Of a stretch of 64,000 bases of DNA, positions 1 to 64,000 are shown piece after piece (position 1 is the stretch's first letter; the number at the start of each line of letters is the position of its first letter). Under the pieces are notes generated by a model. It searched no databases and was not told where the DNA came from. It worked only from the letters and a program-made list of their open reading frames with translations. Where the stretch lies: NCBI GenBank assembly GCA_017430535.1, contig JAFRMR010000003.1, positions 517,480-581,479 of the forward strand. Reading direction: 5' to 3'. Source of the stretch: Clostridia bacterium (GTDB lineage Bacteria; Bacillota; Clostridia; Oscillospirales; Acutalibacteraceae). Position numbers and translations under genes: made by a program.

Positions 1-255
1 GGAATAACGCACGTGCCCGAGAGCCATATTACCCTGCCCCAGGCCGCTCAGCTTTTCGGCCGAGAACACCTCCGAGGCAAGGCCGTCGCCCTTATAGTGG
101 GAAAACACGCCGTCATTATTGACAGCTATTCCGCAGGATTCCTGCCCCCTGTGCTGCAAAGCGTGAAGCCCCAGATAAACAAGGTTTGCCACATCCGAGG
201 TTTTGTTATCAAAGATTCCGAAAACTCCGCATTCTTCGTGTAATGAATTAAACAT
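1..255 (-). CDS. purF: Amidophosphoribosyltransferase PurF, N-terminal part (runs off window)
   Basis: PurF commits PRPP to purine synthesis, using ammonia released from glutamine to make phosphoribosylamine. Only the first 85 codons are present. The start is an ATG with AAGGAG four bases upstream. The translation begins with an eight-residue leader and then Cys9 in HEECGVFGIF, the class II amidotransferase nucleophile that is exposed when the leader is removed. The motif LHALQHRGQESCG and the end LGHVRYS are typical of PurF and separate it from GltB, AsnB and GlmS. It starts 8 bases after the split glutamate synthase genes and is probably in the same transcript. The phosphoribosyltransferase domain lies outside the window. 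Confidence 0.9.
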   Translation of the reverse strand, partial: MFNSLHEECGVFGIFDNKTSDVANLVYLGLHALQHRGQESCGIAVNNDGVFSHYKGDGLASEVFSAEKLSGLGQGNMALGHVRYS

Positions 256-263
256 AGCGCTCC

Positions 264-998
264 TTAATTTGCAGTATAAAGATTTGCATAAGGTCTTGAT
301 GTTTCGGGAATAAGCTTCATAAAAGGTTTTTTCATTATTTCATCGTAATCGGCATCAAAATATCTGCAGTATTTCTTAAGATAACCGTCAAGCTCTTTTT
401 TATCACGCTCATCCAAAGCGGTGATTTTAATATTGGGGGAAAGATTCTCTTTTGGGAAAGCCCCCCTCACAAAGATTTTACCGCCATGCATACCGGAAGC
501 GCAGTGGGTGCCGAAGAGCTTTTCGCCCCGCTTAAGATTAAGGCCAAGCAAAACGATGGTTCCCCCTGCCATATATTCGCCCAGGAAAGAGCCCGCATTG
601 CTGCCGATAACAAGCACGGGTTTCATGCTGCGAAACTCCTTCATGTGAATTCCGCCGCGGCAGGAAACGTTATCGCGCACATAAATCTGACCGTCACGCA
701 TGCCGTAGCCCAGAGCATCCCCGGCGTGGCCGTGAATTATAATTTCACCGCCCCCCATGGTGTTGCCCACGGCATCCTGCCCGTGGCCGTGCAGGATAAT
801 CCTGCCGCCGTTAAGGCAAAAGGCAAGGTCATTGCCTGCGGTACCCTGAATTTCAAGAGTTTTGCCGCCTGCAAGGGCGCAGCCGAGGTAACGCTGGCCG
901 TTTACATCGGTAACGGAAACTTTATCCTTTGAAAGCAGCTCTGCTTTTATTTCATCATTTACCTCGGAATATCCTCTGATGCCCGCTGTAACACTCAT
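264..998 (-). CDS. Glutamate synthase GXGXG (alpha-subunit domain 3) protein
   Basis: This is a stand-alone version of the C-terminal beta-helix domain of the large glutamate synthase subunit. It is thought to have a structural role, holding the amidotransferase and FMN domains together. It has 244 residues with repeated glycine turns such as GTAGND, GGRIILHGHGQDAVG and GGEIIIHGHAGDALG across the first half, the GXGXG signature. The last ~70 residues contain FGTHCASGMHGGKIFVRG. Its ATG overlaps the stop of the FAD oxidoreductase gene by four bases, so the two are translationally coupled. It is the last gene of the split glutamate synthase set, just before purF. The family assignment is firm; which partners it binds is inferred from the operon. 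Confidence 0.85.
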   Translation of the reverse strand: MSVTAGIRGYSEVNDEIKAELLSKDKVSVTDVNGQRYLGCALAGGKTLEIQGTAGNDLAFCLNGGRIILHGHGQDAVGNTMGGGEIIIHGHAGDALGYGMRDGQIYVRDNVSCRGGIHMKEFRSMKPVLVIGSNAGSFLGEYMAGGTIVLLGLNLKRGEKLFGTHCASGMHGGKIFVRGAFPKENLSPNIKITALDERDKKELDGYLKKYCRYFDADYDEIMKKPFMKLIPETSRPYANLYTAN

Positions 999-2260
999 AA
1001 GGCAAGGGCTCCTTTCATCCTGATATCTCTTTCGGCTTTAGCGAAAACAAAGGGACCGGGTGTGCCGTAAATATCCCCGGGCAGGGCCGAAATATCGGCT
1101 CCCGTTTCAATAAGGCTTGTGTAAATACCCGCGTTTTCGCTTGAATTTATAAGCACATAACCTACAAGCTTATTGCCCTCGAATATAAGGCGTTTGTAGC
1201 TGCCGCCGGAGTTTATGATTTTATCGGTATAACGGCTTCCTTTGGCATTTATAAGGCCGCAGGTGCAGATACGCAGGCCGTAGAAATCTATGGCATTTAC
1301 CGAATAACTGCCGGCGACGGTTTTACCGCCGCCTGCCATCTGAGAGCCCGCGGCAATACCCTGATTAACCGCATTGGGCCAAAGGGCAATAACCTTACGG
1401 CTGCCGTCCAGCATATCAACGGAAACGGTGCAGTCCCCCGCCGCATATATATTTTCATCGCTTGTGCGCATTGTTGCGGGGTCAATTATAATGCCTCTGT
1501 TTACCTCAAGGCCGGCTTTTTCCGCAAGCCCGCTTTCCGGGCGCACACCCACGGCAAGAATCAGCAAATCACAGGGGAGCTCCTTGCCGCTGCTGAGAAC
1601 AACGGAGGTGATAACATCGCCTTTGCTCTTTGCTTCGGCAACGGTCTGCTCCAGATGAAAGCTGATATGCCCTTCGGTTTCAAGAAATTTTTTTACGGAT
1701 TTTGCAGACTTCTCATCAAGGATTGAGGGCAGAACCCTGGGAGCAAGCTCCACCACATCAACGCTTTTGCAGATTTTTGAGAGCCCCTCCGCGGCTTTCA
1801 TACCTATAAGGCCTGCGCCGATTACCACGGCGCGGGTATTTTTGCCCGCCTTGGCTTTAATCTGCTTTGCATTTTCAAGGTCAAGAAAAGTGAAGGCGTT
1901 CACTTTGCCTGCCGCATTTTTAACAGGGGGAACAAAAGGCTTTGAGCCCGTGCAGATGCAGAGCTTATCGTAAGGGTAGCTTTTTCTGCCTGCTTTTACG
2001 CATTTGTTTTTTCTGTCAATTGCCTTTACCTGTGCGGCTGTGATTATTTTAATATCCTCCGCGCCGTAATATGAATTCCTGCGCAGGAGCATATCGCTTT
2101 CTTTGACCGTGCCTTTGAGGTAATAGCTGATTGAGGGCCTGCTGTATGGCATAATGCTTTCTTTAGTGAAAACGGTTATTTCGCCTGTTTTATCTTCTCT
2201 TCTTATCTGCTCGGCGCAGGCAAGGCCGGCGGCGCTGCCGCCGATTACAATATATTTCAT
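995..2260 (-). CDS. NAD(P)/FAD-dependent oxidoreductase of the glutamate synthase operon
   Basis: This is a 421-residue pyridine nucleotide-disulfide oxidoreductase-fold flavoprotein. The FAD-binding glycine motif is at the N-terminus (YIVIGGSAAGLACAEQ), a second Rossmann motif for NAD(P)H lies near residue 145 (VVIGAGLIGMKAAEG), and NIYAAGDC near residue 270 is the usual FAD ribose-contact motif. There is no CxxxxC redox disulfide, so it resembles NADH or ferredoxin oxidoreductases rather than thioredoxin reductase. It lies between an Fe-S protein and the GXGXG subunit with four-base overlaps on both sides. It most likely passes electrons from NAD(P)H or ferredoxin to glutamate synthase, doing the job of the GltD small subunit. 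The electron donor is not visible from sequence. Confidence 0.85.
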   Translation of the reverse strand: MKYIVIGGSAAGLACAEQIRREDKTGEITVFTKESIMPYSRPSISYYLKGTVKESDMLLRRNSYYGAEDIKIITAAQVKAIDRKNKCVKAGRKSYPYDKLCICTGSKPFVPPVKNAAGKVNAFTFLDLENAKQIKAKAGKNTRAVVIGAGLIGMKAAEGLSKICKSVDVVELAPRVLPSILDEKSAKSVKKFLETEGHISFHLEQTVAEAKSKGDVITSVVLSSGKELPCDLLILAVGVRPESGLAEKAGLEVNRGIIIDPATMRTSDENIYAAGDCTVSVDMLDGSRKVIALWPNAVNQGIAAGSQMAGGGKTVAGSYSVNAIDFYGLRICTCGLINAKGSRYTDKIINSGGSYKRLIFEGNKLVGYVLINSSENAGIYTSLIETGADISALPGDIYGTPGPFVFAKAERDIRMKGALAL

Positions 2261-2700
2261 TTGCTTTCGCCTCCCTTATCGGTATAGACAAGAGCGTGAT
2301 TGGGGCAGTTTTTAACACAGGCCGGCTCGCCCTCATTGCGGCAAAGGTCGCATTTGACTGCGGTTTTGCCGGTTTTGATACAGCCGTAGGGGCACACCGC
2401 AAGGCAGGTCATACAGCCGATACATTTATCTTCATTAACATAAACTATGCCGGTTTTTTTATCTTTTGTCATAGCCCCCGTAATGCAGGCCTTTACGCAC
2501 CGCGGATCATCGCAGTGCCGGCAGTTAAGGGCGGCGGAGAGAAAATTATCGCCGTAAACCGTAACCCTTGAAACGGGAGCGGGATCCTCATATTTATTTG
2601 CCTTTACCACATCTTTTGACCGGGAGTGAGCTGTTTTGCAGTAAACCTCGCACAGGCGGCAGTTAAGGCATAATTCTTCAATTGCATATACTTTTTTCAT
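2257..2700 (-). CDS. 4Fe-4S dicluster electron-transfer protein (HycB/DmsB-like)
   Basis: This is a 147-residue ferredoxin-like protein rich in cysteine motifs: CLNCRLCEVYC at the N-terminus, CRHCDDPRCVKAC in the middle, CIGCMTCLAVCPYGC, then CDLCRNEGEPACVKNC. That is enough for about four 4Fe-4S clusters, as in the HycB/DmsB/NrfC electron-transfer subunits. It starts with ATG after an AGGAGG site and overlaps the FAD oxidoreductase by four bases. In this operon it probably carries electrons between the flavoprotein and the FMN/Fe-S core of glutamate synthase. No twin-arginine signal or membrane segment is seen, so it should be cytoplasmic. Confidence 0.82.
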   Translation of the reverse strand: MKKVYAIEELCLNCRLCEVYCKTAHSRSKDVVKANKYEDPAPVSRVTVYGDNFLSAALNCRHCDDPRCVKACITGAMTKDKKTGIVYVNEDKCIGCMTCLAVCPYGCIKTGKTAVKCDLCRNEGEPACVKNCPNHALVYTDKGGESK

Positions 2701-2711
2701 TTTGCCGCCTC

Positions 2712-4217
2712 CTATTCTCCGGCATGCTTTATGCCGAGTATTTCAAGCTCTTTTTCGCTGAGGCCTATGCCCCTGAGCATAAGTCTGTTGCCTCTGAGAG
2801 AATCAACGGAGTTTATGCCCATACCGCCCATTATCTCTTTTATTTCGTGATTCCAGGCGTTTATAAGATTAACTACCCGCTTATACATAATATCAGGATT
2901 CAGGCGCTTTGTAAGCTCCGGGCGCTGGGTGGCAATGCCCCAGTTGCACTTGCCTGTGTTACAGGTCTGGCACATGTGGCAGCCCATTGCAATAAGTGGC
3001 GCCGAAGCGCAGTAGCAGGCATCCGCACCGAGAGCTATTGCCTTGACAATATCCGCAGAGCACCTGAAAGAGCCTGCCGCCACAAGGGAAATGCGGGAAC
3101 GGATACCCTCATCCCGCAGCCGTTGATCCGCAGCGGCTAGGGCAAGCTCAATGGGGATACCAACATTATCCCTTATCCTTGCGGGGGCTGCGCCGGTGCC
3201 GCCCCTGAAGCCGTCAATTGCTATGATATCCGCACCGGCTCTTGCGCAGCCGGAAACGATGGCGGCGGCATTGTGAACCGCGGCAATCTTGACGGAAACA
3301 GGCTTGCTGTTGCCTGTTGCCTGCTTGATTGCCCAGATAAGCTGGCGGAAATCTTCAATTGAATAAATATCGTGATGGGGCGCGGGAGATATTGCATCGC
3401 TGCCCTCGGGAATCATACGGGCGTTTGAAACCTCCACGCTGACCTTTTCGCCGGGCAGGTGGCCGCCGATACCGGGCTTTGCACCCTGGCCGATTTTTAT
3501 TTCAACAAATCTTGAGTTATTGAGATAATCGCTGTGAACGCCGAATCTGCCGGAAGCAACCTGAACAATGGCCCTGTCTGTATAGGGTTTCAGATCGGGG
3601 TGAAGGCCGCCCTCGCCCACATTGAAAAGGGTGCCCAGCTCTTTTGCCGCCATTGCCAGGGATTTCTGGGCATTCAGGCTGATTGAGCCGAAGCTCATTG
3701 CGGAAAACATTATGGGGGTTTCCAGCATCACCTGAGGCGGCATATCAACGGTTGATTTGCCCTTTTTCTCTACGGTGAGTTTTTCCGGCTTTCTGCCGAG
3801 AACCGTGCGGATTTCCATAGGTTCCCTGAGGGGATCTATGGAAGGATTTGTAACCTGAGATGCATTGAGCAGGATTTTATCCCAGTAAACGGGATAGGGC
3901 TTCGGGGTGCCCATACCGGAAAGCAGAACGCCTCCGGTTTCCGCCTGGCGGCAGATTTCCTGCTGATACTGAGGGGTCCAGTTTGCGTTTTCCCTGTAAT
4001 CGCACACATATTTTTCAATACGCAGGGCACCTGTGGGGCACAGATCCACACAGCGGTGGCAGGCAACGCAGCTGTTCGAATCGGAAAATACCGTTTTGCC
4101 GTCATCGCCGAAAAAGTGGCATTCATTTGAGCACTGCCTAACGCAGCAGCCGCAGTTTATGCAGAGTTCTTTATCCCTTACCACGGTGAACCTGCGGGGG
4201 ATGTAGTTTACTGACAT
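2712..4217 (-). CDS. FMN-binding glutamate synthase core subunit with N-terminal ferredoxin domain
   Basis: This is the archaeal/clostridial-type synthase subunit, which converts 2-oxoglutarate plus ammonia to glutamate on FMN. It has about 501 residues. Near the N-terminus are two 4Fe-4S motifs, CINCGCCVRQC and CVACHRCVDLC. The FMN TIM barrel follows (SFGSISLNAQ, GEGGLHPDL, AIDGFRGGTGAAP), and then CHMCQTCNTGKC near residue 425, the 3Fe-4S ligand motif of glutamate synthase. I chose the ATG that has GGGAGG eight bases upstream. It begins two bases after the amidotransferase stop, and that spacing suggests coupled translation of the two half-enzymes. Confidence 0.9.
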   Translation of the reverse strand: MSVNYIPRRFTVVRDKELCINCGCCVRQCSNECHFFGDDGKTVFSDSNSCVACHRCVDLCPTGALRIEKYVCDYRENANWTPQYQQEICRQAETGGVLLSGMGTPKPYPVYWDKILLNASQVTNPSIDPLREPMEIRTVLGRKPEKLTVEKKGKSTVDMPPQVMLETPIMFSAMSFGSISLNAQKSLAMAAKELGTLFNVGEGGLHPDLKPYTDRAIVQVASGRFGVHSDYLNNSRFVEIKIGQGAKPGIGGHLPGEKVSVEVSNARMIPEGSDAISPAPHHDIYSIEDFRQLIWAIKQATGNSKPVSVKIAAVHNAAAIVSGCARAGADIIAIDGFRGGTGAAPARIRDNVGIPIELALAAADQRLRDEGIRSRISLVAAGSFRCSADIVKAIALGADACYCASAPLIAMGCHMCQTCNTGKCNWGIATQRPELTKRLNPDIMYKRVVNLINAWNHEIKEIMGGMGINSVDSLRGNRLMLRGIGLSEKELEILGIKHAGE

Positions 4218-4218
4218 A

Positions 4219-5319
4219 CTAATCATCCTCCCTTTCATCAATTTCAAGCGGAACAAATACAGGCTCCGCACCGCTGACGGACCAGACTTTTTCCGGCTCC
4301 GGGCAGATTATTCTTATGGCGCTCTCTTCGCTTGCAAAATAAGCCCTGCTGCCTTTTGTTGCCGCAGTGAGGGAACGCAGCTTGAGCCTGTCATTGATTG
4401 CCAGAAGCCCTTTGTTTGAGCCCAGTATGACGGAAAACGGTCCGTTTACCAGAGCTCCGCTGTAAATGGCGCGAAGGTTTGTGAAATACTCTTTCTTTTC
4501 GCTTTCCATACGGTCTATTTCGTCCCACTCCGGGGCGGTGAGCACATCCGCGGCCACATTTACGGGCAGACCGTGATGCCTGACAAGATGGTCAAAAAGA
4601 TAGGTGATTACCTCGGTATCGGTCTGCATGGTGCATTTATAGCCGAACTGCTCAATATACCTTCTGTTGGCATCGTAGCTTGAGATTTCGCCGTTATGAA
4701 CTATTGACCAGTCAAGAATATTGAAGGGATGAGCTCCCCCCCACCAGCCGGGGGTGTTTGTGGGGAAACGACCGTGAGCGGTCCACAGGTAAGCATCATA
4801 TTTATCAAGCATATAGAACTCGCCCACATCCTCGGGGTAACCTACGGCCTTGAAACAGCCCATATTTTTACCCGATGAAAAGATGTAAGCTCCATCATAC
4901 GCGGAATTGACCTTTGTAACGCACTGCACCACATATTCGCTCTCGTCAAGGCGGGAGTTTTTCATACGCACCCTGTTGACTCTGCCGAAATAGCGCCAGA
5001 TATCGGGGCCGTTGCTTATGGCATCAATTGTTTTTGTGGGGATTCTTTCCGCCAAATCAATATTGAAATGCCTGAACAGAAAATCCTCACAGCTCTGATG
5101 AGCCTGAGCATTTTCATAAAAAATATGAAATGCGTATTCATCCTTATGCTCGGGATAAATGCCGTAAGCCGCAAAGCCGCCGCCAAGACCGTTGGAGCGG
5201 TCGTGCATAAGGGCTATTGATTTTATGATTTCCGAGCCGTTTATCATGCCGCCTTTTCTGTCAATAATTGCGGCAATGGCACAGCCGGAGGGAATTCTTA
5301 CCTGGCCTTCTTTAAGCAT
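4219..5319 (-). CDS. Class II glutamine amidotransferase subunit of glutamate synthase
   Basis: This subunit hydrolyses glutamine and feeds ammonia to the FMN subunit encoded directly downstream. It has 366 residues. Cys13 in PSGCAIAAI is the likely nucleophile after removal of a short leader. Further class II motifs are GRFPTNTPGWWGGAHPF and WSIVHNGEISSYDANRRY, near residues 180-210. It corresponds to the N-terminal domain of GltB as a separate protein. The start is an ATG preceded by GGTGGAG and lies 24 bases downstream of the nadE stop. This stand-alone form is usual with archaeal-type split glutamate synthases. Confidence 0.88.
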   Translation of the reverse strand: MLKEGQVRIPSGCAIAAIIDRKGGMINGSEIIKSIALMHDRSNGLGGGFAAYGIYPEHKDEYAFHIFYENAQAHQSCEDFLFRHFNIDLAERIPTKTIDAISNGPDIWRYFGRVNRVRMKNSRLDESEYVVQCVTKVNSAYDGAYIFSSGKNMGCFKAVGYPEDVGEFYMLDKYDAYLWTAHGRFPTNTPGWWGGAHPFNILDWSIVHNGEISSYDANRRYIEQFGYKCTMQTDTEVITYLFDHLVRHHGLPVNVAADVLTAPEWDEIDRMESEKKEYFTNLRAIYSGALVNGPFSVILGSNKGLLAINDRLKLRSLTAATKGSRAYFASEESAIRIICPEPEKVWSVSGAEPVFVPLEIDEREDD

Positions 5320-5343
5320 AGTTTTTTACTCCACCTTTGCGAA

Positions 5344-6069
5344 TCATTCTTTATATTCAAAACAGGGCATATATGATAATTTGAACAGGTTATCCCTGTG
5401 CTTTTTATCTATTGCCGCTTTTATGTTTTTATCATCAATTTCGCCGGTGCGTATATACCGATCAAGCACTTCATAGGTAAAACCGAGGTTTTCTTCATCG
5501 GTTTTGCCGCACAATCCGTCAACGGGAGGTTTATTGATAAGCACCTCGGGAAGGCCCAGAACCCTGCCGATCTGCTTAACCTCCTGCACAGTAAGGAACG
5601 AAAGGGGGCTGAAATCCCCGGCCTGATCTCCGTACCGGGTTGAGTAGCCCACCCAGTCCTCACTGAGATTGCAGGTGTTGGCAACCCTGCCGTTATGGCT
5701 CTGAGCCACGGCATAAAGAGCTGTCATCCTTACCCTTGCGGGAATATTGGTAAGAGACTGACGGGAGGGCTCAAACGGAAGGGCTTCTTTAAGAGAATCA
5801 ACGGCGGATTTTATATTCACCGTATAGCTGCGTATGCCGAGATGCCTGACAAGCAGCTGCGCCATATCAATATCCGGCTGGATGCCGTTGGGCATAAGCA
5901 CGCCGATAACACTTTCGGTGCCCAGGGCTTCGGCGCACAGGGCCGCAACCACGGAGCTGTCTTTACCGCCGGAAATACCGACCACGGCATTGCAGCCCCT
6001 GCCGTTATTTTCAAAGAAATCCCGGATCCAGTTCACGCATTCGTTTTTGACCTTTTCCGCATCAAACAT
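5344..6069 (-). CDS. nadE: NH3-dependent NAD+ synthetase
   Basis: NadE makes NAD+ from deamido-NAD, ATP and ammonia. The product is 241 residues. The PP-loop ATP pyrophosphatase motif VVGISGGKDSSVVAALC lies near residue 25, and NLSEDWVGYSTRYGD and PLSFLTVQEVKQIG follow. There is no N-terminal nitrilase/glutaminase domain, so free ammonia must be the nitrogen source. The frame is open further upstream into the ammonium transporter gene, but I chose the ATG with GAGGGTG eight bases before it. It lies directly after the ammonium channel gene, which fits an ammonia-using enzyme co-expressed with ammonium uptake. Confidence 0.92.
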   Translation of the reverse strand: MFDAEKVKNECVNWIRDFFENNGRGCNAVVGISGGKDSSVVAALCAEALGTESVIGVLMPNGIQPDIDMAQLLVRHLGIRSYTVNIKSAVDSLKEALPFEPSRQSLTNIPARVRMTALYAVAQSHNGRVANTCNLSEDWVGYSTRYGDQAGDFSPLSFLTVQEVKQIGRVLGLPEVLINKPPVDGLCGKTDEENLGFTYEVLDRYIRTGEIDDKNIKAAIDKKHRDNLFKLSYMPCFEYKE

Positions 6070-6121
6070 TTTTTCACCCTCAAATATATGACTTAAGGGC
6101 GGAGGAAATCCGCCCTGTTTT

Positions 6122-7876
6122 TTATATATCGTCTTCGCCCTGAAGGGCATCGTAACCCCGCTCACCGGTGCGGACTTTGACAACATCATCCACTTCGTAA
6201 ATGAATATCTTGCCTTCGCCGATATTGCCGGTATAGAGCACCCTGCGGGCGGCTTCCACAACATCCTCAACGGGAACCGCAGAAACAACCATTTCAAGCT
6301 TCATCTTGGGGCTCAGGTTCACTTCTTCAATCTCAACGCCCCTGTATTTCTTGATATTGTGGCCCTTCTGAGTGCCGCAGCCCATTACATTGGTAACGGT
6401 CATACCCGTTACCCCTATATCGTTCATGGCCTCTTTAACCGCTTCGAATCTTGCGGGATTGAACACCATAACGATTTTTGTAAGCTGGGGTTTGCTCTTT
6501 GCAATATAGGATTCAACAGGCACCGCCGCTTCAACAGGCTGCATCGGGGCAAGGGGTGTAACATCCTTTGCCTCAGGCAGGATTGCTTTCATTGAAGCGG
6601 ATGTTGCAACTGCCATAGCGGGCATAAAGTCTGCATAAGCGGAAGGAAGATTATGCTCGGTGGCATCAAGGCCTTTGATTTCCTCCTCTGCAGTAACACG
6701 AAGGCCGTGGAATTTTTTGATAATGAAGAATACGGCAGTCATGGTAACTGCAGTCCAGCAGGCGATGCAGATGAAGCCGAGGGCCTGTATGCCCAGCTGG
6801 CTTACACCGCCCCCGTAAAAGAGGCCTTTGCCAACACCGTTCATTCCGGTTGAAAACAGACCTACGGCGAAGGTACCCCAGATTCCGTTGGCAAGGTGTA
6901 CAGCGCAGGCGCCCACAGGGTCGTCAATATGAAGCCTCTTATCAATAAACTCAACGGCAAGCACAACAAGAACACCTGAAACAGCGCCGATTATTATTGA
7001 ACCCAGCGCGTCGGTGCAATCACAGGATGCCGTGATTGCAACAAGGCCTGCAAGAGAGGCGTTAAGACTCATTGATACATCGGGTTTCCCATCTTTAATC
7101 CAGGTGAATATCATTGTGACAACCGTTGCAATTGAAGGAGCCAGAGTGGTGGTTACAAAAACAGAGGCAAGTATATCCGTGCTTGTTGCCGCTGCGCCGT
7201 TGAAACCATACCAGGCGAACCAGAGAATGAATACTCCCAGGGCACCTACGGTCAGGTTATGGCCGGGAATTGCTTTGGGGATTTTTTTGCCTGTTTTCTT
7301 ATCGATTTTATATTTGCCTATACGGGGGCCCAGTATTGCCGCGCCTATAAAAGCGGCTATACCGCCCACCATGTGAATTGCGGTTGAGCCGGCAAAATCG
7401 TGAAAGCCCAGCTTTGCAAGCCAGCCTTCGGGGTTCCAGACCCAGCCCGCTTCAACGGGATAAATTACCGCAGAAATTACTGCGGAATAGATGCAGTAGG
7501 ATGAGAATTTTGTTCTCTCTGCCATAGCGCCGGAAACTATGGTGGCGGCAGTGGCGCAGAACACAAGATTGAATACGAAATTTGACCAGTCAAAATGGGC
7601 GTAATCGGTAAACACGCCCATAGTGGGCATACCGATAAATCCTCCCAGGCACTCCTCGCCCATCATAAGACCGAAACCCAGGGCAACAAACATTACTGCG
7701 CCTATACAGAAATCCATAAGGTTTTTCATAATGATGTTGCCTGCGTTTTTTGCCCTTGTGAATCCGCTTTCAACCATTGCGAATCCGCACTGCATGAAAA
7801 ATACGAGAGCCGTGCCTATTAAAAACCAGACACCGAAAACGCTGTCGGTAACAGCTGTAAAAATTGAATCAGTCAT
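6122..7876 (-). CDS. amt: Ammonium channel Amt fused to a C-terminal PII signalling domain
   Basis: This 584-residue protein joins an Amt/Rh ammonium channel (about residues 1-400, roughly eleven hydrophobic helices) to a PII (GlnB/GlnK-type) domain at about residues 466-576. The pore histidine pair is visible as His168 in FAGSTAIHMVGG and His327 in AVHLANGIWG. In the PII part, the T-loop KGHNIKKYRGVEIEE keeps the tyrosine equivalent to Tyr46 (Tyr511) but has Ile516 where the uridylylated Tyr51 of enterobacterial PII would be. ATP/2-oxoglutarate-type PII motifs follow (GNIGEGKIFIYEV). A linker of about 60 residues (405-465), rich in Ala and Pro, joins the two. It follows glnA by 76 bases with a strong hairpin between them. 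No separate glnK is present. Confidence 0.93.
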   Translation of the reverse strand: MTDSIFTAVTDSVFGVWFLIGTALVFFMQCGFAMVESGFTRAKNAGNIIMKNLMDFCIGAVMFVALGFGLMMGEECLGGFIGMPTMGVFTDYAHFDWSNFVFNLVFCATAATIVSGAMAERTKFSSYCIYSAVISAVIYPVEAGWVWNPEGWLAKLGFHDFAGSTAIHMVGGIAAFIGAAILGPRIGKYKIDKKTGKKIPKAIPGHNLTVGALGVFILWFAWYGFNGAAATSTDILASVFVTTTLAPSIATVVTMIFTWIKDGKPDVSMSLNASLAGLVAITASCDCTDALGSIIIGAVSGVLVVLAVEFIDKRLHIDDPVGACAVHLANGIWGTFAVGLFSTGMNGVGKGLFYGGGVSQLGIQALGFICIACWTAVTMTAVFFIIKKFHGLRVTAEEEIKGLDATEHNLPSAYADFMPAMAVATSASMKAILPEAKDVTPLAPMQPVEAAVPVESYIAKSKPQLTKIVMVFNPARFEAVKEAMNDIGVTGMTVTNVMGCGTQKGHNIKKYRGVEIEEVNLSPKMKLEMVVSAVPVEDVVEAARRVLYTGNIGEGKIFIYEVDDVVKVRTGERGYDALQGEDDI

Positions 7877-7909
7877 AATATTATAAATCTCTTTCCTTAT
7901 AATGAATTA

Positions 7910-7940
7910 CAGCGGGCAGGAAAGGTAAGACTGCCCGCTG
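7910..7940 (-). other. Intercistronic hairpin between glnA and amt
   Basis: A perfect 10-bp stem (CAGCGGGCAG paired with CTGCCCGCTG) with an 11-base loop lies between the glnA stop and the amt ribosome site. No U-run follows on the minus strand, so a full intrinsic terminator is unlikely. An mRNA stability or processing element, or a weak terminator that lowers amt expression relative to glnA, is more plausible. Confidence 0.6.
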
Positions 7941-7952
7941 CGCCGAAGCTTA

Positions 7953-9296
7953 TCAATAGTTAATCATATATTTATCAATTTCCCATTGACTTACCTTTGT
8001 TCTGTAATCATCCCACTCGGCTTTCTTGCCCTTGATATAGTTATCAAAGGCCTGCTCACCGATGACTTCCTTGATGAAGGGATCTTTTTCCGCTTCCTCA
8101 ATGGCTTCTTCCAGTGTGCCGGGCAGGCATTCTATGCCTTCCTTTGCCAGCTCTTCATCTGAAAGCACAAATACATTCTTATCATAAGCGGGCTTGGGAA
8201 CAAGGCCTCTCTTGATGCCGTCAAGGCCGGCGGCAAGGCAAAGCGCCATTTCAAGATAGGGGTTGCAGGTGGGGTCAGGGCAGCGCAGCTCAACCCTGGT
8301 GCCTTTGCCTCTGCTGGCGGGAATCCTTACAAGGCAGGAGCGGTTTGAGGTGCTCCATACAAGATAACTGGGGGCCTCATAGCCGGGCACAAGGCGCTTG
8401 TATGAGTTGACGGTGGGGTTTGAAAACACAGCCATACCTTTGATATGGTCCATAATACCTGCGATAAATGCGTAGGCTTCTTTTGAAAGGCCCAGCTCAC
8501 CGTCGGGATCGTCAAATATATTCTTGCCGGTTTTGATATCGTAAAGGCTCATATTGGTGTGCATACCGCTGCCGTTGATGCCGTAAATGGGTTTCGGCAT
8601 AAAGGTAGCGTGCAGGCCGTGCTTTGTGGCATAGGTTTTAACCACATGCTTGAAGGTCATAACTCTGTCCGCGGTGGTAAGTCCGTCACCGAACTGGAAG
8701 TCAATCTCGTGCTGACCTTCTGCAACCTCGTGGTGGGAGGCCTCAATTGTGTAGCCCATTTTTTCAAGAGCAAGGCAGATATCTCTGCGGCAGTTTTCGC
8801 CGTGATCAATGGGGTTCAGGTCAAAGTAGCCCGCCTCATCCCCTGTCTGCAGAGTGGGCTTGCCGCTTTCATCCAGCTTGAAAAGGAAAAACTCGCATTC
8901 GGGGCCTACATTGAAGCCGTAGCCCTCGGCAGCAGCTTCATCAATAACTCTTTTGAATATATTTCTGGGGTCGCCGTCAAAGGGGGTAACATTATCTGCC
9001 TTATAGGCGGAACAGATAAGACGGCCGGTCTGTATCTCGTGGTGCTTTCTCCAGGGAACGATTGCCCAGGAATCAAGGTCGGGATGAAGGTACATATCGC
9101 TCTCATCAATTCTTGCAAAGCCGTCAATTGAGGAGCCGTCAAACATACAGTCATTATCAAGGGCTTTTTCAAGCTGAGATACGGTAACGGCAATATTTTT
9201 CATAATACCGAACAAATCGGTAAACTGCAGGCGGATAAATTCAACATTGTTTTCCAGTGCGCTCTTAAGTATCTCTTCTTTTGTGATTTTGCTCAT
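7953..9296 (-). CDS. glnA: Glutamine synthetase type I (GSI-alpha)
   Basis: GlnA condenses glutamate and ammonia to glutamine with ATP. The product is 447 residues, the usual size of Firmicutes GSI-alpha. Visible motifs are GPECEFFLF, the ATP-site NGSGMHTNMS, and SNRSCLVRIPASRGKGTRVELR. Near residue 55, DGSSIDGFARIDESDM keeps the arginine that in Bacillus GS mediates feedback inhibition. I chose the ATG before SKITKEE because GGAGG lies about nine bases upstream; an in-frame GTG seven codons earlier has no such site. It has its own strong promoter and a long leader with two terminators and a small ORF, so it is probably controlled by attenuation. It leads the glnA-amt-nadE-glutamate synthase-purF operon. 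Confidence 0.96.
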   Translation of the reverse strand: MSKITKEEILKSALENNVEFIRLQFTDLFGIMKNIAVTVSQLEKALDNDCMFDGSSIDGFARIDESDMYLHPDLDSWAIVPWRKHHEIQTGRLICSAYKADNVTPFDGDPRNIFKRVIDEAAAEGYGFNVGPECEFFLFKLDESGKPTLQTGDEAGYFDLNPIDHGENCRRDICLALEKMGYTIEASHHEVAEGQHEIDFQFGDGLTTADRVMTFKHVVKTYATKHGLHATFMPKPIYGINGSGMHTNMSLYDIKTGKNIFDDPDGELGLSKEAYAFIAGIMDHIKGMAVFSNPTVNSYKRLVPGYEAPSYLVWSTSNRSCLVRIPASRGKGTRVELRCPDPTCNPYLEMALCLAAGLDGIKRGLVPKPAYDKNVFVLSDEELAKEGIECLPGTLEEAIEEAEKDPFIKEVIGEQAFDNYIKGKKAEWDDYRTKVSQWEIDKYMINY

Positions 9297-9332
9297 AATT
9301 CTGTCCTCCGTAATCATTTTTATTTTTCGGGT

Positions 9333-9422
9333 TCAGCCCCGGGGAGATGTATCTGAGTTTCTGAATTCTGTGGGCGGTTTTTCAATGTAAAGGTAATTGC
9401 CCCGGATATTGTTATTATCCAT
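9333..9422 (-). CDS. Possible 29-residue small protein/leader peptide upstream of glnA
   Basis: A short ORF (MDNNNIRGNYLYIEKPPTEF..., 29 codons plus stop) lies between the second leader terminator and glnA. It starts with ATG eight bases after AAGGGGG, as good a ribosome site as the real genes here have. It ends 36 bases before the glnA start. It is hydrophilic, with no membrane segment and no run of a regulatory amino acid (no Gln run), so a classical leader-peptide attenuator is not indicated. I do not recognise it. It could be a small protein acting on glutamine synthetase, or a chance ORF in the leader. Confidence 0.45.
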   Translation of the reverse strand: MDNNNIRGNYLYIEKPPTEFRNSDTSPRG

Positions 9423-9436
9423 TGTATCAGCCCCCT

Positions 9437-9479
9437 TAAAACAAAAAAGCGGCGCTTCTCCCTTATGAGAAAAGCGCCG
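9437..9479 (-). terminator. Second intrinsic terminator in glnA leader
   Basis: CGGCGC plus TTCTC pairs with GAGAA plus GCGCCG, with a 2-base bulge and the six-base loop ATAAGG. It is followed directly by CTTTTTTGTTTT. It lies between the promoter and glnA, so it must be read through for glnA expression. Confidence 0.8.
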
Positions 9480-9492
9480 TTGCTTTCTGATG

Positions 9493-9547
9493 AAATAAAA
9501 AATGAAGAAGGCGTCAATGAGCCGTAACTCAAAGACGCCTTTGCCTT
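9493..9547 (-). promoter_or_regulatory. glnA leader attenuator: AAAGGC hexaloop hairpin competing with terminator
   Basis: The predicted transcript starts near 9549. Its first bases can form AAGGC-[AAAGGC]-GTCTT, a 5-bp stem with one G-U pair and a six-base loop with A at position 1 and G at position 4. The same bases also form the 5' arm of a terminator, AAGGCGTC/GACGCCTT, with an inner TGAG/CTCA stem and the tail CTTCATTTTTTATTT. The two folds exclude each other. The loop matches the A1/G4 hexaloop rule for RNAs bound by ANTAR antiterminators, and an ANTAR gene lies 8 kb away in the same cluster. Confidence 0.6.
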
Positions 9548-9555
9548 ATGTGTGT

Positions 9556-9584
9556 ATTTTACTCCCCTATTATCCCGGTGTCAA
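9556..9584 (-). promoter_or_regulatory. Sigma-A promoter of glnA
   Basis: TTGACA, 17 bases, then TAAAAT, on the minus strand. The spacing is ideal and the -35 box perfect. The predicted start is about seven bases after the -10 box, just upstream of the attenuator. Confidence 0.85.
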
Positions 9585-9680
9585 TTGATTTTTGCTTATT
9601 CCGGAAAAATCGGGATATATGTATATTCTCACAGTTTAATGATGAAAACTTTTTGTGCAGGATGATAGTAACTCAGGGCT

Positions 9681-11213
9681 TTATTCCCACTCAACAGTTG
9701 CCGGGGGCTTTGCTGTGATATCATAAACCACCCTGCCGATTGACCGTACTTCGTTGGTTATGCGGTTTGAGGCCGATGCAAGCACATCAAAGGGAACCCT
9801 TGACCAGTCAGCTGTCATAAAATCATCGGTGGTAACCGCTCTTAAAGCGAGGGTATAGCCGTAGGTGCCGGCATCGCCCATAACGCCCACGGTGCGGCAG
9901 TTGGTAAGCACAGTGAAATACTGGTTGATTTCACCGGTAAGCCCTGCGTTTGCGATTTCTTCCCTGAATATCGCATCGGATTCTCTTAAAATATCAAGCT
10001 TCTCTTTTGTTATTTCGCCGATTACCCTTATTGCAAGGCCCGGGCCCGGGAAAGGCTGGCGGCTTACGAGGTCTTCGGGTATGCCCAGCTTTCTGCCTGC
10101 GGCTCTCACTTCATCCTTGAACAGATCCCTCAGGGGCTCCACTATTTTTTCAAAGCGGATAACATCCGGCAGGCCGCCCACATTGTGGTGGCTCTTTATT
10201 ACAGCCGCATCCCCTTTGCCGCTTTCAATCACATCCGGGTAGATTGTGCCCTGAACAAGCACATCCACCTTGCCTATATCTTTGGCAACATCTTCAAACA
10301 CGCGGATAAATTCCGCGCCGATAATCTTTCTTTTCTCTTCGGGTTTTGTAACCCCTGCGAGTTTTGAGAGGAACCTGTCCTCGGCGTTTATTCTTATGAG
10401 GTTAAGGCCCATCTCCTCTTTCATAACCCGCTCAACCATATCGCCTTCGTTCTTCCTGAGAAGACCGTGGTCAACAAACACGCAGATAAGGTTGCTGCCG
10501 ATTGCTTTATGGAGAAGCACCGCGGCAACAGAGGAATCCACACCGCCTGATAGAGCGCAGAGCACCTTTTTGCCTGCAAGCTCCTCTCTGTATTTATTAA
10601 CAGAGGTTTCAATGAAATCATCCGTAGTCCAGTCGCCGGCACAGCTGCAGATATTCATAACAAAATTTTCAATCATCTTTCTGCCGTACTGTGTATGGGT
10701 TACCTCCGGGTGGAACTGAACGCCGTAAATCTTTTTTTCTTTATTGCAGAGCGCCGCGCAGGGGCAGTTATCCGTAAAAGCGATTATTTCAAACCCTGCG
10801 GGGGGAGTTTTAACATAATCGGTGTGGCTCATCCAGCAGATGCCGGTTTCGGGAACACCGTCAAAAAGAGGACTTTCCTTTACCGTAAGCCCGGTTTTGC
10901 CGTATTCGCTTATGCCGACCGCACTGCAGATTTCACCGCCGCCCATATATGCTATAAGCTGACAGCCGTAACAGATGCCGAGAACCGGCACCCCGGCATC
11001 AAGAATCTCCGCCGGATAATGGGGAGAGCTTTCATCATAAACGCTGTTTGGTCCGCCGGTGAAAATAACGCCCTTGTAACCTGCGGCCTTTATTTCGGCC
11101 GGAGTTATTTTATTGTAAGGGATAATCTCGGCAAATACGCTGAGCTCCCGCACACGGCGGGCAATAAGCTGATTATACTGACCGCCGAAATCAAGCACAA
11201 GAATCTTTTCCAT
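9681..11213 (-). CDS. guaA: GMP synthase (glutamine-hydrolysing)
   Basis: GuaA aminates XMP to GMP with glutamine ammonia and ATP. The product is 510 residues, the normal length. The class I amidotransferase triad is in GICYGCQL (Cys near residue 83) and HPEVTHT. The ATP pyrophosphatase P-loop is [14 protein letters not shown] near residue 220. The C-terminal dimerisation domain ends with [11 protein letters not shown], the canonical GuaA end. It starts with ATG nine bases after the carB stop, with AAGGAG overlapping that stop, so it is co-translated with the carbamoyl phosphate synthase genes. No clear terminator follows, so transcription may reach the glnA leader. Confidence 0.97.
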
Positions 11214-11222
11214 AACCGCTCC

Positions 11223-14200
11223 TTATTTCCGCGCAAAATCAATGGGCTCAACGGAGAAATTCAGCTCCTCAAGCACATCAAGGAACACTCTGACCGTATC
11301 AAGGGATGTGAACATTGTGATTCCGTTCTCTATGGCGGTGCTTCTGATTGCCTCGCCGTCCTCATAATGAACACCGGAGAGCACTGCTCTGGTATTTATC
11401 ACATAGCTCACATTGCCGCTGCGTATGGCATCCAGTATCTCCCTGCTGCCTTCGCTTAGCTTTTTCCTGACCCTTGTGTGAATACCTGCGTTTTTAAGGT
11501 ACTCTGCCGTAAGGGAGGTTGCCTCAATGCTGAAGCCCATATCATAAAATCTTTTCACAAGAGGAATACCCTCTATTTTATCTTCATCCGCAAGGGACAC
11601 AATAACAGTGCCGTGGTTCAGGAGCTTGATACCCGCAGAGAGGAATGCTTTATACATAGCCCTGTGGATTTTTTCATCAAAGCCGATTGCCTCGCCTGTG
11701 GACTTCATCTCAGGCGAAAGATAGGAATCCATACCGTGAAGCTTTGAAAACGAGAATGCGGGCACTTTGACATAATACTTGGCGGATTTATCGGAATACT
11801 CTCCAGTAAGGCCCTGCTCCTTAAGGGATTTGCCCATCATAACAAGCAGAGCTATATCCGCAATGGGTTTCCCCGTGGCTTTTGAAAGGAAGGGCACGGT
11901 TCTTGACGAACGGGGGTTTACCTCAATGATATATACATTTTCATCCTTATCCACAATAAACTGGATATTGAAAAGCCCCACTATGCCTATGCCTTTGCCC
12001 AGGCGGTTTGTATAGTCAATTATGGTATCCCTGACTTTTGCGGAAATACTGTAGGTGGGATAAACGCTGATTGAGTCGCCGGAGTGCACGCCGGTTCTTT
12101 CCACCAGCTCCATAATACCGGGTATGAACACATCTTTGCCGTCGCATACGGCGTCAACCTCAAGCTCTTTGCCTCTTATGTATTTATCAACCAGCACGGG
12201 CTTGTCTTCGTCAATATGAACGGCGGTTTCAAGATAGTGCCTGAGGTCCTTTTCCTTAGAAACAATCTGCATTGCCCTGCCGCCCAGCACAAATGAGGGG
12301 CGCACAAGCACAGGGTAGCCGATTTCTTCCGCTGCTTTTACACCGGCCTCGATATTTGTTACCGCCGTGCCTTTGGGGCGGGGAATATCAAGCTCGGTAA
12401 GGAGCCTGTCAAAGGAATCACGGTTCTCCGCCTTATCTATGGCCTCGCAGTCCGTGCCCAGTATCTTTACACCGTAATCTGCAAGGGGCCCGGCAAGGTT
12501 GATTGCCGTCTGACCGCCCAGGGTAACAATTACGCCCACAGGCTGTTCAAATTCAATGATATTCAGTGTTTCTTCCACGGTAAGGGGCTCAAAATAGAGC
12601 TTATCCGATGTGGTGTAATCCGTGGAAACGGTTTCAGGGTTATTGTTTATGATTATGGCGTCATAGCCGTTTTCTTTTATGGTTTTAACCGCGTGGACCG
12701 TTGAATAGTCAAATTCTATTCCCTGACCTATTCTTATGGGGCCGGAGCCCAGCACGATTATCTTTTGCCTGCCGGAATCAAGAGACTCGTTTTCATACTC
12801 GTATGTTGAATAAAAATAGGGAACATAGCTCTCAAATTCCGAAGCGCAGGTATCAATCATTTTGTAAACGGGGATTATGCCGTGCTGCTTTCTTTCGGCG
12901 CGGATTTCCTGCTCGGTCATACCCCATATACGGGCAATTTCCCTGTCGGAAAAGCCCATTCTTTTTGCTGTGTAAAGCTCTTTTTCGTTTTTATTCTCTT
13001 TAAGGCGCTTTTCCTCCTGTGTAATCTTTCTGATTTTGGTGAGGAAAAACATATCGATTTTTGTTCTTGCGGAAATCTCTTCCGGTTTAACATTTCGCCT
13101 GAGGAGCTCCGCAATGGCGTAGATTCTGTCATCCGTTCCCTTTTCGGTATATTCAAGGAGACTTTCGGTTGATTCTTCAGCAAACTTCGGCATATACAGA
13201 TGATATGTGCCGGTTTCAAGGGAGCGGACTGCTTTGAGCAGGCTTTCCTCAAAGGTTCTGCCTATGCTCATTGTTTCGCCCGTTGCCTTCATCTGGGTGC
13301 TCAGCCGGTTATCGGCGGAGGTGAACTTATCAAAGGGGAACCGGGGCATCTTGGTTACAACATAGTCAGGGGCCGGCTCAAATGAGGCAAGGGTATTTGC
13401 AAGATGAATCTCATCAAGGCGCATGCCTACGCTTATTTTGGCGGATACCCTGGCAATAGGATAGCCGCTGGCCTTTGAGGCCAGAGCGGATGAACGGGAA
13501 ACCCTGGGATTTACCTCAATAAGATAATATTTGAATGAATTGGGATCAAGGGCAAACTGAACATTGCAGCCGCCCTCTATTTCAAGGGCGCGGATGATTT
13601 TCAGGGCGCTGTCCCTGAGCATGTGATATTCTTTGTTTGTAAGAGTCTGTGAGGGGCAGACAACTATGGAATCCCCGGTGTGTATGCCTACGGGGTCAAG
13701 GTTTTCCATATTGCAGACGGTGATTGCAGTATCTGCGGAATCACGGATAACTTCATATTCAATCTCTTTGAAACCCTTAACGCTCTTTTCAATAAGGACC
13801 TGATGAACCGGTGACAGCTTAAAGGCGTTTTTGGCAATCTCTTTAAGCTCCTCTTCATTATCGGCAAAGCCGCCGCCTGTGCCGCCAAGGGTGAAGGCGG
13901 GGCGCAGAACTACGGGGTAGCCGATTTCTTCTGCTGCCTGCACGGCCTCTTCAATACCGTAGGTGATTTCTGACGGGATAACGGGCTCGCCGATTTCCAT
14001 ACAGAGCTCTTTGAAAAGCTCCCTGTCCTCGGCTTTCTCTATGCTCTCGCTTTTTGTGCCAAGAAGCTCTGTGCCGCATTCCTTAAGAACACCTGTTTTT
14101 TCAAGCTCAACGGCAAGGTTAAGCCCGGTCTGGCCGCCGATACCGGGAAGGATGGCATCCGGCCGCTCTTTTCTGATTATTTTTGCAGCAAACTCCGCAG

Positions 14201-14408
14201 TGAGGGGCTCCATATATATTCTGTCCGCAATAACTGAATCTGTCATAATGGTGGCGGGGTTGGAGTTGCAGAGGATAACCTCATAGCCCTCTTCACGCAG
14301 GGCAAGGCAGGCCTGGGTGCCGGCATAGTCAAACTCCGCCGCCTGGCCGATTACTATGGGACCCGAGCCGATAACCAGTATTCTTTTTATGTCAGTTCTT
14401 TTTGGCAT
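11223..14408 (-). CDS. carB: Carbamoyl-phosphate synthase large subunit
   Basis: CarB makes carbamoyl phosphate from bicarbonate, ammonia and two ATP, for pyrimidines and arginine. The product is about 1,061 residues with the two homologous halves expected. Each starts with a VLGSGP/VIGSGP-type motif ([20 protein letters not shown] and [18 protein letters not shown]) and contains an ATP-grasp domain ([16 protein letters not shown] and [16 protein letters not shown]). The C-terminal ~130 residues are the MGS-like regulatory domain where UMP or ornithine would bind. I chose the ATG giving [10 protein letters not shown], which overlaps the end of carA by 17 bases; an upstream TTG is possible but weaker. 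Confidence 0.96.
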
Positions 14409-15498
14409 AGATTCCGCCGCCTTCAATCATATTTATAAAGCAATCAAACAGATAGCCGCTGTCCTGAGGGCCGGGGGCGCTTTCGGGATGGTACTGAACG
14501 CTGAAAGCTCTTTCGCTTTCACACATAACCCCTTCAATGGTGTCATCAAGCAGATTTATGTGGGTTACGGTAAGCGGTGTGTTTTTTACGCTTTCAGGTG
14601 AAACTGCATAGGAGTGGTTCTGTGAAGTGATTTCCGTTTTGCCGGTAATTATATTCTTAACGGGATGATTCCCGCCCCGGTGGCCGAATTTAAGCTTATA
14701 GGTTTCGGCTCCGCAGGCAAGTGACAGCACCTGATGCCCGAGGCAGATTCCGAATATGGGATATCTGCCGATAAGCTTCTTTACCGTCTGAATCAGCTCG
14801 CCTACATCCGTGGGGTCTCCGGGGCCGTTTGAAATAAACACACCATCGGGGTTGATGGCTTCAATCTCCGCTGCAGCCGTGTTCCAGGGTACGCTTGTTA
14901 CGCTGCAGCCGCGAGCGTTCAGTGAGCGGATTATATTCTGCTTTATCCCGCAGTCAAAGGCGGCTATATGAAGCCGGTGATCCGGGACCTCAAATTCCCT
15001 GATATCCGTGTGGGAAACCCGGCTCACCGCATCGGTGGGCAGGGAAATACTTTTAAGCTTCTCGGCGCATACATCAGCCGGAGTATCCGCGCCGGTAATC
15101 AGCACTTTACAGCTTCCCCTGTCACGGATTCTCCTTGTTATCGCTCTTGTATCCACACCGCTTATACCGGCAATATCATATTTTTTCATCACATTGCCCA
15201 GGGTATCGGCGCTGCGGAAATTTGATGGCTCATCGTTATACTCCCTGACTATAAGCGCCCCGATTGTGGGCCTGTCGGTTTCATAGTCATCAAGGGCCAT
15301 ACCGTAGTTGCCGATAAGGGGATAGGTCATACATACCGCCTGATCGGTGTAGGACGGGTCACTGAGGATTTCCTGATAACCTACGGGAGATGTATTGAAC
15401 ACAAGCTCAAGCACCTTTTCGCTTCCGGAGCCGAAGGACCGGCCGTAGAAAGCCGTGCCGTCTTCAAAAACCAGTTTTTTGTTTTCATCCGTAATCAT
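14392..15498 (-). CDS. carA: Carbamoyl-phosphate synthase small (glutaminase) subunit
   Basis: CarA hydrolyses glutamine and tunnels ammonia to CarB. The product is 368 residues, normal for the family. The N-terminal CPSase domain has [18 protein letters not shown] and [15 protein letters not shown]. The class I amidotransferase domain has [23 protein letters not shown] with the nucleophilic Cys, and [11 protein letters not shown] with the catalytic His/Glu. The ribosome site AAAGGG sits inside a small GNRA-loop hairpin, which may limit translation. The gene overlaps carB and lies 95 bases downstream of gdhA. Confidence 0.96.
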
Positions 15499-15506
15499 AA
15501 TTTCTG

Positions 15507-15552
15507 CCCTTTCGGGGGAAACCCGCAGAATAACTGAATCCTGCGGGTTTCC
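15507..15552 (-). promoter_or_regulatory. Strong hairpin plus ribosome-site hairpin upstream of carA
   Basis: A perfect 12-bp stem (GGAAACCCGCAG/CTGCGGGTTTCC) with a 12-base loop is followed at once by CCC-GAAA-GGG, a tetraloop hairpin whose 3' side is the carA ribosome site. No U-run follows, so this is not a simple terminator. It could insulate carA from gdhA or control carA translation. Confidence 0.5.
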
Positions 15553-15593
15553 GAAGTATTAAATGAGTCACAAAATGAGCGGAGATGTCTTAA

Positions 15594-16949
<1,356 letters not shown>

Positions 16950-16965
16950 TTACCGGGATTTCCCG

Positions 16966-17035
16966 GAAATATAAAAAAGGCGCACTACCCCCTTGGTAAT
17001 GCGCCTTTGCATTGTGAATTCAATCTTCGCTGATT
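16966..17035 (-). promoter_or_regulatory. gdhA attenuator with two candidate ANTAR hexaloop hairpins
   Basis: Two small hairpins lie in a row: AATC-[AGCGAA]-GATT (17035-17022, overlapping the 3' end of the ANTAR gene) and AATGC-[AAAGGC]-GCATT (17013-16998), eight bases apart. Both loops are six bases with A1 and G4, the known ANTAR-target rule. The second loop and its 3' arm form the 5' arm of a 14-bp terminator (AAAGGCGCATTACC with GGTAGTGCGCCTTT) followed by TTTATATTT, so binding of the second hairpin would prevent termination. A short CCGGG-AAAT-CCCGG hairpin follows near the gdhA ribosome site. This is the best-formed example in the window. Confidence 0.65.
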
Positions 17036-17601
17036 ATGTTTTCGGCAATTTCTTTCCTTGTGTGCCGGGAATCCATAGCTTCCTTTTCAATATACCGGTG
17101 TGCTTCCGGCTCGGTCATCCTCATTTTTTCCATAAGGATGAACTTTGCCCTGCTCACAAGTTTGATCTCTTCAAGTTTGTCCTGAAGCTTCTGCGCTTTC
17201 TTCTCACCGTTGAGAAGCCGTGCGCTTGTTGCCGTTATAAGCTTGATTGCCGTATAAAAATCTTTTTGCGATACCGGCTTTGCTATGGTAAGCACACCGG
17301 CCGCTTCAACCTTTGCGCAGGTCAGGTCATATAAATCGCTCCTGGCCGTTATCATAACCCCGGAATGGGATGAGGCCGTTGCGTCAACGGCAAAGTCACT
17401 CCCGAATTCATCCGGCAGAGGTGGATCTATAATGAGGATATCATAAGGGCTCCTCAGCATTTTGCGCTTTGCCTCGCCGGCGCTCAGAGCTGAATCAACA
17501 GGCCTGTAAACAGAAGCGTCGAGCATAGCCGACAGCAAAGCGATATTATGCTTTTTGCCCGATACAATAAGCACACTGAAGCATCTTTTTGCAGGCGGCA
17601 T
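17020..17601 (-). CDS. ANTAR-domain RNA-binding antiterminator (NitR-like response regulator)
   Basis: This 193-residue protein has a receiver-like N-terminal domain (about 8-125) and a C-terminal ANTAR domain (about 138-190, KLVSRAKFILMEKMRMTEPEAHRYI), the module that binds paired hexaloop hairpins in mRNA leaders and prevents termination. In the receiver, Asp59 (LIIDPP), Thr85 and Lys108 (AKP) match the phosphorylation triad, but the acidic pair that binds Mg2+ is replaced by Ser14-Gly15. Phosphorylation is therefore uncertain. A coiled-coil-like stretch (LLNGEKKAQKLQDKLEEIK) links the domains, as in EutV and AmiR. It sits between glnA2 and gdhA. A similar ANTAR gene beside glnA is known as nitR in a solventogenic Clostridium. 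No partner histidine kinase is in the window. Confidence 0.88.
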   Translation of the reverse strand: MPPAKRCFSVLIVSGKKHNIALLSAMLDASVYRPVDSALSAGEAKRKMLRSPYDILIIDPPLPDEFGSDFAVDATASSHSGVMITARSDLYDLTCAKVEAAGVLTIAKPVSQKDFYTAIKLITATSARLLNGEKKAQKLQDKLEEIKLVSRAKFILMEKMRMTEPEAHRYIEKEAMDSRHTRKEIAENIISED

Positions 17602-17646
17602 ACCCGTTCTCCCTTCCTCCGTAATTGAGCTTTTGCACTTAACTTA

Positions 17647-18855
17647 TCAGAGTGTGTAAGTGTCAATAACTCTCTGCGGTAAAATCTTCTTCACAAATTC
17701 GCTGCTTCTTGCAATGGCATTTGCCTCTTCAAGGCTGCCGGGCAGCGTATCTATGCCGCTTAAAATATCTTCAGTTGTGTTATACAGGTTAAGGTCGGTG
17801 GGGGTGGGGGCCTGCATCTTTGCATCTATACCCTCAATACCGGCGTAAATAAGCAGTGCGCAGGAAATATACGGGTTGGCAAGAGCATCGGGGGACCTGA
17901 GCTCCATTCTGCGCCGATCTCCGCTTCCGGCGGGAATTCTTATAAGCTGGGAGCGGTTTTCCTTTGACCAGGTGATGTATTTCGGAGCTTTCTTGACGCC
18001 CAGGCGTTTGTATGAATCCTCCGAAGGGTTGAGGAATGCGGTTATTTCTTTGATTCTGTTAATAACCCCGGCCATAAAACTCTCAAGGTAATCTTCGGAA
18101 TCGCGGGATTTAACCGAAATATTTATATGCACTCCGTTTCCGCTTTCATGGGGCAGAGGCTTCGGGGAAAAGTCCGCATAAAGCCCGTATTGCTCCGCAA
18201 TGGTGGAAACCACCGATTTGAAAGTTACGGAATTATCCGCTGCAGAAAGTGCGTCGCTGTATTTGAAATCAATCTCGTGCTGACCGGGGCCCTCCTCGTG
18301 ATGTGAACTCTCCGGGAGTATGCCCATCTCGGAAAGGGTAAGGCAGATTTCGCGGCGGACATTCACGCCCCTGTCTTCCGGGGCAATATCCATATAACCG
18401 GCCCTGTCATGTACCTGTTTTGTGGGGTAGCCCTCCTCATCTGTTCTGAAAAGGTAAAACTCGTGCTCAGGCCCGAAATATACTTCAATCCCTTTGGATT
18501 CGGCATATTTTACCGCTTCCTTAAGCATATTTCTGCAATCCATTTCAAAAGGTCTGCCGTCAGGGTAGCGGATATCGCAATACATCCTCACAACGCTGCC
18601 CTGGGACGGACGCCAGGGAAGAACCGAAAGAGTGGAGGCATCCGGGAAAAGGAAAAGGTCGCTTTTTTCTTCGCTGCCGAAACCTTTTACGGCGGAGGCA
18701 TCTATGGCTATTCCCGTTTCAAATGCACGGTCCAGTTCCGTTGTCATTATTGATATGTTTTTCTGCTTGCCGAATACATCGCAGAACGCGAGTCTGATAA
18801 ATGTTACATCTTCCTGCTCAATGTAGTCCCTGACATCCTGAATGGTAAGTTTCAT
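17647..18855 (-). CDS. Divergent glutamine synthetase-family protein beside the ANTAR gene
   Basis: The product has 402 residues, shorter than the 447-residue GlnA elsewhere in this cluster. Glutamine synthetase motifs are kept: GPEHEFYLF, the ATP-site GNGVHINIS, and ENRSQLIRIPAGSGDRRRMELRSPD. The region equivalent to the GlnA feedback loop reads ASAVKGFGSEEKSDL, with glycine replacing the arginine used in feedback inhibition. It may be a catalytically active isoform, a sensor, or a partner of the ANTAR protein 45 bases downstream. The start is the ATG with AAGGAG nine bases upstream; longer in-frame starts would fall inside the leader terminator. It has its own promoter and attenuator. Confidence 0.85.
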   Translation of the reverse strand: MKLTIQDVRDYIEQEDVTFIRLAFCDVFGKQKNISIMTTELDRAFETGIAIDASAVKGFGSEEKSDLFLFPDASTLSVLPWRPSQGSVVRMYCDIRYPDGRPFEMDCRNMLKEAVKYAESKGIEVYFGPEHEFYLFRTDEEGYPTKQVHDRAGYMDIAPEDRGVNVRREICLTLSEMGILPESSHHEEGPGQHEIDFKYSDALSAADNSVTFKSVVSTIAEQYGLYADFSPKPLPHESGNGVHINISVKSRDSEDYLESFMAGVINRIKEITAFLNPSEDSYKRLGVKKAPKYITWSKENRSQLIRIPAGSGDRRRMELRSPDALANPYISCALLIYAGIEGIDAKMQAPTPTDLNLYNTTEDILSGIDTLPGSLEEANAIARSSEFVKKILPQRVIDTYTL

Positions 18856-18870
18856 ATCATCCGGCTCCTT

Positions 18871-18930
18871 AAAAGATAAAAGGGCACCCATTGATTGCAA
18901 GAAGCCCGTAATCAATGAACGCCTTTGTTC
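18871..18930 (-). promoter_or_regulatory. glnA2 leader attenuator with AAAGGC hexaloop hairpin
   Basis: At the very start of the predicted transcript, GAAC-[AAAGGC]-GTTC forms a 4-bp hairpin with an A1/G4 six-base loop. Its loop and 3' arm are also the 5' arm of a long terminator stem (18926-18910 with 18896-18879, one bulged C, several G-U pairs, 13-base loop) followed by TTTATCTTTT. The element AAAGGCGT, seven bases, TTACGG is shared exactly with the glnA leader. Confidence 0.6.
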
Positions 18931-18937
18931 GTGTGAA

Positions 18938-18966
18938 ATTATATTCTTTTTTTTCCTTTAAGTCAA
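18938..18966 (-). promoter_or_regulatory. Sigma-A promoter of glnA2-ANTAR(-gdhA-carAB-guaA)
   Basis: TTGACT, 17 bases, TATAAT on the minus strand. The predicted start is about one to two bases before the hexaloop hairpin. It is divergent from the asnB promoter, with about 115 bases between the two -35 boxes. Confidence 0.85.
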
Positions 18967-19079
18967 TGATTTTTATACTGCATTAACCGATTTCTTAACT
19001 TTGCACAAAAGAAACACAACTTTTGCAGGCCCGGATTGTAAAAATTGCAAAAATCACCGTATTCGGGTGAAATATACAC

Positions 19080-19108
19080 TTGACAATGAAATTTTGCGGT
19101 GTTAAAAT
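19080..19108 (+). promoter_or_regulatory. Sigma-A promoter of asnB
   Basis: TTGACA, 17 bases, TAAAAT, the same two boxes and spacing as the glnA promoter. The stretch between this and the divergent glnA2 promoter is AT-rich with no clear operator, though it contains several TTTTG and CAAAA words. Confidence 0.85.
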
Positions 19109-19120
19109 TGCAGCATATTA

Positions 19121-19165
19121 AGGCAAAGGTGCCCGTACCGGGTGCCTTTGCCTCTTTTTTATTTT
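19121..19165 (+). promoter_or_regulatory. asnB leader attenuator with AAAGGT hexaloop
   Basis: A 9-bp outer stem (AGGCAAAGG/CCTTTGCCT) with an inner CCCG/CGGG helix is followed by CTTTTTTATTTT, an intrinsic terminator 30 bases before the asnB start codon. Overlapping its 5' arm, GGC-[AAAGGT]-GCC can form a 3-bp hairpin with a six-base loop carrying A1 and G4. This is the shortest stem of the four leaders. Confidence 0.55.
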
Positions 19166-19194
19166 CAAATTATGCTTTCTGAGGAGGCGATAAT

Positions 19195-20772
19195 ATGTGC
19201 TCCGTAGTGGGATTGCTTTCATACCCCGAGGATTATGAAGAGTTTAAAAAAGCATTCGAAAAAACAAAATCAAGGGGACCGGATGATACAAAAGTCATAA
19301 AAGCGGGCGACGGCCTTCTGGGCTTTCACCGCCTTGCCATAATGGACCTTGAATCAACCGGTATGCAGCCCTTTGAGCTGGGCGGCAATAAGCTTGTGTG
19401 CAACGGAGAAATATACGGCTTCCGCAAAATCAAAAAAGAGCTTGAAAAAGAATACTCTTTCACCAGTGATTCCGATTGCGAAATACTGCTGCCCATGTAT
19501 GAAAAATACGGCTTTGATATGTTCGCGATGCTGGATGCGGAATATGCCCTTGTGATTTATGACGGCGAAAAAAACTGCCTGATTGCCGCGAGAGACCCGA
19601 TTGGCATAAGGCCCCTGTTCTATGCTTATGATAAAAACGGAAGCATAATGTTTGCCAGCGAAGCGAAAAACCTTGTGGGACTCAGCGATAAAATAATGCC
19701 CTTCCCTCCCGGTCACTACTATGACGGCGAAAAATTCGTATGCTACAACGATATTGCAAAAGTTGACGAATACATTGACGGCAGCCTTGAAGAAATATGC
19801 GGCAACATTCACGACAAGCTGGTTGCAGGCATAGAAAAACGCCTTGATGCAGATGCTCCCGTAGGTTTCCTGCTCAGCGGCGGCCTTGACAGCTCCCTTG
19901 TGTGTGCCGTTTCCGCAAAACTTCTGAGCAAGCCCATAAGAACCTTTGCAATAGGTATGAGCGAGGATGCCATTGACCTTAAATATGCAAAGGAAGTTGC
20001 GGAATATATAGGCAGCGACCACAGGGAAATAATCATAACGGCAGACGATGTTATCGGCTCGCTTGAAGATGTTATAGCAGCCCTTGGTACATTTGATATA
20101 ACCACCGTAAGGGCCAGTATGGGTATGTACCTTATATGCAAGGCGATTCACGAAACCACCGATGTAAGGGTACTGCTTACGGGTGAAATATCCGACGAGC
20201 TTTTCGGCTATAAATACACGGATTTTGCCCCGGATGCCGAAGCATTCCAGAAAGAGGCGCAGAAGAGAATACGCGAGCTTTATATGTATGATGTTCTCAG
20301 GGCCGACAGATGTATTTCCGTTCACTCAATGGAGGCAAGGGTTCCCTTCGGCGACCTTGATTTTGTGAAATATGTAATGTCAATAAACCCCGAAAAGAAA
20401 ATGAACATTTACAATAAAGGCAAATACCTTCTCCGCCACGCCTTTGAAGGCAACTATCTGCCGGAGAGCATCCTGATGCGCGAAAAGGCGGCTTTTTCCG
20501 ATGCAGTGGGACATTCCATGGTGGATTACCTCAAAGAGTATGCGGAAAAGAAATATTCCGATGAAGAGTTTGAAATAAAGTCGGCAAAATACACTCACGC
20601 AAAGCCATTCACCAAAGAATCTCTGCTTTACAGAGAGATTTTTGAAAAGTATTACCCCGGTCAGGGCGAAATGATAAAAGATTTCTGGATGCCCAACAAA
20701 GACTGGGAAGGCTGCAATGTAAACGACCCCTCCGCCAGAGTTCTTTCAAACTACGGCGACAGCGGTAAATAA
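19195..20772 (+). CDS. asnB: Asparagine synthase (glutamine-hydrolysing)
   Basis: AsnB transfers glutamine nitrogen to aspartate with ATP. The product is 525 residues, close to the compact AsnB of E. coli. Cys2 (MCSVVG) is the class II amidotransferase nucleophile, and KSRGPDD, GFHRLAIMDL and LVCNGEIYGF are the usual glutaminase motifs. The synthetase domain has the pyrophosphatase loop LLSGGLDSSLVCAV near residue 230, and LTGEISDELFGYKYTDFAP. The ATG has GAGGAGG upstream. It has its own promoter and attenuator, and runs divergently from glnA2 and towards pyrG. Confidence 0.96.
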   Translation: MCSVVGLLSYPEDYEEFKKAFEKTKSRGPDDTKVIKAGDGLLGFHRLAIMDLESTGMQPFELGGNKLVCNGEIYGFRKIKKELEKEYSFTSDSDCEILLPMYEKYGFDMFAMLDAEYALVIYDGEKNCLIAARDPIGIRPLFYAYDKNGSIMFASEAKNLVGLSDKIMPFPPGHYYDGEKFVCYNDIAKVDEYIDGSLEEICGNIHDKLVAGIEKRLDADAPVGFLLSGGLDSSLVCAVSAKLLSKPIRTFAIGMSEDAIDLKYAKEVAEYIGSDHREIIITADDVIGSLEDVIAALGTFDITTVRASMGMYLICKAIHETTDVRVLLTGEISDELFGYKYTDFAPDAEAFQKEAQKRIRELYMYDVLRADRCISVHSMEARVPFGDLDFVKYVMSINPEKKMNIYNKGKYLLRHAFEGNYLPESILMREKAAFSDAVGHSMVDYLKEYAEKKYSDEEFEIKSAKYTHAKPFTKESLLYREIFEKYYPGQGEMIKDFWMPNKDWEGCNVNDPSARVLSNYGDSGK

Positions 20773-20789
20773 TAAAAGGAGAGAATAAT

Positions 20790-20933
20790 ATGGGAACAAC
20801 ATTTTTTTCTTACAGATGCAATGCTGAATTCAGTATGAAAAAGCCGGATATTGAAATTGATGATTATGAAAGAGAAAAACAGCACGATGTTGACAGCGGC
20901 GATAATTTGGAAGGAAATGAAACCTGCGAATAG
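20790..20933 (+). CDS. Small acidic 47-residue protein between asnB and pyrG, unknown
   Basis: This ORF is preceded by AAGGAG six to seven bases before its ATG, a strong ribosome site, 17 bases after the asnB stop. The protein (MGTTFFSYRCNAEF...) has about 13 acidic against 5 basic residues and cysteines at 10 and 46. It has no membrane segment or signal. I do not recognise it. Position and ribosome site argue for a real gene in an asnB-sORF-pyrG operon. It might modulate one of the neighbouring glutamine enzymes, but nothing in the sequence proves a role. Confidence 0.65.
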   Translation: MGTTFFSYRCNAEFSMKKPDIEIDDYEREKQHDVDSGDNLEGNETCE

Positions 20934-20936
20934 TAA

Positions 20937-22571
<1,635 letters not shown>

Positions 22572-22595
22572 GCAGCCTCATAAGAAATAATTTAA

Positions 22596-22626
22596 TCCCG
22601 CAAGTTACAAAAACTTGCGGGATTTT
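22596..22626 (+). terminator. Intrinsic terminator after pyrG
   Basis: An 11-bp perfect stem (TCCCGCAAGTT/AACTTGCGGGA) with loop ACAAA, then TTTT. It may also stop the convergent pilB transcript, though the T-run on that side is poor. Confidence 0.8.
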
Positions 22627-22662
22627 GATATTTGATATTGAATTTGAAAAGTGCAGGAAAAA

Positions 22663-24366
22663 TCAGGTTTCGAATGAAATCTTCATAAGCTCCTTGATGC
22701 TGGTGGTGCCCTCTATAACATACTTGGCACCGGCCATGTGCAGGGTATTCATGCCAGATTTAACGGCGGCCTCTTTGATATCATTGGTGGAGGCCTTGAT
22801 GGTAATCATGTGCTTAAGATCCTGGGTAACCTGCATTATTTCGTAAACACCGGTTCGGCCGTAGAAGCCCGTATCGTTGCACATGGGGCAGCCGCAGGGC
22901 TCATAGATGGTGAGGGGCTGATCCGCCGGATAGCGCAGGTAGTTCTTTTCATCCTCGGTGGCTTCTCTGGGCTTTTTGCAGTGAACGCAGAGCTTACGCA
23001 CAAGACGCTGAGCGATAACACCGATAAGAGAGTCCGCAAGAAGGAAGGACTCAAGGCCCATATCAAGAAGACGGGTAACGGTGGCCGCCGCTGAGTTGGT
23101 ATGGAGGGTGGAAACGACCAAGTGACCGGTGATAGACGCCTGAACGGCGATGGAAGCGGTCTCAAGGTCACGAATCTCACCTATCATGATAATATCAGGG
23201 TCCTGACGGAGTATGGAACGAAGAGCCGCGGCGAAGGAAAGGCCGGCTTTGTTATTAACCTGAACCTGGTTAAGGCCGGAGATGTTGGCTTCGACGGGGT
23301 CTTCAACGGTGATTATATTAACGCTCTCATCATTGAGCTCTGAAAGGGCGGTGTAAAGAGTGGTGGATTTACCTGAACCGGTGGGTCCGGTAACAAGGAA
23401 GATGCCGTTGGGGTTTGAAATAATGTGGTCAAACACCTTGAGCTCATCTTCCCTCATACCCAGCTGGCCTTTGGTACGGGTAAGAGCAACGGTGGAGGCA
23501 ATACGCATAACCACCTTTTCGCCGTAACAGGTGGGGAGCATGGATACACGGATATCATACTCGGAGCGGTCAACATTGATAGTGATACGGCCGTCCTGGG
23601 GTTTGCGCTTTTCGGCAATATCCATACCGCCCATAATCTTAAGGCGGGTAACGATAACCGGCATAAGGGAGATATCATAAGTCATAACCTTGGTGAGCAC
23701 GCCGTCTATACGGTAGCGGACTACAACCTGGGTTTCGTGAGCATCTATATGAATATCCGATGCTCTGGAACGGACCGCCTGCTCAAAAATTGAGCGCACC
23801 AGCATAACGATGGGGGCGGATTCCAGCTTATCGTCTTCCTCTTCCTTCTTTTCTTCCATCTCCGCTCTGCGGGCTTCTCTGTCCTTCTGGAACTGCTCGG
23901 CGGCGGACATTGCTTCATCGGAGCCGTAGTATTTATCAAGAAGGTGGTTTATTTCACTCTCTGTGGAAATACGGGGCTCTATCATACAGCCGGTGATTAT
24001 GGAAATATCATCCATTGCCTGCATATCCAAAGGATTTGCCATGGCAAGAATCAGGGTGCTGTTATCTTCATCAAGATAGGAAATGGGGCACACATTATTG
24101 CGGCGCAGAACCTGACCGCTGACAAGGCCTACGATATCCTGAGGAAGGGTAACCGCGCGAAGGCTCATATAGGGAACATTGAGCAGCTCGCCCTGGGCCA
24201 TAGCCACATCCTCGGGGGAAGCAAGATTTTTTTCAACAAAAATATCTCTTAAAGGTGTGCCGTCATTTTCATTGATGGCAAGGGCCTGGTTATATTTGTC
24301 TTCGGTAATTTTACCGTTCTTTAAAAGTATATCGGCAAGGGTATTGCCGTCTCTGGTAAAAGCCAT
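22663..24366 (-). CDS. pilB: Type IV pilus / type II secretion assembly ATPase (PilB/GspE family)
   Basis: This 567-residue cytoplasmic motor ATPase drives pilin polymerisation or pseudopilus assembly. The N-terminal MshEN-type region covers about 1-150, followed by a charged stretch rich in Glu/Lys near residue 180. The core has Walker A GPTGSGKSTTLYTAL, an Asp box (ITVEDPVE), Walker B (DIIMIGEIRDLETA) and a His box (GHLVVSTLHTNSA). A zinc-binding cysteine set follows (CVHCKK and CGCPMCND), as in PilB/GspE but not PilT. No pilC, pilT or pilin gene is nearby on either side, so the rest of the machine must be encoded elsewhere. It has its own promoter. Confidence 0.93.
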   Translation of the reverse strand: MAFTRDGNTLADILLKNGKITEDKYNQALAINENDGTPLRDIFVEKNLASPEDVAMAQGELLNVPYMSLRAVTLPQDIVGLVSGQVLRRNNVCPISYLDEDNSTLILAMANPLDMQAMDDISIITGCMIEPRISTESEINHLLDKYYGSDEAMSAAEQFQKDREARRAEMEEKKEEEDDKLESAPIVMLVRSIFEQAVRSRASDIHIDAHETQVVVRYRIDGVLTKVMTYDISLMPVIVTRLKIMGGMDIAEKRKPQDGRITINVDRSEYDIRVSMLPTCYGEKVVMRIASTVALTRTKGQLGMREDELKVFDHIISNPNGIFLVTGPTGSGKSTTLYTALSELNDESVNIITVEDPVEANISGLNQVQVNNKAGLSFAAALRSILRQDPDIIMIGEIRDLETASIAVQASITGHLVVSTLHTNSAAATVTRLLDMGLESFLLADSLIGVIAQRLVRKLCVHCKKPREATEDEKNYLRYPADQPLTIYEPCGCPMCNDTGFYGRTGVYEIMQVTQDLKHMITIKASTNDIKEAAVKSGMNTLHMAGAKYVIEGTTSIKELMKISFET

Positions 24367-24400
24367 ATACCGGTTCCTTTCATAAAAAACTGTAATCTAT

Positions 24401-24429
24401 ATTATCCGCTATTTTTATTATTATGTCAA
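24401..24429 (-). promoter_or_regulatory. Sigma-A promoter of pilB
   Basis: TTGACA, 17 bases, GATAAT on the minus strand, about 35 bases upstream of the start codon. Confidence 0.75.
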
Positions 24430-24478
24430 CGGAAAATGTGTAAATTTTCGTATGAATTTTTCGGCAAAAATGACCGAG

Positions 24479-24564
24479 GAAATTAAGTAAGAAGTAAAAA
24501 GGAAGAAGGGACAAGTAATAAGTACGGGTCGCTACGCTCCGGTTGTATTATGCTCCGCATAACC
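24479..24564. repeat. Intergenic repeat-like element with small hairpin and GGTCGCTACGCTCC unit
   Basis: A purine-rich run built of AAGTAA/GAAG words is followed by GGTCGCTACGCTCC and a TTATGC-TCC-GCATAA hairpin. The 14-base GGTCGCT(A/T)CGCTCC unit recurs at 60686-60699 in another intergenic region, beside a hairpin array. No ORF is present. This looks like a scattered extragenic repeat of this genome, but copy number cannot be judged from one window. Confidence 0.5.
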
Positions 24565-24573
24565 TGTGACCTG

Positions 24574-24607
24574 AAAACAAAAAAGCCTGCAGGGAAGACC
24601 CTGCAGG
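24574..24607 (-). terminator. Intrinsic terminator of the cdaR-ftsEX-M23-S41 operon
   Basis: On the minus strand, CCTGCAGGG-TCTT-CCCTGCAGG (9-bp perfect stem) is followed by CTTTTTTGTTTT, 18 bases after the S41 gene stop. Confidence 0.88.
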
Positions 24608-24625
24608 AAAATATAAATTATTAAA

Positions 24626-25840
24626 TCAGTTCATTTGCTCTGTGAGGAGATTTACGGCGGCATTCAGCTGATTATCATCGGCTTCATCAAGCAGGCTGAT
24701 ATTTGCATCCTCAACGGGCAGGGTGATTTCTCCGTTTGCATCGGGAGCGATACCCACACCGTCATAAACCGCGTTTTCGCCGGCTCTGGGGATAATCAGC
24801 GCAGTGGTAAGCATAATTGCTCCGCCGTCATCAAGGGTGAATACCTCCTGCATTGTGCCTACGCCGGCGGTGGTGGTGCCGATAAGGACGCACTGCAGAA
24901 TATCACGCATATCGCAGGCAAAAAGCTCCGCAGGGCCCGAGGTGCCGCCGTTTATGAGAACAGCATAGGCAAACTGGGTGAAATTGCTGTTTTCGGCGGT
25001 GAAGACATCCTCTTTGCCGTTTGAGTGCCTTGCAATGGCGATACTGCCGTTGATATTTGAAATAATAACATCAAGGGCGTTTGCGGCGTATTTTATTGTG
25101 CCCTCGCGATTGTTGCGAAGGTCAATTATAACAGCCGTAAGCCCGGATTTTTTATAATCCTCCAGCACGGATTTAAGCTCAGCCGCGGTATTTTTGCCGA
25201 AGCTGCTTATGCGGACATATCCGACACCGTTTACATTTCTGCCTGTAACGGTGGGTATGCTGAAATTGCTGATGGGCTGGGCAACTTTTGTGACATCATC
25301 ACGCATATATTCAATACGGACACTGTCAAGCCGGCTGCCGGTAAAGAAAGCCGCAAGGGCATCGTAATTGGAGCGGTTAACCGCAACATCATCAACGGCG
25401 GTTATTACATCCCCCGCCCTGATGCCTTCGCTCTCAGCCGAAGAGCCCTCATAAACATAGGTTACAACAAGCTCGCCTGCGGCGTAATCATAAAGGGTTT
25501 CGATACCGACGCCCGTTATTTCACCGTTGAGCCTTCTGTTATAATCCATATACTCGGAGGCGGTCATATAATAGCTGTTTTTATCCTGAAGACCGTTAAC
25601 ATAGCCCTCGCCCAGGGATGCGCTCAGGTTGCTGTTGAAAGCGCTTAAATCGCCGTAAAAATTATTGGAAATAATACGGTTTATCTCTTCAACATTGCTG
25701 TAGCTCTGAGAGCGCTGGGAAATATTGCTGATGATGCGGTTGTAAATCTGCTTTGAAAATACCATTGTTACGGCAAAAGTGGCCGCAACGGTAATAATAA
25801 CCAGGGAAAGGCAAAGCCCCAGTGATATTTTTCTGTTCAA
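24626..25840 (-). CDS. S41 (CtpA-like) protease homologue lacking catalytic Ser and Lys
   Basis: This is a 404-residue membrane-anchored protein. One N-terminal helix (about residues 6-28) is followed by a PDZ domain (about 105-185, with SSAESEGIRAGDVITAVDD) and an S41 peptidase domain (about 205-380). Family members have a GTAS-A-(S/A)-E motif with the nucleophilic Ser and a TxGKG motif with the general-base Lys. Here these read NGGTSGPAE (Gly302 at the Ser position, Ser301 one place off) and TTTAGVG (Val327 at the Lys position). It is therefore probably inactive as a protease and may act as a scaffold. The start is TTG with GGGAGGG upstream. It follows the M23 gene in the ftsEX operon, which points to a role in wall remodelling. 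Confidence 0.85.
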   Translation of the reverse strand: MNRKISLGLCLSLVIITVAATFAVTMVFSKQIYNRIISNISQRSQSYSNVEEINRIISNNFYGDLSAFNSNLSASLGEGYVNGLQDKNSYYMTASEYMDYNRRLNGEITGVGIETLYDYAAGELVVTYVYEGSSAESEGIRAGDVITAVDDVAVNRSNYDALAAFFTGSRLDSVRIEYMRDDVTKVAQPISNFSIPTVTGRNVNGVGYVRISSFGKNTAAELKSVLEDYKKSGLTAVIIDLRNNREGTIKYAANALDVIISNINGSIAIARHSNGKEDVFTAENSNFTQFAYAVLINGGTSGPAELFACDMRDILQCVLIGTTTAGVGTMQEVFTLDDGGAIMLTTALIIPRAGENAVYDGVGIAPDANGEITLPVEDANISLLDEADDNQLNAAVNLLTEQMN

Positions 25841-25874
25841 GACTTACCCTCCCTGCAAACAAATTTTAAAGATA

Positions 25875-27224
25875 TTAACCATAAGGATTGGAAACATAAT
25901 TAAGGGGATTTACTCTGCTTACGCCGCCGTCCGCATTCTTTACCCTGACCTCAAAATGGAGGTGGGGTCCTGTAACATTGCCGGTGGCGCCTATAATACC
26001 TATCTGCTGGCCTTTTTTGACAACCTGACCCACGGAAACCTGGATATTATCTGAATGGGCGTAAAGGGTCTGGGTACCGTCGCCGTGGTCTATAACGCAG
26101 TAGTTGCCGAAGCCGTAATTCCAGTTGCCGTCATTGACTGCAAGGATAACCTCGCCGCCCTGGGCAGCATTGAAGGGCCTGCCTCTGGTGTTGCCGCCTA
26201 CGGCGCAAATATCTATGCCCCAGTGGGCTCCGCCGCTGGGATAAGAGGGATAGCCCGCGGAAATATAGCTTTCAAACTTAACGGGCCAGGCCATTTTACC
26301 GTCGTTTTCATAAGAAGCGTTGGGGGTATCGCCTACGGATGAACCGTGAGCGGCAATGTAGGCGTCAATCTGAGCGGAGAGGACTTCTTTTTCTGCCTCC
26401 GCCCTCTTGATGGCGGCTTTGTATTCTTCGCTGTCCTCATCAAGGTCGTTTATGATTGCCTGAACTTCCTGCTGTTTTTTGGTAACTTCGGATTTTTTGC
26501 TCTGCTCGGTGCTCTTGGTGCTCTTGAGGTCGGTTTTACGGCCGTCAAGGGCGGTTTTCTCTGCCTCAAGCTCTGTGATTTTGCCCTCAAGGTCGGTTTT
26601 CTGCTCCTCAAGCTGTTTCTGAAGGGCATCTATCTCAGCAAGCTTATCCTCAAGCTCCTGAATAAGAGCCGCATCGTTTTCGGAAACACGCATAAGCAGC
26701 TCCCGGCGGGCAAAATAGGATGACATATCATTGCTGGAAAACAGGATTTCAACATCGGAAACTTCGCCGCTCATATAATTCTCGCGGATTCTGCCCAGGA
26801 GCATTTCCCTGGTATCCTGCATGGTGGCTTTGATTTCATCCATCTGGCGGTTTGAATTATCAATCTGCTTGTTGATTTCTTCAATCTCCGCATTAAGCTC
26901 TTCAATATTTGCCTCTTTGCCGGCAATATCGGAATTGAGGGTATCGATTCTGGTTTCAAGAATCCTTATCTGACCGTTAATGGCATCGATTTCGGAATTC
27001 AGGGTGCTGAGCTTTTTGTTCTGGTCCTTGATTTCGCCCTGGACCTCCTTGAGCTCGGCCTTATCTTTGGCAATCTCTTTTTCAAGATTGTCATACTGCC
27101 TCTGCAGGTCATCCAGCTCCTCATCTGCAGAAACCCTTGGTGAATAAAGAAGCAGAGAGGTGAAGACACAGCAGAGAGCCAGCGCAAGGGCGATAAGCCT
27201 GAACGCTTTTCTCTTAAATATCAT
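25875..27224 (-). CDS. M23 peptidoglycan hydrolase with long coiled coil (EnvC/PcsB-like)
   Basis: This secreted protein of about 449 residues starts with a signal peptide or anchor (FRLIALALALCCVFTSLLL), followed by roughly 230 residues of heptad-like Glu/Lys/Leu coiled coil. The C-terminal M23 (LytM) domain has zinc-site motifs HWGIDICAVGG, YAHSD and GPHLHFEVRV, so catalytic residues are intact. It overlaps the ftsX stop by 11 bases if the ATG at MIFKRK is used; an upstream TTG is possible. Coiled-coil hydrolases encoded after ftsEX are usually switched on by FtsEX across the membrane, so this is the likely FtsEX-controlled septal hydrolase. Confidence 0.9.
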   Translation of the reverse strand: MIFKRKAFRLIALALALCCVFTSLLLYSPRVSADEELDDLQRQYDNLEKEIAKDKAELKEVQGEIKDQNKKLSTLNSEIDAINGQIRILETRIDTLNSDIAGKEANIEELNAEIEEINKQIDNSNRQMDEIKATMQDTREMLLGRIRENYMSGEVSDVEILFSSNDMSSYFARRELLMRVSENDAALIQELEDKLAEIDALQKQLEEQKTDLEGKITELEAEKTALDGRKTDLKSTKSTEQSKKSEVTKKQQEVQAIINDLDEDSEEYKAAIKRAEAEKEVLSAQIDAYIAAHGSSVGDTPNASYENDGKMAWPVKFESYISAGYPSYPSGGAHWGIDICAVGGNTRGRPFNAAQGGEVILAVNDGNWNYGFGNYCVIDHGDGTQTLYAHSDNIQVSVGQVVKKGQQIGIIGATGNVTGPHLHFEVRVKNADGGVSRVNPLNYVSNPYG

Positions 27225-28131
27225 CAATCTCAACAAACTTCCTTTCTTTAAGATATTTCCTTATAGAGGTAATGGAGCCGAAGACGCCGGTGAATATACC
27301 TATGCATACGAATACCGCCGCAAGGTAGGGAGCGTAATCTATAAAGGAAATTAGTTTGATATTAACAAATGATGTGACTATGTAGGAAAGCTCCTTCATG
27401 GCAAGGGTATAAAGCCCCCATACGGCTCCTGTTGCCAGAAGGCCGGCAATGATGCCTATAACTATACCTTCCACAACAAATGGCCACTTTATGAAGGAAT
27501 TTGTGGCGCCCACGGATTTCATTATGCTTATTTCAAGGCGCCGTGAGAACATGGTGACCTTGATGGTATTGGATATAATGAAAAGGGAAACCAGCAGCAG
27601 CAGGGCGATGATGCCGAGACTTATATACTGAACTGCATTTTTAAGGGAGGACATCTGCCGCGCAAGGGAGCTGTTTTCGTGAACCCTGAGCACATTTTCC
27701 AGCAGTTTCAGCTGGTTTACCACATCCTCAAAGTGATCCATATCCCCTACCGTGATTCTGTAGGCATCCGGCAGCGGATTTTCATCAATGCTCTCAAGGT
27801 ATGCTCTCAGGCTGTCATCAAGCTCGGAAAGAATCTGCTCATAGGCAGGGCCTTTCTCAACGCTTTCAACCTTGGCAACATAATCCATGGCGTCGATTTC
27901 GGCGCCCATTTTTGCGTAATCATAACCGGTTATATCCGTATTGGCATAAACCATAATAACATTTTCAGCCTCAATACTGCCGATGAAGGATTCAATATTG
28001 GCAAGCAGCACAAAAGCAACGCCAACAAGCAGAAGACAGCTGAAAAGCACGGTGATGGAAGCAAGGGTCATAAGGCGGTTTACCCGCAGGTTGCGGAAGC
28101 CTTCTTTGGTAAGATATCTGAGCTTAGTCAT
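27214..28131 (-). CDS. ftsX: Cell division ABC transporter-like permease FtsX
   Basis: FtsX is the membrane half of FtsEX, which couples ATP hydrolysis at the division site to wall hydrolase activation rather than transport. The product is 305 residues. It has one N-terminal helix (LASITVLFSCLLLVGVAFVLL), an extracellular domain of about 130 residues, then three helices in the C-terminal FtsX fold (about 170-300). The start is ATG with GGAGGTG seven bases upstream, overlapping the 3' end of ftsE by eight bases. It is followed by the coiled-coil M23 hydrolase, its expected partner. Confidence 0.93.
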   Translation of the reverse strand: MTKLRYLTKEGFRNLRVNRLMTLASITVLFSCLLLVGVAFVLLANIESFIGSIEAENVIMVYANTDITGYDYAKMGAEIDAMDYVAKVESVEKGPAYEQILSELDDSLRAYLESIDENPLPDAYRITVGDMDHFEDVVNQLKLLENVLRVHENSSLARQMSSLKNAVQYISLGIIALLLLVSLFIISNTIKVTMFSRRLEISIMKSVGATNSFIKWPFVVEGIVIGIIAGLLATGAVWGLYTLAMKELSYIVTSFVNIKLISFIDYAPYLAAVFVCIGIFTGVFGSITSIRKYLKERKFVEIDDI

Positions 28132-29260
28132 TGCTTTCACCTCCGCTTGAAATATCCTGAGAATCTGCTATTTCATCGCCGAGATTTTCGGGTAAAGTCA
28201 AATCCTCAAAGCTGACGGGCTCCGCGGAAACTTCGCCGCTTTCAGTCACGGGAGCTTCCTCTGCGGGAGCTTCCTGAACTGCTTCGGGTGCTTCCTGCGC
28301 AGGGGCTTCCGGCTCCGGAACAGCTTCAGGCGAGGGCTCTGCGGGAGCTTCGGCAGGCTCGGGAGCGGGCTGCGCGACAGCCTCTTCCGCCAAAGGAGCG
28401 GCGGTCTCATCCAGTGAAAAATCGGCGGTGAAATCTTCCTCCGATATTTCTTCGGGTGCATCCTCCGGCTCCGCGGGAGCGGTTTTATTCTCTGCGGATG
28501 AGGAATAAACGGAGTAATCCTCCTCCGGTGAAATTCTGTATTCGCTTGAAATTTCGCTGGCGGGGTTTATATGGGAGGTAGCTGCCTCGTGGCTGAGAAC
28601 GCCGCCGTCGGAAACAACGCTGCCCTTATCAAGGATAATTACGCGCTTGTCGAAGCAGCGGACAAGGCTGTGCTCGTGGGTAACCATAATAACGGTGGTA
28701 CCCGCTTCATTAAGGCGCATAAGCAGGTCAACGATTTCATAGCTCATCTGGGGGTCAACGTTACCCGTGGGCTCGTCGGCAATGATTATTTCCGCATCGT
28801 TTGCCAGGGCTCTTGCAAGGGCTATACGCTGCTGTTCGCCGCCGGAAAGCTCCCTGGGGTAGTTTCTGGCTTTATCACTAAGACCCATAAGTGAAAGCAG
28901 ATAGGGTACCCTTCTGCGTATTTTCTTCTCTTTGGTGCCGATAACGCGCATAGCGAATGCAACATTATCAAAAACAGTCATTGTGGGGATAAGGCGGAAA
29001 TCCTGGAACACAACGCCCAACTTCCTTCTGAGATAGGGAATTTTCTTTTTCCTCATTTTGTTGAGGTTTATCCCGTCAATGGTAATGGTGCCGGAGGTAG
29101 GCACTTCTTCACGCATCATAAGCTTGAGGAAGGTGCTTTTGCCGGCGCCGGACGAACCTACGACAAAAACAAACTCGCCCTTTTCGATGGTGATATTCAC
29201 ATCGCTCAGAGCCGTTGTTTTGTTATCGTATTTTTTTGTTACGTTTTTAAATTCAATCAC
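28124..29260 (-). CDS. ftsE: Cell division ATP-binding protein FtsE with long acidic C-terminal tail
   Basis: Residues 1-220 are a normal FtsE ABC ATPase: Walker A GSSGAGKST, Q-loop VVFQDFR, signature LSGGEQQRIALARAL, Walker B IIIADEPTGNVDP and the switch His in VMVTHEH (here IMVTHEH). Typical FtsE stops near residue 225-230. This one continues for about 155 residues that are rich in Glu, Pro and Ala, low in complexity and presumably disordered. The tail ends in sequence that overlaps ftsX. The start is GTG with GAGGA upstream. The tail may recruit division partners or spread along FtsZ; this is inference. Confidence 0.93.
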   Translation of the reverse strand: MIEFKNVTKKYDNKTTALSDVNITIEKGEFVFVVGSSGAGKSTFLKLMMREEVPTSGTITIDGINLNKMRKKKIPYLRRKLGVVFQDFRLIPTMTVFDNVAFAMRVIGTKEKKIRRRVPYLLSLMGLSDKARNYPRELSGGEQQRIALARALANDAEIIIADEPTGNVDPQMSYEIVDLLMRLNEAGTTVIMVTHEHSLVRCFDKRVIILDKGSVVSDGGVLSHEAATSHINPASEISSEYRISPEEDYSVYSSSAENKTAPAEPEDAPEEISEEDFTADFSLDETAAPLAEEAVAQPAPEPAEAPAEPSPEAVPEPEAPAQEAPEAVQEAPAEEAPVTESGEVSAEPVSFEDLTLPENLGDEIADSQDISSGGESND

Positions 29261-29301
29261 TGTAAATTCCTCGTATCAGGTATTTTGTACAGGCAGTAAA
29301 A

Positions 29302-30384
29302 TCAATACTTAACGGGCTTTGAATCAAGATATTTCTTAACCATAAGGGCCACTTTGAAAACGATGGCGTCATCAAATTCCCTTAAATCAAGACCGGTGAT
29401 TTTCTTGATTTTTTCAAGACGGTATACAAGGGTGTTTCTGTGAACGAAAAGCTTGCGTGAGGTTTCGGAAACATTGAGGTTATTCTCAAAGAATCTCTGG
29501 ATTGTGAAGAGAGTTTCCTGATCCAGCCCCTCAATTGAGCCCTTCTTGAAAATCTCCTTGAGGAACATTTCGCAAAGGGTGGTGGGAAGCTGATAGATAA
29601 GGCGGGCAATACCCAGGTTATCATAGGAAACTATGGTTCTTTCGGTATCAAATACTTTGCCCACTTCAAGAGCAATCTGCGCCTCCTTGAAAGAGCGGGC
29701 AAGATCTCTTATGCCCTCAACCATAGTGCCTATACCCACAAGAACATGGGTATAAAGCTCGGTGCTCAGTGAATCGGAAACCGAGCGGGCAAGCTTCTCA
29801 AGGTCTTTACTGTCTGTACTGTTATGTATTTCCTTAATAATGGCAATATCCGTTTCGCTTACATTTATGATAAAGTCTCTGGTTTTATCGGGGAAGAGAT
29901 TTGAAACTGCATCAAAAACAGCGGCGTCGTTATGATCGGTAACCCTTACAAGAAGGACTGCTCTGTAAACATCGGTGTTGAAGCGCAGCTCTCTTGATTT
30001 AAGATAAATGTCACCGGGCAGTATATTATCAAGGATAACATTTTTAACAAAGTTTACTCTGTCATACTTTTCTTCATAATACTGCTTGATGTTATCAAGG
30101 GAAACACAGCAGACTGCCGCAAATCTGCCTGCGATTTCATCGGTGCCCTCAACAAAGACGGCATAATCCGTCTGGGCGTGGGTGCCGAAGTTGCAGAAAG
30201 TGTAGCCGTTAATGATATGAAGCTCATTATCCGCAAAAACATCCACAGCCGAAGAAAACACCTCGCTGATTTTGTTGAGCTCGCTGCAGGCAATAATAGT
30301 GCCTGTTTCATCGATTACTCCCAAAGTCCTGCCCACCGCATCGCGCATCTGGTGCACAAGGCCCTGGAAAATTCTGTTTGACAT
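29302..30384 (-). CDS. CdaR/PucR-family transcriptional regulator
   Basis: This 360-residue regulator has an N-terminal putative sugar/diacid-sensing region (about 1-130), a central GGDEF-like domain of the CdaR type (about 135-260), and the C-terminal PucR helix-turn-helix (about 300-350, ETSRKLFVHRNTLVYRLEKIKKITG). This family often responds to sugar diacids or nitrogen compounds, but the ligand cannot be read here. It is the first gene ahead of ftsE (41-base gap), so it may be co-transcribed with the division genes. The ATG has AGGGGG upstream, and a GC-rich hairpin lies in the 5' leader. Confidence 0.88.
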   Translation of the reverse strand: MSNRIFQGLVHQMRDAVGRTLGVIDETGTIIACSELNKISEVFSSAVDVFADNELHIINGYTFCNFGTHAQTDYAVFVEGTDEIAGRFAAVCCVSLDNIKQYYEEKYDRVNFVKNVILDNILPGDIYLKSRELRFNTDVYRAVLLVRVTDHNDAAVFDAVSNLFPDKTRDFIINVSETDIAIIKEIHNSTDSKDLEKLARSVSDSLSTELYTHVLVGIGTMVEGIRDLARSFKEAQIALEVGKVFDTERTIVSYDNLGIARLIYQLPTTLCEMFLKEIFKKGSIEGLDQETLFTIQRFFENNLNVSETSRKLFVHRNTLVYRLEKIKKITGLDLREFDDAIVFKVALMVKKYLDSKPVKY

Positions 30385-30405
30385 AATAATTCCCCCTCAT
30401 AGGTT

Positions 30406-30429
30406 CGGCGGGGCTTACGGCCCCCGCCG
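30406..30429 (-). other. GC-rich hairpin in cdaR 5' leader
   Basis: An 8-bp stem (CGGCGGGG/CCCCGCCG) with an 8-base loop lies about 20 bases before the start codon. No U-run follows on the minus strand. A structural or translational role is possible. Confidence 0.45.
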
Positions 30430-30481
30430 GTTAAGTCTGTAAATTTTACGAATATGCCAAAAAACTTGTAAAGTTATGCAT

Positions 30482-30510
30482 ATTTTACACAATTCAAGTG
30501 ACTTTTGCAA
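30482..30510 (-). promoter_or_regulatory. Candidate promoter of cdaR(-ftsEX)
   Basis: TTGCAA, 17 bases, TAAAAT on the minus strand. A second pairing further downstream, TTTACA with an 18-base spacer and another TAAAAT, is nearly as good. Confidence 0.55.
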
Positions 30511-30823
30511 TAGAAAACTTTATTTTTTTGACATTTTTTTCAAAATGAGGGGTAAATTTACGGTTTTTTACAGAAATATTCACAAAAGATTTAATTTTTC
30601 GGAAAATTACGGCAACAAACGCAGTAATCAAAATAGCCAAAAACTTCATTTTGTTTTGTGCATTTCATTGGGGAAAAACGGGCTGTTACAAAGCATTCAC
30701 CCTCTTTGTGTATTTTAACAAATGACCCTTTGTGCAAAATAACATTATCGCTTTTTTGCCATTTTATTCTGCTTTTTACACAAAAAATCCCGGCCTTGTG
30801 GATAAATTTTTCTCATTAGGGGC
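30511..30823. other. AT-rich spacer, no gene recognised
   Basis: About 310 bases of strongly AT-rich sequence between the divergent cdaR and murA promoters. It has no ORF with a ribosome site, no RNA fold I recognise and no clear repeat. It contains several TTTGTG/CACAAA words that could be operators, but none form a convincing palindrome. Confidence 0.5.
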
Positions 30824-30867
30824 TTTTCAAATAACCATATATATGGTATAATAACTCGAAATTCGAG
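30824..30867 (+). promoter_or_regulatory. murA promoter with palindrome at the start site
   Basis: TATAAT at 30847-30852, with a weak -35 (TTTTCA) 17 bases upstream. Immediately downstream is CTCGAA-A-TTCGAG, a perfect inverted repeat at about +3 to +15, a position suited to a repressor operator or a short 5' mRNA hairpin. Confidence 0.6.
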
Positions 30868-30896
30868 CGTAAAAACCACGAAAGAAGGATAACCTT

Positions 30897-32189
30897 TTGG
30901 AAAAATTCGTTATCAACGGCGGTATTCCGCTCAGGGGTGAGGTTACCGTAAGCGGTGCCAAAAACGCAGCCCTGGCCGTTATCCCCGCCGCTATACTTTC
31001 CCAGGATATCTGCAGGCTTGAAAATGTTCCGGTGTCCATAAGCGACGTTAACTATATGATGAAGACCCTCAAATACATCGGAGCCGGCGTTAAACTTATA
31101 GATAAAAACACAATCGAAATAGATTCCCGCCATGTAAACTCTTATGTCATCTCCCACGATATGACAAAGTATCTCAGGGCGTCCTATTACTTCATCGGCG
31201 CTCTTCTGGGCAGATTCGGCAGAGCGAGAGTTGCAATGCCCGGCGGCTGCTACCTGGGCCCCAGGCCCATAGACCAGCACATAAAGGGCTTTGAAGCGCT
31301 GGGAGCCAAGGTTTCGGTTGAAGACAACGCCATAGTTGAAGCTGTTGCGGAAAACCTTACGGGCAGCCCGGTTTACCTTGATATGGTTTCCGTTGGCGCC
31401 ACAGTTAACATAATGCTTGCCGCAGTAAAAGCGGAAGGCCTTACGGTAATTGAAAACGCCGCAAAGGAGCCCCACATTGTTGACCTTGCAAACTTCCTTA
31501 ACTCCATGGGCGCGGATGTAAGAGGCGCCGGTACCGACGTTATCAAAATCCGCGGCGTTGAAAATATGCACGGCTGCACTTATTCCATTATCCCCGACCA
31601 GATTGAGGCCGGCACTTTTATGGTGGCCGCAGTTGCCTCAAAAGGCGATGTGCTCATAAAGAACGTTATACCCAAGCACCTTGAATCAATCTCAACAAAG
31701 CTGATTGAGTGCGGGGCAACGGTTGAGGAATTTGATGAAGCTGTAAGAGTATCAATGGATTCCCGCCCGGGAAAGTGCAATATCAAAACCATGCCTCACC
31801 CCGGATTCCCTACCGATATGCAGCCCCAGATGGCTGTGCTGCTGAGCCTTGCAAAGGGCACCAGCATTGTATCCGAGAGTATCTGGTCAAACCGTTTCCG
31901 CTATACGGAGCAGCTTGCCAGGATGGGTGCCGACATTAGCGTTGACGGCCAGCTTGCGGTAATACGGGGTGTTGAAGCCCTCAAAGGCGCCCCGGTTAAG
32001 GCGGATGACCTGAGAGCAGGCGCCGCAATGATAATTGCAGGTCTTGCCGCAAACGGCAGAACCGAGATTGAGGATATCCTTCACATTGACAGAGGATATG
32101 AAAATGTTGTTGAAAAATTCGGAAGCCTGGGCGCGGACATAAGAAGAGTTTACTGTGTTGAACCCTTCAGCGCCACAGACGCAGGTTAA
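30897..32189 (+). CDS. murA: UDP-N-acetylglucosamine 1-carboxyvinyltransferase
   Basis: MurA adds enolpyruvate from PEP to UDP-GlcNAc, the first committed step of peptidoglycan synthesis. The product is 430 residues. It has GGIPLRGEVTVSGAKNAAL at the N-terminus, the active-site loop MPGGCYLGPRPIDQH with the PEP-binding cysteine that fosfomycin attacks (so fosfomycin sensitivity is expected at this site), and GFPTDMQPQMAVLLSLAKG near residue 300. The start codon appears to be TTG with GAAGGA seven bases upstream. It is monocistronic: promoter before, terminator after. Confidence 0.95.
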   Translation: MEKFVINGGIPLRGEVTVSGAKNAALAVIPAAILSQDICRLENVPVSISDVNYMMKTLKYIGAGVKLIDKNTIEIDSRHVNSYVISHDMTKYLRASYYFIGALLGRFGRARVAMPGGCYLGPRPIDQHIKGFEALGAKVSVEDNAIVEAVAENLTGSPVYLDMVSVGATVNIMLAAVKAEGLTVIENAAKEPHIVDLANFLNSMGADVRGAGTDVIKIRGVENMHGCTYSIIPDQIEAGTFMVAAVASKGDVLIKNVIPKHLESISTKLIECGATVEEFDEAVRVSMDSRPGKCNIKTMPHPGFPTDMQPQMAVLLSLAKGTSIVSESIWSNRFRYTEQLARMGADISVDGQLAVIRGVEALKGAPVKADDLRAGAAMIIAGLAANGRTEIEDILHIDRGYENVVEKFGSLGADIRRVYCVEPFSATDAG

Positions 32190-32198
32190 ATACAGTCA

Positions 32199-32232
32199 GC
32201 CGCATTGCGCTGTAAGCCGGTGCGGCTTTTTT
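32199..32232 (+). terminator. Intrinsic terminator after murA
   Basis: GCCGCA/TGCGGC outer stem with a GC-rich inner region, then TTTTTT. Confidence 0.75.
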
Positions 32233-32295
32233 ATTTAGCCGTATCAGTGGGATAACACCCTATTCTATTAACAATGATACGGCCGGGGTGATAAA

Positions 32296-33081
32296 ATGGC
32301 AAAATTCTGCTCTTTATTTTCTTCCAGCAGCGGAAACTCCACTTTCATAGGCACAGAGGATTCCGGCATACTTATTGATGTGGGAGTCAGCGCAAAAAAG
32401 ACTGCCGAGGCTCTTGAAAGAATCGGATCATCTCCGCTTGCAATAGACGCAATATTCATTACCCACGAGCATATAGACCACATAAACGGGGTAAGGGTAT
32501 TCGCCTCAAAATACAATATACCGGTTTATGCCACCAGAGGAACCCTTGAGGGAATGGATGAGGCCGGGGTATTCAGCTCCCCTGTGGAAGCATTTGTTAT
32601 CCCCGAAAAAGGAATTGAGGCAAACGGTATGTTTGTAAGGCCTTTCCGCACCTCACACGACAGCAACGAGCCCTGCGGATATACGGTTGTTACCCCCGAC
32701 GGTAAAAGAATATCCATTGCAACGGATATGGGAATGGTTACCGAAGATGCGGCTGAGAATATAAGAGGCAGCGAGCTTGTGCTGCTCGAATCAAACCACG
32801 ATATAGGAATGCTGAAAATGGGATCCTATCCCTATTTCCTAAAGCAGAGAATTCTTTCGGATACGGGGCACCTGAACAATGATGACAGCGCCGATTTTGC
32901 CGGGTATCTGCTGGAAAACGGCACATCAAAATTTGTTCTGGGCCACCTGAGCAAAGAAAACAACCTGCCCTCCCTTGCCTACCAGACGGCAAAAAATGTT
33001 TTTGACGAAATGGGAGCTGCCGAAAACAGGGACTATACCCTGTGCGTTGCATCCGACAATAATGAACCCATAATATTCTGA
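32296..33081 (+). CDS. MBL-fold metallo-hydrolase (WalJ/YycJ type)
   Basis: This 261-residue metallo-beta-lactamase-fold protein is related to YycJ/WalJ, linked in Firmicutes to the WalKR pathway and to coordinating replication with division. The metal site ITHEHIDHINGV (HxHxDH) is near residue 55; further ligands are HDSNEPCGYTV, TDMGMV and LGHLSKEN. The N-terminal SLFSSSSGNST is characteristic of the subfamily. Here it is not next to walKR. It starts 16 bases upstream of the rlmH pair, so the two are probably co-transcribed. The ATG has GGGGTG upstream. Confidence 0.88.
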   Translation: MAKFCSLFSSSSGNSTFIGTEDSGILIDVGVSAKKTAEALERIGSSPLAIDAIFITHEHIDHINGVRVFASKYNIPVYATRGTLEGMDEAGVFSSPVEAFVIPEKGIEANGMFVRPFRTSHDSNEPCGYTVVTPDGKRISIATDMGMVTEDAAENIRGSELVLLESNHDIGMLKMGSYPYFLKQRILSDTGHLNNDDSADFAGYLLENGTSKFVLGHLSKENNLPSLAYQTAKNVFDEMGAAENRDYTLCVASDNNEPIIF

Positions 33082-33097
33082 ACGGGAAACACTGCCT

Positions 33098-33580
33098 ATG
33101 ATGAATGTAAAAATTATATGCGTGGGAAAGCTGAAAGAAGACTACCTGAAAAGCGCCTGCGCCGAATATGAAAAGCGGCTTAAAGGCATGTGCCGGCTTA
33201 CCGTAACTGAGCTTTCGCCGGAATCCCTGCCGGATAATCCGTCCCCTGCCCTGATTGAAGCAGCCCTTAAAAATGAGGGGGAACGGATTTTATCAAAGCT
33301 GGCAAAGGATGATTACGCCGTTGCACTCTGCATAGAAGGCAAAGAGGAATCATCGGAGAAACTGGCGGAAAATATTGAAAAACTTGCCCTTGAAGGAAAC
33401 AGCACGGTGGCTTTTATTATAGGAAGCTCACACGGACTTTCCCCTGAGGTTAAAAACCGGGCCCGCAAGCGGCTGTCAATGAGCCCCATGACATTTCCCC
33501 ATCAGCTTGCAAGGGTAATGCTGCTTGAGCAGATTTACAGGGCGTTTTCAATTATAAACGGAAGCAAATATCACAAATAG
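33098..33580 (+). CDS. rlmH: 23S rRNA pseudouridine(1915) N3-methyltransferase RlmH
   Basis: RlmH is a SPOUT-fold enzyme that methylates Psi1915 in helix 69 of 23S rRNA. The product is 160 residues, the family length. VKIICVGKLKEDYL at the N-terminus, the SAM-knot motif AFIIGSSHGLSPEV near residue 108, and the C-terminal SPMTFPHQLARVMLLEQIYRAFSIINGSKYHK-type ending are diagnostic. The ribosome site before the tandem ATGs is weak, which suggests coupling to the upstream walJ-type gene. Confidence 0.96.
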   Translation: MMNVKIICVGKLKEDYLKSACAEYEKRLKGMCRLTVTELSPESLPDNPSPALIEAALKNEGERILSKLAKDDYAVALCIEGKEESSEKLAENIEKLALEGNSTVAFIIGSSHGLSPEVKNRARKRLSMSPMTFPHQLARVMLLEQIYRAFSIINGSKYHK

Positions 33581-33597
33581 CTTTAATATTTCATTTA

Positions 33598-33632
33598 CGG
33601 CTTGCGGAATTACCGTGAGCCGGTTTTTATTT
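33598..33632 (+). terminator. Intrinsic terminator after rlmH
   Basis: A 10-bp stem (CGGCTTGCGG/CCGTGAGCCG, two G-U pairs) with loop AATTA, then GTTTTTATTT. Confidence 0.8.
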
Positions 33633-33799
33633 CCGTTTCAGTGTTTCTTTTTAAATTTATTACATATATATGTGTAGAAACAAAGCTGATATGTTGCATT
33701 TTTCCTGCCCTTTCATCGGCATTTTTCAAGTGCTTTTCGGCTGATAACTGCTGTTTTTTGTTAAGATTACCGAATATTGCATTTCATACAAAAAAAGTA

Positions 33800-33827
33800 T
33801 TGCAAATTTGTGTAAAAATGGTAAAAT
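33800..33827 (+). promoter_or_regulatory. Candidate promoter of gap
   Basis: TTGCAA, 16 bases, TAAAAT, about 45 bases before the gap start codon. The region upstream (33633-33799) is AT-rich with nothing else recognised. Confidence 0.65.
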
Positions 33828-33872
33828 GTCTTTGGTTAAAAATAAAAAATTAAATTTCCGGAGGTATATCAC

Positions 33873-34910
33873 ATGTCAGTTAAAGTTGCAATTAACGGTT
33901 TCGGCCGCATCGGCCGTCTTGCATTCCGCCAGATGTTCGGCGCAGAGGGATATGATGTTGTTGCCATCAACGACCTTACCAAGCCCTCCATGCTTGCCAA
34001 CCTTCTTAAGTATGACACCGCACAGAAAGGTTACTGCGGCGTAATCGGTGAGAATCTTCACACCGTAAGCTCAGATGACGAAGCCGGCACTATCACCGTT
34101 GACGGCAAGACCCTTAAGATTTACGCTATGGCCAATGCCGCAGAGCTCCCCTGGGGCGAACTCGGTGTAGATGTTGTTCTTGAGTGCACAGGTTTCTACT
34201 GCTCCAAGGACAAGAGCATGGCTCACATCCAGGCAGGCGCAAAGAAAGTTGTTATTTCCGCCCCTGCAGGCAATGACCTTAAAACCATCGTTTATTCCGT
34301 AAACGAGGATACTCTTACTGCTGAGGATCAGATTATTTCCGCAGCTTCCTGCACCACCAACTGCCTTGCTCCCATGGCAAAGGCCCTTAACGATTATGCT
34401 CCCATCCAGAGCGGTATTATGAGCACAATCCACGCTTATACCGGCGACCAGATGATTCTTGACGGCCCCCACAGAAAGGGTGACCTCAGAAGAGCACGCG
34501 CAGGCGCTGCCAACATCGTTCCCAACTCCACCGGCGCTGCAAAGGCAATCGGCCTTGTTATCCCCGAGCTCAACGGCAAACTCATCGGCTCCGCACAGAG
34601 AGTTCCCGTTCCCACCGGTTCCACCACAATCCTTACCGCTGTTGTTAAAGGCGCAGACGTTACCAAGGAAGGCATCAACGCCGCTATGAAGGCTGCTGCC
34701 AGCGAATCCTTCGGCTACAACGAGGATCAGATAGTTTCCAGCGACGTTATCGGCATGAGATACGGCTCACTCTTTGATGCAACCCAGACCATGGTTTCCA
34801 AGGTTGGCGACGACCTCTATCAGGTACAGGTTGTTTCATGGTATGATAATGAAAACAGCTACACCAGCCAGATGGTTCGTACTATCAAGTATTTTGCAGA
34901 GCTTGCATAA
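33873..34910 (+). CDS. gap: Glyceraldehyde-3-phosphate dehydrogenase, type I
   Basis: This glycolytic NAD-dependent enzyme has 345 residues. [17 protein letters not shown] is the Rossmann NAD site, [18 protein letters not shown] carries the catalytic cysteine, and [24 protein letters not shown] follows. The C-terminal [19 protein letters not shown] is typical. Codon use is strikingly biased (many GCC, GTT, AAG and CTT codons), as expected of a highly expressed gene. It is monocistronic, with its own promoter, a strong GGAGG ribosome site and a terminator. No pgk or tpi follows, unlike many glycolytic operons. Confidence 0.97.
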
Positions 34911-34960
34911 AAACTGTCCGGCACAATAAGCGCGAAAAACAAACAGACAATAAAATTGAA

Positions 34961-34993
34961 AGAAGTGCGTTTTAACCCGCACTTCTTTTTTTA
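34961..34993 (+). terminator. Intrinsic terminator after gap
   Basis: A 9-bp perfect stem (AGAAGTGCG/CGCACTTCT) with an 8-base loop, then TTTTTTTATT. Confidence 0.9.
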
Positions 34994-35072
34994 TTGGATA
35001 GCTTTTATAATGATTTGTGCAGTTGAATAATCTTCTTTATTTGTGTATAATAAGTTTGTTAGGAGAGTTACT

Positions 35073-35795
35073 ATGAAAAGACTTGACAAACTGCTTGCCC
35101 TCAACTGCAATCTTTCAAGAAAAGAAGCCAGGCAGCTGATTAAAGACGGCAAAGTCAGCGTAAACGGCCGCACGGTGCTTCGGGCTGAGGAGCTGATAAA
35201 CACCGAAGAGGACAGCATAGATGTAAAGGGAACAAACTTTACAATAAAAGACCATATTTACATTATGATGAACAAACCCCGGGGTGTTATCAGCGCCACA
35301 TCGGACTCCCGGAAAGAAACGGTTATAGACAGGGTGCCGGATGTGCTGCGCCGCCGGTCTCTTTTCCCCTGCGGAAGGCTGGACAGAGACACAACCGGCC
35401 TCCTTATAATAACGGATGACGGGGAGATGGCTCATAAAATAATGAGCCCGGCCCATCATGTTTACAAAACATATATTGCCTGCCTTGAGAACGAACTTTC
35501 CGGAGAAAATATTGCAAAACTTGAGGAAGGAATCACTCTGGGGGACGGAACGGTATGCCTGCCTGCAAAGGTAAGAGCCTTTACAAATTCCGATGATATC
35601 CCCTGCGCAGAAATAAGCATAAGAGAGGGTAAATACCATCAGGTGAAGCGGATGTTTGCTGCCCTGGGGAACAAAGTGACAGATTTGCAGAGAATTGCCA
35701 TAGGTTCTCTCAGCCTGGATGAAAAACTGCCGGAAGGCGGCTGCAGAGAGCTGCTGCCGGAAGAAATTGAAATGCTTTTTACAGATAAACAGTGA
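35073..35795 (+). CDS. RsuA/RluB-family rRNA pseudouridine synthase
   Basis: This 240-residue enzyme isomerises uridine in rRNA. The N-terminal S4 RNA-binding domain covers about 1-60 (RLDKLLALNCNLSRKEARQLIKDGKVSVNG). The catalytic domain contains MNKPRGVISA and GRLDRDTTGLLIITDDG, the latter with the catalytic Asp, and later EGKYHQVKRMFAALGNKV. The length and S4 domain fit RsuA (16S position 516) or RluB/E; which site is modified cannot be settled from the sequence. I chose the ATG with AGGAG eight bases upstream rather than an earlier in-frame ATG without one. Confidence 0.9.
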   Translation: MKRLDKLLALNCNLSRKEARQLIKDGKVSVNGRTVLRAEELINTEEDSIDVKGTNFTIKDHIYIMMNKPRGVISATSDSRKETVIDRVPDVLRRRSLFPCGRLDRDTTGLLIITDDGEMAHKIMSPAHHVYKTYIACLENELSGENIAKLEEGITLGDGTVCLPAKVRAFTNSDDIPCAEISIREGKYHQVKRMFAALGNKVTDLQRIAIGSLSLDEKLPEGGCRELLPEEIEMLFTDKQ

Positions 35796-35806
35796 GAACA
35801 ACAGTT

Positions 35807-35836
35807 TCCGCGGAGATAATTCCGCGGATTTTTTAT
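35807..35836 (+). terminator. Intrinsic terminator after rsuA-type gene
   Basis: TCCGCGGA-GATAAT-TCCGCGGA: two identical self-complementary arms, then TTTTTTATT. Confidence 0.88.
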
Positions 35837-35861
35837 TGGAATAGGCAATTGACTTTTGCAG

Positions 35862-35890
35862 TTGACTTTTATGAATATATATTTTATAAT
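35862..35890 (+). promoter_or_regulatory. Promoter of greA-lysS-teichoic acid genes
   Basis: TTGACT, 17 bases, TATAAT. A second TTGACT lies 14 bases upstream in a short direct repeat (GACTTTTGCAGTTGACTTTT region). Confidence 0.85.
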
Positions 35891-35938
35891 ATAGCAACAC
35901 GCGCTGATTAAATAATTATTTATTTAAGGAGATATATT

Positions 35939-36409
35939 ATGGCTAAGAAAGTAACCCAAACCGAGTTTGACAGAATGAGCAAAAAGCTCGCCTATCTCAA
36001 AAAAGAAGGAAGAGAAGAAATAGCCGCAAGGCTTCAGGAAGCCCGTTCCCACGGCGACCTTTCCGAAAATGCGGAATACGATGAAGCAAGAAACGACCAG
36101 GCGAAGCTTGAGGAGGAAATCTCCCAGCTTGAAAAAGATATAGATACTGTTGAAATAGTTGACGAAGATTTCTTTGAGCAGGGCGTTGTTCACATCGGCT
36201 CCCTTGTTGAGCTTGAGGATGAAGGCGAAATACTCAGGTGTGTTATAGGCAGCAGCTCCGATGACGACACACTCATCATAATCTCCGATGATTCTCCCGT
36301 TGGCTCCGCCATAATCGGCAAAAAAGCAGGGGAAACCTTCAAAGTAAACCTGCCCTCAGGCGAAGTTGCCACAATGAAAGTTATTTCCACCGAGTATAAG
36401 AGAGGTTAA
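35939..36409 (+). CDS. greA: Transcription elongation factor GreA
   Basis: GreA rescues backtracked RNA polymerase by stimulating transcript cleavage. The product is 156 residues. The N-terminal coiled coil (about 5-75) has the conserved tip region ARSHGDLSENAEYDEARNDQ with acidic residues. The C-terminal FKBP-like domain includes IGSLVELEDEG and ISDDSPVGSAIIGKKAGE. It starts with ATG after AAGGAG and ends two bases before lysS. The greA-lysS pair is common in Firmicutes. Confidence 0.97.
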   Translation: MAKKVTQTEFDRMSKKLAYLKKEGREEIAARLQEARSHGDLSENAEYDEARNDQAKLEEEISQLEKDIDTVEIVDEDFFEQGVVHIGSLVELEDEGEILRCVIGSSSDDDTLIIISDDSPVGSAIIGKKAGETFKVNLPSGEVATMKVISTEYKRG

Positions 36410-36411
36410 TT

Positions 36412-38340
36412 ATGTCCGAAAACATCAATAATCCTCAGGCAGAGGAAGTTAAAGACGTTAACTCCCTGCGTCAGATAAGAGTTGAAAAGCTGGAGGCCCT
36501 GCAGAGCGCCGGCAAGGATCCTTTTGAAATCACCCTTGCGCAGCAGGACACCCATTCCGATGATATCACCGGCAATTATGAAGAATATGAAGGCAAAACC
36601 GTTTCCCTCTGCGGCAGGATGATGAGCCGCAGAATAATGGGAAAGGCTTCTTTTGCAGATATAAGCGACAGAAACGGAAGGATTCAGTGCTACATTGCCC
36701 GGGACAGCATAGGCGAAGAGGAATACGCCGCTTTTAAAAAGCTGGATATAGGCGATATACTGGAAGTGAAGGGTTTTGTATTCAAGACCAAAACCGGCCA
36801 GATAAGCATTCACGCCGAGGCGGTCCGCCTTCTGTGCAAATCGCTGCTACCACTGCCCGAAAAATTCCACGGCCTTACGGATACGGACACCCGTTACAGA
36901 AGGCGTTACCTTGACCTTATAATGAACCCCGAGGTAAGAGATACTTTCTTCAAGCGCTCCGCAATTATCAGCGAAATAAGAAGATATCTTGATGCTCAGG
37001 GCTTTATGGAGGTTGAAACCCCTCAGCTTGTTCCCAATGCCGGCGGCGCCGCGGCAAGGCCCTTTGAAACCCATTTCAACGCCCTCAACGAGGATGTAAA
37101 ACTGCGCATTTCCCTTGAGCTTTACCTCAAGAGACTTATTGTAGGCGGCCTTGAAAAGGTTTATGAAATCGGCAGAGTATTCAGGAATGAAGGCGTTGAT
37201 ACCCGCCACAATCCCGAATTTACCCTTATGGAGCTTTACCAGGCCTATACGGATTACCACGGTATGATGGACCTTACGGAAAACCTTTACCGCCACCTGG
37301 CAAAGACCGTAATCGGCTCTGAAAAAATCATATACAACGGTATAGAAATGGATCTGGGCAAACCCTTTGAGCGCCTGACCATGATTGAAGCCGTAAAGAA
37401 ATATTCCGGTGTTGACTGGAATGATATACACTCGGTTGAAGAAGCCCGCAAAGCGGCGGATGAGCACCATGTTGAATATGAAGAGCGCCACGGAAAAGGC
37501 GATATTCTCAACCTGTTCTTTGAGGAATTTGTTGAGGAGCATCTTATTCAGCCCACTTTCATCATGGACCATCCAATTGAAATATCTCCCCTTACAAAGA
37601 AAAAGCCCGGAAACCCGGATTATGTTGAGCGCTTCGAGTTCTTTATGAACGGCTGGGAGCTTGCCAACGCATATTCCGAGCTTAACGACCCCATAGATCA
37701 GAGAGAACGCTTCAAGGCCCAGGAAGCTCTGCTTTCAATGGGCGACGAAGAAGCCAACACTACGGATGAAGACTTCCTAATGGCTCTTGAATACGGTATG
37801 CCCCCCACAGGCGGCATAGGCTTCGGCATTGACCGTATGGTAATGCTGCTGACAGATTCCCAGGCCATTAGAGATGTGCTCCTGTTCCCCACCATGAAGA
37901 GCCTTGATTCTTCCGAAAAAACGGCAAAAGCTGCCGCTGAGGAAGAAGCAAAACCCGAGGTTATTGACTTTTCAAAGGTTGAAATTGAGCCCCTGTTTGA
38001 GGACTGTGTGGATTTTGACACATTCAGCAAAGGCGATTTCAGAGCAGTTAAGGTAAAGGACTGCGTTGCCGTGCCAAAGAGCAAGAAGCTGCTGCAGTTC
38101 ACCCTTGATGACGGCACCGGAACAGACCGCACAATTCTCAGCGGAATTCACGCTTTTTATGAGCCGGAAGAACTCATAGGCAAAACCCTTATAGCAATAG
38201 TGAACCTGCCCCCGAGAGCCATGATGGGCACTGATTCCTGCGGCATGCTTCTGAGCGCAGTGCACAGCGAAGAGGGTGAAGAGAAGCTTAACCTGCTTAT
38301 GGTTGACAATCATATACCTGCAGGGGCAAAGCTCTACTGA
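36412..38340 (+). CDS. lysS: Lysyl-tRNA synthetase (class II) with C-terminal tRNA-binding domain
   Basis: LysS charges tRNA-Lys. Residues 1 to about 495 are a normal class II enzyme: OB-fold anticodon-binding domain, motif 2 region RVFRNEGVDTRHNPEFTLMELYQAY, and motif 3 GGIGFGIDRMVMLLT. A charged linker follows, and residues 523-642 add an EMAP/Trbp111-type tRNA-binding OB fold (DFRAVKVKDCVAVPKSKKLLQ, with NLPPRAMMGTDSCGMLLSA), the domain usually found at the end of MetRS. Normal LysRS ends near 500 residues. The extra domain probably raises tRNA affinity. The gene starts two bases after greA and ends one base before the first teichoic-acid-region gene. Confidence 0.95.
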   Translation: MSENINNPQAEEVKDVNSLRQIRVEKLEALQSAGKDPFEITLAQQDTHSDDITGNYEEYEGKTVSLCGRMMSRRIMGKASFADISDRNGRIQCYIARDSIGEEEYAAFKKLDIGDILEVKGFVFKTKTGQISIHAEAVRLLCKSLLPLPEKFHGLTDTDTRYRRRYLDLIMNPEVRDTFFKRSAIISEIRRYLDAQGFMEVETPQLVPNAGGAAARPFETHFNALNEDVKLRISLELYLKRLIVGGLEKVYEIGRVFRNEGVDTRHNPEFTLMELYQAYTDYHGMMDLTENLYRHLAKTVIGSEKIIYNGIEMDLGKPFERLTMIEAVKKYSGVDWNDIHSVEEARKAADEHHVEYEERHGKGDILNLFFEEFVEEHLIQPTFIMDHPIEISPLTKKKPGNPDYVERFEFFMNGWELANAYSELNDPIDQRERFKAQEALLSMGDEEANTTDEDFLMALEYGMPPTGGIGFGIDRMVMLLTDSQAIRDVLLFPTMKSLDSSEKTAKAAAEEEAKPEVIDFSKVEIEPLFEDCVDFDTFSKGDFRAVKVKDCVAVPKSKKLLQFTLDDGTGTDRTILSGIHAFYEPEELIGKTLIAIVNLPPRAMMGTDSCGMLLSAVHSEEGEEKLNLLMVDNHIPAGAKLY

Positions 38341-38341
38341 T

Positions 38342-39055
38342 ATGAAAATATCCGTTGTTATTGCAGCATATAAAGGCGAAAAATATATTGCTGAGCAGCT
38401 GGGCTCCATACTGCCTCAGCTGGGAGCGGATGATGAAATAATCGTTTCGGATGATTACCCGGAAGGGAAAACAAAAGAGGCGGTTATGTCCGTTGGCGAC
38501 AGCAGGATAAAATACACGGAAGGCCCCGGCAAAGGCGTTACGGAAAACTTCGGATACGCCATGACCCTTGCAAAGGGAGATGTTATTTTCCTTTGCGACC
38601 AGGATGATGTGTGGATGCCGGATAAAGTGCAAAAGGTAACCGGTTTTATTGAAAAAGGATTTGACCTTGTGCTTCATGATGCCCAGGTAACCGATGCCGA
38701 ACTCAATATGACCGAGCCCTCATTTTTTGCGCTTCACGGCACAAACCTTTCGCTTATAAGCAACCTTGTGCGCAACGGTTTTGTAGGCTGCTGCATGGCT
38801 TTTACCAAAGAGCTTATGCACGCCTTCCTTCCCCTGCCCCGGAATATCCCCATGCACGACTGGTGGATAGGGGTTTACGCCCTTAAAGCCCACTACAGCG
38901 TTAAAATGCTGAAAGAGCCCCTGATAAAGTGGAGGCGCCACGGCGATAATGTTACCGGCGCAAAAACCTCCGCCCTTCAGAAAATCAGGTGGCGTGTCAA
39001 TATTACGGCAGACCTTATTTCACGAATGCCCGGAAAGGACAGAAAGCATGAATAA
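38342..39055 (+). CDS. Family 2 glycosyltransferase (rhamnosyltransferase-like)
   Basis: This 237-residue GT-A fold enzyme is predicted to work at the inner face of the membrane. The nucleotide-sugar site begins ISVVIAAYKGEKYIAEQLGSILPQ, with the DxD-type motif in FLCDQDDVWMPDK near residue 85. The acceptor part includes CCMAFTKELMHAFLPLP and HDWWIGVYALK, typical of rhamnosyltransferase-like GT2 proteins. I chose the ATG one base after the lysS stop; a longer frame would lie inside lysS. It overlaps the next glycosyltransferase by eight bases. The sugar it transfers is unknown. Confidence 0.88.
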   Translation: MKISVVIAAYKGEKYIAEQLGSILPQLGADDEIIVSDDYPEGKTKEAVMSVGDSRIKYTEGPGKGVTENFGYAMTLAKGDVIFLCDQDDVWMPDKVQKVTGFIEKGFDLVLHDAQVTDAELNMTEPSFFALHGTNLSLISNLVRNGFVGCCMAFTKELMHAFLPLPRNIPMHDWWIGVYALKAHYSVKMLKEPLIKWRRHGDNVTGAKTSALQKIRWRVNITADLISRMPGKDRKHE

Positions 39056-39812
39056 AAGCGTTACCGGCTGTATAGTCACTTACAATAACATAAAGACAAT
39101 TGAAAAAGCGGTGCGCACCGTTCTTGAGTGCACAAAATGCGAATTCACCCTTTATGTGGTTGATAACGGCTCCACCGACGGAACGGTTGAGTTTATAAAA
39201 AAGAACTTTCCTCAGGTTGTTCTGATTGAAACCGGCAGCAATATAGGTTTCGGCGCAGGCCATAACTATATACTTGACCGGCTTGATTCGGAATACCACG
39301 CAATTATTAACCCGGATGTGATAATCAAAGATGATATCATATCCAATATGGCCCGTTTTCTTGATGAAAATGAGGATGTGGGTATGCTTTCGCCTGAAAT
39401 CCGTTTCCCCGACGGCAGGATGCAGATTCTGGGCAAAAAGATTCCGCAGCCCCAGTACCTTATTGCAAGCAGGCTGAGGGGAGATGAGCCCTCAAAGCTT
39501 CTGCGGGAATATGCAATGATGGATGAGGATATGAGCAGCCCCGTTGAAATACAGAACGCCACAGGCTGTTTTATGTTTATACGCACCTCGCTTTTCAAGC
39601 AGCTCGGCGGCTTTGACAAGCGGTATTTTATGTATTTTGAGGACTGCGATTTAACCCGCAGTGTCAATAAAGTAAGCAAAGTGCTTTATTACCCCTACGC
39701 TACGGTTTACCACGAATGGGGCCGTGAATCAAAGAAAAATATGAAGCTGAAATTCATTCAGCTCAATTCAATGCTCAAATATTATTCAAAATGGGGCCTT
39801 TCTTCAAAATAG
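39048..39812 (+). CDS. Family 2 glycosyltransferase (rhamnosyl/galactofuranosyl-like)
   Basis: This is a 254-residue GT2. The N-terminus GCIVTYNNIKTIEKAVRTVL is followed by VVDNGSTDGTVEFIK. NIGFGAGHNYIL near residue 65 and INPDVIIKDD are characteristic of the WbbL-like group. The acceptor loop is NATGCFMFIRTSLFKQLGGFDKRYFMYFEDCDLTRS. The C-terminus is basic (YHEWGRESKKNMKLK). It lies just before the TagG/TagH exporter genes, so it probably helps to build the linkage unit or side chain of the wall polymer. Confidence 0.88.
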   Translation: MNKSVTGCIVTYNNIKTIEKAVRTVLECTKCEFTLYVVDNGSTDGTVEFIKKNFPQVVLIETGSNIGFGAGHNYILDRLDSEYHAIINPDVIIKDDIISNMARFLDENEDVGMLSPEIRFPDGRMQILGKKIPQPQYLIASRLRGDEPSKLLREYAMMDEDMSSPVEIQNATGCFMFIRTSLFKQLGGFDKRYFMYFEDCDLTRSVNKVSKVLYYPYATVYHEWGRESKKNMKLKFIQLNSMLKYYSKWGLSSK

Positions 39813-39825
39813 CCCCGGAGGAAAT

Positions 39826-40635
39826 ATGAAGTATCTGAAAAACTTTTACAAGTACAGAAACCTGATGTATGAAATAGTCAGAAAAAACATCAAGCTTCAG
39901 TACAGGGATTCGGTGCTGGGAATTTTCTGGACCTTTCTGCAGCCCTTCCTCACCACCGTTGTTCTGGTATTCATTTTCGGAAATGTTTTCGGAACATCAA
40001 ATTCCGGCGTGGTAAACTACCCGATTTACCTGCTCTGCGGACGGCTTCTTTATGAATTTTACACTCAGTCCACAAAAAGAGCCATGCGCTCCGTGAGAAA
40101 CAGCGCCTCGGTTATCAAGAAGGTTTATGTGCCGAAATACATTTATCCCCTTTCAAATGTCGTTTCCACTTTTGTTACATTCTGCATTTCCCTGCTTGTG
40201 CTTGTATGCTTTATTGTATTTTTCTGCGTAATCGGTAAAAATCCTCCCCATATAACACCCTATATGCTTTTTGCTCCAATTCCCATTCTGATTTTACTGC
40301 TTCTGGGCATAGGCGTGGGCCTTATCCTCTGCACCCTTGATGTTTTCTTCAAGGATATTGATTACCTTTATGAGGTATTCTGCCTGCTGCTTTTCTATAT
40401 GACCCCCATAGTTTATAAGATTGAAGCGCTTAAACTCAACAGCAGACCTTTCAAGCTTGTACTTATGGCAAACCCGATGTACTCAATTACGGAAATGTTC
40501 CGCTGCTGCGTGCTTTACGGCAAAATGTTCAATATGCATCACCTGATGTATTCACTGGGCTTTGCTTTCGTTACCATAATAATCGGCCTGATTCTGTTCT
40601 ACAGAAAACAGGATAAATTCATCCTTCATATCTGA
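39826..40635 (+). CDS. Teichoic acid/polysaccharide ABC exporter permease (TagG-like)
   Basis: This 269-residue ABC-2 type permease has about six membrane helices. A cytoplasmic N-terminus contains VRKNIKLQYRDSVLGIFWTFLQPFL, the conserved interfacial helix of TagG/Wzm proteins. Helices follow at about 35-55, 65-85, 110-135, 145-170, 180-205 and 235-255. With the ATPase encoded 16 bases downstream it should flip the finished lipid-linked wall polymer to the outside. It has a GGAGG ribosome site. Confidence 0.9.
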   Translation: MKYLKNFYKYRNLMYEIVRKNIKLQYRDSVLGIFWTFLQPFLTTVVLVFIFGNVFGTSNSGVVNYPIYLLCGRLLYEFYTQSTKRAMRSVRNSASVIKKVYVPKYIYPLSNVVSTFVTFCISLLVLVCFIVFFCVIGKNPPHITPYMLFAPIPILILLLLGIGVGLILCTLDVFFKDIDYLYEVFCLLLFYMTPIVYKIEALKLNSRPFKLVLMANPMYSITEMFRCCVLYGKMFNMHHLMYSLGFAFVTIIIGLILFYRKQDKFILHI

Positions 40636-40651
40636 TTGAGAGGATAATTAA

Positions 40652-41401
40652 ATGAGTAAACCTGCAATAGTTGTTGAGAACATGAGCATGATGTTCAACC
40701 TTAACAACGAAAAAATCGACAACCTTAAAGAGTATTTCATAAAGCTGGTTTCCCACAAGCTTCACTATACCGAATTCTGGGCTCTGAGAGATATTAACCT
40801 TACGGTTGAAAAGGGCGACAGAGTAGGTATACTGGGCTTTAACGGCGCCGGCAAATCCACCCTGCTTAAGGTTATTGCCGGGGTTCTGAAGCCCACTGAG
40901 GGCTCGGTAAAGGTAAACGGCGTTATAGCCCCCATGCTTGAGCTGGGCGCCGGCTTTGATATGAACTACTCGGGTAAGGAAAACATCTACCTTTACGGAG
41001 CAACAATGGGTTACTCCCGCAAGTTCATTGAATCAAAGTTTGATGAGATTGTTGAGTTCTCCGAGCTTAAGGATTTCATAAATGTACCGGTAAAGAACTA
41101 TTCCTCCGGTATGAGAGCCCGCCTGGGCTTTGCAATTGCATCGGCGGTTCAGCCGGAAGTTTTGATTCTGGATGAAGTTCTCTCCGTAGGCGACGCAAAA
41201 TTCAGAAAAAAGAGCGAAGCCAAAATCACATCAATGTTTGACAGAGGAATAACCGTTCTGTTTGTTTCCCACTCGGTGGATCAGGTTTTAAGCATATGCA
41301 ATAAAGCAATAATTCTGGACCACGGCCGGATTATTGCATCCGGAAGCGCAGAGGAAATCTGCGCGGAATATGAAGATATGATAACAGGAGGGAAAAAATA
41401 A
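40652..41401 (+). CDS. Teichoic acid/polysaccharide ABC exporter ATPase (TagH-like)
   Basis: This is a 249-residue ABC ATPase with Walker A GFNGAGKST, a Q-loop region APMLELGAGFDMNYSGKEN, signature YSSGMRARLGFAIA, Walker B LILDEVLSVGD and switch VLFVSHS. The LELGAGFD and SGKEN motifs mark the TagH/Wzt group. There is no C-terminal carbohydrate-binding or SH3-like extension, so substrate recognition probably relies on the permease. Its stop overlaps the start of tarI by one base. Confidence 0.91.
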   Translation: MSKPAIVVENMSMMFNLNNEKIDNLKEYFIKLVSHKLHYTEFWALRDINLTVEKGDRVGILGFNGAGKSTLLKVIAGVLKPTEGSVKVNGVIAPMLELGAGFDMNYSGKENIYLYGATMGYSRKFIESKFDEIVEFSELKDFINVPVKNYSSGMRARLGFAIASAVQPEVLILDEVLSVGDAKFRKKSEAKITSMFDRGITVLFVSHSVDQVLSICNKAIILDHGRIIASGSAEEICAEYEDMITGGKK

Positions 41402-42114
41402 TGGTTTTTGCAGCAATATTTGCCGGCGGCAAAGGCAGCCGTATGGGCCATTCCGACACACCGAAGCAGTATCTTGAGCTGGGCTCAAAGCCGGTTATCA
41501 TCCATACAATAGAGAAATTTTTTGTAAATGACAGAATTGACACAATAATTGTTCTTTGCCCTAAGCCCTGGGTGGCCCACACAAAGGACCTTGTTAAGAA
41601 ATACATCCCTCAGGCGGAGAACATCTTTGTTACCGAAGGCGGAGAAACCAGAAACGGCACCCTTGAAAATGCCATCTCCTATATTGAAAACAACTTTGAA
41701 ACCGATGAGGATACCGTAATTGTTACCCACGATGCGGTGCGCCCCTTCCTTACCCACAGAATAATAAGCGAAAATGTTGACGCGGCCATAAAATACGGCG
41801 CCTGCGATACGGTTATACCCGCAACAGATACAATAGTAAGAAGCGAGGATAACGCCCTTATTTCCGAAATACCGGACAGAAAAAAGATGTATCAGGGGCA
41901 GACTCCCCAGTCCTTCCGCCTTAACGAGCTGAAAAGGGTTATCGGTTCCCTTACGGAAGAAGAAAAAGCCATACTCACCGATGCCTGCAAAATATTTACA
42001 ATCAAGAACAAGCCCGTATATATGGTTGAGGGCGAAGTTTTCAATTTCAAGATTACTTTCCCCTATGATATGAAAGTGGCGGATACCCTTATGAAAGGTA
42101 AGGACGCCGAATGA
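41401..42114 (+). CDS. tarI: Ribitol-5-phosphate cytidylyltransferase (TarI/IspD family)
   Basis: This 237-residue nucleotidyltransferase has the CTP-binding start FAAIFAGGKGSRMGHSDTPKQYLELG, then VTHDAVRPFLTHRII and YQGQTPQSFRL. TarI and IspD are close relatives. The immediate neighbour is a TarJ-type dehydrogenase with a four-base overlap, and that decides for TarI: the pair makes CDP-ribitol from ribulose-5-phosphate for poly(ribitol phosphate) teichoic acid. IspD function remains possible if the genome has no other copy. Confidence 0.85.
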   Translation: MVFAAIFAGGKGSRMGHSDTPKQYLELGSKPVIIHTIEKFFVNDRIDTIIVLCPKPWVAHTKDLVKKYIPQAENIFVTEGGETRNGTLENAISYIENNFETDEDTVIVTHDAVRPFLTHRIISENVDAAIKYGACDTVIPATDTIVRSEDNALISEIPDRKKMYQGQTPQSFRLNELKRVIGSLTEEEKAILTDACKIFTIKNKPVYMVEGEVFNFKITFPYDMKVADTLMKGKDAE

Positions 42115-43133
42115 TAAATCAAGTTTACAGACTGGTTGCCCCGGGCATGATTGACGTTGCCTGCACTGAGCCGGATTTAAGCAAAAGCGTTCTTATCCGC
42201 CCGGTGTATATGTCAATATGCAAGGCAGACCAGAGATATTACCTGGGCAACCGCAGCAAGGAAGCCCTTAAGGCAAAACTGCCCATGGCTCTTATACACG
42301 AGTGTGTGGCAAGAGTTATTTACGACCCCGCGGGGAATTTCAAAAAGGGCGAAATCGTTGTTCCAGTGCCCAACACCCCCACGGAAGATGACGATGTTAT
42401 TGCCGAAAACTACCGCCTCACAAGCCACTTCTGCTCCAGCGGATGGGACGGCTTTCTGAGGGATTATGTTGATATTGATGCCGGAAGGCTTGTAAGGGTT
42501 CCCGATGGGATTGATCTTAAGGTTGCCTCCTTTGCGGAGCTTATAAGCGTTGCGGTTCATGCCGTTTCAAGGTTTGAGAAATTCTCGCACAGCAGAAAGA
42601 ACTCCATAGGCGTATGGGGCGACGGCAATGTTGGATTCATTACTGCCCTTATTCTCAGGGCTGTTTATCCCGATACAAAGCTCTGCATTTTCGGCACGGT
42701 GCCCGAAAAACTCAGCTATTTTGCCTTTGCGGATGAAACCTACCATGTGGACCATATACCTGCCGGCCTTATGATTGACCACGCTTTTGAGTGCGTGGGC
42801 GGCGAAGCTTCAAGATATGCCATAGCTCAGATTATTGACCACATAAACCCCGAGGGTTCCGTGGGCCTTATGGGCGTGAGCGAAAACTTTATAGGCATAA
42901 ATACCAGAATGGTGCTTGAAAGAGGCCTTAACCTTTTCGGCTCAAGCCGCAGCGGTGTGGCGGATTTTGAAAGGACAATGGAAATACTCAGCAAAAATCC
43001 CCAGATCCCCGCATACCTTGAAAACCTTGTTGGCGAGGTTGTTGAGGTAAAAACCATTTCCGATATTCACAAAGCCTTTGCTTCGGATATAAGCCGCAGT
43101 TTCGGCAAAACCGTACTTAAATGGGAGAAATAA
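42111..43133 (+). CDS. tarJ: Ribulose-5-phosphate reductase (TarJ-like alcohol dehydrogenase)
   Basis: This 340-residue medium-chain dehydrogenase-family protein reduces ribulose-5-phosphate to ribitol-5-phosphate. ICKADQRYYLGNR near residue 37 holds the zinc-ligand cysteine position and the TarJ-specific DxRYY motif. LIHECVARV is the second metal region, and IGVWGDGNVGFITALIL near residue 165 is the NADPH Rossmann motif. Together with tarI it supplies CDP-ribitol. The ATG overlaps the tarI stop. Confidence 0.88.
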   Translation: MINQVYRLVAPGMIDVACTEPDLSKSVLIRPVYMSICKADQRYYLGNRSKEALKAKLPMALIHECVARVIYDPAGNFKKGEIVVPVPNTPTEDDDVIAENYRLTSHFCSSGWDGFLRDYVDIDAGRLVRVPDGIDLKVASFAELISVAVHAVSRFEKFSHSRKNSIGVWGDGNVGFITALILRAVYPDTKLCIFGTVPEKLSYFAFADETYHVDHIPAGLMIDHAFECVGGEASRYAIAQIIDHINPEGSVGLMGVSENFIGINTRMVLERGLNLFGSSRSGVADFERTMEILSKNPQIPAYLENLVGEVVEVKTISDIHKAFASDISRSFGKTVLKWEK

Positions 43134-43136
43134 TAA

Positions 43137-44426
43137 ATGGAATACAAGTTTTCCGTTATAGTTCCCTGCTACAATTGTGAAAAAACTCTGCCCGAGACGA
43201 TTGACTGCCTTCTCGGGCAGTCTTTACATAGTGAAATACAGATTATTCTTGTAAATGACGGCTCCTCAGACGGTACCGGAGAAATAATCGGGAAGTACGA
43301 AAAAGATTACGGCAATATTCTTTCTGTCAGCAAGGAAAACGGCGGGGTTTCTTCTGCAAGAAACGCAGGAATTGCCCTTGCAGAAGGCAAATATACTCTG
43401 TTCCTTGACGCAGATGATCTGCTGTCCTCTGGAAGCCTTGAGGCCATTTACAAAAAAATGGAAAGCTCAGGGGCGGATATGGGTGTTTTCAGGCTGATGC
43501 GTTTCGGCTTCGGCGGAAAAGAATACAACCCGGTTGTGGATTTCCTGGCAAAGGAAGATGAAATATCCTGCTATGACCGGCGGCTTATGTGGACCTTCAG
43601 CCCCGGAAACAAATGCTATAAAACTTCTGTACTCAAAGACAGCGGCGTACTGTATCCCCCCACCCGTTTCAGGGAGGACGGCGCTTTTATGCTTTCCTTT
43701 ATTTTCACTGTATTCCCCGGAATCACGGGAATTTACGATGCGGTGAATCTTTACAGGCAGGCGGATCCGAGAACAGGCCGCTCCGTAACACAGAATGTAA
43801 AAAAAATACACTGCGATGATTTCTTTACATCAACGGGGATTATTACGGAAAAGATACAAAAATCTTTTTCCGACAGCCGATGCACCTGTGATAACAAAGA
43901 GGAATATCTGCAGGAGTTTTATCTTAAAACCTGCCACGCTCTTATCAATCACTTTTTCAGAAAGCTGTGGCGTATTGATGAAACGGCGCTGACCGATTTG
44001 ACGGAGCACTATAAATGGTATTACGGTATGCTTTCCCCTGATAATCTGCTGCGCCTGAGGCAGACCGACGGGGATATATGCGATGTTGATTTTTCCGTAA
44101 AGAAGCTCAAATCCTCTCCCCTGCTCAGCGTTAAGGTTAAAAATCCTTCGCCGGATTTCCTTTTTTCCTGTTACGAACAGACCATGCCGCTCTTTGAGCT
44201 TGTTACGGAAAACTCCGGGGACTGCAAAAATATGCCCAATATAAACTCCGGTAAGCCGAAAAGCGGATTTGTGCTGAAATTCAGAGGGCAAAAAGCCATA
44301 GACCCCCGCATTTTCAGGGCGGTAATTCTGCTGAAAAAACACGGTAAGCTTTCAAAACTGCCGGGCTTTATGCTGAAGCACGGAGCTTTTGCCTACCTTA
44401 AAATCAAGGATATGAAAAACAGATGA
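43137..44426 (+). CDS. Family 2 glycosyltransferase with C-terminal extension
   Basis: This 429-residue protein has an N-terminal GT2 domain (about 1-230; FSVIVPCYNCEKTLPETIDCLL, LVNDGSSDGTGEI, the DxD site FLDADDLL) and about 200 further residues that I cannot assign to a named domain. These are probably for acceptor binding, as in teichoic acid TarS/TarM-region or EpsJ-type enzymes. GGGAG lies nine bases before its ATG. It overlaps the next gene by four bases. A likely role is glycosylating the wall polymer; this is inferred from the position. Confidence 0.85.
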   Translation: MEYKFSVIVPCYNCEKTLPETIDCLLGQSLHSEIQIILVNDGSSDGTGEIIGKYEKDYGNILSVSKENGGVSSARNAGIALAEGKYTLFLDADDLLSSGSLEAIYKKMESSGADMGVFRLMRFGFGGKEYNPVVDFLAKEDEISCYDRRLMWTFSPGNKCYKTSVLKDSGVLYPPTRFREDGAFMLSFIFTVFPGITGIYDAVNLYRQADPRTGRSVTQNVKKIHCDDFFTSTGIITEKIQKSFSDSRCTCDNKEEYLQEFYLKTCHALINHFFRKLWRIDETALTDLTEHYKWYYGMLSPDNLLRLRQTDGDICDVDFSVKKLKSSPLLSVKVKNPSPDFLFSCYEQTMPLFELVTENSGDCKNMPNINSGKPKSGFVLKFRGQKAIDPRIFRAVILLKKHGKLSKLPGFMLKHGAFAYLKIKDMKNR

Positions 44427-45526
44427 GAAAGATTATTTACGGCATTTTTGCCTTTCTTTTCAACCTTAACAGAATATTCCCGGTAAAAGAAAACCGCATC
44501 GCTCTGGTTGCCCCCCATAAAGGCGGCAGCCACGATTCTCTTTGGGAAATAAAGGATTATCTTGAAAAGAACGGCAGTTATGAAGTAAAGTATATCTCCA
44601 CCTCGGCTTTAAGCTCCCCGGCAAAAGCACTTAAGCTTTTCTTTGCCGGCTCCCGTTACCTTGCAACAAGCAAATACCTGTTTTTCAATGATAATTTTAT
44701 GCCTATGGCATCAATGAACTTTTCGGAAAAAGCAAAGGTTATTATGCTATGGCACGCCGAAGGAGCATTCAAAAAATTCGGACTTATGACAGACCTTGAC
44801 CCGGATATAAAAAGAAGGCAGATAAAAAGCGGCGGAAAGCTCAGCTGTGTTATCTGCACATCTGAAAATATTGTGCCTGTTTATGCCGAAGCCTTCGGTG
44901 TGGATGAAAGCAGAGTACTGCCTCTCGGCTCACCCCGCACGGACTACCTGCTGAGAAACAACGGCAGTGAAGAGTTAAGGAAAGAATTTGATAAAAAACA
45001 CCCTGAATGCGAAGGCAAAAAACTGGTTCTTTACGCCCCCACCTTCAGGGATAATTCGGAAAAAGATGCGGAGATTCTCAGCCACATAAACGGCGGCCGG
45101 TTTGATTCGGAACTCGGCGGCAATTACGCGCTGCTGGTAAAGCTTCATCCTCAGGTTCACTCAAGCCCGATACCCGGAAATATTACGGATGTAACAAATG
45201 AAGACATTGCAGGCCTTACCCTTATATGCGATACGCTTATTACGGATTACTCCTCGGTCTGCATGGATTTTGCCCTGCTTTCAAAGCCCTGCATTTTTTA
45301 CGCCTATGACCTTGAGGAGTATGAAAACGAAAGGTCCTTCTGCTTCGGCTATAAAGACTATGTGCCGGGCCCGGTGGTTTATGATTTTGATTCGGTTATT
45401 GATGAAATAAAAAATCCCCGAAGCTCCGGGAATGCCGAAAGCTTCAGGAAATTCAATTTTGATTATATTGACTGCGGCAATACCGGAAGAGTGCTGAAAG
45501 CCGTTATTTCAGCCAGCCTTCAATAA
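44423..45526 (+). CDS. CDP-glycerol/CDP-ribitol polyolphosphotransferase (TagB/TarF-TarL family)
   Basis: This 367-residue GT-B fold polymerase/primase of wall teichoic acid has family motifs LWHAEGAFKKFG, LGSPRTDYLL, LYAPTFRDN, VKLHPQVH and DTLITDYSSVCMDFALLSKP, with the conserved catalytic-region His and the CDP-binding SS motif. An amphipathic N-terminal helix (KIIYGIFAFLFNL) may dock at the membrane. Its 3' end overlaps that of the oppositely oriented homologue by 23 bases. Confidence 0.88.
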   Translation: MRKIIYGIFAFLFNLNRIFPVKENRIALVAPHKGGSHDSLWEIKDYLEKNGSYEVKYISTSALSSPAKALKLFFAGSRYLATSKYLFFNDNFMPMASMNFSEKAKVIMLWHAEGAFKKFGLMTDLDPDIKRRQIKSGGKLSCVICTSENIVPVYAEAFGVDESRVLPLGSPRTDYLLRNNGSEELRKEFDKKHPECEGKKLVLYAPTFRDNSEKDAEILSHINGGRFDSELGGNYALLVKLHPQVHSSPIPGNITDVTNEDIAGLTLICDTLITDYSSVCMDFALLSKPCIFYAYDLEEYENERSFCFGYKDYVPGPVVYDFDSVIDEIKNPRSSGNAESFRKFNFDYIDCGNTGRVLKAVISASLQ

Positions 45527-46628
45527 GGCGGACCGCTCTTTCGGAGGAATGACCGTCACAGGCGCTGAGCTGTTCTTTGCGGAATTTTTCAATTCTGTCA
45601 AGGGGCGGCTCTTTTACTGCACGGCGGATGAAACCCAGAAGCTCTCCGGGATTTTTCGTCATCTCCCCGGGCAGATCCCCGGGATAATCAATATAAAAAT
45701 TTCTTTCGTATTCACTGAAATCGGGGCAGAAAAAAACCATGGGCTTTCCCATAAGAGTACTGTCATGAACAACGGAGGAATAATCCGTTATAACCGCAGA
45801 TGCGGCGGCAATAAGGGCGGTGGTCGACTCCCCGCTCATATCCCGGATATTATCATATCTGCCCTTTATTATCTCATAATCCGCCAGCGGATGGCGGTTT
45901 ACGATAAACACTTCATCTTCACTGAGCTCGCTGCTGAGTTGTTTCCAGGGGATACCCGGATCAAAAACAGTAAGCTCGTGATTTTTCTCCCTGAAAGTGG
46001 GGCAGTAAAGATATATTTTCTTTGATTTGAGCTCCGGATATTCCTCAAAGAATCTTTCCCTGATTCTTTCCGGATTATTCACCATAATATCCGTTTTGGG
46101 AAGGCCGATTGCAAGGCACTTTTCTTTATCTATACCGAAAGCCCGGGCAAAAACATCCCTGCTTTTTTCCGAGGTAACCGCAACGGCGCTGTATTGGGAG
46201 TGAGCGGCTTTTTCGTACCTTATATCGGAAGGATTATCTTTTACGGCATCAAGGGCGAAGCACTTGAAAGCACCGCAGCCGTGCCAGATCTGGAAAAGCT
46301 TTTGCCCGTTTTTAAGCTTCATGGCTCTCATATAGCCGCAGTAGTCATCCGTAACAATCACTCTGCTTGTAAGCAGATAGTAATAGGCGGCGGGTTTAAC
46401 GCGGATTTTATGGGGCTGTTTATGGGCAAAGATAACCTTTTTGCATTCAAGGGCATTATACAGGGCTTTGATATTATCAAGCAGCTCCCCTTCGGAGCGG
46501 ATTGTAAAGAAAAGCACCCTGTTCCTTACAGGCAGAAAATTACAGAAAGATACCCACAGTCTGTTGAAAAATATAAGTATTTTCCTGCGCTGTTCGTATG
46601 AAAGCAGTTTTTTAAGAAGTTTCATCAT
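45504..46628 (-). CDS. CDP-glycerol/CDP-ribitol polyolphosphotransferase, second copy, opposite strand
   Basis: This 374-residue relative of the upstream phosphotransferase has the family motifs LFQIWHGCGAFKCF, IGLPKTDIMV, LYCPTFREK, VNRHPLADY and AVITDYSSVVHDSTLMGKP. The N-terminus is basic and amphipathic (MKLLKKLLSYEQRRKIL). It faces the teichoic acid operon and the coding ends overlap, with no terminator between them. Two such enzymes fit a primase plus polymerase pair. It shares its upstream region with the lipid kinase gene. Confidence 0.88.
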   Translation of the reverse strand: MMKLLKKLLSYEQRRKILIFFNRLWVSFCNFLPVRNRVLFFTIRSEGELLDNIKALYNALECKKVIFAHKQPHKIRVKPAAYYYLLTSRVIVTDDYCGYMRAMKLKNGQKLFQIWHGCGAFKCFALDAVKDNPSDIRYEKAAHSQYSAVAVTSEKSRDVFARAFGIDKEKCLAIGLPKTDIMVNNPERIRERFFEEYPELKSKKIYLYCPTFREKNHELTVFDPGIPWKQLSSELSEDEVFIVNRHPLADYEIIKGRYDNIRDMSGESTTALIAAASAVITDYSSVVHDSTLMGKPMVFFCPDFSEYERNFYIDYPGDLPGEMTKNPGELLGFIRRAVKEPPLDRIEKFRKEQLSACDGHSSERAVRLIEGWLK

Positions 46629-46739
46629 TTAAGTCACCATACTGTTACGGAAGCTGCCGTTACCTGTAAAAATTTTCCCTTTTTTGAGCATAAAACGGAA
46701 ACTGACCGTATTGTAATAAAAGCTTTTTTCTTTCGTTTA

Positions 46740-46768
46740 TTGAAATTTTACCGCCGATGTGATAGTAT
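46740..46768 (+). promoter_or_regulatory. Candidate promoter of lipid kinase gene
   Basis: TTGAAA, 17 bases, TAGTAT, about 35 bases before the start codon. Confidence 0.6.
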
Positions 46769-46803
46769 ATCACCCGTAATTTTTTTTATTAAAGAGGTTA
46801 ATT

Positions 46804-47919
46804 ATGGATAAAAAGAAAGTTTTGCTTATAGTAAACCCCTGCTCAGGCAAGAACAAATCAAGGCAGGGCACATTTGATATAGTTGACCGTTTTTCATCTG
46901 CCGACTATGATTTTATTATTAAAACAACAACCTGTCAAGGTGATGCGACAAATATAGTGAAAAACTGTATTGATGACTGCGATATGGTTGTATGCTGCGG
47001 CGGTGACGGAACCTTTAACGAAACCATTAACGGCGTAATGCAGCTCCCTAGAAGAGTGCCCGTGGGTTATATACCCGCCGGCTCCACCAACGACCTTGCA
47101 AACACCATAGGCCTGCCTCTGGGCATAGGCCTTGCCACGGATGCCATAATTGACGGCCATAAAAATTCCTACGATATAGGCCTTTTCAACAACAGATTCT
47201 TTACTTATATAGCATCCTTCGGCGCAGCCGCTTTCCTTTCCTATTCAACATCACAGAGGCTTAAAAACATTTTCGGCCATAGCGCATATATCATCAACGG
47301 CTTCCTGCTTCATCTGCCCCAGACTTTCAAGAGCATTAAGCCCGTTCACGCTAAGATAGAGTACGACGGCGGAGTTATTGAGGATGATTTTTCCTTCGGC
47401 TCAATTTCAAACTCCACTTCCGTTGCAGGGGTTTTCAAATTTGCCAAAGATGATGTGAAACTGGATGACGGCAAGTTTGAGGTGCTGCTTGTAAGGAAGG
47501 TCAAGGGTATGGTTGACGCATTCGGCCTGCTTGACCAGGTTAAGAAAATGAACTATGACGGCGATAAGGTTATATATTTCAAAACATCCACAATAAAGAT
47601 AACCTTTGACAATCCCGTTGACTGGACTCTTGACGGCGAATACGGCGGCGCTCCCGAGGAGGTTTATTTCTCCGTTCTCAACAGAGCCATCGATATTTTC
47701 ACACCCGAAAACGAGATGTTCCTTGGCAATAAGATAGATATACCCGTGTTTGATGTTGCAGACGCCAACAGCGAGGAAGCAAAGCAGGAGGATACTATTT
47801 CAAGATTCTCAAGATTCAAGCGCAGGAAAAAGGAAGAGCATGAGGAAAAAGCCGAAGAAGAAACCGCCGAAGCTCCCGCAGAAGAAATAAATAACGAAAA
47901 TAATAACGAAACCGAATAA
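46804..47919 (+). CDS. Diacylglycerol/sphingosine kinase-family lipid kinase (YegS/DgkB-like)
   Basis: This 371-residue member of the DAGK catalytic family has the N-terminal VLLIVNPCSGKNKSRQG and VVCCGGDGTFNETINGVM, the nucleotide site, then YIPAGSTNDLANTIGLPLG. The C-terminal beta domain ends in DWTLDGEYGG. The last ~45 residues are a charged Lys/Glu-rich tail (SRFKRRKKEEHEEK...), not part of the fold. In Gram-positive bacteria DgkB recycles diacylglycerol made during lipoteichoic acid synthesis, which would suit the neighbouring wall polymer genes. The substrate is not proven. Confidence 0.88.
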   Translation: MDKKKVLLIVNPCSGKNKSRQGTFDIVDRFSSADYDFIIKTTTCQGDATNIVKNCIDDCDMVVCCGGDGTFNETINGVMQLPRRVPVGYIPAGSTNDLANTIGLPLGIGLATDAIIDGHKNSYDIGLFNNRFFTYIASFGAAAFLSYSTSQRLKNIFGHSAYIINGFLLHLPQTFKSIKPVHAKIEYDGGVIEDDFSFGSISNSTSVAGVFKFAKDDVKLDDGKFEVLLVRKVKGMVDAFGLLDQVKKMNYDGDKVIYFKTSTIKITFDNPVDWTLDGEYGGAPEEVYFSVLNRAIDIFTPENEMFLGNKIDIPVFDVADANSEEAKQEDTISRFSRFKRRKKEEHEEKAEEETAEAPAEEINNENNNETE

Positions 47920-48001
47920 AAGTCCTTTTTTTGGGACACAGATAATGATATAATACCGTTGGAAGCAATTTCAGCGGTATTTTTATTTACGGGAGAAAAG
48001 T

Positions 48002-51000
48002 ATGCATAAGATAGTTCTTTCCGGCGCAGGGGATGCCGGAAGCAAGTTTATAACCGGTGAAATAACAAGCAGGGTTAATGCCGGAAACTGCAGGATAACA
48101 CTTATTGTGCCCGAGCAGTATACCTTCACCTGCCAGAAGAATCTACTCTCATCCATAGGTCCCGAAAAGATGACTATGGTGGATGTATATTCATTTACGG
48201 AACTGGGCGAAAAGATAATCGGAAAACCTGCTTTTTATGAAAGGCGCCGCCTGAGCGATTCTGCCGCTGCGGTGCTTATGAGCCTTACCCTTGCGGAGAA
48301 TAAAGATAACCTTAAACTCTACGGCAGGCACGCCGAGCACATTTCGGCCGTAAAGGATTTCCTTGCCCTTTCTTCGGAATTCAAGCAGAACGGCGTTACT
48401 CCCGAAAAAATACGGCAGACGGCAGAGAATACCCCTGAGGGGCTGCTCAAAATAAAGCTTGAGGATATTGCGCTTATTCTCGATGCCTTTGATAAGAAGG
48501 TGGAGGGTAGCTATTTCAACCCGGATGACCTCCTGTCGGAGCTGCTTTATGCCGCAGGCCTTGATGATTACTTCAGGGGCAGAACCGTTTTTGTGGATTC
48601 ATTCCGCGGATTTACTGCGCCGGAATACGGCGTGATTGAGCGTATTATCAGAACGGCGGATGATTTCTTTATAACCCTGTGCGCAGATAACACCGAAAAC
48701 TTCGGGGATATTACGGACCTTTTTGCAAAAACGAAAAACACTGCCGGTATTATAAGCTCCCTTGGCTCGGATAACGGAATAAAATTTGAATATGATACTC
48801 TGCCTGAGCAGGAATATTACAGGTGCCCGGAACTCGCCCACCTTGAAAAGAACCTTTACCGCCCCGTGCCGGAAACATATGAAGGCAGATGCGATAATAT
48901 ACTGCTGTGTACAGCGACGGATATTTACCTTGAATGCGAGTATATTGCTGCAGGTATTAAAAAGCTTATAAGAAGCAGTAAATACAGGTGCAGGGATATT
49001 GCGGTAATTGCCGGAAACATTTCGGATTACGAAGCGCCCCTGAACGCCGCTTTTGAAAAATACGGCATAAGCTCTTTTGAGGATTTCCGAAAAAGTGCCG
49101 ATGCCTCCCCGGTAATAAACCTTGTAAGCGCCGCCCTTGCCGCTGTTTCGGATAATTTTGCCGGGGACAGCATTATGCGGTACCTTAAAACCGGGCTCAC
49201 AGGTATTCCCGATATTGATATATCAAATGTTGAAAATTATATTTATCTTTGGAAAATTTCCGGCAGAAAGTGGCTCTCTCCCTGGGATAAAAGCGTAAGG
49301 GGCTTTGAGGAAATAAGAGAAAAGGACAGGGAGCAGACGGATAAAGATCTTGCAAAGCTCAATGAAACCCGCCTTAAAATAATCGGACCCCTCAGCAGCC
49401 TTAAAAGCAGCCTTAAGGGCGGAGTAAAAGGGGCTGAAGCGGTTAAAGCTCTGTGGAATTTCATTGAGAGCATTCACCTGAGCGATAACCTGAGAAAAAC
49501 GGCAAAGGAACTGATTGCCTGCGGCGAAAACAATACCGTTGCGGAGCTTGACAGAACCTGGAACCTGCTGACCGGTATTCTTGATGAAATAAACCTGCTT
49601 ATTGAAAGCGAAACCGTTACTGCGGAAAAGCTCAGCTCCGTATTTGACCTTATTGTATCGGTGCAGACCGTGGGCAGCATACCCAGAGGCCTTGATGAGG
49701 TTACTATGGGCTCTGCGGAAAGGATGAGAATAAACGCCCTGCCCGTTATATTCATAGCCGGAGCAAACGAAGGGGTGTTCCCTCCCGCTGTTGCAAACAG
49801 CTCTCTGCTCTCGCTCAATGACAGGCGCAGGATGGAGGAAAACGGCATAACCCTTTCCGCCTGCGGAGAGATGCTGCTGGCAGATGAAAAGCTTATTGCC
49901 TACAGCAGCGTATGCGCGCCTCGTGAGAAGCTCTTTATATCCTGCTGTTCCTACGGCAAAGACGGCGCGGAAATGAGCCCCAACGAATTCTACAACGCAA
50001 TAAAAGATATGTTCCCTGCCTGTAAAGAAATATCAGCCGCAAAGCTCGACCCCGTGTTTTATGCGGAAAGCGACAGGGCGGCTTTTGAGCAGCTTGCAAA
50101 ATCCCGGGAAGGCAATCTCAGGGAAACACTGTTTAACTATTTCGGCGAAAAGCCGGAATATGAAGGCAGACTCCTCGCACTGAACAGAGCGGCGGGCATA
50201 AGGGATTTTTCCATTAAAGACAAAAACGCCGCGCTGAAGCTGTTTACCCGGAAAATGATGGTTTCATCCTCAAAGGTGGAAAGCTACTATTCCTGCCCCT
50301 TTATGTATTTCTGCAAATACGGCATAAAGGCAATGCCCAGGAGAAAATCGGAACTTGATGCTTCACAGATGGGCACAGTTACCCATTATGTGCTGGAAAA
50401 ACTGATTTCCGGCACGGGGCGGGAAGACCTTTTAAAGATGACGGAGAATGAAATCAAAGAAAAAATCAATCTCCTTATGGATGAATACCTCGAAAAATAT
50501 CTTTATTCCCCGGATGATATCAGATTTCTGTATGTTTATAACCGGATGAAGGATTCTCTCTATGAGATAGTGAAGCGCATTATTGAGGAGTTTGAGCAGA
50601 GCGAATTTGTGCCCGTAAGCTTTGAGCTGCCCGTAGGCCCGGGGGAAGAAGTGGAGGCATATATACCCGACGGCCCTTCGGACAATGTGAGCATTATCGG
50701 CAAGATTGACAGGGTTGATACAGCGGACTCCGCCGGCTCCACATTCATAAGAATTGTTGACTACAAATCAAAACAGAAAGAGTTTAAACTCAGCGATGCC
50801 GTGCAGGGTATAAGCATGCAGATGCTGATTTATCTGTTTGCCCTGTGGAAAAACGGAAAAAACAAATTCGGCGAGAATATCACCCCTGCAGGCATCCTTT
50901 ACTATAACGCCTCTACCCCAATAGTTTCGGCAGATATAGGCGAAACCGAGCAGGATAAGGAAAAAGCCCGTGAAAAGGCGGAAAAGATGACGGGAGTAGT

Positions 51001-51367
51001 GCTTGCGGATGAGAAGGTTATACACCTTATGTGCAGGGATGACAGCCGCAATATACTGCCTGCATCTGTAAACCCCTCTACGGGAAAAATCAAGGGAAAT
51101 GCCCTTTCGCTGAAAGAGTTTGAGGCACTTAAGAAAAAGACGGATGAGCTTATATGCAAAATGGCCGAAAACCTGCAAAACGGCGAAATAAGCGCAGTTC
51201 CCTCGGCACCGGCCGAAAACAAACTGCCTTGCAGATACTGCGATTACCGCAGTGTATGCAGCTATGAGGAGGGTATCCCATTCAGGCAGCGCAAATCAAT
51301 GAAAAACGAGGATGTAATAAAACAGCTTACGGAAGAAGGTGACGGCAGTGGAAGTAAAATGGAATAA
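48002..51367 (+). CDS. addB: ATP-dependent helicase/nuclease subunit B (AddB/RexB)
   Basis: AddB and AddA form the end-resection enzyme for double-strand breaks that recognises Chi. The product is 1,121 residues. The N-terminus is a degenerate helicase domain; the Walker A position reads GAGDAGSKF, without the usual GKT. The C-terminal nuclease domain has IRIVDYKSK (the DYK motif). Four cysteines of the iron-sulfur staple are visible: one in YYSCPFMYF and three in LPCRYCDYRSVC. Genes are in the usual addB-addA order, and the 3' end overlaps addA. Confidence 0.93.
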   Translation: MHKIVLSGAGDAGSKFITGEITSRVNAGNCRITLIVPEQYTFTCQKNLLSSIGPEKMTMVDVYSFTELGEKIIGKPAFYERRRLSDSAAAVLMSLTLAENKDNLKLYGRHAEHISAVKDFLALSSEFKQNGVTPEKIRQTAENTPEGLLKIKLEDIALILDAFDKKVEGSYFNPDDLLSELLYAAGLDDYFRGRTVFVDSFRGFTAPEYGVIERIIRTADDFFITLCADNTENFGDITDLFAKTKNTAGIISSLGSDNGIKFEYDTLPEQEYYRCPELAHLEKNLYRPVPETYEGRCDNILLCTATDIYLECEYIAAGIKKLIRSSKYRCRDIAVIAGNISDYEAPLNAAFEKYGISSFEDFRKSADASPVINLVSAALAAVSDNFAGDSIMRYLKTGLTGIPDIDISNVENYIYLWKISGRKWLSPWDKSVRGFEEIREKDREQTDKDLAKLNETRLKIIGPLSSLKSSLKGGVKGAEAVKALWNFIESIHLSDNLRKTAKELIACGENNTVAELDRTWNLLTGILDEINLLIESETVTAEKLSSVFDLIVSVQTVGSIPRGLDEVTMGSAERMRINALPVIFIAGANEGVFPPAVANSSLLSLNDRRRMEENGITLSACGEMLLADEKLIAYSSVCAPREKLFISCCSYGKDGAEMSPNEFYNAIKDMFPACKEISAAKLDPVFYAESDRAAFEQLAKSREGNLRETLFNYFGEKPEYEGRLLALNRAAGIRDFSIKDKNAALKLFTRKMMVSSSKVESYYSCPFMYFCKYGIKAMPRRKSELDASQMGTVTHYVLEKLISGTGREDLLKMTENEIKEKINLLMDEYLEKYLYSPDDIRFLYVYNRMKDSLYEIVKRIIEEFEQSEFVPVSFELPVGPGEEVEAYIPDGPSDNVSIIGKIDRVDTADSAGSTFIRIVDYKSKQKEFKLSDAVQGISMQMLIYLFALWKNGKNKFGENITPAGILYYNASTPIVSADIGETEQDKEKAREKAEKMTGVVLADEKVIHLMCRDDSRNILPASVNPSTGKIKGNALSLKEFEALKKKTDELICKMAENLQNGEISAVPSAPAENKLPCRYCDYRSVCSYEEGIPFRQRKSMKNEDVIKQLTEEGDGSGSKME

Positions 51368-54300
51368 AGACCAGCTTAAAGCCATTGAAGGCAGAGGCGG
51401 CACCGTTCTTGTTTCCGCTGCGGCGGGCTCGGGAAAAACCGCGGTGCTTGTTGAAAGAATCATACGCAGGCTCTGCGATACCGAAAAACCCGTAAGTATA
51501 GAAAACTTCCTTATTGTTACCTTCACAAGGGCTGCGGCGGCTCAGATGAGAGAAAAAATACAACGGGCTCTCAAAGACAGAATCGCAGCCGACCCGGATA
51601 ATGCGGTTATGAGAAGAAACCTTCTTATGCTGCCATACGCAAATATATGCACCATAGATTCATTCTGCATAAATCTTGTAAGGGAAAACTTTCATAAGCC
51701 GGAAATATCACCGGACTTTCAGATTGCGGATAACAGCGCCCTGGCAATTTACGAGGACCTTGCCGCAAATAATACGGTAGCCGCATTTCACGAAAACAGG
51801 CAGGATGAATTCCGGGAGCTCAACCTGCTGGTAAATGACAACAAAAGCGACTCCCGTATAATTGAGATAATCAAGGAACTTTATACTCTTTCACAGGCCT
51901 ATGTTTTCCCCGGTTATATGCTGGACGGACTTTATAAGGAATATACGGCGGAAAGCAGAATTGAAGATTTACCCTACTGTAGAGAATCAGCAGAAAATGC
52001 CCTCAAGTTTATAACGGGAAAGCTGAAAGATATTAAGGAGCTGTCGGACGAACTTAACCGTGAAATAAGGCTTGAAGGCGGCGAAAAAAAGGTTGCGGAA
52101 AAATACCTTGATATTTTCAGCGATGATTCCGGAAAGCTTGTTCAGCTTGAAAGCGCTCTTAAAAGCGGAGACTGGGCCGTTATAAACCGGGCATTTGCAG
52201 ATCTCTCCTTTCAAAAAGAAGCGGGAGGAGCGGTCACTCCTCTTAAGAGCAGATGCAAGGATATAAGAACATACACCAAGGATTTCTTCTGCAAAAAATA
52301 TCCCTGTTTCTATATTTCCTCGGAGGAATACAGGCAGTCTGTTGAAATGACCGCCCCCGCAATCAGAACGCTGATTGATGCGGTAAAGGAATACTCACAG
52401 GAACTCAGACGCATAAAGGATGAGGAAAACGCCTATTCTTTCGGCGATATTATGCATTTTGCCCTTGACCTTCTTGTGGAAAACAGAAACGGCGTACCCG
52501 TAAGGAAAGAATTTGCAAGGGAGCTGAGCAGTAACTACTCGGAAATACTTGTTGACGAATATCAGGATGTAAACAAGGCCCAGGACACCATATTCCTTGC
52601 CCTTTCAAGGGATGATACAAACCGTTTTATGGTGGGTGATGTGAAGCAGAGCATCTACGGCTTCCGCCAGGCAATGCCGGAAATATTCACGGACCTTCGC
52701 AAATCCATGAGTGATTATGACGGGAAAAATTACCCCGCAAAAGTCAACCTTTCCTGCAACTACCGCAGCAGAAAAGGAGTAACCGGAACTGCCAACTTTA
52801 TTTTCTCCGCTCTGATGTCGGAAAAAGCCGGCGGCGTGGACTATAATGAAACGGAGTTTCTGAACCCTCAGGCGGATTACCCCGTAAGGGAAAAGGGGGA
52901 TAACGACTTTGAGGTTTATCTGCTTGAGTGTGAAAAAGCAAAACAGCTTGAATCTCAGGCCGAATTTGCCGCAGAATACATAAAAAAAGCTGTTGAAAGC
53001 AAACTTCAGGTCGGCAGAACCGGAGATACACGGGATGCCCGTTACAGCGATTTCTGTATACTGATGAGAAGTGTTTCCGATAAGGGAAAAATATTTGTAA
53101 AAGCATTTGAAAATGCAGGAATTCCTCTTATTACCGAGGCAGAAAATTCTCTGCTTTCATCTCCTGAGGTTTCACTGGTAATATCCCTGCTCAAGGCCAT
53201 TGACAATCCGCTTAATGATATCCCTCTTACGGCGGTGCTGCTCTCCCCCATTTACGGTTTTACCCCGGATGACCTTGCCCTTATGAGAGCGGAGCACAGA
53301 GAAGGCAGAATATACGAATGCCTTGCGGCATACGCCGGAAACGGCAGCGAAAAGGCCGCCTCCTTTATTGCCGGGCTCAATAAGATGCGGAAGATTGCCT
53401 CCACCCTGCCTACGGGAGAATTTACGGCAAAAATCATAAACGAATCCGGTTTAAGAGCAATTATTTACGCAATGGCAAACGGCGGAAACAGAGTTTCAAA
53501 CCTGAACGCATTTATTAACCTTGCCGAAAAGTATGAAAAAACCGGCGCAAAAGGAATATCGGCATTTGTAAAATTCCTTGAGAAACTTGAAGGAAAAGAG
53601 GATGCCGTTCCCGCGGCAGGCTGTGTTTCGGCTTCGGATGCGGTAAGGCTGATGACCATACACAAGAGCAAGGGGCTTGAATACCCTTATGTGTTCCTTG
53701 TGAACTGCGAAAAACAGCACAATGATATGGACAGCAGTAACAGCCTGCTTGTTTCACGCAAAAGCGGCATAGGGCTTAAATACATAAAAGACAACACAAG
53801 ATATGAAACTCTGAGCCACCTTGCGGCAAAGGACAGCATAAAAGCGGATTCCCACTCGGAAGAGCTGAGGGTGCTTTATGTGGGCCTTACAAGAGCAAAA
53901 GAGAAAACCATAGTTGTTTCTGCCTCGGATGACTGGGAGGCAAGGCTTAAAAAGATATCCTCCGGCATTCCGGCCGGCGGCAGATTTTCACCGGAAGCGG
54001 TGCTTGATATGAAGAGCTATGATGAGTATATTCTTTCCGCTCTGCTCCTGCACCCGGACGCTCACGCCCTGAGAAATGCGGCGGAAATTGACCCGGGCAT
54101 AAAACATAACTGCGAAACCGGACTTCACTGCGAAATAATAAAATACAACCGGGAAGAAGAACAGCCGGCGGAAGAGGAAAAGCCTGTCTTCAGACCCGAC
54201 CAGGCACTGCTTGAAGAGCTGCGCAAAAGGCTTACCTACACCTATCCTTACGAAAAGCTGAATAAGCTTACGGCAAAAAAGATTGCTTCGGATGCGGGCG

Positions 54301-54875
54301 AGGAAGGATTCAACGAGGAATACTTTGCCGTTTCAAAGCCCGCCTTCACAAACGAGGGCAGCCTTACGCCTGCTCAGCAAGGTACCGCCACCCACAGGTT
54401 TATGCAGTATGCAGATTACAAGAGCGCTCTTTCGGATATTGAAAAAGAAAAAATACGGCTTGTGGATGAAGGAATGCTTACCGAAGCCGAGGCAAAAGCC
54501 GTAAACGGCGGCTCCGTGCTGAAATTCCTGACCTCTCCCCTTGCAAAAAGAATCTTTTCTTCACCGAAAGTTTATAAGGAGTACGGTTTTACCGTTTCAC
54601 TGCCTCTTAGTGAGGTTTACGCCGATATTGACCCGGATATTGCCGGGGATGATGTGATAATTATTCAGGGCGTTGCAGACCTTGCTTTTGAGGAAAACGG
54701 TAAGCTCATAATTGTTGACTACAAAACCGACAGAGCATCATCGGCAGATGAACTCAGGGAGAAATATACCCCTCAGCTTGATACTTACCGCAAATGCCTT
54801 TCCCGGGCGCTTAATATTGATGTGGCGGAAACAGTAATCTATTCCTTCAGGCTGGGAGAGGAAATCAGAATATAA
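51348..54875 (+). CDS. addA: ATP-dependent helicase/nuclease subunit A (AddA)
   Basis: AddA is a UvrD-like 3'-5' helicase with a C-terminal nuclease. The product is about 1,175 residues. Q-motif WNKDQLKAIE, Walker A VSAAAGSGKTAVLVERI, motif II VDEYQDVN, motif III VGDVKQSIYGFRQA, motif VI LRVLYVGLTRAKEK, and nuclease motifs GVADLAFEENGKLIIVDYKTD are all present, so helicase and nuclease look intact. The start is a GTG; the one at MEVKWNKD has AAGG nine bases upstream, and another GTG three codons earlier is possible. It overlaps addB by about 20 bases. Confidence 0.95.
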   Translation: MEVKWNKDQLKAIEGRGGTVLVSAAAGSGKTAVLVERIIRRLCDTEKPVSIENFLIVTFTRAAAAQMREKIQRALKDRIAADPDNAVMRRNLLMLPYANICTIDSFCINLVRENFHKPEISPDFQIADNSALAIYEDLAANNTVAAFHENRQDEFRELNLLVNDNKSDSRIIEIIKELYTLSQAYVFPGYMLDGLYKEYTAESRIEDLPYCRESAENALKFITGKLKDIKELSDELNREIRLEGGEKKVAEKYLDIFSDDSGKLVQLESALKSGDWAVINRAFADLSFQKEAGGAVTPLKSRCKDIRTYTKDFFCKKYPCFYISSEEYRQSVEMTAPAIRTLIDAVKEYSQELRRIKDEENAYSFGDIMHFALDLLVENRNGVPVRKEFARELSSNYSEILVDEYQDVNKAQDTIFLALSRDDTNRFMVGDVKQSIYGFRQAMPEIFTDLRKSMSDYDGKNYPAKVNLSCNYRSRKGVTGTANFIFSALMSEKAGGVDYNETEFLNPQADYPVREKGDNDFEVYLLECEKAKQLESQAEFAAEYIKKAVESKLQVGRTGDTRDARYSDFCILMRSVSDKGKIFVKAFENAGIPLITEAENSLLSSPEVSLVISLLKAIDNPLNDIPLTAVLLSPIYGFTPDDLALMRAEHREGRIYECLAAYAGNGSEKAASFIAGLNKMRKIASTLPTGEFTAKIINESGLRAIIYAMANGGNRVSNLNAFINLAEKYEKTGAKGISAFVKFLEKLEGKEDAVPAAGCVSASDAVRLMTIHKSKGLEYPYVFLVNCEKQHNDMDSSNSLLVSRKSGIGLKYIKDNTRYETLSHLAAKDSIKADSHSEELRVLYVGLTRAKEKTIVVSASDDWEARLKKISSGIPAGGRFSPEAVLDMKSYDEYILSALLLHPDAHALRNAAEIDPGIKHNCETGLHCEIIKYNREEEQPAEEEKPVFRPDQALLEELRKRLTYTYPYEKLNKLTAKKIASDAGEEGFNEEYFAVSKPAFTNEGSLTPAQQGTATHRFMQYADYKSALSDIEKEKIRLVDEGMLTEAEAKAVNGGSVLKFLTSPLAKRIFSSPKVYKEYGFTVSLPLSEVYADIDPDIAGDDVIIIQGVADLAFEENGKLIIVDYKTDRASSADELREKYTPQLDTYRKCLSRALNIDVAETVIYSFRLGEEIRI

Positions 54876-54880
54876 AAGAT

Positions 54881-54930
54881 TATCGCCTCAGCTGCGGCTG
54901 AGGCGATAGTTTATGCTTTTTATAAACTAT
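54881..54930 (+). terminator. Hairpins after addA (probable terminator)
   Basis: A 12-bp perfect stem (TATCGCCTCAGC/GCTGAGGCGATA, loop TGCG) is followed by a second AT hairpin (AGTTTAT/ATAAACT around GCTTTTT). The U-run is interrupted. Confidence 0.6.
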
Positions 54931-55016
54931 GATAGTTAAAATTAACACATTGTTAACCGATTGAGATAAGCTATGTATTAAAATATACAAATGAGAAATA
55001 TAATGGGGGAAAAGAA

Positions 55017-55907
55017 GTGCTGGGGTACATCAGGCCGGACAAAGCAGAACTGAAAATCCGGGATTATGAAATATACCGGGGTGTTTACTGCTCTTTATGC
55101 AATGCTCTGGGCCGTAACTATACGGTTTTAGGCAGGCTGTTGCTGAATTATGATTTTACTTTTGCCGCCCTTCTACTGCTTGCCGTTTCCGGAAGCCCCT
55201 GTACTTTTACCCGAAAACACTGCCCCCTGAACCCGCTGAAAAAGTGTATATTCTGCGATAAAACGCCGGTGCTTGACCGGTGCGCTCATATTGCGGTGAT
55301 TATTGCTTACTATAAGCTCAGGGATAATTTCAAAGATAAAGGTTTTGTAAAAAAGATTGTTTCCGCATTGGTTTTTCCTTCCATTGCCCTTATGCATAAA
55401 AAAGCGAGGCGCCTTGCTCCCGGAGAGGAAGCAATGATTTCGGAGAATATGAAACAGCAGGAAATTGCGGAAAACAAGGGTGCGGGCCTTGATGAGGCCG
55501 CCCACCCCTCTGCCAATACCCTTGGCAAAATATTTGCCGACGGCTTTGAGGGCGAAAAGGCCGATGCCATGTACGAAACAGGCTATTACACCGGCAGAAT
55601 GATTTATATTCTTGATGCCGCAGATGACCTTGAGAATGATATAAAATCGGGAAATTTCAACCCGTATAAATCTGAATTTCCGGAAATAAACAGCCCCGAA
55701 AAGAAAAAAGAATTCATTGCCCGGGCTGAAAAATCCGTAAACCTTACCCACGCCGCACTGCTTGAAGCGGCAGAAAAAATCGAAACCCGGGGATTCGGTG
55801 AGATTATTGACAATATAATCTGCGGCGGATTTCTTAATGCCGCCGGGAAAATATACGGAAAATACACAGAAGAAAAAACAGACAGCCGCAGTTTTACGGT
55901 AAAATGA
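55017..55907 (+). CDS. DUF5685 family protein
   Basis: This 296-residue protein matches the DUF5685 family pattern: an N-terminal LGYIRPDKAELKIRDYEIYRGVYCSLCNALG, cysteines at CPLNPLKKCIFC, then a helical domain with IAYYKLRDN and LDAADDLENDIKSGNFNPY. The Asp-rich DDLENDI helix and the helical make-up recall all-alpha prenyltransferase-like folds, but no function is known. The start is GTG with GGGGGA upstream. It is followed seven bases later by a J-like protein gene, a pairing that suggests a shared job, perhaps metal or iron-sulfur handling given the cysteines in both. This last point is inference. Confidence 0.75.
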   Translation: MLGYIRPDKAELKIRDYEIYRGVYCSLCNALGRNYTVLGRLLLNYDFTFAALLLLAVSGSPCTFTRKHCPLNPLKKCIFCDKTPVLDRCAHIAVIIAYYKLRDNFKDKGFVKKIVSALVFPSIALMHKKARRLAPGEEAMISENMKQQEIAENKGAGLDEAAHPSANTLGKIFADGFEGEKADAMYETGYYTGRMIYILDAADDLENDIKSGNFNPYKSEFPEINSPEKKKEFIARAEKSVNLTHAALLEAAEKIETRGFGEIIDNIICGGFLNAAGKIYGKYTEEKTDSRSFTVK

Positions 55908-55914
55908 GGACAGT

Positions 55915-56463
55915 ATGAAAAATCCTTACGACGTTCTGGGTATCCCCTACGGCTCGCCTATGGAAAAGGTAAAAAAGGCGTATATAAAAAAATCCAGGGA
56001 ATACACTGAGAAAAATCAATACTCAAAGTTAGAGGAGCTGAACGAAGCTTATGACAGCATAGTTCTGGGCGGCTCCTCTTACGGCAGCTACGCCGCAAGG
56101 GATTACAGCGATATAAGGGATAAAATCAATTCCCGCCGCCTTGATGACGCTCAGATTCTGCTTGAGGGTATTCCCGAGAGCGAAAGAGACGCTCAGTGGT
56201 ATTACCTGAGCGGGATAGTTTATCAGAAGCGGGGCTGGCTTGAAGAAGCGGCAAGATATTTTGAAAGAGCCCATATTATGGACCCGGGAAACGATACTTA
56301 CAGGATTGCATACCGGAAAGCACAGCAGGCTCAGAACGGCGGATACAGAGAAAAAAGATCCTCCGGCAAAATGGATGACTGCTGCTGCTCGCTTTGCGCA
56401 GACCTTATATGCGCAGATATGTTCTGTGAGTGCCTGGGCTGCGATCTTATCCCCGGATGCTGA
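55915..56463 (+). CDS. J-domain-like/TPR protein with cysteine-rich tail
   Basis: This is a 182-residue protein. The first ~50 residues resemble a J domain (NPYDVLGIPYGSPMEKVKKAYIKKSREY), but the HPD tripeptide needed to stimulate DnaK is absent; the matching place reads YTEKN. A TPR-like pair of helices follows (about 65-130, QWYYLSGIVYQKRGWLEEAARYFERA). The last ~30 residues hold nine cysteines in CC, CxxC-like spacing. It is probably not a DnaK co-chaperone. It could bind metal or a disulfide-rich partner. It sits in an operon with DUF5685 and a membrane protein. Confidence 0.78.
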   Translation: MKNPYDVLGIPYGSPMEKVKKAYIKKSREYTEKNQYSKLEELNEAYDSIVLGGSSYGSYAARDYSDIRDKINSRRLDDAQILLEGIPESERDAQWYYLSGIVYQKRGWLEEAARYFERAHIMDPGNDTYRIAYRKAQQAQNGGYREKRSSGKMDDCCCSLCADLICADMFCECLGCDLIPGC

Positions 56464-56471
56464 GGTAGAAT

Positions 56472-57005
56472 ATGAAACAAAGTTCAAAATGCGCTTTGGG
56501 CGGAATAACGGCGGCGCTGTCACTGGTAATGATGATTTCGGTGGCAATAGTTCCCTTTATGACCTATGCCCTGCCTGCCATAGCGGGAGCGCTTACCGTA
56601 TTTATGGTTGTGGAAGTTGATAAAAAATGGGCTTTCGGGGTTTATGCCGCGGTAGCGATTCTGGGTATGTTTCTTGTGCCTGAAAAAGAGGTAGCCGTAA
56701 TGTACCTTGCGCTTTTCGGCTATTATCCCATTGTAAAGGCTCTTATTGAATCAAAAATACCTGCGGTTGTCGGCTGGCTGCTGAAGATTATCCTGTTTGA
56801 AATAACTATGGTGGTTTCCTATATCCTTATGATTAAATTTATGGGAGTTACCATTGATGAAATGGATACTCTCGGTAAATTGGCAATACCCATACTGCTG
56901 GGTGCCGGTACCCTGGCGTTTATCATTTATGACTTTGCGCTGACCCGGCTTGTTTCAATTTACACCCGTAACTGGAGAAAGCATTTCAGGCGTTATTTCA
57001 AATAA
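56472..57005 (+). CDS. Small integral membrane protein, unknown
   Basis: This 177-residue protein has about five hydrophobic helices (near 8-28, 32-48, 53-70, 95-120 and 135-160) and a basic C-terminal tail (RNWRKHFRRYFK) that should face the cytoplasm. The N-terminal SKCALGGITAALSLVMMI resembles the start of ECF-type substrate-binding or DUF2232-like proteins, but I cannot assign it. It follows the J-like gene by eight bases. Confidence 0.72.
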   Translation: MKQSSKCALGGITAALSLVMMISVAIVPFMTYALPAIAGALTVFMVVEVDKKWAFGVYAAVAILGMFLVPEKEVAVMYLALFGYYPIVKALIESKIPAVVGWLLKIILFEITMVVSYILMIKFMGVTIDEMDTLGKLAIPILLGAGTLAFIIYDFALTRLVSIYTRNWRKHFRRYFK

Positions 57006-57035
57006 CGATTTATATATGAAAAGAGGATTTGCATT

Positions 57036-58310
57036 ATGAAAAACTCTGTTAATCTGGGCTTTATAGGTATCAGCGGAAGAGGCAGCGGTATGCTTAAAGA
57101 GCTGCTTTCCTGCGACGGAGTAAAAGTGCCTGCCGTATGCGACAAATATGAAGACAGAGCGCTGAACGGGAAAAAGATAGTTGAGGAAAACGCGGGATAT
57201 ACGCCCGATGTATATCTTGACTATAAAGAACTGCTTAAAAGGGATGACCTTGATGGCATAGTATGCTGTACCACCTGGATTACACACGCCCGCATTGCCA
57301 TTGACTCCATGAGAGCGGGCAAGCATGTTGCCATTGAAGTTGGCGGCGCCTCGGATATTGAGGAATGCTGGGAAATGGTGAGAGCATCCGAAGAAACCGG
57401 CAAATTCTGCATGTTGCTTGAAAACTGCTGCTACAACCGCTCTGAAATGGCTCTTTTCAATATGGTTAAGCAGGGCCTTTTCGGCGAGATAGTACACATG
57501 CAGGGCGGCTATCAGCACGACCTGAGGGATGAAATTTCACTTGGAAGAGAAAACCGCCACGGCAGATTATATAACTTCCAGATGAGAAACGGCGAGCTCT
57601 ACCCCACCCATCAGCTGGGCCCCATAAGCAAGGTGCTTGGCATTAACAGAGGCAACAGATATATTTCCCTTGTTTCAATGGCATCAAAAGCAAGAGGCCT
57701 GCACGAGTGGATTGTGAACAATAAAGGCGAGGACTATGACCTTGCAAATTACAAATTCAATGAGGGCGATGTGGTTACCACAATGATTAAATGCGCAAAC
57801 GGCGAAACCGTTGTGCTTAACCATGACTGCTCCCTGCCCCGCCCCTACTCAAGAGGTTACCGTATTCAGGGCACAAAAGGCATATATATGGAAGACGGTG
57901 AAACCATATATCTTGAAGGCATTTCAAAAGAAAACAAAGAGCACTGGACCCATACCTGGGAAGAGTTTTACGATGACGGATATATAGATAAATATGACCA
58001 TCCGCTGTGGAAAAAATACAGGCAGGACGGAATACACGCCGGCGGTCACGGCGGTATGGACTTCCTTGTGCTTTCCGCATTTGTTGAAAGCGTAAAGGTG
58101 GGCTCTCAGCCCCCTATAGATGTTTATGATACCGCAACCTGGATGGCAATTACCTGCCTTTCGGAGCAGAGCGTTGCCATGGGTTCTCTGCCGGTGCCCG
58201 TGCCGGATTTCACAAAAGGAATGTGGATAGACAGAGAGCCCTACCGCAGGGGTCAGTTCTGCCTTGAAGAGGTATGCACGGACTGCTTCAGCAAAGAGGA
58301 ACTTGAATAA
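57036..58310 (+). CDS. Gfo/Idh/MocA-family protein resembling GH109 glycosidases
   Basis: This is a 424-residue NAD(P)-dependent protein. The N-terminal Rossmann motif is LGFIGISGRGSGML. The C-terminal domain shows MLLENCCYNRSEMA, NGELYPTHQLGPISKVLGI, DCSLPRPYSRGYRIQGTKG and HAGGHGGMDFLVL, the set typical of GH109 alpha-N-acetylgalactosaminidase-like enzymes, which use bound NAD+ in a redox-assisted cleavage. It is the first gene of a three-gene sugar operon with a kinase and a GH4 enzyme. The substrate is unproven; a GalNAc-containing host or wall glycan is plausible. Confidence 0.82.
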   Translation: MKNSVNLGFIGISGRGSGMLKELLSCDGVKVPAVCDKYEDRALNGKKIVEENAGYTPDVYLDYKELLKRDDLDGIVCCTTWITHARIAIDSMRAGKHVAIEVGGASDIEECWEMVRASEETGKFCMLLENCCYNRSEMALFNMVKQGLFGEIVHMQGGYQHDLRDEISLGRENRHGRLYNFQMRNGELYPTHQLGPISKVLGINRGNRYISLVSMASKARGLHEWIVNNKGEDYDLANYKFNEGDVVTTMIKCANGETVVLNHDCSLPRPYSRGYRIQGTKGIYMEDGETIYLEGISKENKEHWTHTWEEFYDDGYIDKYDHPLWKKYRQDGIHAGGHGGMDFLVLSAFVESVKVGSQPPIDVYDTATWMAITCLSEQSVAMGSLPVPVPDFTKGMWIDREPYRRGQFCLEEVCTDCFSKEELE

Positions 58311-58345
58311 AACGGATTATGAACCCGGATTAAGGAGATTGCTTT

Positions 58346-59281
58346 ATGAAATACTATGCAGGCGTTGACGGCGGCGGCACAAAAACCGGCTTTGCCCTGT
58401 TTGATGAAAACAAGAATATGCTGCTTTATAAAGAAGGCCCCGGCAGCAATCACGAAAACTATGAGGACGGTTTTATTACCCCCGTAAACGTGATTATTGA
58501 AGGCCTCACGGGCCTTTGCACAGAATACGGCATGGCTCTGAGTGACCTGAGCTTTACGCTTATGGGCCTTGCAGGCATTGACCACCCCTGGCAGCACGAT
58601 AAAATGTGCGCAATGCTCCGGGAAAAGGGCCTTGATAATTTTGAAATATTCAACGACGGCTTTATAGTTGTGAAAGCCGGCTCCGAAACAGGATACGCCG
58701 TAGGCTATAACTGCGGCACCGGGGTATGCTGCAACGGCATTGACAGAAACGGTAACATGCTGCAGCTTATGGGCCTCGGGCGTTTCAGCGGTGATGTATC
58801 CGGGGGCACGGATATTGCCGTAAAAACCTTTCAGATGGTTTACAGCCAGCTTTTCCTTAACTGCGAGGAAACAATGATAACAGAGCTCCTGTTTGAAAAA
58901 TACGGCTTTACACGCAGGGAACAGATCCTTGACCTTGTGGGCAAAATAGAAAACCTTGAAAGCGAGCATATCAGAAACTTTATAGATTTCTTCTTTGCCG
59001 CAGTAAACGCAGGAGATAAAGTTGCCCTTGATTACAGCGAGAGAATGGCGGAAAGAGGAGCAAAATCCATTGCCGCAATTATCTCTTCGCTGGATTTCTC
59101 CGAAGAGGTTGAGGTGGTCCTTTCCGGCTCCATAAATATAAAACTCCCCAACAGACCATATATGGATTCCCTTAAGAAAAAAGCGGAAGAATACAGCGGC
59201 AGACGCCTTAAATTCATAAACCTTGAAAATCCCCCGGTAACGGGCTGCATAAACTGGATTATGCAGGATTACGCAAAATGA
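58346..59281 (+). CDS. N-acetylglucosamine kinase-like BadF/BadG-family sugar kinase
   Basis: This 311-residue actin-fold (ASKHA) kinase begins YYAGVDGGGTKTGFALFDE, the phosphate-1 motif of the BadF/BadG/BcrA/BcrD family. YNCGTGVCCNGIDRNG is the phosphate-2 region, and VVLSGSINIKLPN the adenosine motif. Proteins of this length and pattern are usually N-acetylglucosamine (or muramic acid/GalNAc) kinases. Encoded between two glycosidases, it should phosphorylate the freed or imported amino sugar, making a substrate type that GH4 enzymes accept. Confidence 0.84.
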   Translation: MKYYAGVDGGGTKTGFALFDENKNMLLYKEGPGSNHENYEDGFITPVNVIIEGLTGLCTEYGMALSDLSFTLMGLAGIDHPWQHDKMCAMLREKGLDNFEIFNDGFIVVKAGSETGYAVGYNCGTGVCCNGIDRNGNMLQLMGLGRFSGDVSGGTDIAVKTFQMVYSQLFLNCEETMITELLFEKYGFTRREQILDLVGKIENLESEHIRNFIDFFFAAVNAGDKVALDYSERMAERGAKSIAAIISSLDFSEEVEVVLSGSINIKLPNRPYMDSLKKKAEEYSGRRLKFINLENPPVTGCINWIMQDYAK

Positions 59282-59290
59282 GGTAATAAT

Positions 59291-60571
59291 ATGAAAGAAA
59301 TAAATGTTGCAATTATCGGCTCCGGCAGCACATACTGCCCTGAACTTATTGACGGCTTTCTCAAAGCCCGGGATTCTCTTAAACTGAAAAGAATAGCTTT
59401 TATGGATATAGATGAGCGCAAGCGCACAATAGTAGGCAACCTGTGCATCCGTATGCTGCGCCACGAAGGAATTGACTGCGAAACCCTGCTCACCGATGAC
59501 CTTGATACAGCGCTGCAGGGTGCAGATTTTGTTATAACCCAGATAAGGGTGGGTAAACTCCCCTGCCGCCATCTGGATGAAACAATCCCCCTGAAATACG
59601 GCCTCATAGGCCAGGAAACAACAGGCATAGGCGGATTTTTCAAGGCACAGCGCACAATACCCGTAATAAAGAATATATGCGACAGAATTGAGGCAATATG
59701 CCCTGATGCCTGGCTTATAAACTTCACAAATCCCTCCGGAATAATTACGGAATTTGTGCTTAACAACACAAATGTAAAGTGCATAGGCCTCTGCAATGTG
59801 CCAATAGATATGATTGACGATACCCGTGAAGATGTGGGCGAGGATATGGAATACACCTATGTAGGGCTCAACCATTTAAGCTGGTTCACAAGTGTACGGC
59901 TTCACGGCGAAGAACTGATAGATAAACTTATAAATGAGGGCTTCACACCCAAGGTTATGGCAAACATTAAAGATGACGGTTTTTCACTTGAAACCCTTAA
60001 GGCCATACACGCCATACCCTCCTCATACCTGCAGTATTACTACTGCCGCAACGCAAAGCTGAAGCACCTGCTTGAGGGTGAAAAGAGCAGGGCTCAGGTG
60101 TGCATGGAGATTGAGGAGCAACTGCTTGAAATGTACTCGGATGAGGGACTGTATGTTAAGCCCGCTCTGCTTGACCGGAGGGGCGGTCACAAATATTCCC
60201 TTGTGGCGGTGAACCTTATAAACGCCATAGCAAACGATATAAACGATGTGCAGGTTGTAAACATAAAAAACGGCAATACTCTCCCCTTCCTGAAACCCGA
60301 TGATGTGGTGGAGGTTGCCGCCCGCATAGGAAAAGACGGGGCAAAGCCCGTGCCTGTGGGCGAGGTTACAAACCGCCATATAATCGGCCTTATGAGAGTG
60401 GTTAAAGAGTATGAAAACTATACCGTTAAAGCCGGCCGTGACGGCGATGAGGAAGCGGCGCTCAACGCTCTGCTGATTCATCCCCTTGTAGGGGATTGGG
60501 AGGCAGCCCACAAGTGCTTTGAAGAAATGAAAGAAGCGCATAAACAGTATCTGCCGCAATATTACAGATAA
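59291..60571 (+). CDS. GH4 family glycosidase (6-phospho-beta-glucosidase-like)
   Basis: GH4 enzymes cleave 6-phospho-glycosides using NAD+ and Mn2+ through oxidation at C3. The product is 426 residues. The NAD site is VAIIGSGSTYCPELIDGFL. FTNPSGIITEFVL follows, then CIGLCNVPIDMID with the metal-ligand cysteine and GLNHLSWF with the metal-ligand histidine, near residues 168-195. The motif set is closest to the 6-phospho-beta-glucosidase (LicH/CelF) branch; anomeric specificity is not certain. It is the last gene of the sugar operon, followed by a terminator. Confidence 0.92.
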   Translation: MKEINVAIIGSGSTYCPELIDGFLKARDSLKLKRIAFMDIDERKRTIVGNLCIRMLRHEGIDCETLLTDDLDTALQGADFVITQIRVGKLPCRHLDETIPLKYGLIGQETTGIGGFFKAQRTIPVIKNICDRIEAICPDAWLINFTNPSGIITEFVLNNTNVKCIGLCNVPIDMIDDTREDVGEDMEYTYVGLNHLSWFTSVRLHGEELIDKLINEGFTPKVMANIKDDGFSLETLKAIHAIPSSYLQYYYCRNAKLKHLLEGEKSRAQVCMEIEEQLLEMYSDEGLYVKPALLDRRGGHKYSLVAVNLINAIANDINDVQVVNIKNGNTLPFLKPDDVVEVAARIGKDGAKPVPVGEVTNRHIIGLMRVVKEYENYTVKAGRDGDEEAALNALLIHPLVGDWEAAHKCFEEMKEAHKQYLPQYYR

Positions 60572-60577
60572 GAAAAA

Positions 60578-60602
60578 GCCCGGATAATCCGGGCTTTTTT
60601 TA
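60578..60602 (+). terminator. Intrinsic terminator after GH4 gene
   Basis: GCCCGGA-TAA-TCCGGGC, flanked by A-run and T-run, ending in TTTTTTT. It works in either direction. Confidence 0.92.
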
Positions 60603-60603
60603 A

Positions 60604-60699
60604 TGATATCCGCTTGGTAAGCGGGTGATATCCCTTCGGGATGATATCTGCTGCGCAGATGATATCCGCCTTTCGGCGGGTTATAGGTCGCTTCGCTCC
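60604..60699. repeat. Tandem array of different hairpins joined by constant TGATATC
   Basis: TGATATC occurs four times (60604, 60626, 60642, 60660), 22, 16 and 18 bases apart. Each copy is followed by a different short hairpin: CCGCTT-GGT-AAGCGG, TCCC-TTC-GGGA, TCTGC-TGC-GCAGA, CCGCC-TTTC-GGCGG. The stems differ but always pair. The array ends with TTATA and GGTCGCTTCGCTCC, a unit also seen at 24527-24540. It lies between convergent genes and codes for nothing obvious. Confidence 0.75.
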
Positions 60700-60747
60700 T
60701 TTTTTGTTATACTCTCGCATATCCCGATGGATGATTTGCTTTGATTT

Positions 60748-61419
60748 TTATTGATTCACCGCATCTTCGTTAAGGCGGAAGCGGTTCTTTTTATAGGTTA
60801 TGATCCCGTCTTTCTGCATTTTGGAAAGCTCATTTGAAAGGGCACTTCTGTCAACGCTCAGGTAGTCTGCAAGCTGCTGGCGGGAGAAGGGAATTGTGAA
60901 CTCATTATTGCCCTGCTCAATGGACATGGTGGTAAAATATGAAATAAGGCGGTTTCTGATTGACCTTGAAGCTATGTGCATCATCCTTGCGGAAAGGTCA
61001 AAATTTTTTCTTGCAGAAATGGATACCAGGTTACGGATAAGGCGGTTGTGCTTATCGCAGCCGTCGGCGCATCGGGTAAGCAGGCTGTTCATATCCATAA
61101 ACAGTATTTTGCACTCCTCCGCCGCGACCACATCGCAGAAAAGCTCCTTTTCCGGCAGAGCGGCATAGGTTTCGGAAAAAATCTCACCCTTTTCATAGTG
61201 GCCGAAAATATTGCTGCTGCCCCAGTAGAAATTAACAACAATATTAACGCTGCCCTGTTCCACAAGGCAGATATCGCTTACCTTATCCCCTGCCCTGAAA
61301 ACGGTTTCATCTTTTTTATACTCCTTTTCCCTGCAGCGGATGCAGGTAAGCATTTCAGGGATTTCATCCTGAGAGATGCCGCTGAAAAGCTCGGTGGCAG
61401 CCAAAAATTCCAGATTCAT
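60748..61419 (-). CDS. Crp/Fnr-family transcriptional regulator
   Basis: This 223-residue protein has an N-terminal cyclic-nucleotide-binding-like beta barrel (about 10-120), a long dimer helix, and a C-terminal winged helix (about 150-215, FSRQQLADYLSVDRSALSNELSKMQKDG). There is no N-terminal FNR-type Cys cluster, although CIRC near residue 23 and CADGC near residue 120 might be redox sensitive. It is divergent from a DUF1858 gene, with a perfect 16-base palindrome in between that is probably its operator. Crp/Fnr proteins next to DUF1858/hybrid-cluster genes commonly respond to nitrosative stress; that role is inferred. Confidence 0.88.
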   Translation of the reverse strand: MNLEFLAATELFSGISQDEIPEMLTCIRCREKEYKKDETVFRAGDKVSDICLVEQGSVNIVVNFYWGSSNIFGHYEKGEIFSETYAALPEKELFCDVVAAEECKILFMDMNSLLTRCADGCDKHNRLIRNLVSISARKNFDLSARMMHIASRSIRNRLISYFTTMSIEQGNNEFTIPFSRQQLADYLSVDRSALSNELSKMQKDGIITYKKNRFRLNEDAVNQ

Positions 61420-61435
61420 AAAAAATCACCTTTTT

Positions 61436-61451
61436 TGTTGTAAAAACAACA
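61436..61451. promoter_or_regulatory. Perfect palindrome TGTTGT-AAAA-ACAACA, probable Crp/Fnr operator
   Basis: An inverted repeat with the 5-4-5 geometry of Fnr-type sites (GTTGT-4-ACAAC). It lies 17 bases before the regulator's start codon, just downstream of that gene's predicted start site, and about 40 bases upstream of the likely DUF1858 transcription start. Confidence 0.65.
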
Positions 61452-61465
61452 TACTTATACTGCGG

Positions 61466-61494
61466 ATTATAGTACATTATCGGCGTAAAATCAA
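61466..61494 (-). promoter_or_regulatory. Promoter of Crp/Fnr-family gene
   Basis: TTGATT, 17 bases, TATAAT on the minus strand. The palindrome falls about 8-23 bases after the predicted start, a site for autorepression. Confidence 0.7.
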
Positions 61495-61519
61495 CCGGAA
61501 AATAAAGGAGGAAACAAAA

Positions 61520-61732
61520 ATGGCTGAATATGTAAGCAACGATACCCTTATAGGCGAAATAGTAACAAAGTACCCCGAATCTGCAGAAATCCTTTTCTCA
61601 ATAGGTATGCACTGCCTCGGCTGCCCCGCATCACAGGCAGAATCCCTTGCAGACGCCTGCGCCGTTCACGGCTTTGAGCCGGATGAGGTTGCTAAGGCGA
61701 TAAATGAAAAGATAGCCCAGACAAGAGGATAA
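61520..61732 (+). CDS. DUF1858 protein (hybrid-cluster-associated redox disulfide domain)
   Basis: This is a 70-residue protein. DTLIGEIVTKYPESAEILFSIGMHCLGCPAS carries the CxxC pair (HCLGCP) typical of DUF1858, followed by ESLADACAVHGFEPDEVAKAINEK. The family is often encoded beside or fused to hybrid cluster proteins and is thought to be a small redox or metal-binding partner. The ATG has AAAGGAGG about ten bases upstream; longer in-frame starts would run through the regulator's promoter. It is monocistronic, with a terminator after it. No hcp gene is in the window. Confidence 0.92.
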   Translation: MAEYVSNDTLIGEIVTKYPESAEILFSIGMHCLGCPASQAESLADACAVHGFEPDEVAKAINEKIAQTRG

Positions 61733-61799
61733 GGGGCTGTCGCATTTAAGCGAGAAAAAACAGACAAGTTTAAAAAGAGATTTGCAGTAAAAGAAAACT

Positions 61800-61828
61800 C
61801 CCGCTCACCGTAGTGAGCGGGGGTTTTT
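61800..61828. terminator. Bidirectional intrinsic terminator
   Basis: CCCGCTCAC-CGTA-GTGAGCGGG with T-rich sequence on both sides (GGTTTTT on plus, AGTTTTCTTTT on minus). It serves the DUF1858 gene and the convergent surface protein gene. Confidence 0.85.
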
Positions 61829-61836
61829 AATGGTTA

Positions 61837-64000
61837 TTATCCAAAATTAACTGTGAAGTTTTGGGCTTTTTCCGCATCCCACTTGGGACCTCTGCCCTGA
61901 ACGGTATACTGAGTTGCGTCGGTTGCAAACTTGTAGTTGATTGTCCAGGTTCTCAGGCCGGTTTCCGCATCATCCACATAAGAAACATTGTTTTTGGTTG
62001 TGGTCTGATAGGTTGCGTACTTCATCTTGCCGCCGTTATCATAGCCGATACGGATCTTATCGCAATCGGATGTGGTTACTACTGTAATCGTACCGTACTG
62101 GCCTACGGCTGCAGTTTCGGGACCCGAAACGCTTACAACGGAATAGCTGGGATAACCTTCGGTTACATCAATCATGGTGCTTTCATCTTTGTAAACCGTG
62201 ACTGTAATCGGTGAATCATAGTTGGCTTTACGGTAAGCGGTTTCATCGGCCACCTTGTAGCTTAAGGTCCAGCTCTGGATTACGGACTGAACATCCTCGC
62301 TGTAATTGAACTTCATCTTTATCTTCCAGGTTGCAACGCCGTCTTCAACCGTGCGCTCTATATTGGAGCTTGTGGTATCGCTCTTGTAAATGACGCTGGT
62401 CTTTTTACGGCTGCCACCCTCGGGAGTATAAATGCCGTCAAGTCTCAGCCAGGAAATGCTCTCGGAAGTTACAATTGTCCATACCAGATACTGGCCGCGG
62501 ATTACTTCAACCGAACTGATTGTTATATCCGCTACATAATATCTGTAATTTATCAGCTCGTAATAAGCGCTGCCCAATTCATCATATTTAAGGCTTGAGC
62601 CGCCGTAATACCAGCCATCGGGCACAGGATTCTCTACAAATTTCAGGGGCTCTGTTGCGGTAACTGTAAGATAGCCTATGCTGGTTCCGGTTTCCGGATC
62701 ATAAGTCAGCTCTACGGTTTCAACCAGTTTGCCGGTTGCATCATAAACATCAACACTGGTGAGTGTGCAGGGAACTTCGCCGGGGAAACGACCTAACCAG
62801 TTCTTTATAACGGGGGTGGGTTTCTTATTGTATCTGTTTACAATCTCCCAGTGACCGCCGTCATCATCCTTAACCCAGGTGATGCTTACAAGAGTGAATC
62901 CTTCGGGTACATTATCCTCTCTGATACCGTAAACATCAGGACCTACATATCCTTCGCTGGTGTTTGTGCCGGGAACAAGGTAGAGAATTACGGTTCCGAT
63001 AGGATTGCCATCTGCATCAAGAGTAGTAACCTCAAGAGTTTCGGGAGGTGTTACGCCGTCCGGCAGGCCTTCCCAGATTTTAACTACTCTTGTGTCTTTA
63101 CCGCCTATATATTCATTGATAATTTCCCAATGGCCGCCTTCATCATCATCTACCCAGGTAATGCTTACGAATCTGTAGCCGTTCGGTACATTATCCTCTC
63201 TTATTCCGGCAACTCCGGGATCTGCATAGCCTTCGCTGATATTGATGCCGGAAATAAGATTAAGGGTGATAGTTCCTATGGGATTGCCGTTTGCATCGAG
63301 AGTAGTAACCTCGAGAGTTTCGGGAGGTGTTACTCCATCGGGCAGGCCTTCCCAGATTTTAACTACTCTTGTGTCTTTACCGCCTATATATTCATTGATA
63401 ATTTCCCAGTGACCGCCTTCATCATCGTCTACCCAGGTGATACTTACGAATCTGTAACCGTTCGGTACATTATCCTCTCTTATACCGTAAACATCAGGAC
63501 CGACATAACCTTCACTGGTGTTGGTGCCGGGAACAAGATTGAGAATTATAGTTCCTATGGGATTGCCGTCTGCATCAAGTTTGGTTACTTCAAGTGTTTC
63601 GGGAGGTGTTACGCCGTCGGGCAGGCCTTCCCAGATTTTTACTACTCTTCTGTCTTTACCTCCGGTGCCCCCGCCGTCGTACTTGTTTATAATTTCCCAG
63701 TATTCATTGCCTTCATCATCTGTCTTTAAGGTAATGCCCATAAATGTGTATCCGGCAGGTATATTATCTTCTCTCAGACCATAAACTTCTGAACCAACAT
63801 AACCTTCACTGGTGTTGGTGCCGGGAACAAGATTGAGAATTATGGTTCCGATGGGATTACCGTCTGCATCAAGTTTAGTTACTTCAAGGGTTGCGGGAGG
63901 TGTTACTCCATCCGGCAGGCCTTCCCAGATTTTTACTACTCTTCTGTCTTTACCTCCGGTACCGCCGCCGTCGTACTTGTTGACAATCTCCCAGTATTCA
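61837..64000 (-). CDS. Large repeat surface protein, C-terminal part (Cna-B-like repeats; runs off window)
   Basis: The frame is open from the right edge, giving the last ~720 residues. The visible N-terminal half is a run of ~93-residue repeats that resemble shortened Cna-B domains (VVKIWEGLPDGVTPPETLEV ... REDNVPNGYRFVSI ... WEIINEYIGGKDT), with a more diverged fifth copy (VIKNWLGRFPGEVP). Two Ig-like ~110-residue units follow, each with a VxSVSGPETAAVGQ or ISSVEVIRGQ start. The end is FTVNFG, with no LPXTG, hydrophobic tail or SLH domain, so anchoring must lie upstream or be non-covalent. The signal peptide would be outside the window. Confidence 0.8.
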   Translation of the reverse strand, partial: EYWEIVNKYDGGGTGGKDRRVVKIWEGLPDGVTPPATLEVTKLDADGNPIGTIILNLVPGTNTSEGYVGSEVYGLREDNIPAGYTFMGITLKTDDEGNEYWEIINKYDGGGTGGKDRRVVKIWEGLPDGVTPPETLEVTKLDADGNPIGTIILNLVPGTNTSEGYVGPDVYGIREDNVPNGYRFVSITWVDDDEGGHWEIINEYIGGKDTRVVKIWEGLPDGVTPPETLEVTTLDANGNPIGTITLNLISGINISEGYADPGVAGIREDNVPNGYRFVSITWVDDDEGGHWEIINEYIGGKDTRVVKIWEGLPDGVTPPETLEVTTLDADGNPIGTVILYLVPGTNTSEGYVGPDVYGIREDNVPEGFTLVSITWVKDDDGGHWEIVNRYNKKPTPVIKNWLGRFPGEVPCTLTSVDVYDATGKLVETVELTYDPETGTSIGYLTVTATEPLKFVENPVPDGWYYGGSSLKYDELGSAYYELINYRYYVADITISSVEVIRGQYLVWTIVTSESISWLRLDGIYTPEGGSRKKTSVIYKSDTTSSNIERTVEDGVATWKIKMKFNYSEDVQSVIQSWTLSYKVADETAYRKANYDSPITVTVYKDESTMIDVTEGYPSYSVVSVSGPETAAVGQYGTITVVTTSDCDKIRIGYDNGGKMKYATYQTTTKNNVSYVDDAETGLRTWTINYKFATDATQYTVQGRGPKWDAEKAQNFTVNFG
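62824..63954 (-). repeat. Four tandem ~279-294 bp repeats in surface protein gene
   Basis: Units begin at about 63954, 63660, 63381 and 63102. Units two and three differ by few residues; for example, only scattered changes such as NLVPGTNTSEGYVGPDVY versus NLISGINISEGYADPGVA. Neighbouring units share long identical DNA stretches, so recent duplication is likely. The first units have a GGGTGG linker, the later ones IGG. Confidence 0.85.

Follow-up and report, generated by a model that had tools for sequence, protein, structure and literature searches.

Single-hexaloop RNA units as probable ANTAR-dependent attenuators of nitrogen genes in Clostridia

We analysed a window of 64,000 nucleotides in which glnA, glnA2, gdhA and asnB lie around a gene for an ANTAR protein (Table 1). 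The leaders of these genes carry RNA units that are very probably transcription attenuators under control of the cluster's own ANTAR protein, through predicted hexaloops that would be single at the promoter-proximal units. RNA polymerase would initiate at a strong promoter, judging from its sequence, and by default the nascent RNA would form a predicted intrinsic terminator within its first tens of nucleotides. When nitrogen is short, activated ANTAR protein would bind and stabilise the small A1..G4 hexaloop hairpin; since the bound hairpin would take up the terminator 5' arm, the terminator would be blocked. Readthrough into glnA-amt, glnA2-ANTAR-gdhA and asnB would follow. The case for this draws on the overlapping helices, on covariation and co-occurrence, and on the way in which ANTAR proteins are known to act. 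The promoter-proximal units would act with one hexaloop at the 5' end and no upstream recruitment hairpin, and glnA would have two gates in series. The sign of control (on under nitrogen limitation) is taken over from NitR, a clostridial ANTAR protein whose gene adjoins glnA in Clostridium saccharobutylicum. The predicted single-hexaloop arrangement appears to recur in many clostridia and would differ from the two-hairpin form described so far.

Table 1. Genes, promoters and hexaloop units of the cluster (window positions)
Feature	Position	Strand	Remarks
Ammonium transporter fused to P-II domain	6122..7876	(-)	gene directly after glnA
glnA, type I glutamine synthetase	7953..9317	(-)	ORF as listed
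glnA unit 2	9438..9490	(-)	hexaloop GAAAGC[AACGGC]GCTTTT at 9470-9487, overlaps second predicted terminator; R2 match E 3.1e-4
glnA unit 1	9495..9553	(-)	hexaloop hairpin AAGGC[AAAGGC]GTCTT at 9532-9547, overlaps predicted intrinsic terminator; R2 match E 3.2e-6
glnA promoter	9556..9584	(-)	TTGACA-17-TAAAAT; R1 match E 1.5e-5
gdhA, glutamate dehydrogenase	15594..16934	(-)	
gdhA unit, operon-internal	16967..17018	(-)	hexaloop AATGC[AAAGGC]GCATT at 16998-17013, overlaps predicted terminator; R2 match E 4.8e-4
ANTAR protein	17020..17601	(-)	degenerate receiver + ANTAR domain
Possible P1 hexaloop	17021..17036	(-)	TAATC[AGCGAA]GATTG, 7 nt before gdhA hexaloop, in ANTAR gene 3' end
glnA2, glutamine-synthetase-like protein	17647..18855	(-)	Lys at flap Glu position
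glnA2 unit	18871..18934	(-)	hexaloop GAAC[AAAGGC]GTTC at 18917-18930, overlaps predicted terminator; R2 match E 6.3e-4
glnA2 operon promoter	18938..18966	(-)	TTGACT-17-TATAAT; R1 match E 5.3e-4
asnB promoter	19080..19108	(+)	TTGACA-17-TAAAAT; R1 match E 0.046
asnB unit	19115..19165	(+)	hexaloop GGC[AAAGGT]GCC at 19122-19133 within 15-bp predicted terminator
asnB, asparagine synthase	19195..20772	(+)	

The first-pass annotation had named four hairpins, at glnA, glnA2, gdhA and asnB, each overlapping a terminator. All four were found at the positions given for them, and each overlaps a predicted intrinsic terminator in its 5' arm; at glnA, glnA2 and asnB, the loop and 3' arm of the hexaloop hairpin double as that arm. 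Its four leaders are real, but a fifth unit, glnA unit 2, had been missed; the congener L034 has the same tandem order of two units at glnA. The A1 and G4 attributed to the loops are present in all five window units on stems of at least 3 bp. The asnB stem has exactly 3 bp, and this unit is absent from the R2 matches. The glnA, glnA2 and asnB promoters are all of the consensus type with a 17-nt spacer. No Rfam family exceeds its gathering score in the leaders; the sole gathering match in the window is Gut-1 at 60601, and between 9300 and 19300 SmY alone appears, under its cut-off (E 0.77). A hairpin preceding carA has, by reading, neither a U-tract nor a hexaloop.

Minimum free energies are -17.9 to -26.6 kcal/mol for the five window units and -1.6 to -4.2 kcal/mol for the hexaloop hairpins alone. 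These energies favour the terminator and AAAGGC..GCCTTT is natural in terminators, as would be expected if the units were terminators close to a promoter that work constitutively and without ANTAR, and if AAAGGC were frequent because many terminators start with A-A-A-G-G-C. We consider this extremely unlikely in view of the register of the stem, which goes beyond composition, the mirroring of loop variation in the terminator arm, and the co-occurrence with ANTAR genes, each described below.

Conservation of the hexaloop stems in homologous leaders had been set beforehand as a test, and the stems are conserved, in exact register and with compensatory change. Promoters were collected from 120 fetched ANTAR loci as well as from the window, identical ones being counted once. 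Among 202 distinct promoters with at most one mismatch, 117 are followed by a hexaloop hairpin (stem of at least 4 bp) starting no more than 16 nt from the -10 element; 77 of these 117 belong to the A1..G4 class, and the next of the 16 loop classes has seven. With up to two mismatches (766 promoters), A1..G4 accounts for 107 of 311 hexaloop hairpins and the next class for 23. AANGGY motifs 6-42 nt past the 202 near-consensus promoters are flanked by a stem of at least 4 bp in 65 of 100 cases (35 lack one), and moving the loop by one position leaves a stem in 0 and 1 of 100. Seven of eight control motifs, with 7 to 37 occurrences each, have stems at 0-11%; the eighth, AAGNGY, which overlaps the true motif, reaches 30%.

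Loop positions 4, 5 and 6 also pair in the terminator (77, 78 and 73 of 81 units), and position 5 covaries with its terminator partner (GC 34, AU 9, GU 9). In alignment A3 (52 units: 49 of 70 picked units and three further window units), both competing helices exceed all 500 shuffles in cells paired and in covariation score, the pairing being partly due to selection because the units were picked for a stem of at least 4 bp and mostly for a predicted terminator too. For the hexaloop helix, two out of five measures do not rise above the shuffles (both-side pair changes, 430/500; further pair types, 234/500). A second alignment, A2, holds 52 of 98 units.

A promoter-adjacent unit is present in 63 of 121 sequences, identical copies counted once, and a terminator was undetected in 16 of 98 units. 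Most units (89/98) precede genes for nitrogen assimilation or for glutamine- or ammonia-using enzymes: GSIII (33), GSI/GlnA2 (19), class II GATase (15), pyrG (8), gdhA (7), asnA (2), and gltB, asnB, guaA, amt and glmS with one each, in a tally that favours ANTAR neighbours because the loci were chosen around ANTAR, and for which Pfam scans took one member of each cluster. The other nine precede purA (2), purC (1), an AAA ATPase (1), short ORFs without assignment (2) or no ORF (3). The related-locus search kept 80 of 562 relatives, and 40 fetched stretches come mostly from the top of 96 matching family genomes. Of the 120 loci, five duplicate others, and the 121 ANTAR proteins include 116 unique ones.

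Matches to R1, which combines promoter and hexaloop, follow the distribution of ANTAR genes. In family genomes they occur at E<=0.01 in 97/115 genomes with ANTAR versus 13/85 without, and at E<=0.001 in 71/115 versus 3/85; in the rest of the class the counts at E<=0.003 are 65/140 versus 10/145, all on the assumption that the R1 and ANTAR searches covered the same genomes (identical identifiers and totals). ANTAR-positive genomes without an R1 match number 18/115 in the family and 75/140 elsewhere in the class. One genome (G083) was counted as negative although it has a truncated ANTAR-protein match, and another (G004) has a clear unit and no ANTAR match. The congener G145 has neither an ANTAR nor an R1 match and no GlnA2, its best match (38%) being ordinary glnA; in its glnA leader we found neither an A1..G4 hexaloop (stem of at least 4 bp) nor a terminator. 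Its two R2 matches at E<=2 (0.0178 and 0.197) have no A1..G4 hexaloop at the match.

The ten class genomes with an R1 match and no ANTAR match would fit a hexaloop read by another RNA-binding protein or by antisense RNA, with ANTAR merely a neighbour, and antisense RNA control of ammonium assimilation has been reported in C. saccharobutylicum (PMC6316151). Against this stand the A1..G4 pattern, which is the ANTAR loop rule, the retention of most ANTAR contact residues and an association that extends over many genera; we regard such a reader as very unlikely.

The ANTAR protein had been placed within the cluster, and this was borne out: its gene is the only ANTAR gene found in the entire genome (96.88% complete). 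The ANTAR domain (PF03861) scores 65.8 bits against a curated cut-off of 27.3, and the protein's profile matches Rv1626 (1s8n, E 1.8e-23) and EutV (6wsh, E 3e-13). K143 and K147 of EutV correspond to basic residues in 115 and 114 of 116 distinct ANTAR proteins; the Met172 counterpart is Met in all 116 and the Tyr164 counterpart is His in 110, as in AmiR. The R142 counterpart is not basic here and is Ile in the window protein. The receiver falls just short of its Pfam cut-off (29.7 versus 30.2 bits) and lacks the acidic pair in the window protein and its homologues, while the window receiver retains Asp59, Thr85 and Lys108. The phosphoacceptor position is Asn in 97/116 and Asp in 10/116, and the T/S position is Thr in one. 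Alignment A1 comprises 32 of 41 available ANTAR sequences.

Like eutP/EutV, nasF/NasR and amiE/AmiR, the units combine a short stem, an A1/G4 hexaloop, antiterminator-terminator overlap and nitrogen genes; unlike those targets, which need P1 and P2 (5-12 nt linker at eut genes), the promoter-proximal units here have one hexaloop, at about +1 to +8 from the inferred start. EutV requires both hairpins (PMC3369931; PMC8934654). The 2022 EutV structure paper proposes that the first hairpin recruits the protein in time, expects single sites only where the transcribing polymerase sets no time limit, and asks how much single-hexaloop sites matter (PMC8934654).

The absence of a second upstream hexaloop, and with it a single-hairpin variant, had been proposed for all four leaders. 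Both hold at glnA, glnA2 and asnB, whose hairpins, as had been claimed, lie at the extreme 5' end of the RNA: they begin 8, 7 and 13 nt past the -10 element, about +2 to +8 with start sites taken from promoter consensus, and thus leave no room for P1. With the same inferred +1, the RNA 5' of the hairpin is at most 8 nt in 96 of 98 units, and an A1..G4 hexaloop between +1 and unit occurs in 0/98. The variant extends to the tandem second units, which lie 36-173 nt apart from the first, each over its own terminator: despite RNA upstream, none of 14 has a hexaloop 2-25 nt away, and no P1 was found before glnA unit 2. At gdhA both claims are doubtful. A possible P1 ends 7 nt before the hexaloop (hit rate in shuffles 0.019 at stem of at least 4 bp), and this unit may follow the ordinary two-hairpin design; the gdhA unit of L034 has a different candidate, and those of L075 and L076 have no P1 hexaloop. 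For 40 units no promoter is listed; four of them have an upstream hexaloop, against 1.3 expected. Together with the two hairpins of known targets, these cases would suit a reading of all units as ordinary two-hairpin targets with P1 missed, either because the true starts lie further upstream or because P1 is unusual. Given the counts at promoter-proximal and tandem units and the L075 and L076 leaders, we judge this quite unlikely.

Single hexaloops would make the units a large natural collection of attenuators at the strong promoters that drive central nitrogen genes, under the polymerase time limit, and the recruitment-hairpin model would become testable. Nitrogen control in many uncultured clostridia would also be explained, with a glutamine-synthetase-like protein as sensor for an RNA-binding regulator.

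The sensor is probably GlnA2, encoded directly upstream of the ANTAR gene: a glutamine-synthetase-like gene precedes the ANTAR gene in 117/117 loci examined, and gene order is the basis for this partnership. GlnA2 scores 351.4 bits against the NCBIfam GlnA equivalog, below the cut-off of 429.15, and has Lys for the flap Glu, as do 77/116 homologues; since 20/116 retain Glu, we do not claim a dead enzyme. NasS-NasT joins a ligand-binding partner to an ANTAR protein. The window protein would, as in AmiC-AmiR and NasS-NasT, have a candidate partner, here glutamine-synthetase-like and suggested by gene order. AmiR, whose receiver does not accept phosphorylation, is under the control of AmiC (PMC8934654). 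A review passage presents glutamine synthetase as the nitrogen sensor for TnrA in Bacillus subtilis and credits the ANTAR protein NitR with antitermination of GS/GOGAT genes when nitrogen is limiting (PMC6316151). GlnA2 would likewise be a glutamine synthetase-type sensor; unlike in TnrA control, the regulator would bind RNA where TnrA binds DNA, and the sensor would be an altered, additional glutamine synthetase. NitR, too, is an ANTAR protein linked to nitrogen-assimilation genes, and that passage gives no RNA target for it.

A more far-reaching reading, somewhat less likely than not, is a Clostridia-wide nitrogen control by an ANTAR protein that would act independently of phosphorylation and be gated by GlnA2 (flap glutamate mostly lost). 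It would antiterminate through a single hexaloop made by the first 20-30 nt of the transcript, and a recruitment hairpin would be absent; some lineages would have two serial gates, and one family would use such a gate to control a structured small RNA.

In the genome as a whole, the plain pattern CAAAGGYG gave 435 matches, against 320 for its reversed control, and was too loose as a search. R1 gave 13 matches at E<=1, three of them the window promoters; none of the other ten, read and scanned, has a C-G-closed AANG hexaloop. One (L160) has a G-C-closed AAAGAA hexaloop about 30 nt past the -10 element, in a leader that reads, by its motif, as a T-box, and in L158, L159 and L165 A1..G4 hexaloops lie on the opposite strand or distant from the match. 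R2 gave nine matches at E<=2, four being window units. At C24:63733 (E 0.0028) there is just a terminator, with no hexaloop stem around its AAAGGC, and C21:183526 (E 0.53) holds CAGC[AAAGGC]GCTG, but antisense within a 421-aa ORF and with no terminator. L206 has a hexaloop with a 3-bp stem on the opposite strand, and in L204 and L205 the match contains none.

A search of all fetched loci with one motif located the small ORF preceding glnA in just this genome and a single congener. The real start of glnA likely lies near 9296, downstream of a GGAGG noted by reading.

All four hexaloop hairpins that the first-pass annotation had placed in the 5' arms of terminators (glnA, glnA2, asnB and gdhA), and the ANTAR gene between them, were found where it put them. 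We refer to each such element, a short stem closing a six-base loop with A at position 1 and G at position 4 (A1..G4) and overlapping the 5' arm of a predicted intrinsic terminator, as a unit. The annotation's list of four stands but lacked a second complete unit at glnA, GAAAGC[AACGGC]GCTTTT, which lies over a second terminator 44 nt past the first hairpin. The ANTAR gene is the only one found in the genome (2.41 Mb in 27 contigs, 96.88% complete; the window lies within one contig), and the closest named relatives by ANTAR protein, among the matches listed, are clostridial MAGs with 75–79% identity, one of them from goat omasum. Gene names in the cluster, taken from Pfam, are amt-PII, glnA, guaA, carB, carA, gdhA, ANTAR, glnA2, asnB and pyrG.

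The glnA, glnA2 and asnB promoters have a 17-nt spacer, and their hexaloop hairpins start 8, 7 and 13 nt past the -10 element, respectively, which places them roughly between +2 and +8, counted from the inferred start of the RNA. The gdhA unit is located within the glnA2-ANTAR-gdhA operon. Since the hexaloop hairpins alone are predicted to be weak (-1.6 to -4.2 kcal/mol) and the whole units to fold strongly as terminators (-17.9 to -26.6 kcal/mol), the terminator should be the default structure of each unit. A small ORF before glnA has an N-terminus that the congener (L034/L074) conserves as well; a search with one motif did not find this ORF in the other fetched loci.

Positions of individual features in the window and in fetched loci
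Feature	Sequence	Position	Strand	Remark
Ammonium transporter with fused C-terminal P-II domain	window	6122–7876	-	directly downstream of glnA
Small ORF with ribosome site, MDNNNIRGNYLYIEKPPTEF...	window	9350–9437	-	between glnA attenuators and glnA
Gut-1 RNA	window	60601–60670	+	score 52.1, just over the Rfam gathering score of 50
Class II glutamine amidotransferase domain protein after a unit	L035	15674–16930		same arrangement at 14 other units; one member scanned
Region of unit and following stretch	L221, L222, L223, L233, L235, L236	~1500–1750 of oriented locus		six genomes of another Clostridia family

To compare hexaloops at promoters with chance, we collected all sites that depart from TTGACA/TATAAT at no more than one position in the window and 120 fetched ANTAR loci (202 distinct promoters). 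At 117 of them, a hexaloop hairpin whose stem has 4 or more bp starts within 16 nt past the -10 element, and 77 of these hairpins belong to the A1..G4 class, against 7 for the runner-up of the 16 classes. In a test with motifs chosen regardless of stems, 65 of 100 AANGGY motifs located 6–42 nt after the 202 promoters sit between the arms of a stem of 4 or more bp. Shifting the loop by one leaves 0 and 1 stems, and loop sizes of 5 or 7 leave 0 or 1; the higher counts for loops of 8 nt (49) and for a nested loop of 4 nt (11) come from reuse of the same stem. Eight control motifs, with few occurrences each (7 to 37), have stems in 0, 0, 0, 0, 6, 11, 11 and 30% of cases, the last being AAGNGY, a motif that overlaps AANGGY. 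Altogether, the collection comprises 98 promoter-adjacent units, and a terminator was detected in 82 of them; the asnB unit, with its 3-bp stem, is not counted among them.

Dual-hexaloop ANTAR control of nitrogen genes is established (PMC3369931), and NitR, an ANTAR protein of C. saccharobutylicum, is reported to act by antitermination under nitrogen limitation (PMC6316151). Induction of EutV targets is ablated by deletion of the upstream first hexaloop (P1) and drastically reduced by a linker of 14 nt or 3 nt (PMC3369931), and a 20-nt extension abolishes antitermination in vitro (PMC8934654). The latter paper states that the minimal binding motif is a single hexaloop and advises a search for single-hexaloop sites. 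Whereas EutV targets depend on P1 and linker length, the promoter-proximal units described here have, judged from inferred starts, no upstream A1..G4 hexaloop. The hairpin begins at most 8 nt after the inferred +1 in 96 of 98 units (median 3), and none of the 98 has an A1..G4 hexaloop in between. Fourteen tandem second units lie 36–173 nt after the first hairpin and thus do have RNA upstream; none is preceded by an A1..G4 hexaloop at 2–25 nt. The earlier claim that no second upstream hexaloop is evident therefore holds for promoter-proximal units but is doubtful for gdhA in the window, where a candidate P1, TAATC[AGCGAA]GATTG, is separated by a 7-nt linker (shuffle rate 0.019). Three related gdhA units have a different candidate in one case and none in two. 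Since, in addition, 4 of the 40 units for which no promoter is listed have an upstream A1..G4 hexaloop (1.3 expected), some units may be dual. In the literature searched, mainly the main text of open papers, attenuators with a single promoter-proximal hexaloop are not described, and Rfam gave no match for the leaders; their novelty is provisional.

Among the 81 units with a parsed terminator, 77, 78 and 73 also use loop positions 4, 5 and 6, respectively, for pairing within the terminator, and the 3' arm of the hexaloop stem requires two pairing partners. In an alignment of 52 units, 92.2% of the cells of the terminator helix are paired (73.3 in shuffles), with a covariation of 0.635 (0.272); for the hexaloop helix, the corresponding values are 87.5% (65.8) and 0.705 (0.284). 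None of 500 shuffles attained these values for either helix, and slid versions are far lower. Most rows had been selected for the four inner pairs of the hexaloop helix and for a strong terminator, which biases these figures towards both structures. The outer hexaloop pairs, at columns 4-19 and 3-20, played no part in the selection and are formed in 40 and 26 of 52 units. Pairs changed on both sides are barely or not distinctive (shuffles as high in 25/500 for the terminator and 430/500 for the hexaloop), nor are further pair types of the hexaloop (234/500).

We searched 200 genomes of the family, scored for ANTAR by Pfam, with a promoter-plus-hexaloop model (R1). At E≤0.01, 97 of 115 ANTAR-positive but 13 of 85 ANTAR-negative genomes match, although weak matches are possibly promoter-only, the promoter being part of the model; at E≤0.001, the counts are 71/115 and 3/85. 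Among 285 genomes of the class outside the family, 65/140 and 10/145 match at E≤0.003. Fisher values of 1e-23 (family) and 6e-15 (rest of the class) are overstated, as species are not independent, but the genomes represent 135 and 181 genera. All 26 newly fetched loci from outside the family have a unit 5–11 nt past the -10 element, its presence being partly circular since the model contains it, and a terminator is detected in 25. A congener without ANTAR and GlnA2 (the glutamine-synthetase-like protein described below) has no detectable A1..G4 hexaloop with a stem of 4 and no detectable terminator in its glnA leader; by reading, a ribosome site directly follows the promoter. Neither R1 nor a second model for units, both of limited sensitivity (the latter does not recover the asnB unit), found further promoter-adjacent units in the window's genome, and the detectable regulon is therefore this nitrogen cluster.

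In this sample, centred on ANTAR loci, 89 of the 98 units stand before enzymes of nitrogen assimilation or enzymes that use glutamine or ammonia: GSIII (33), GSI/GlnA2 (19), class II GATase (15), pyrG (8), gdhA (7) and asnA (2), as well as gltB, asnB, guaA, amt and glmS. The remainder precede purine enzymes (purA 2, purC 1), an AAA ATPase (1), short ORFs without assignment (2) or nothing (3). The class II glutamine amidotransferase domain protein is perhaps a split glutamate synthase subunit.

The ANTAR domain of the window protein scores 65.8 bits, and its best solved relatives are Rv1626, EutV, AmiR and NasR. Residues equivalent to EutV K143 and K147 are basic in 115 and 114 of 116 distinct homologues. 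The Met172 position is Met in all 116 and the Tyr164 position His in 110, and the residue corresponding to R142 is non-basic. Since the acidic pair is missing from the receiver and the phosphoacceptor position is Asn in 97/116, phosphorelay appears unlikely in the family; in the window protein, which retains Asp59, Thr85 and Lys108, it appears doubtful. A GlnA2 homologue is encoded directly upstream of the ANTAR gene on the same strand in all 117 loci with enough sequence (3 could not be judged). GlnA2 scores under the GlnA equivalog cut-off. The flap Glu of glutamine synthetase has a catalytic role; this position is Lys in 77 and Glu in 20 of 116 GlnA2 proteins. By analogy with AmiC, which gates AmiR, we infer that GlnA2 probably senses the nitrogen state and gates the ANTAR protein.

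In the six loci from another family, the promoter and hexaloop-terminator unit are followed by a conserved stretch that contains long-range pairs and another GC-rich hairpin (z -9.5 in L221). The stretch is probably non-coding and, as a small RNA, a candidate for control by this unit. In two of the six loci, it is overlapped by unconserved ORFs of 106–107 aa, and its best Rfam match, at 30.1 bits, is below the cut-off of 44.2. Elsewhere in the window, the Gut-1 RNA lies in a region of repeated hairpins containing GATATC.
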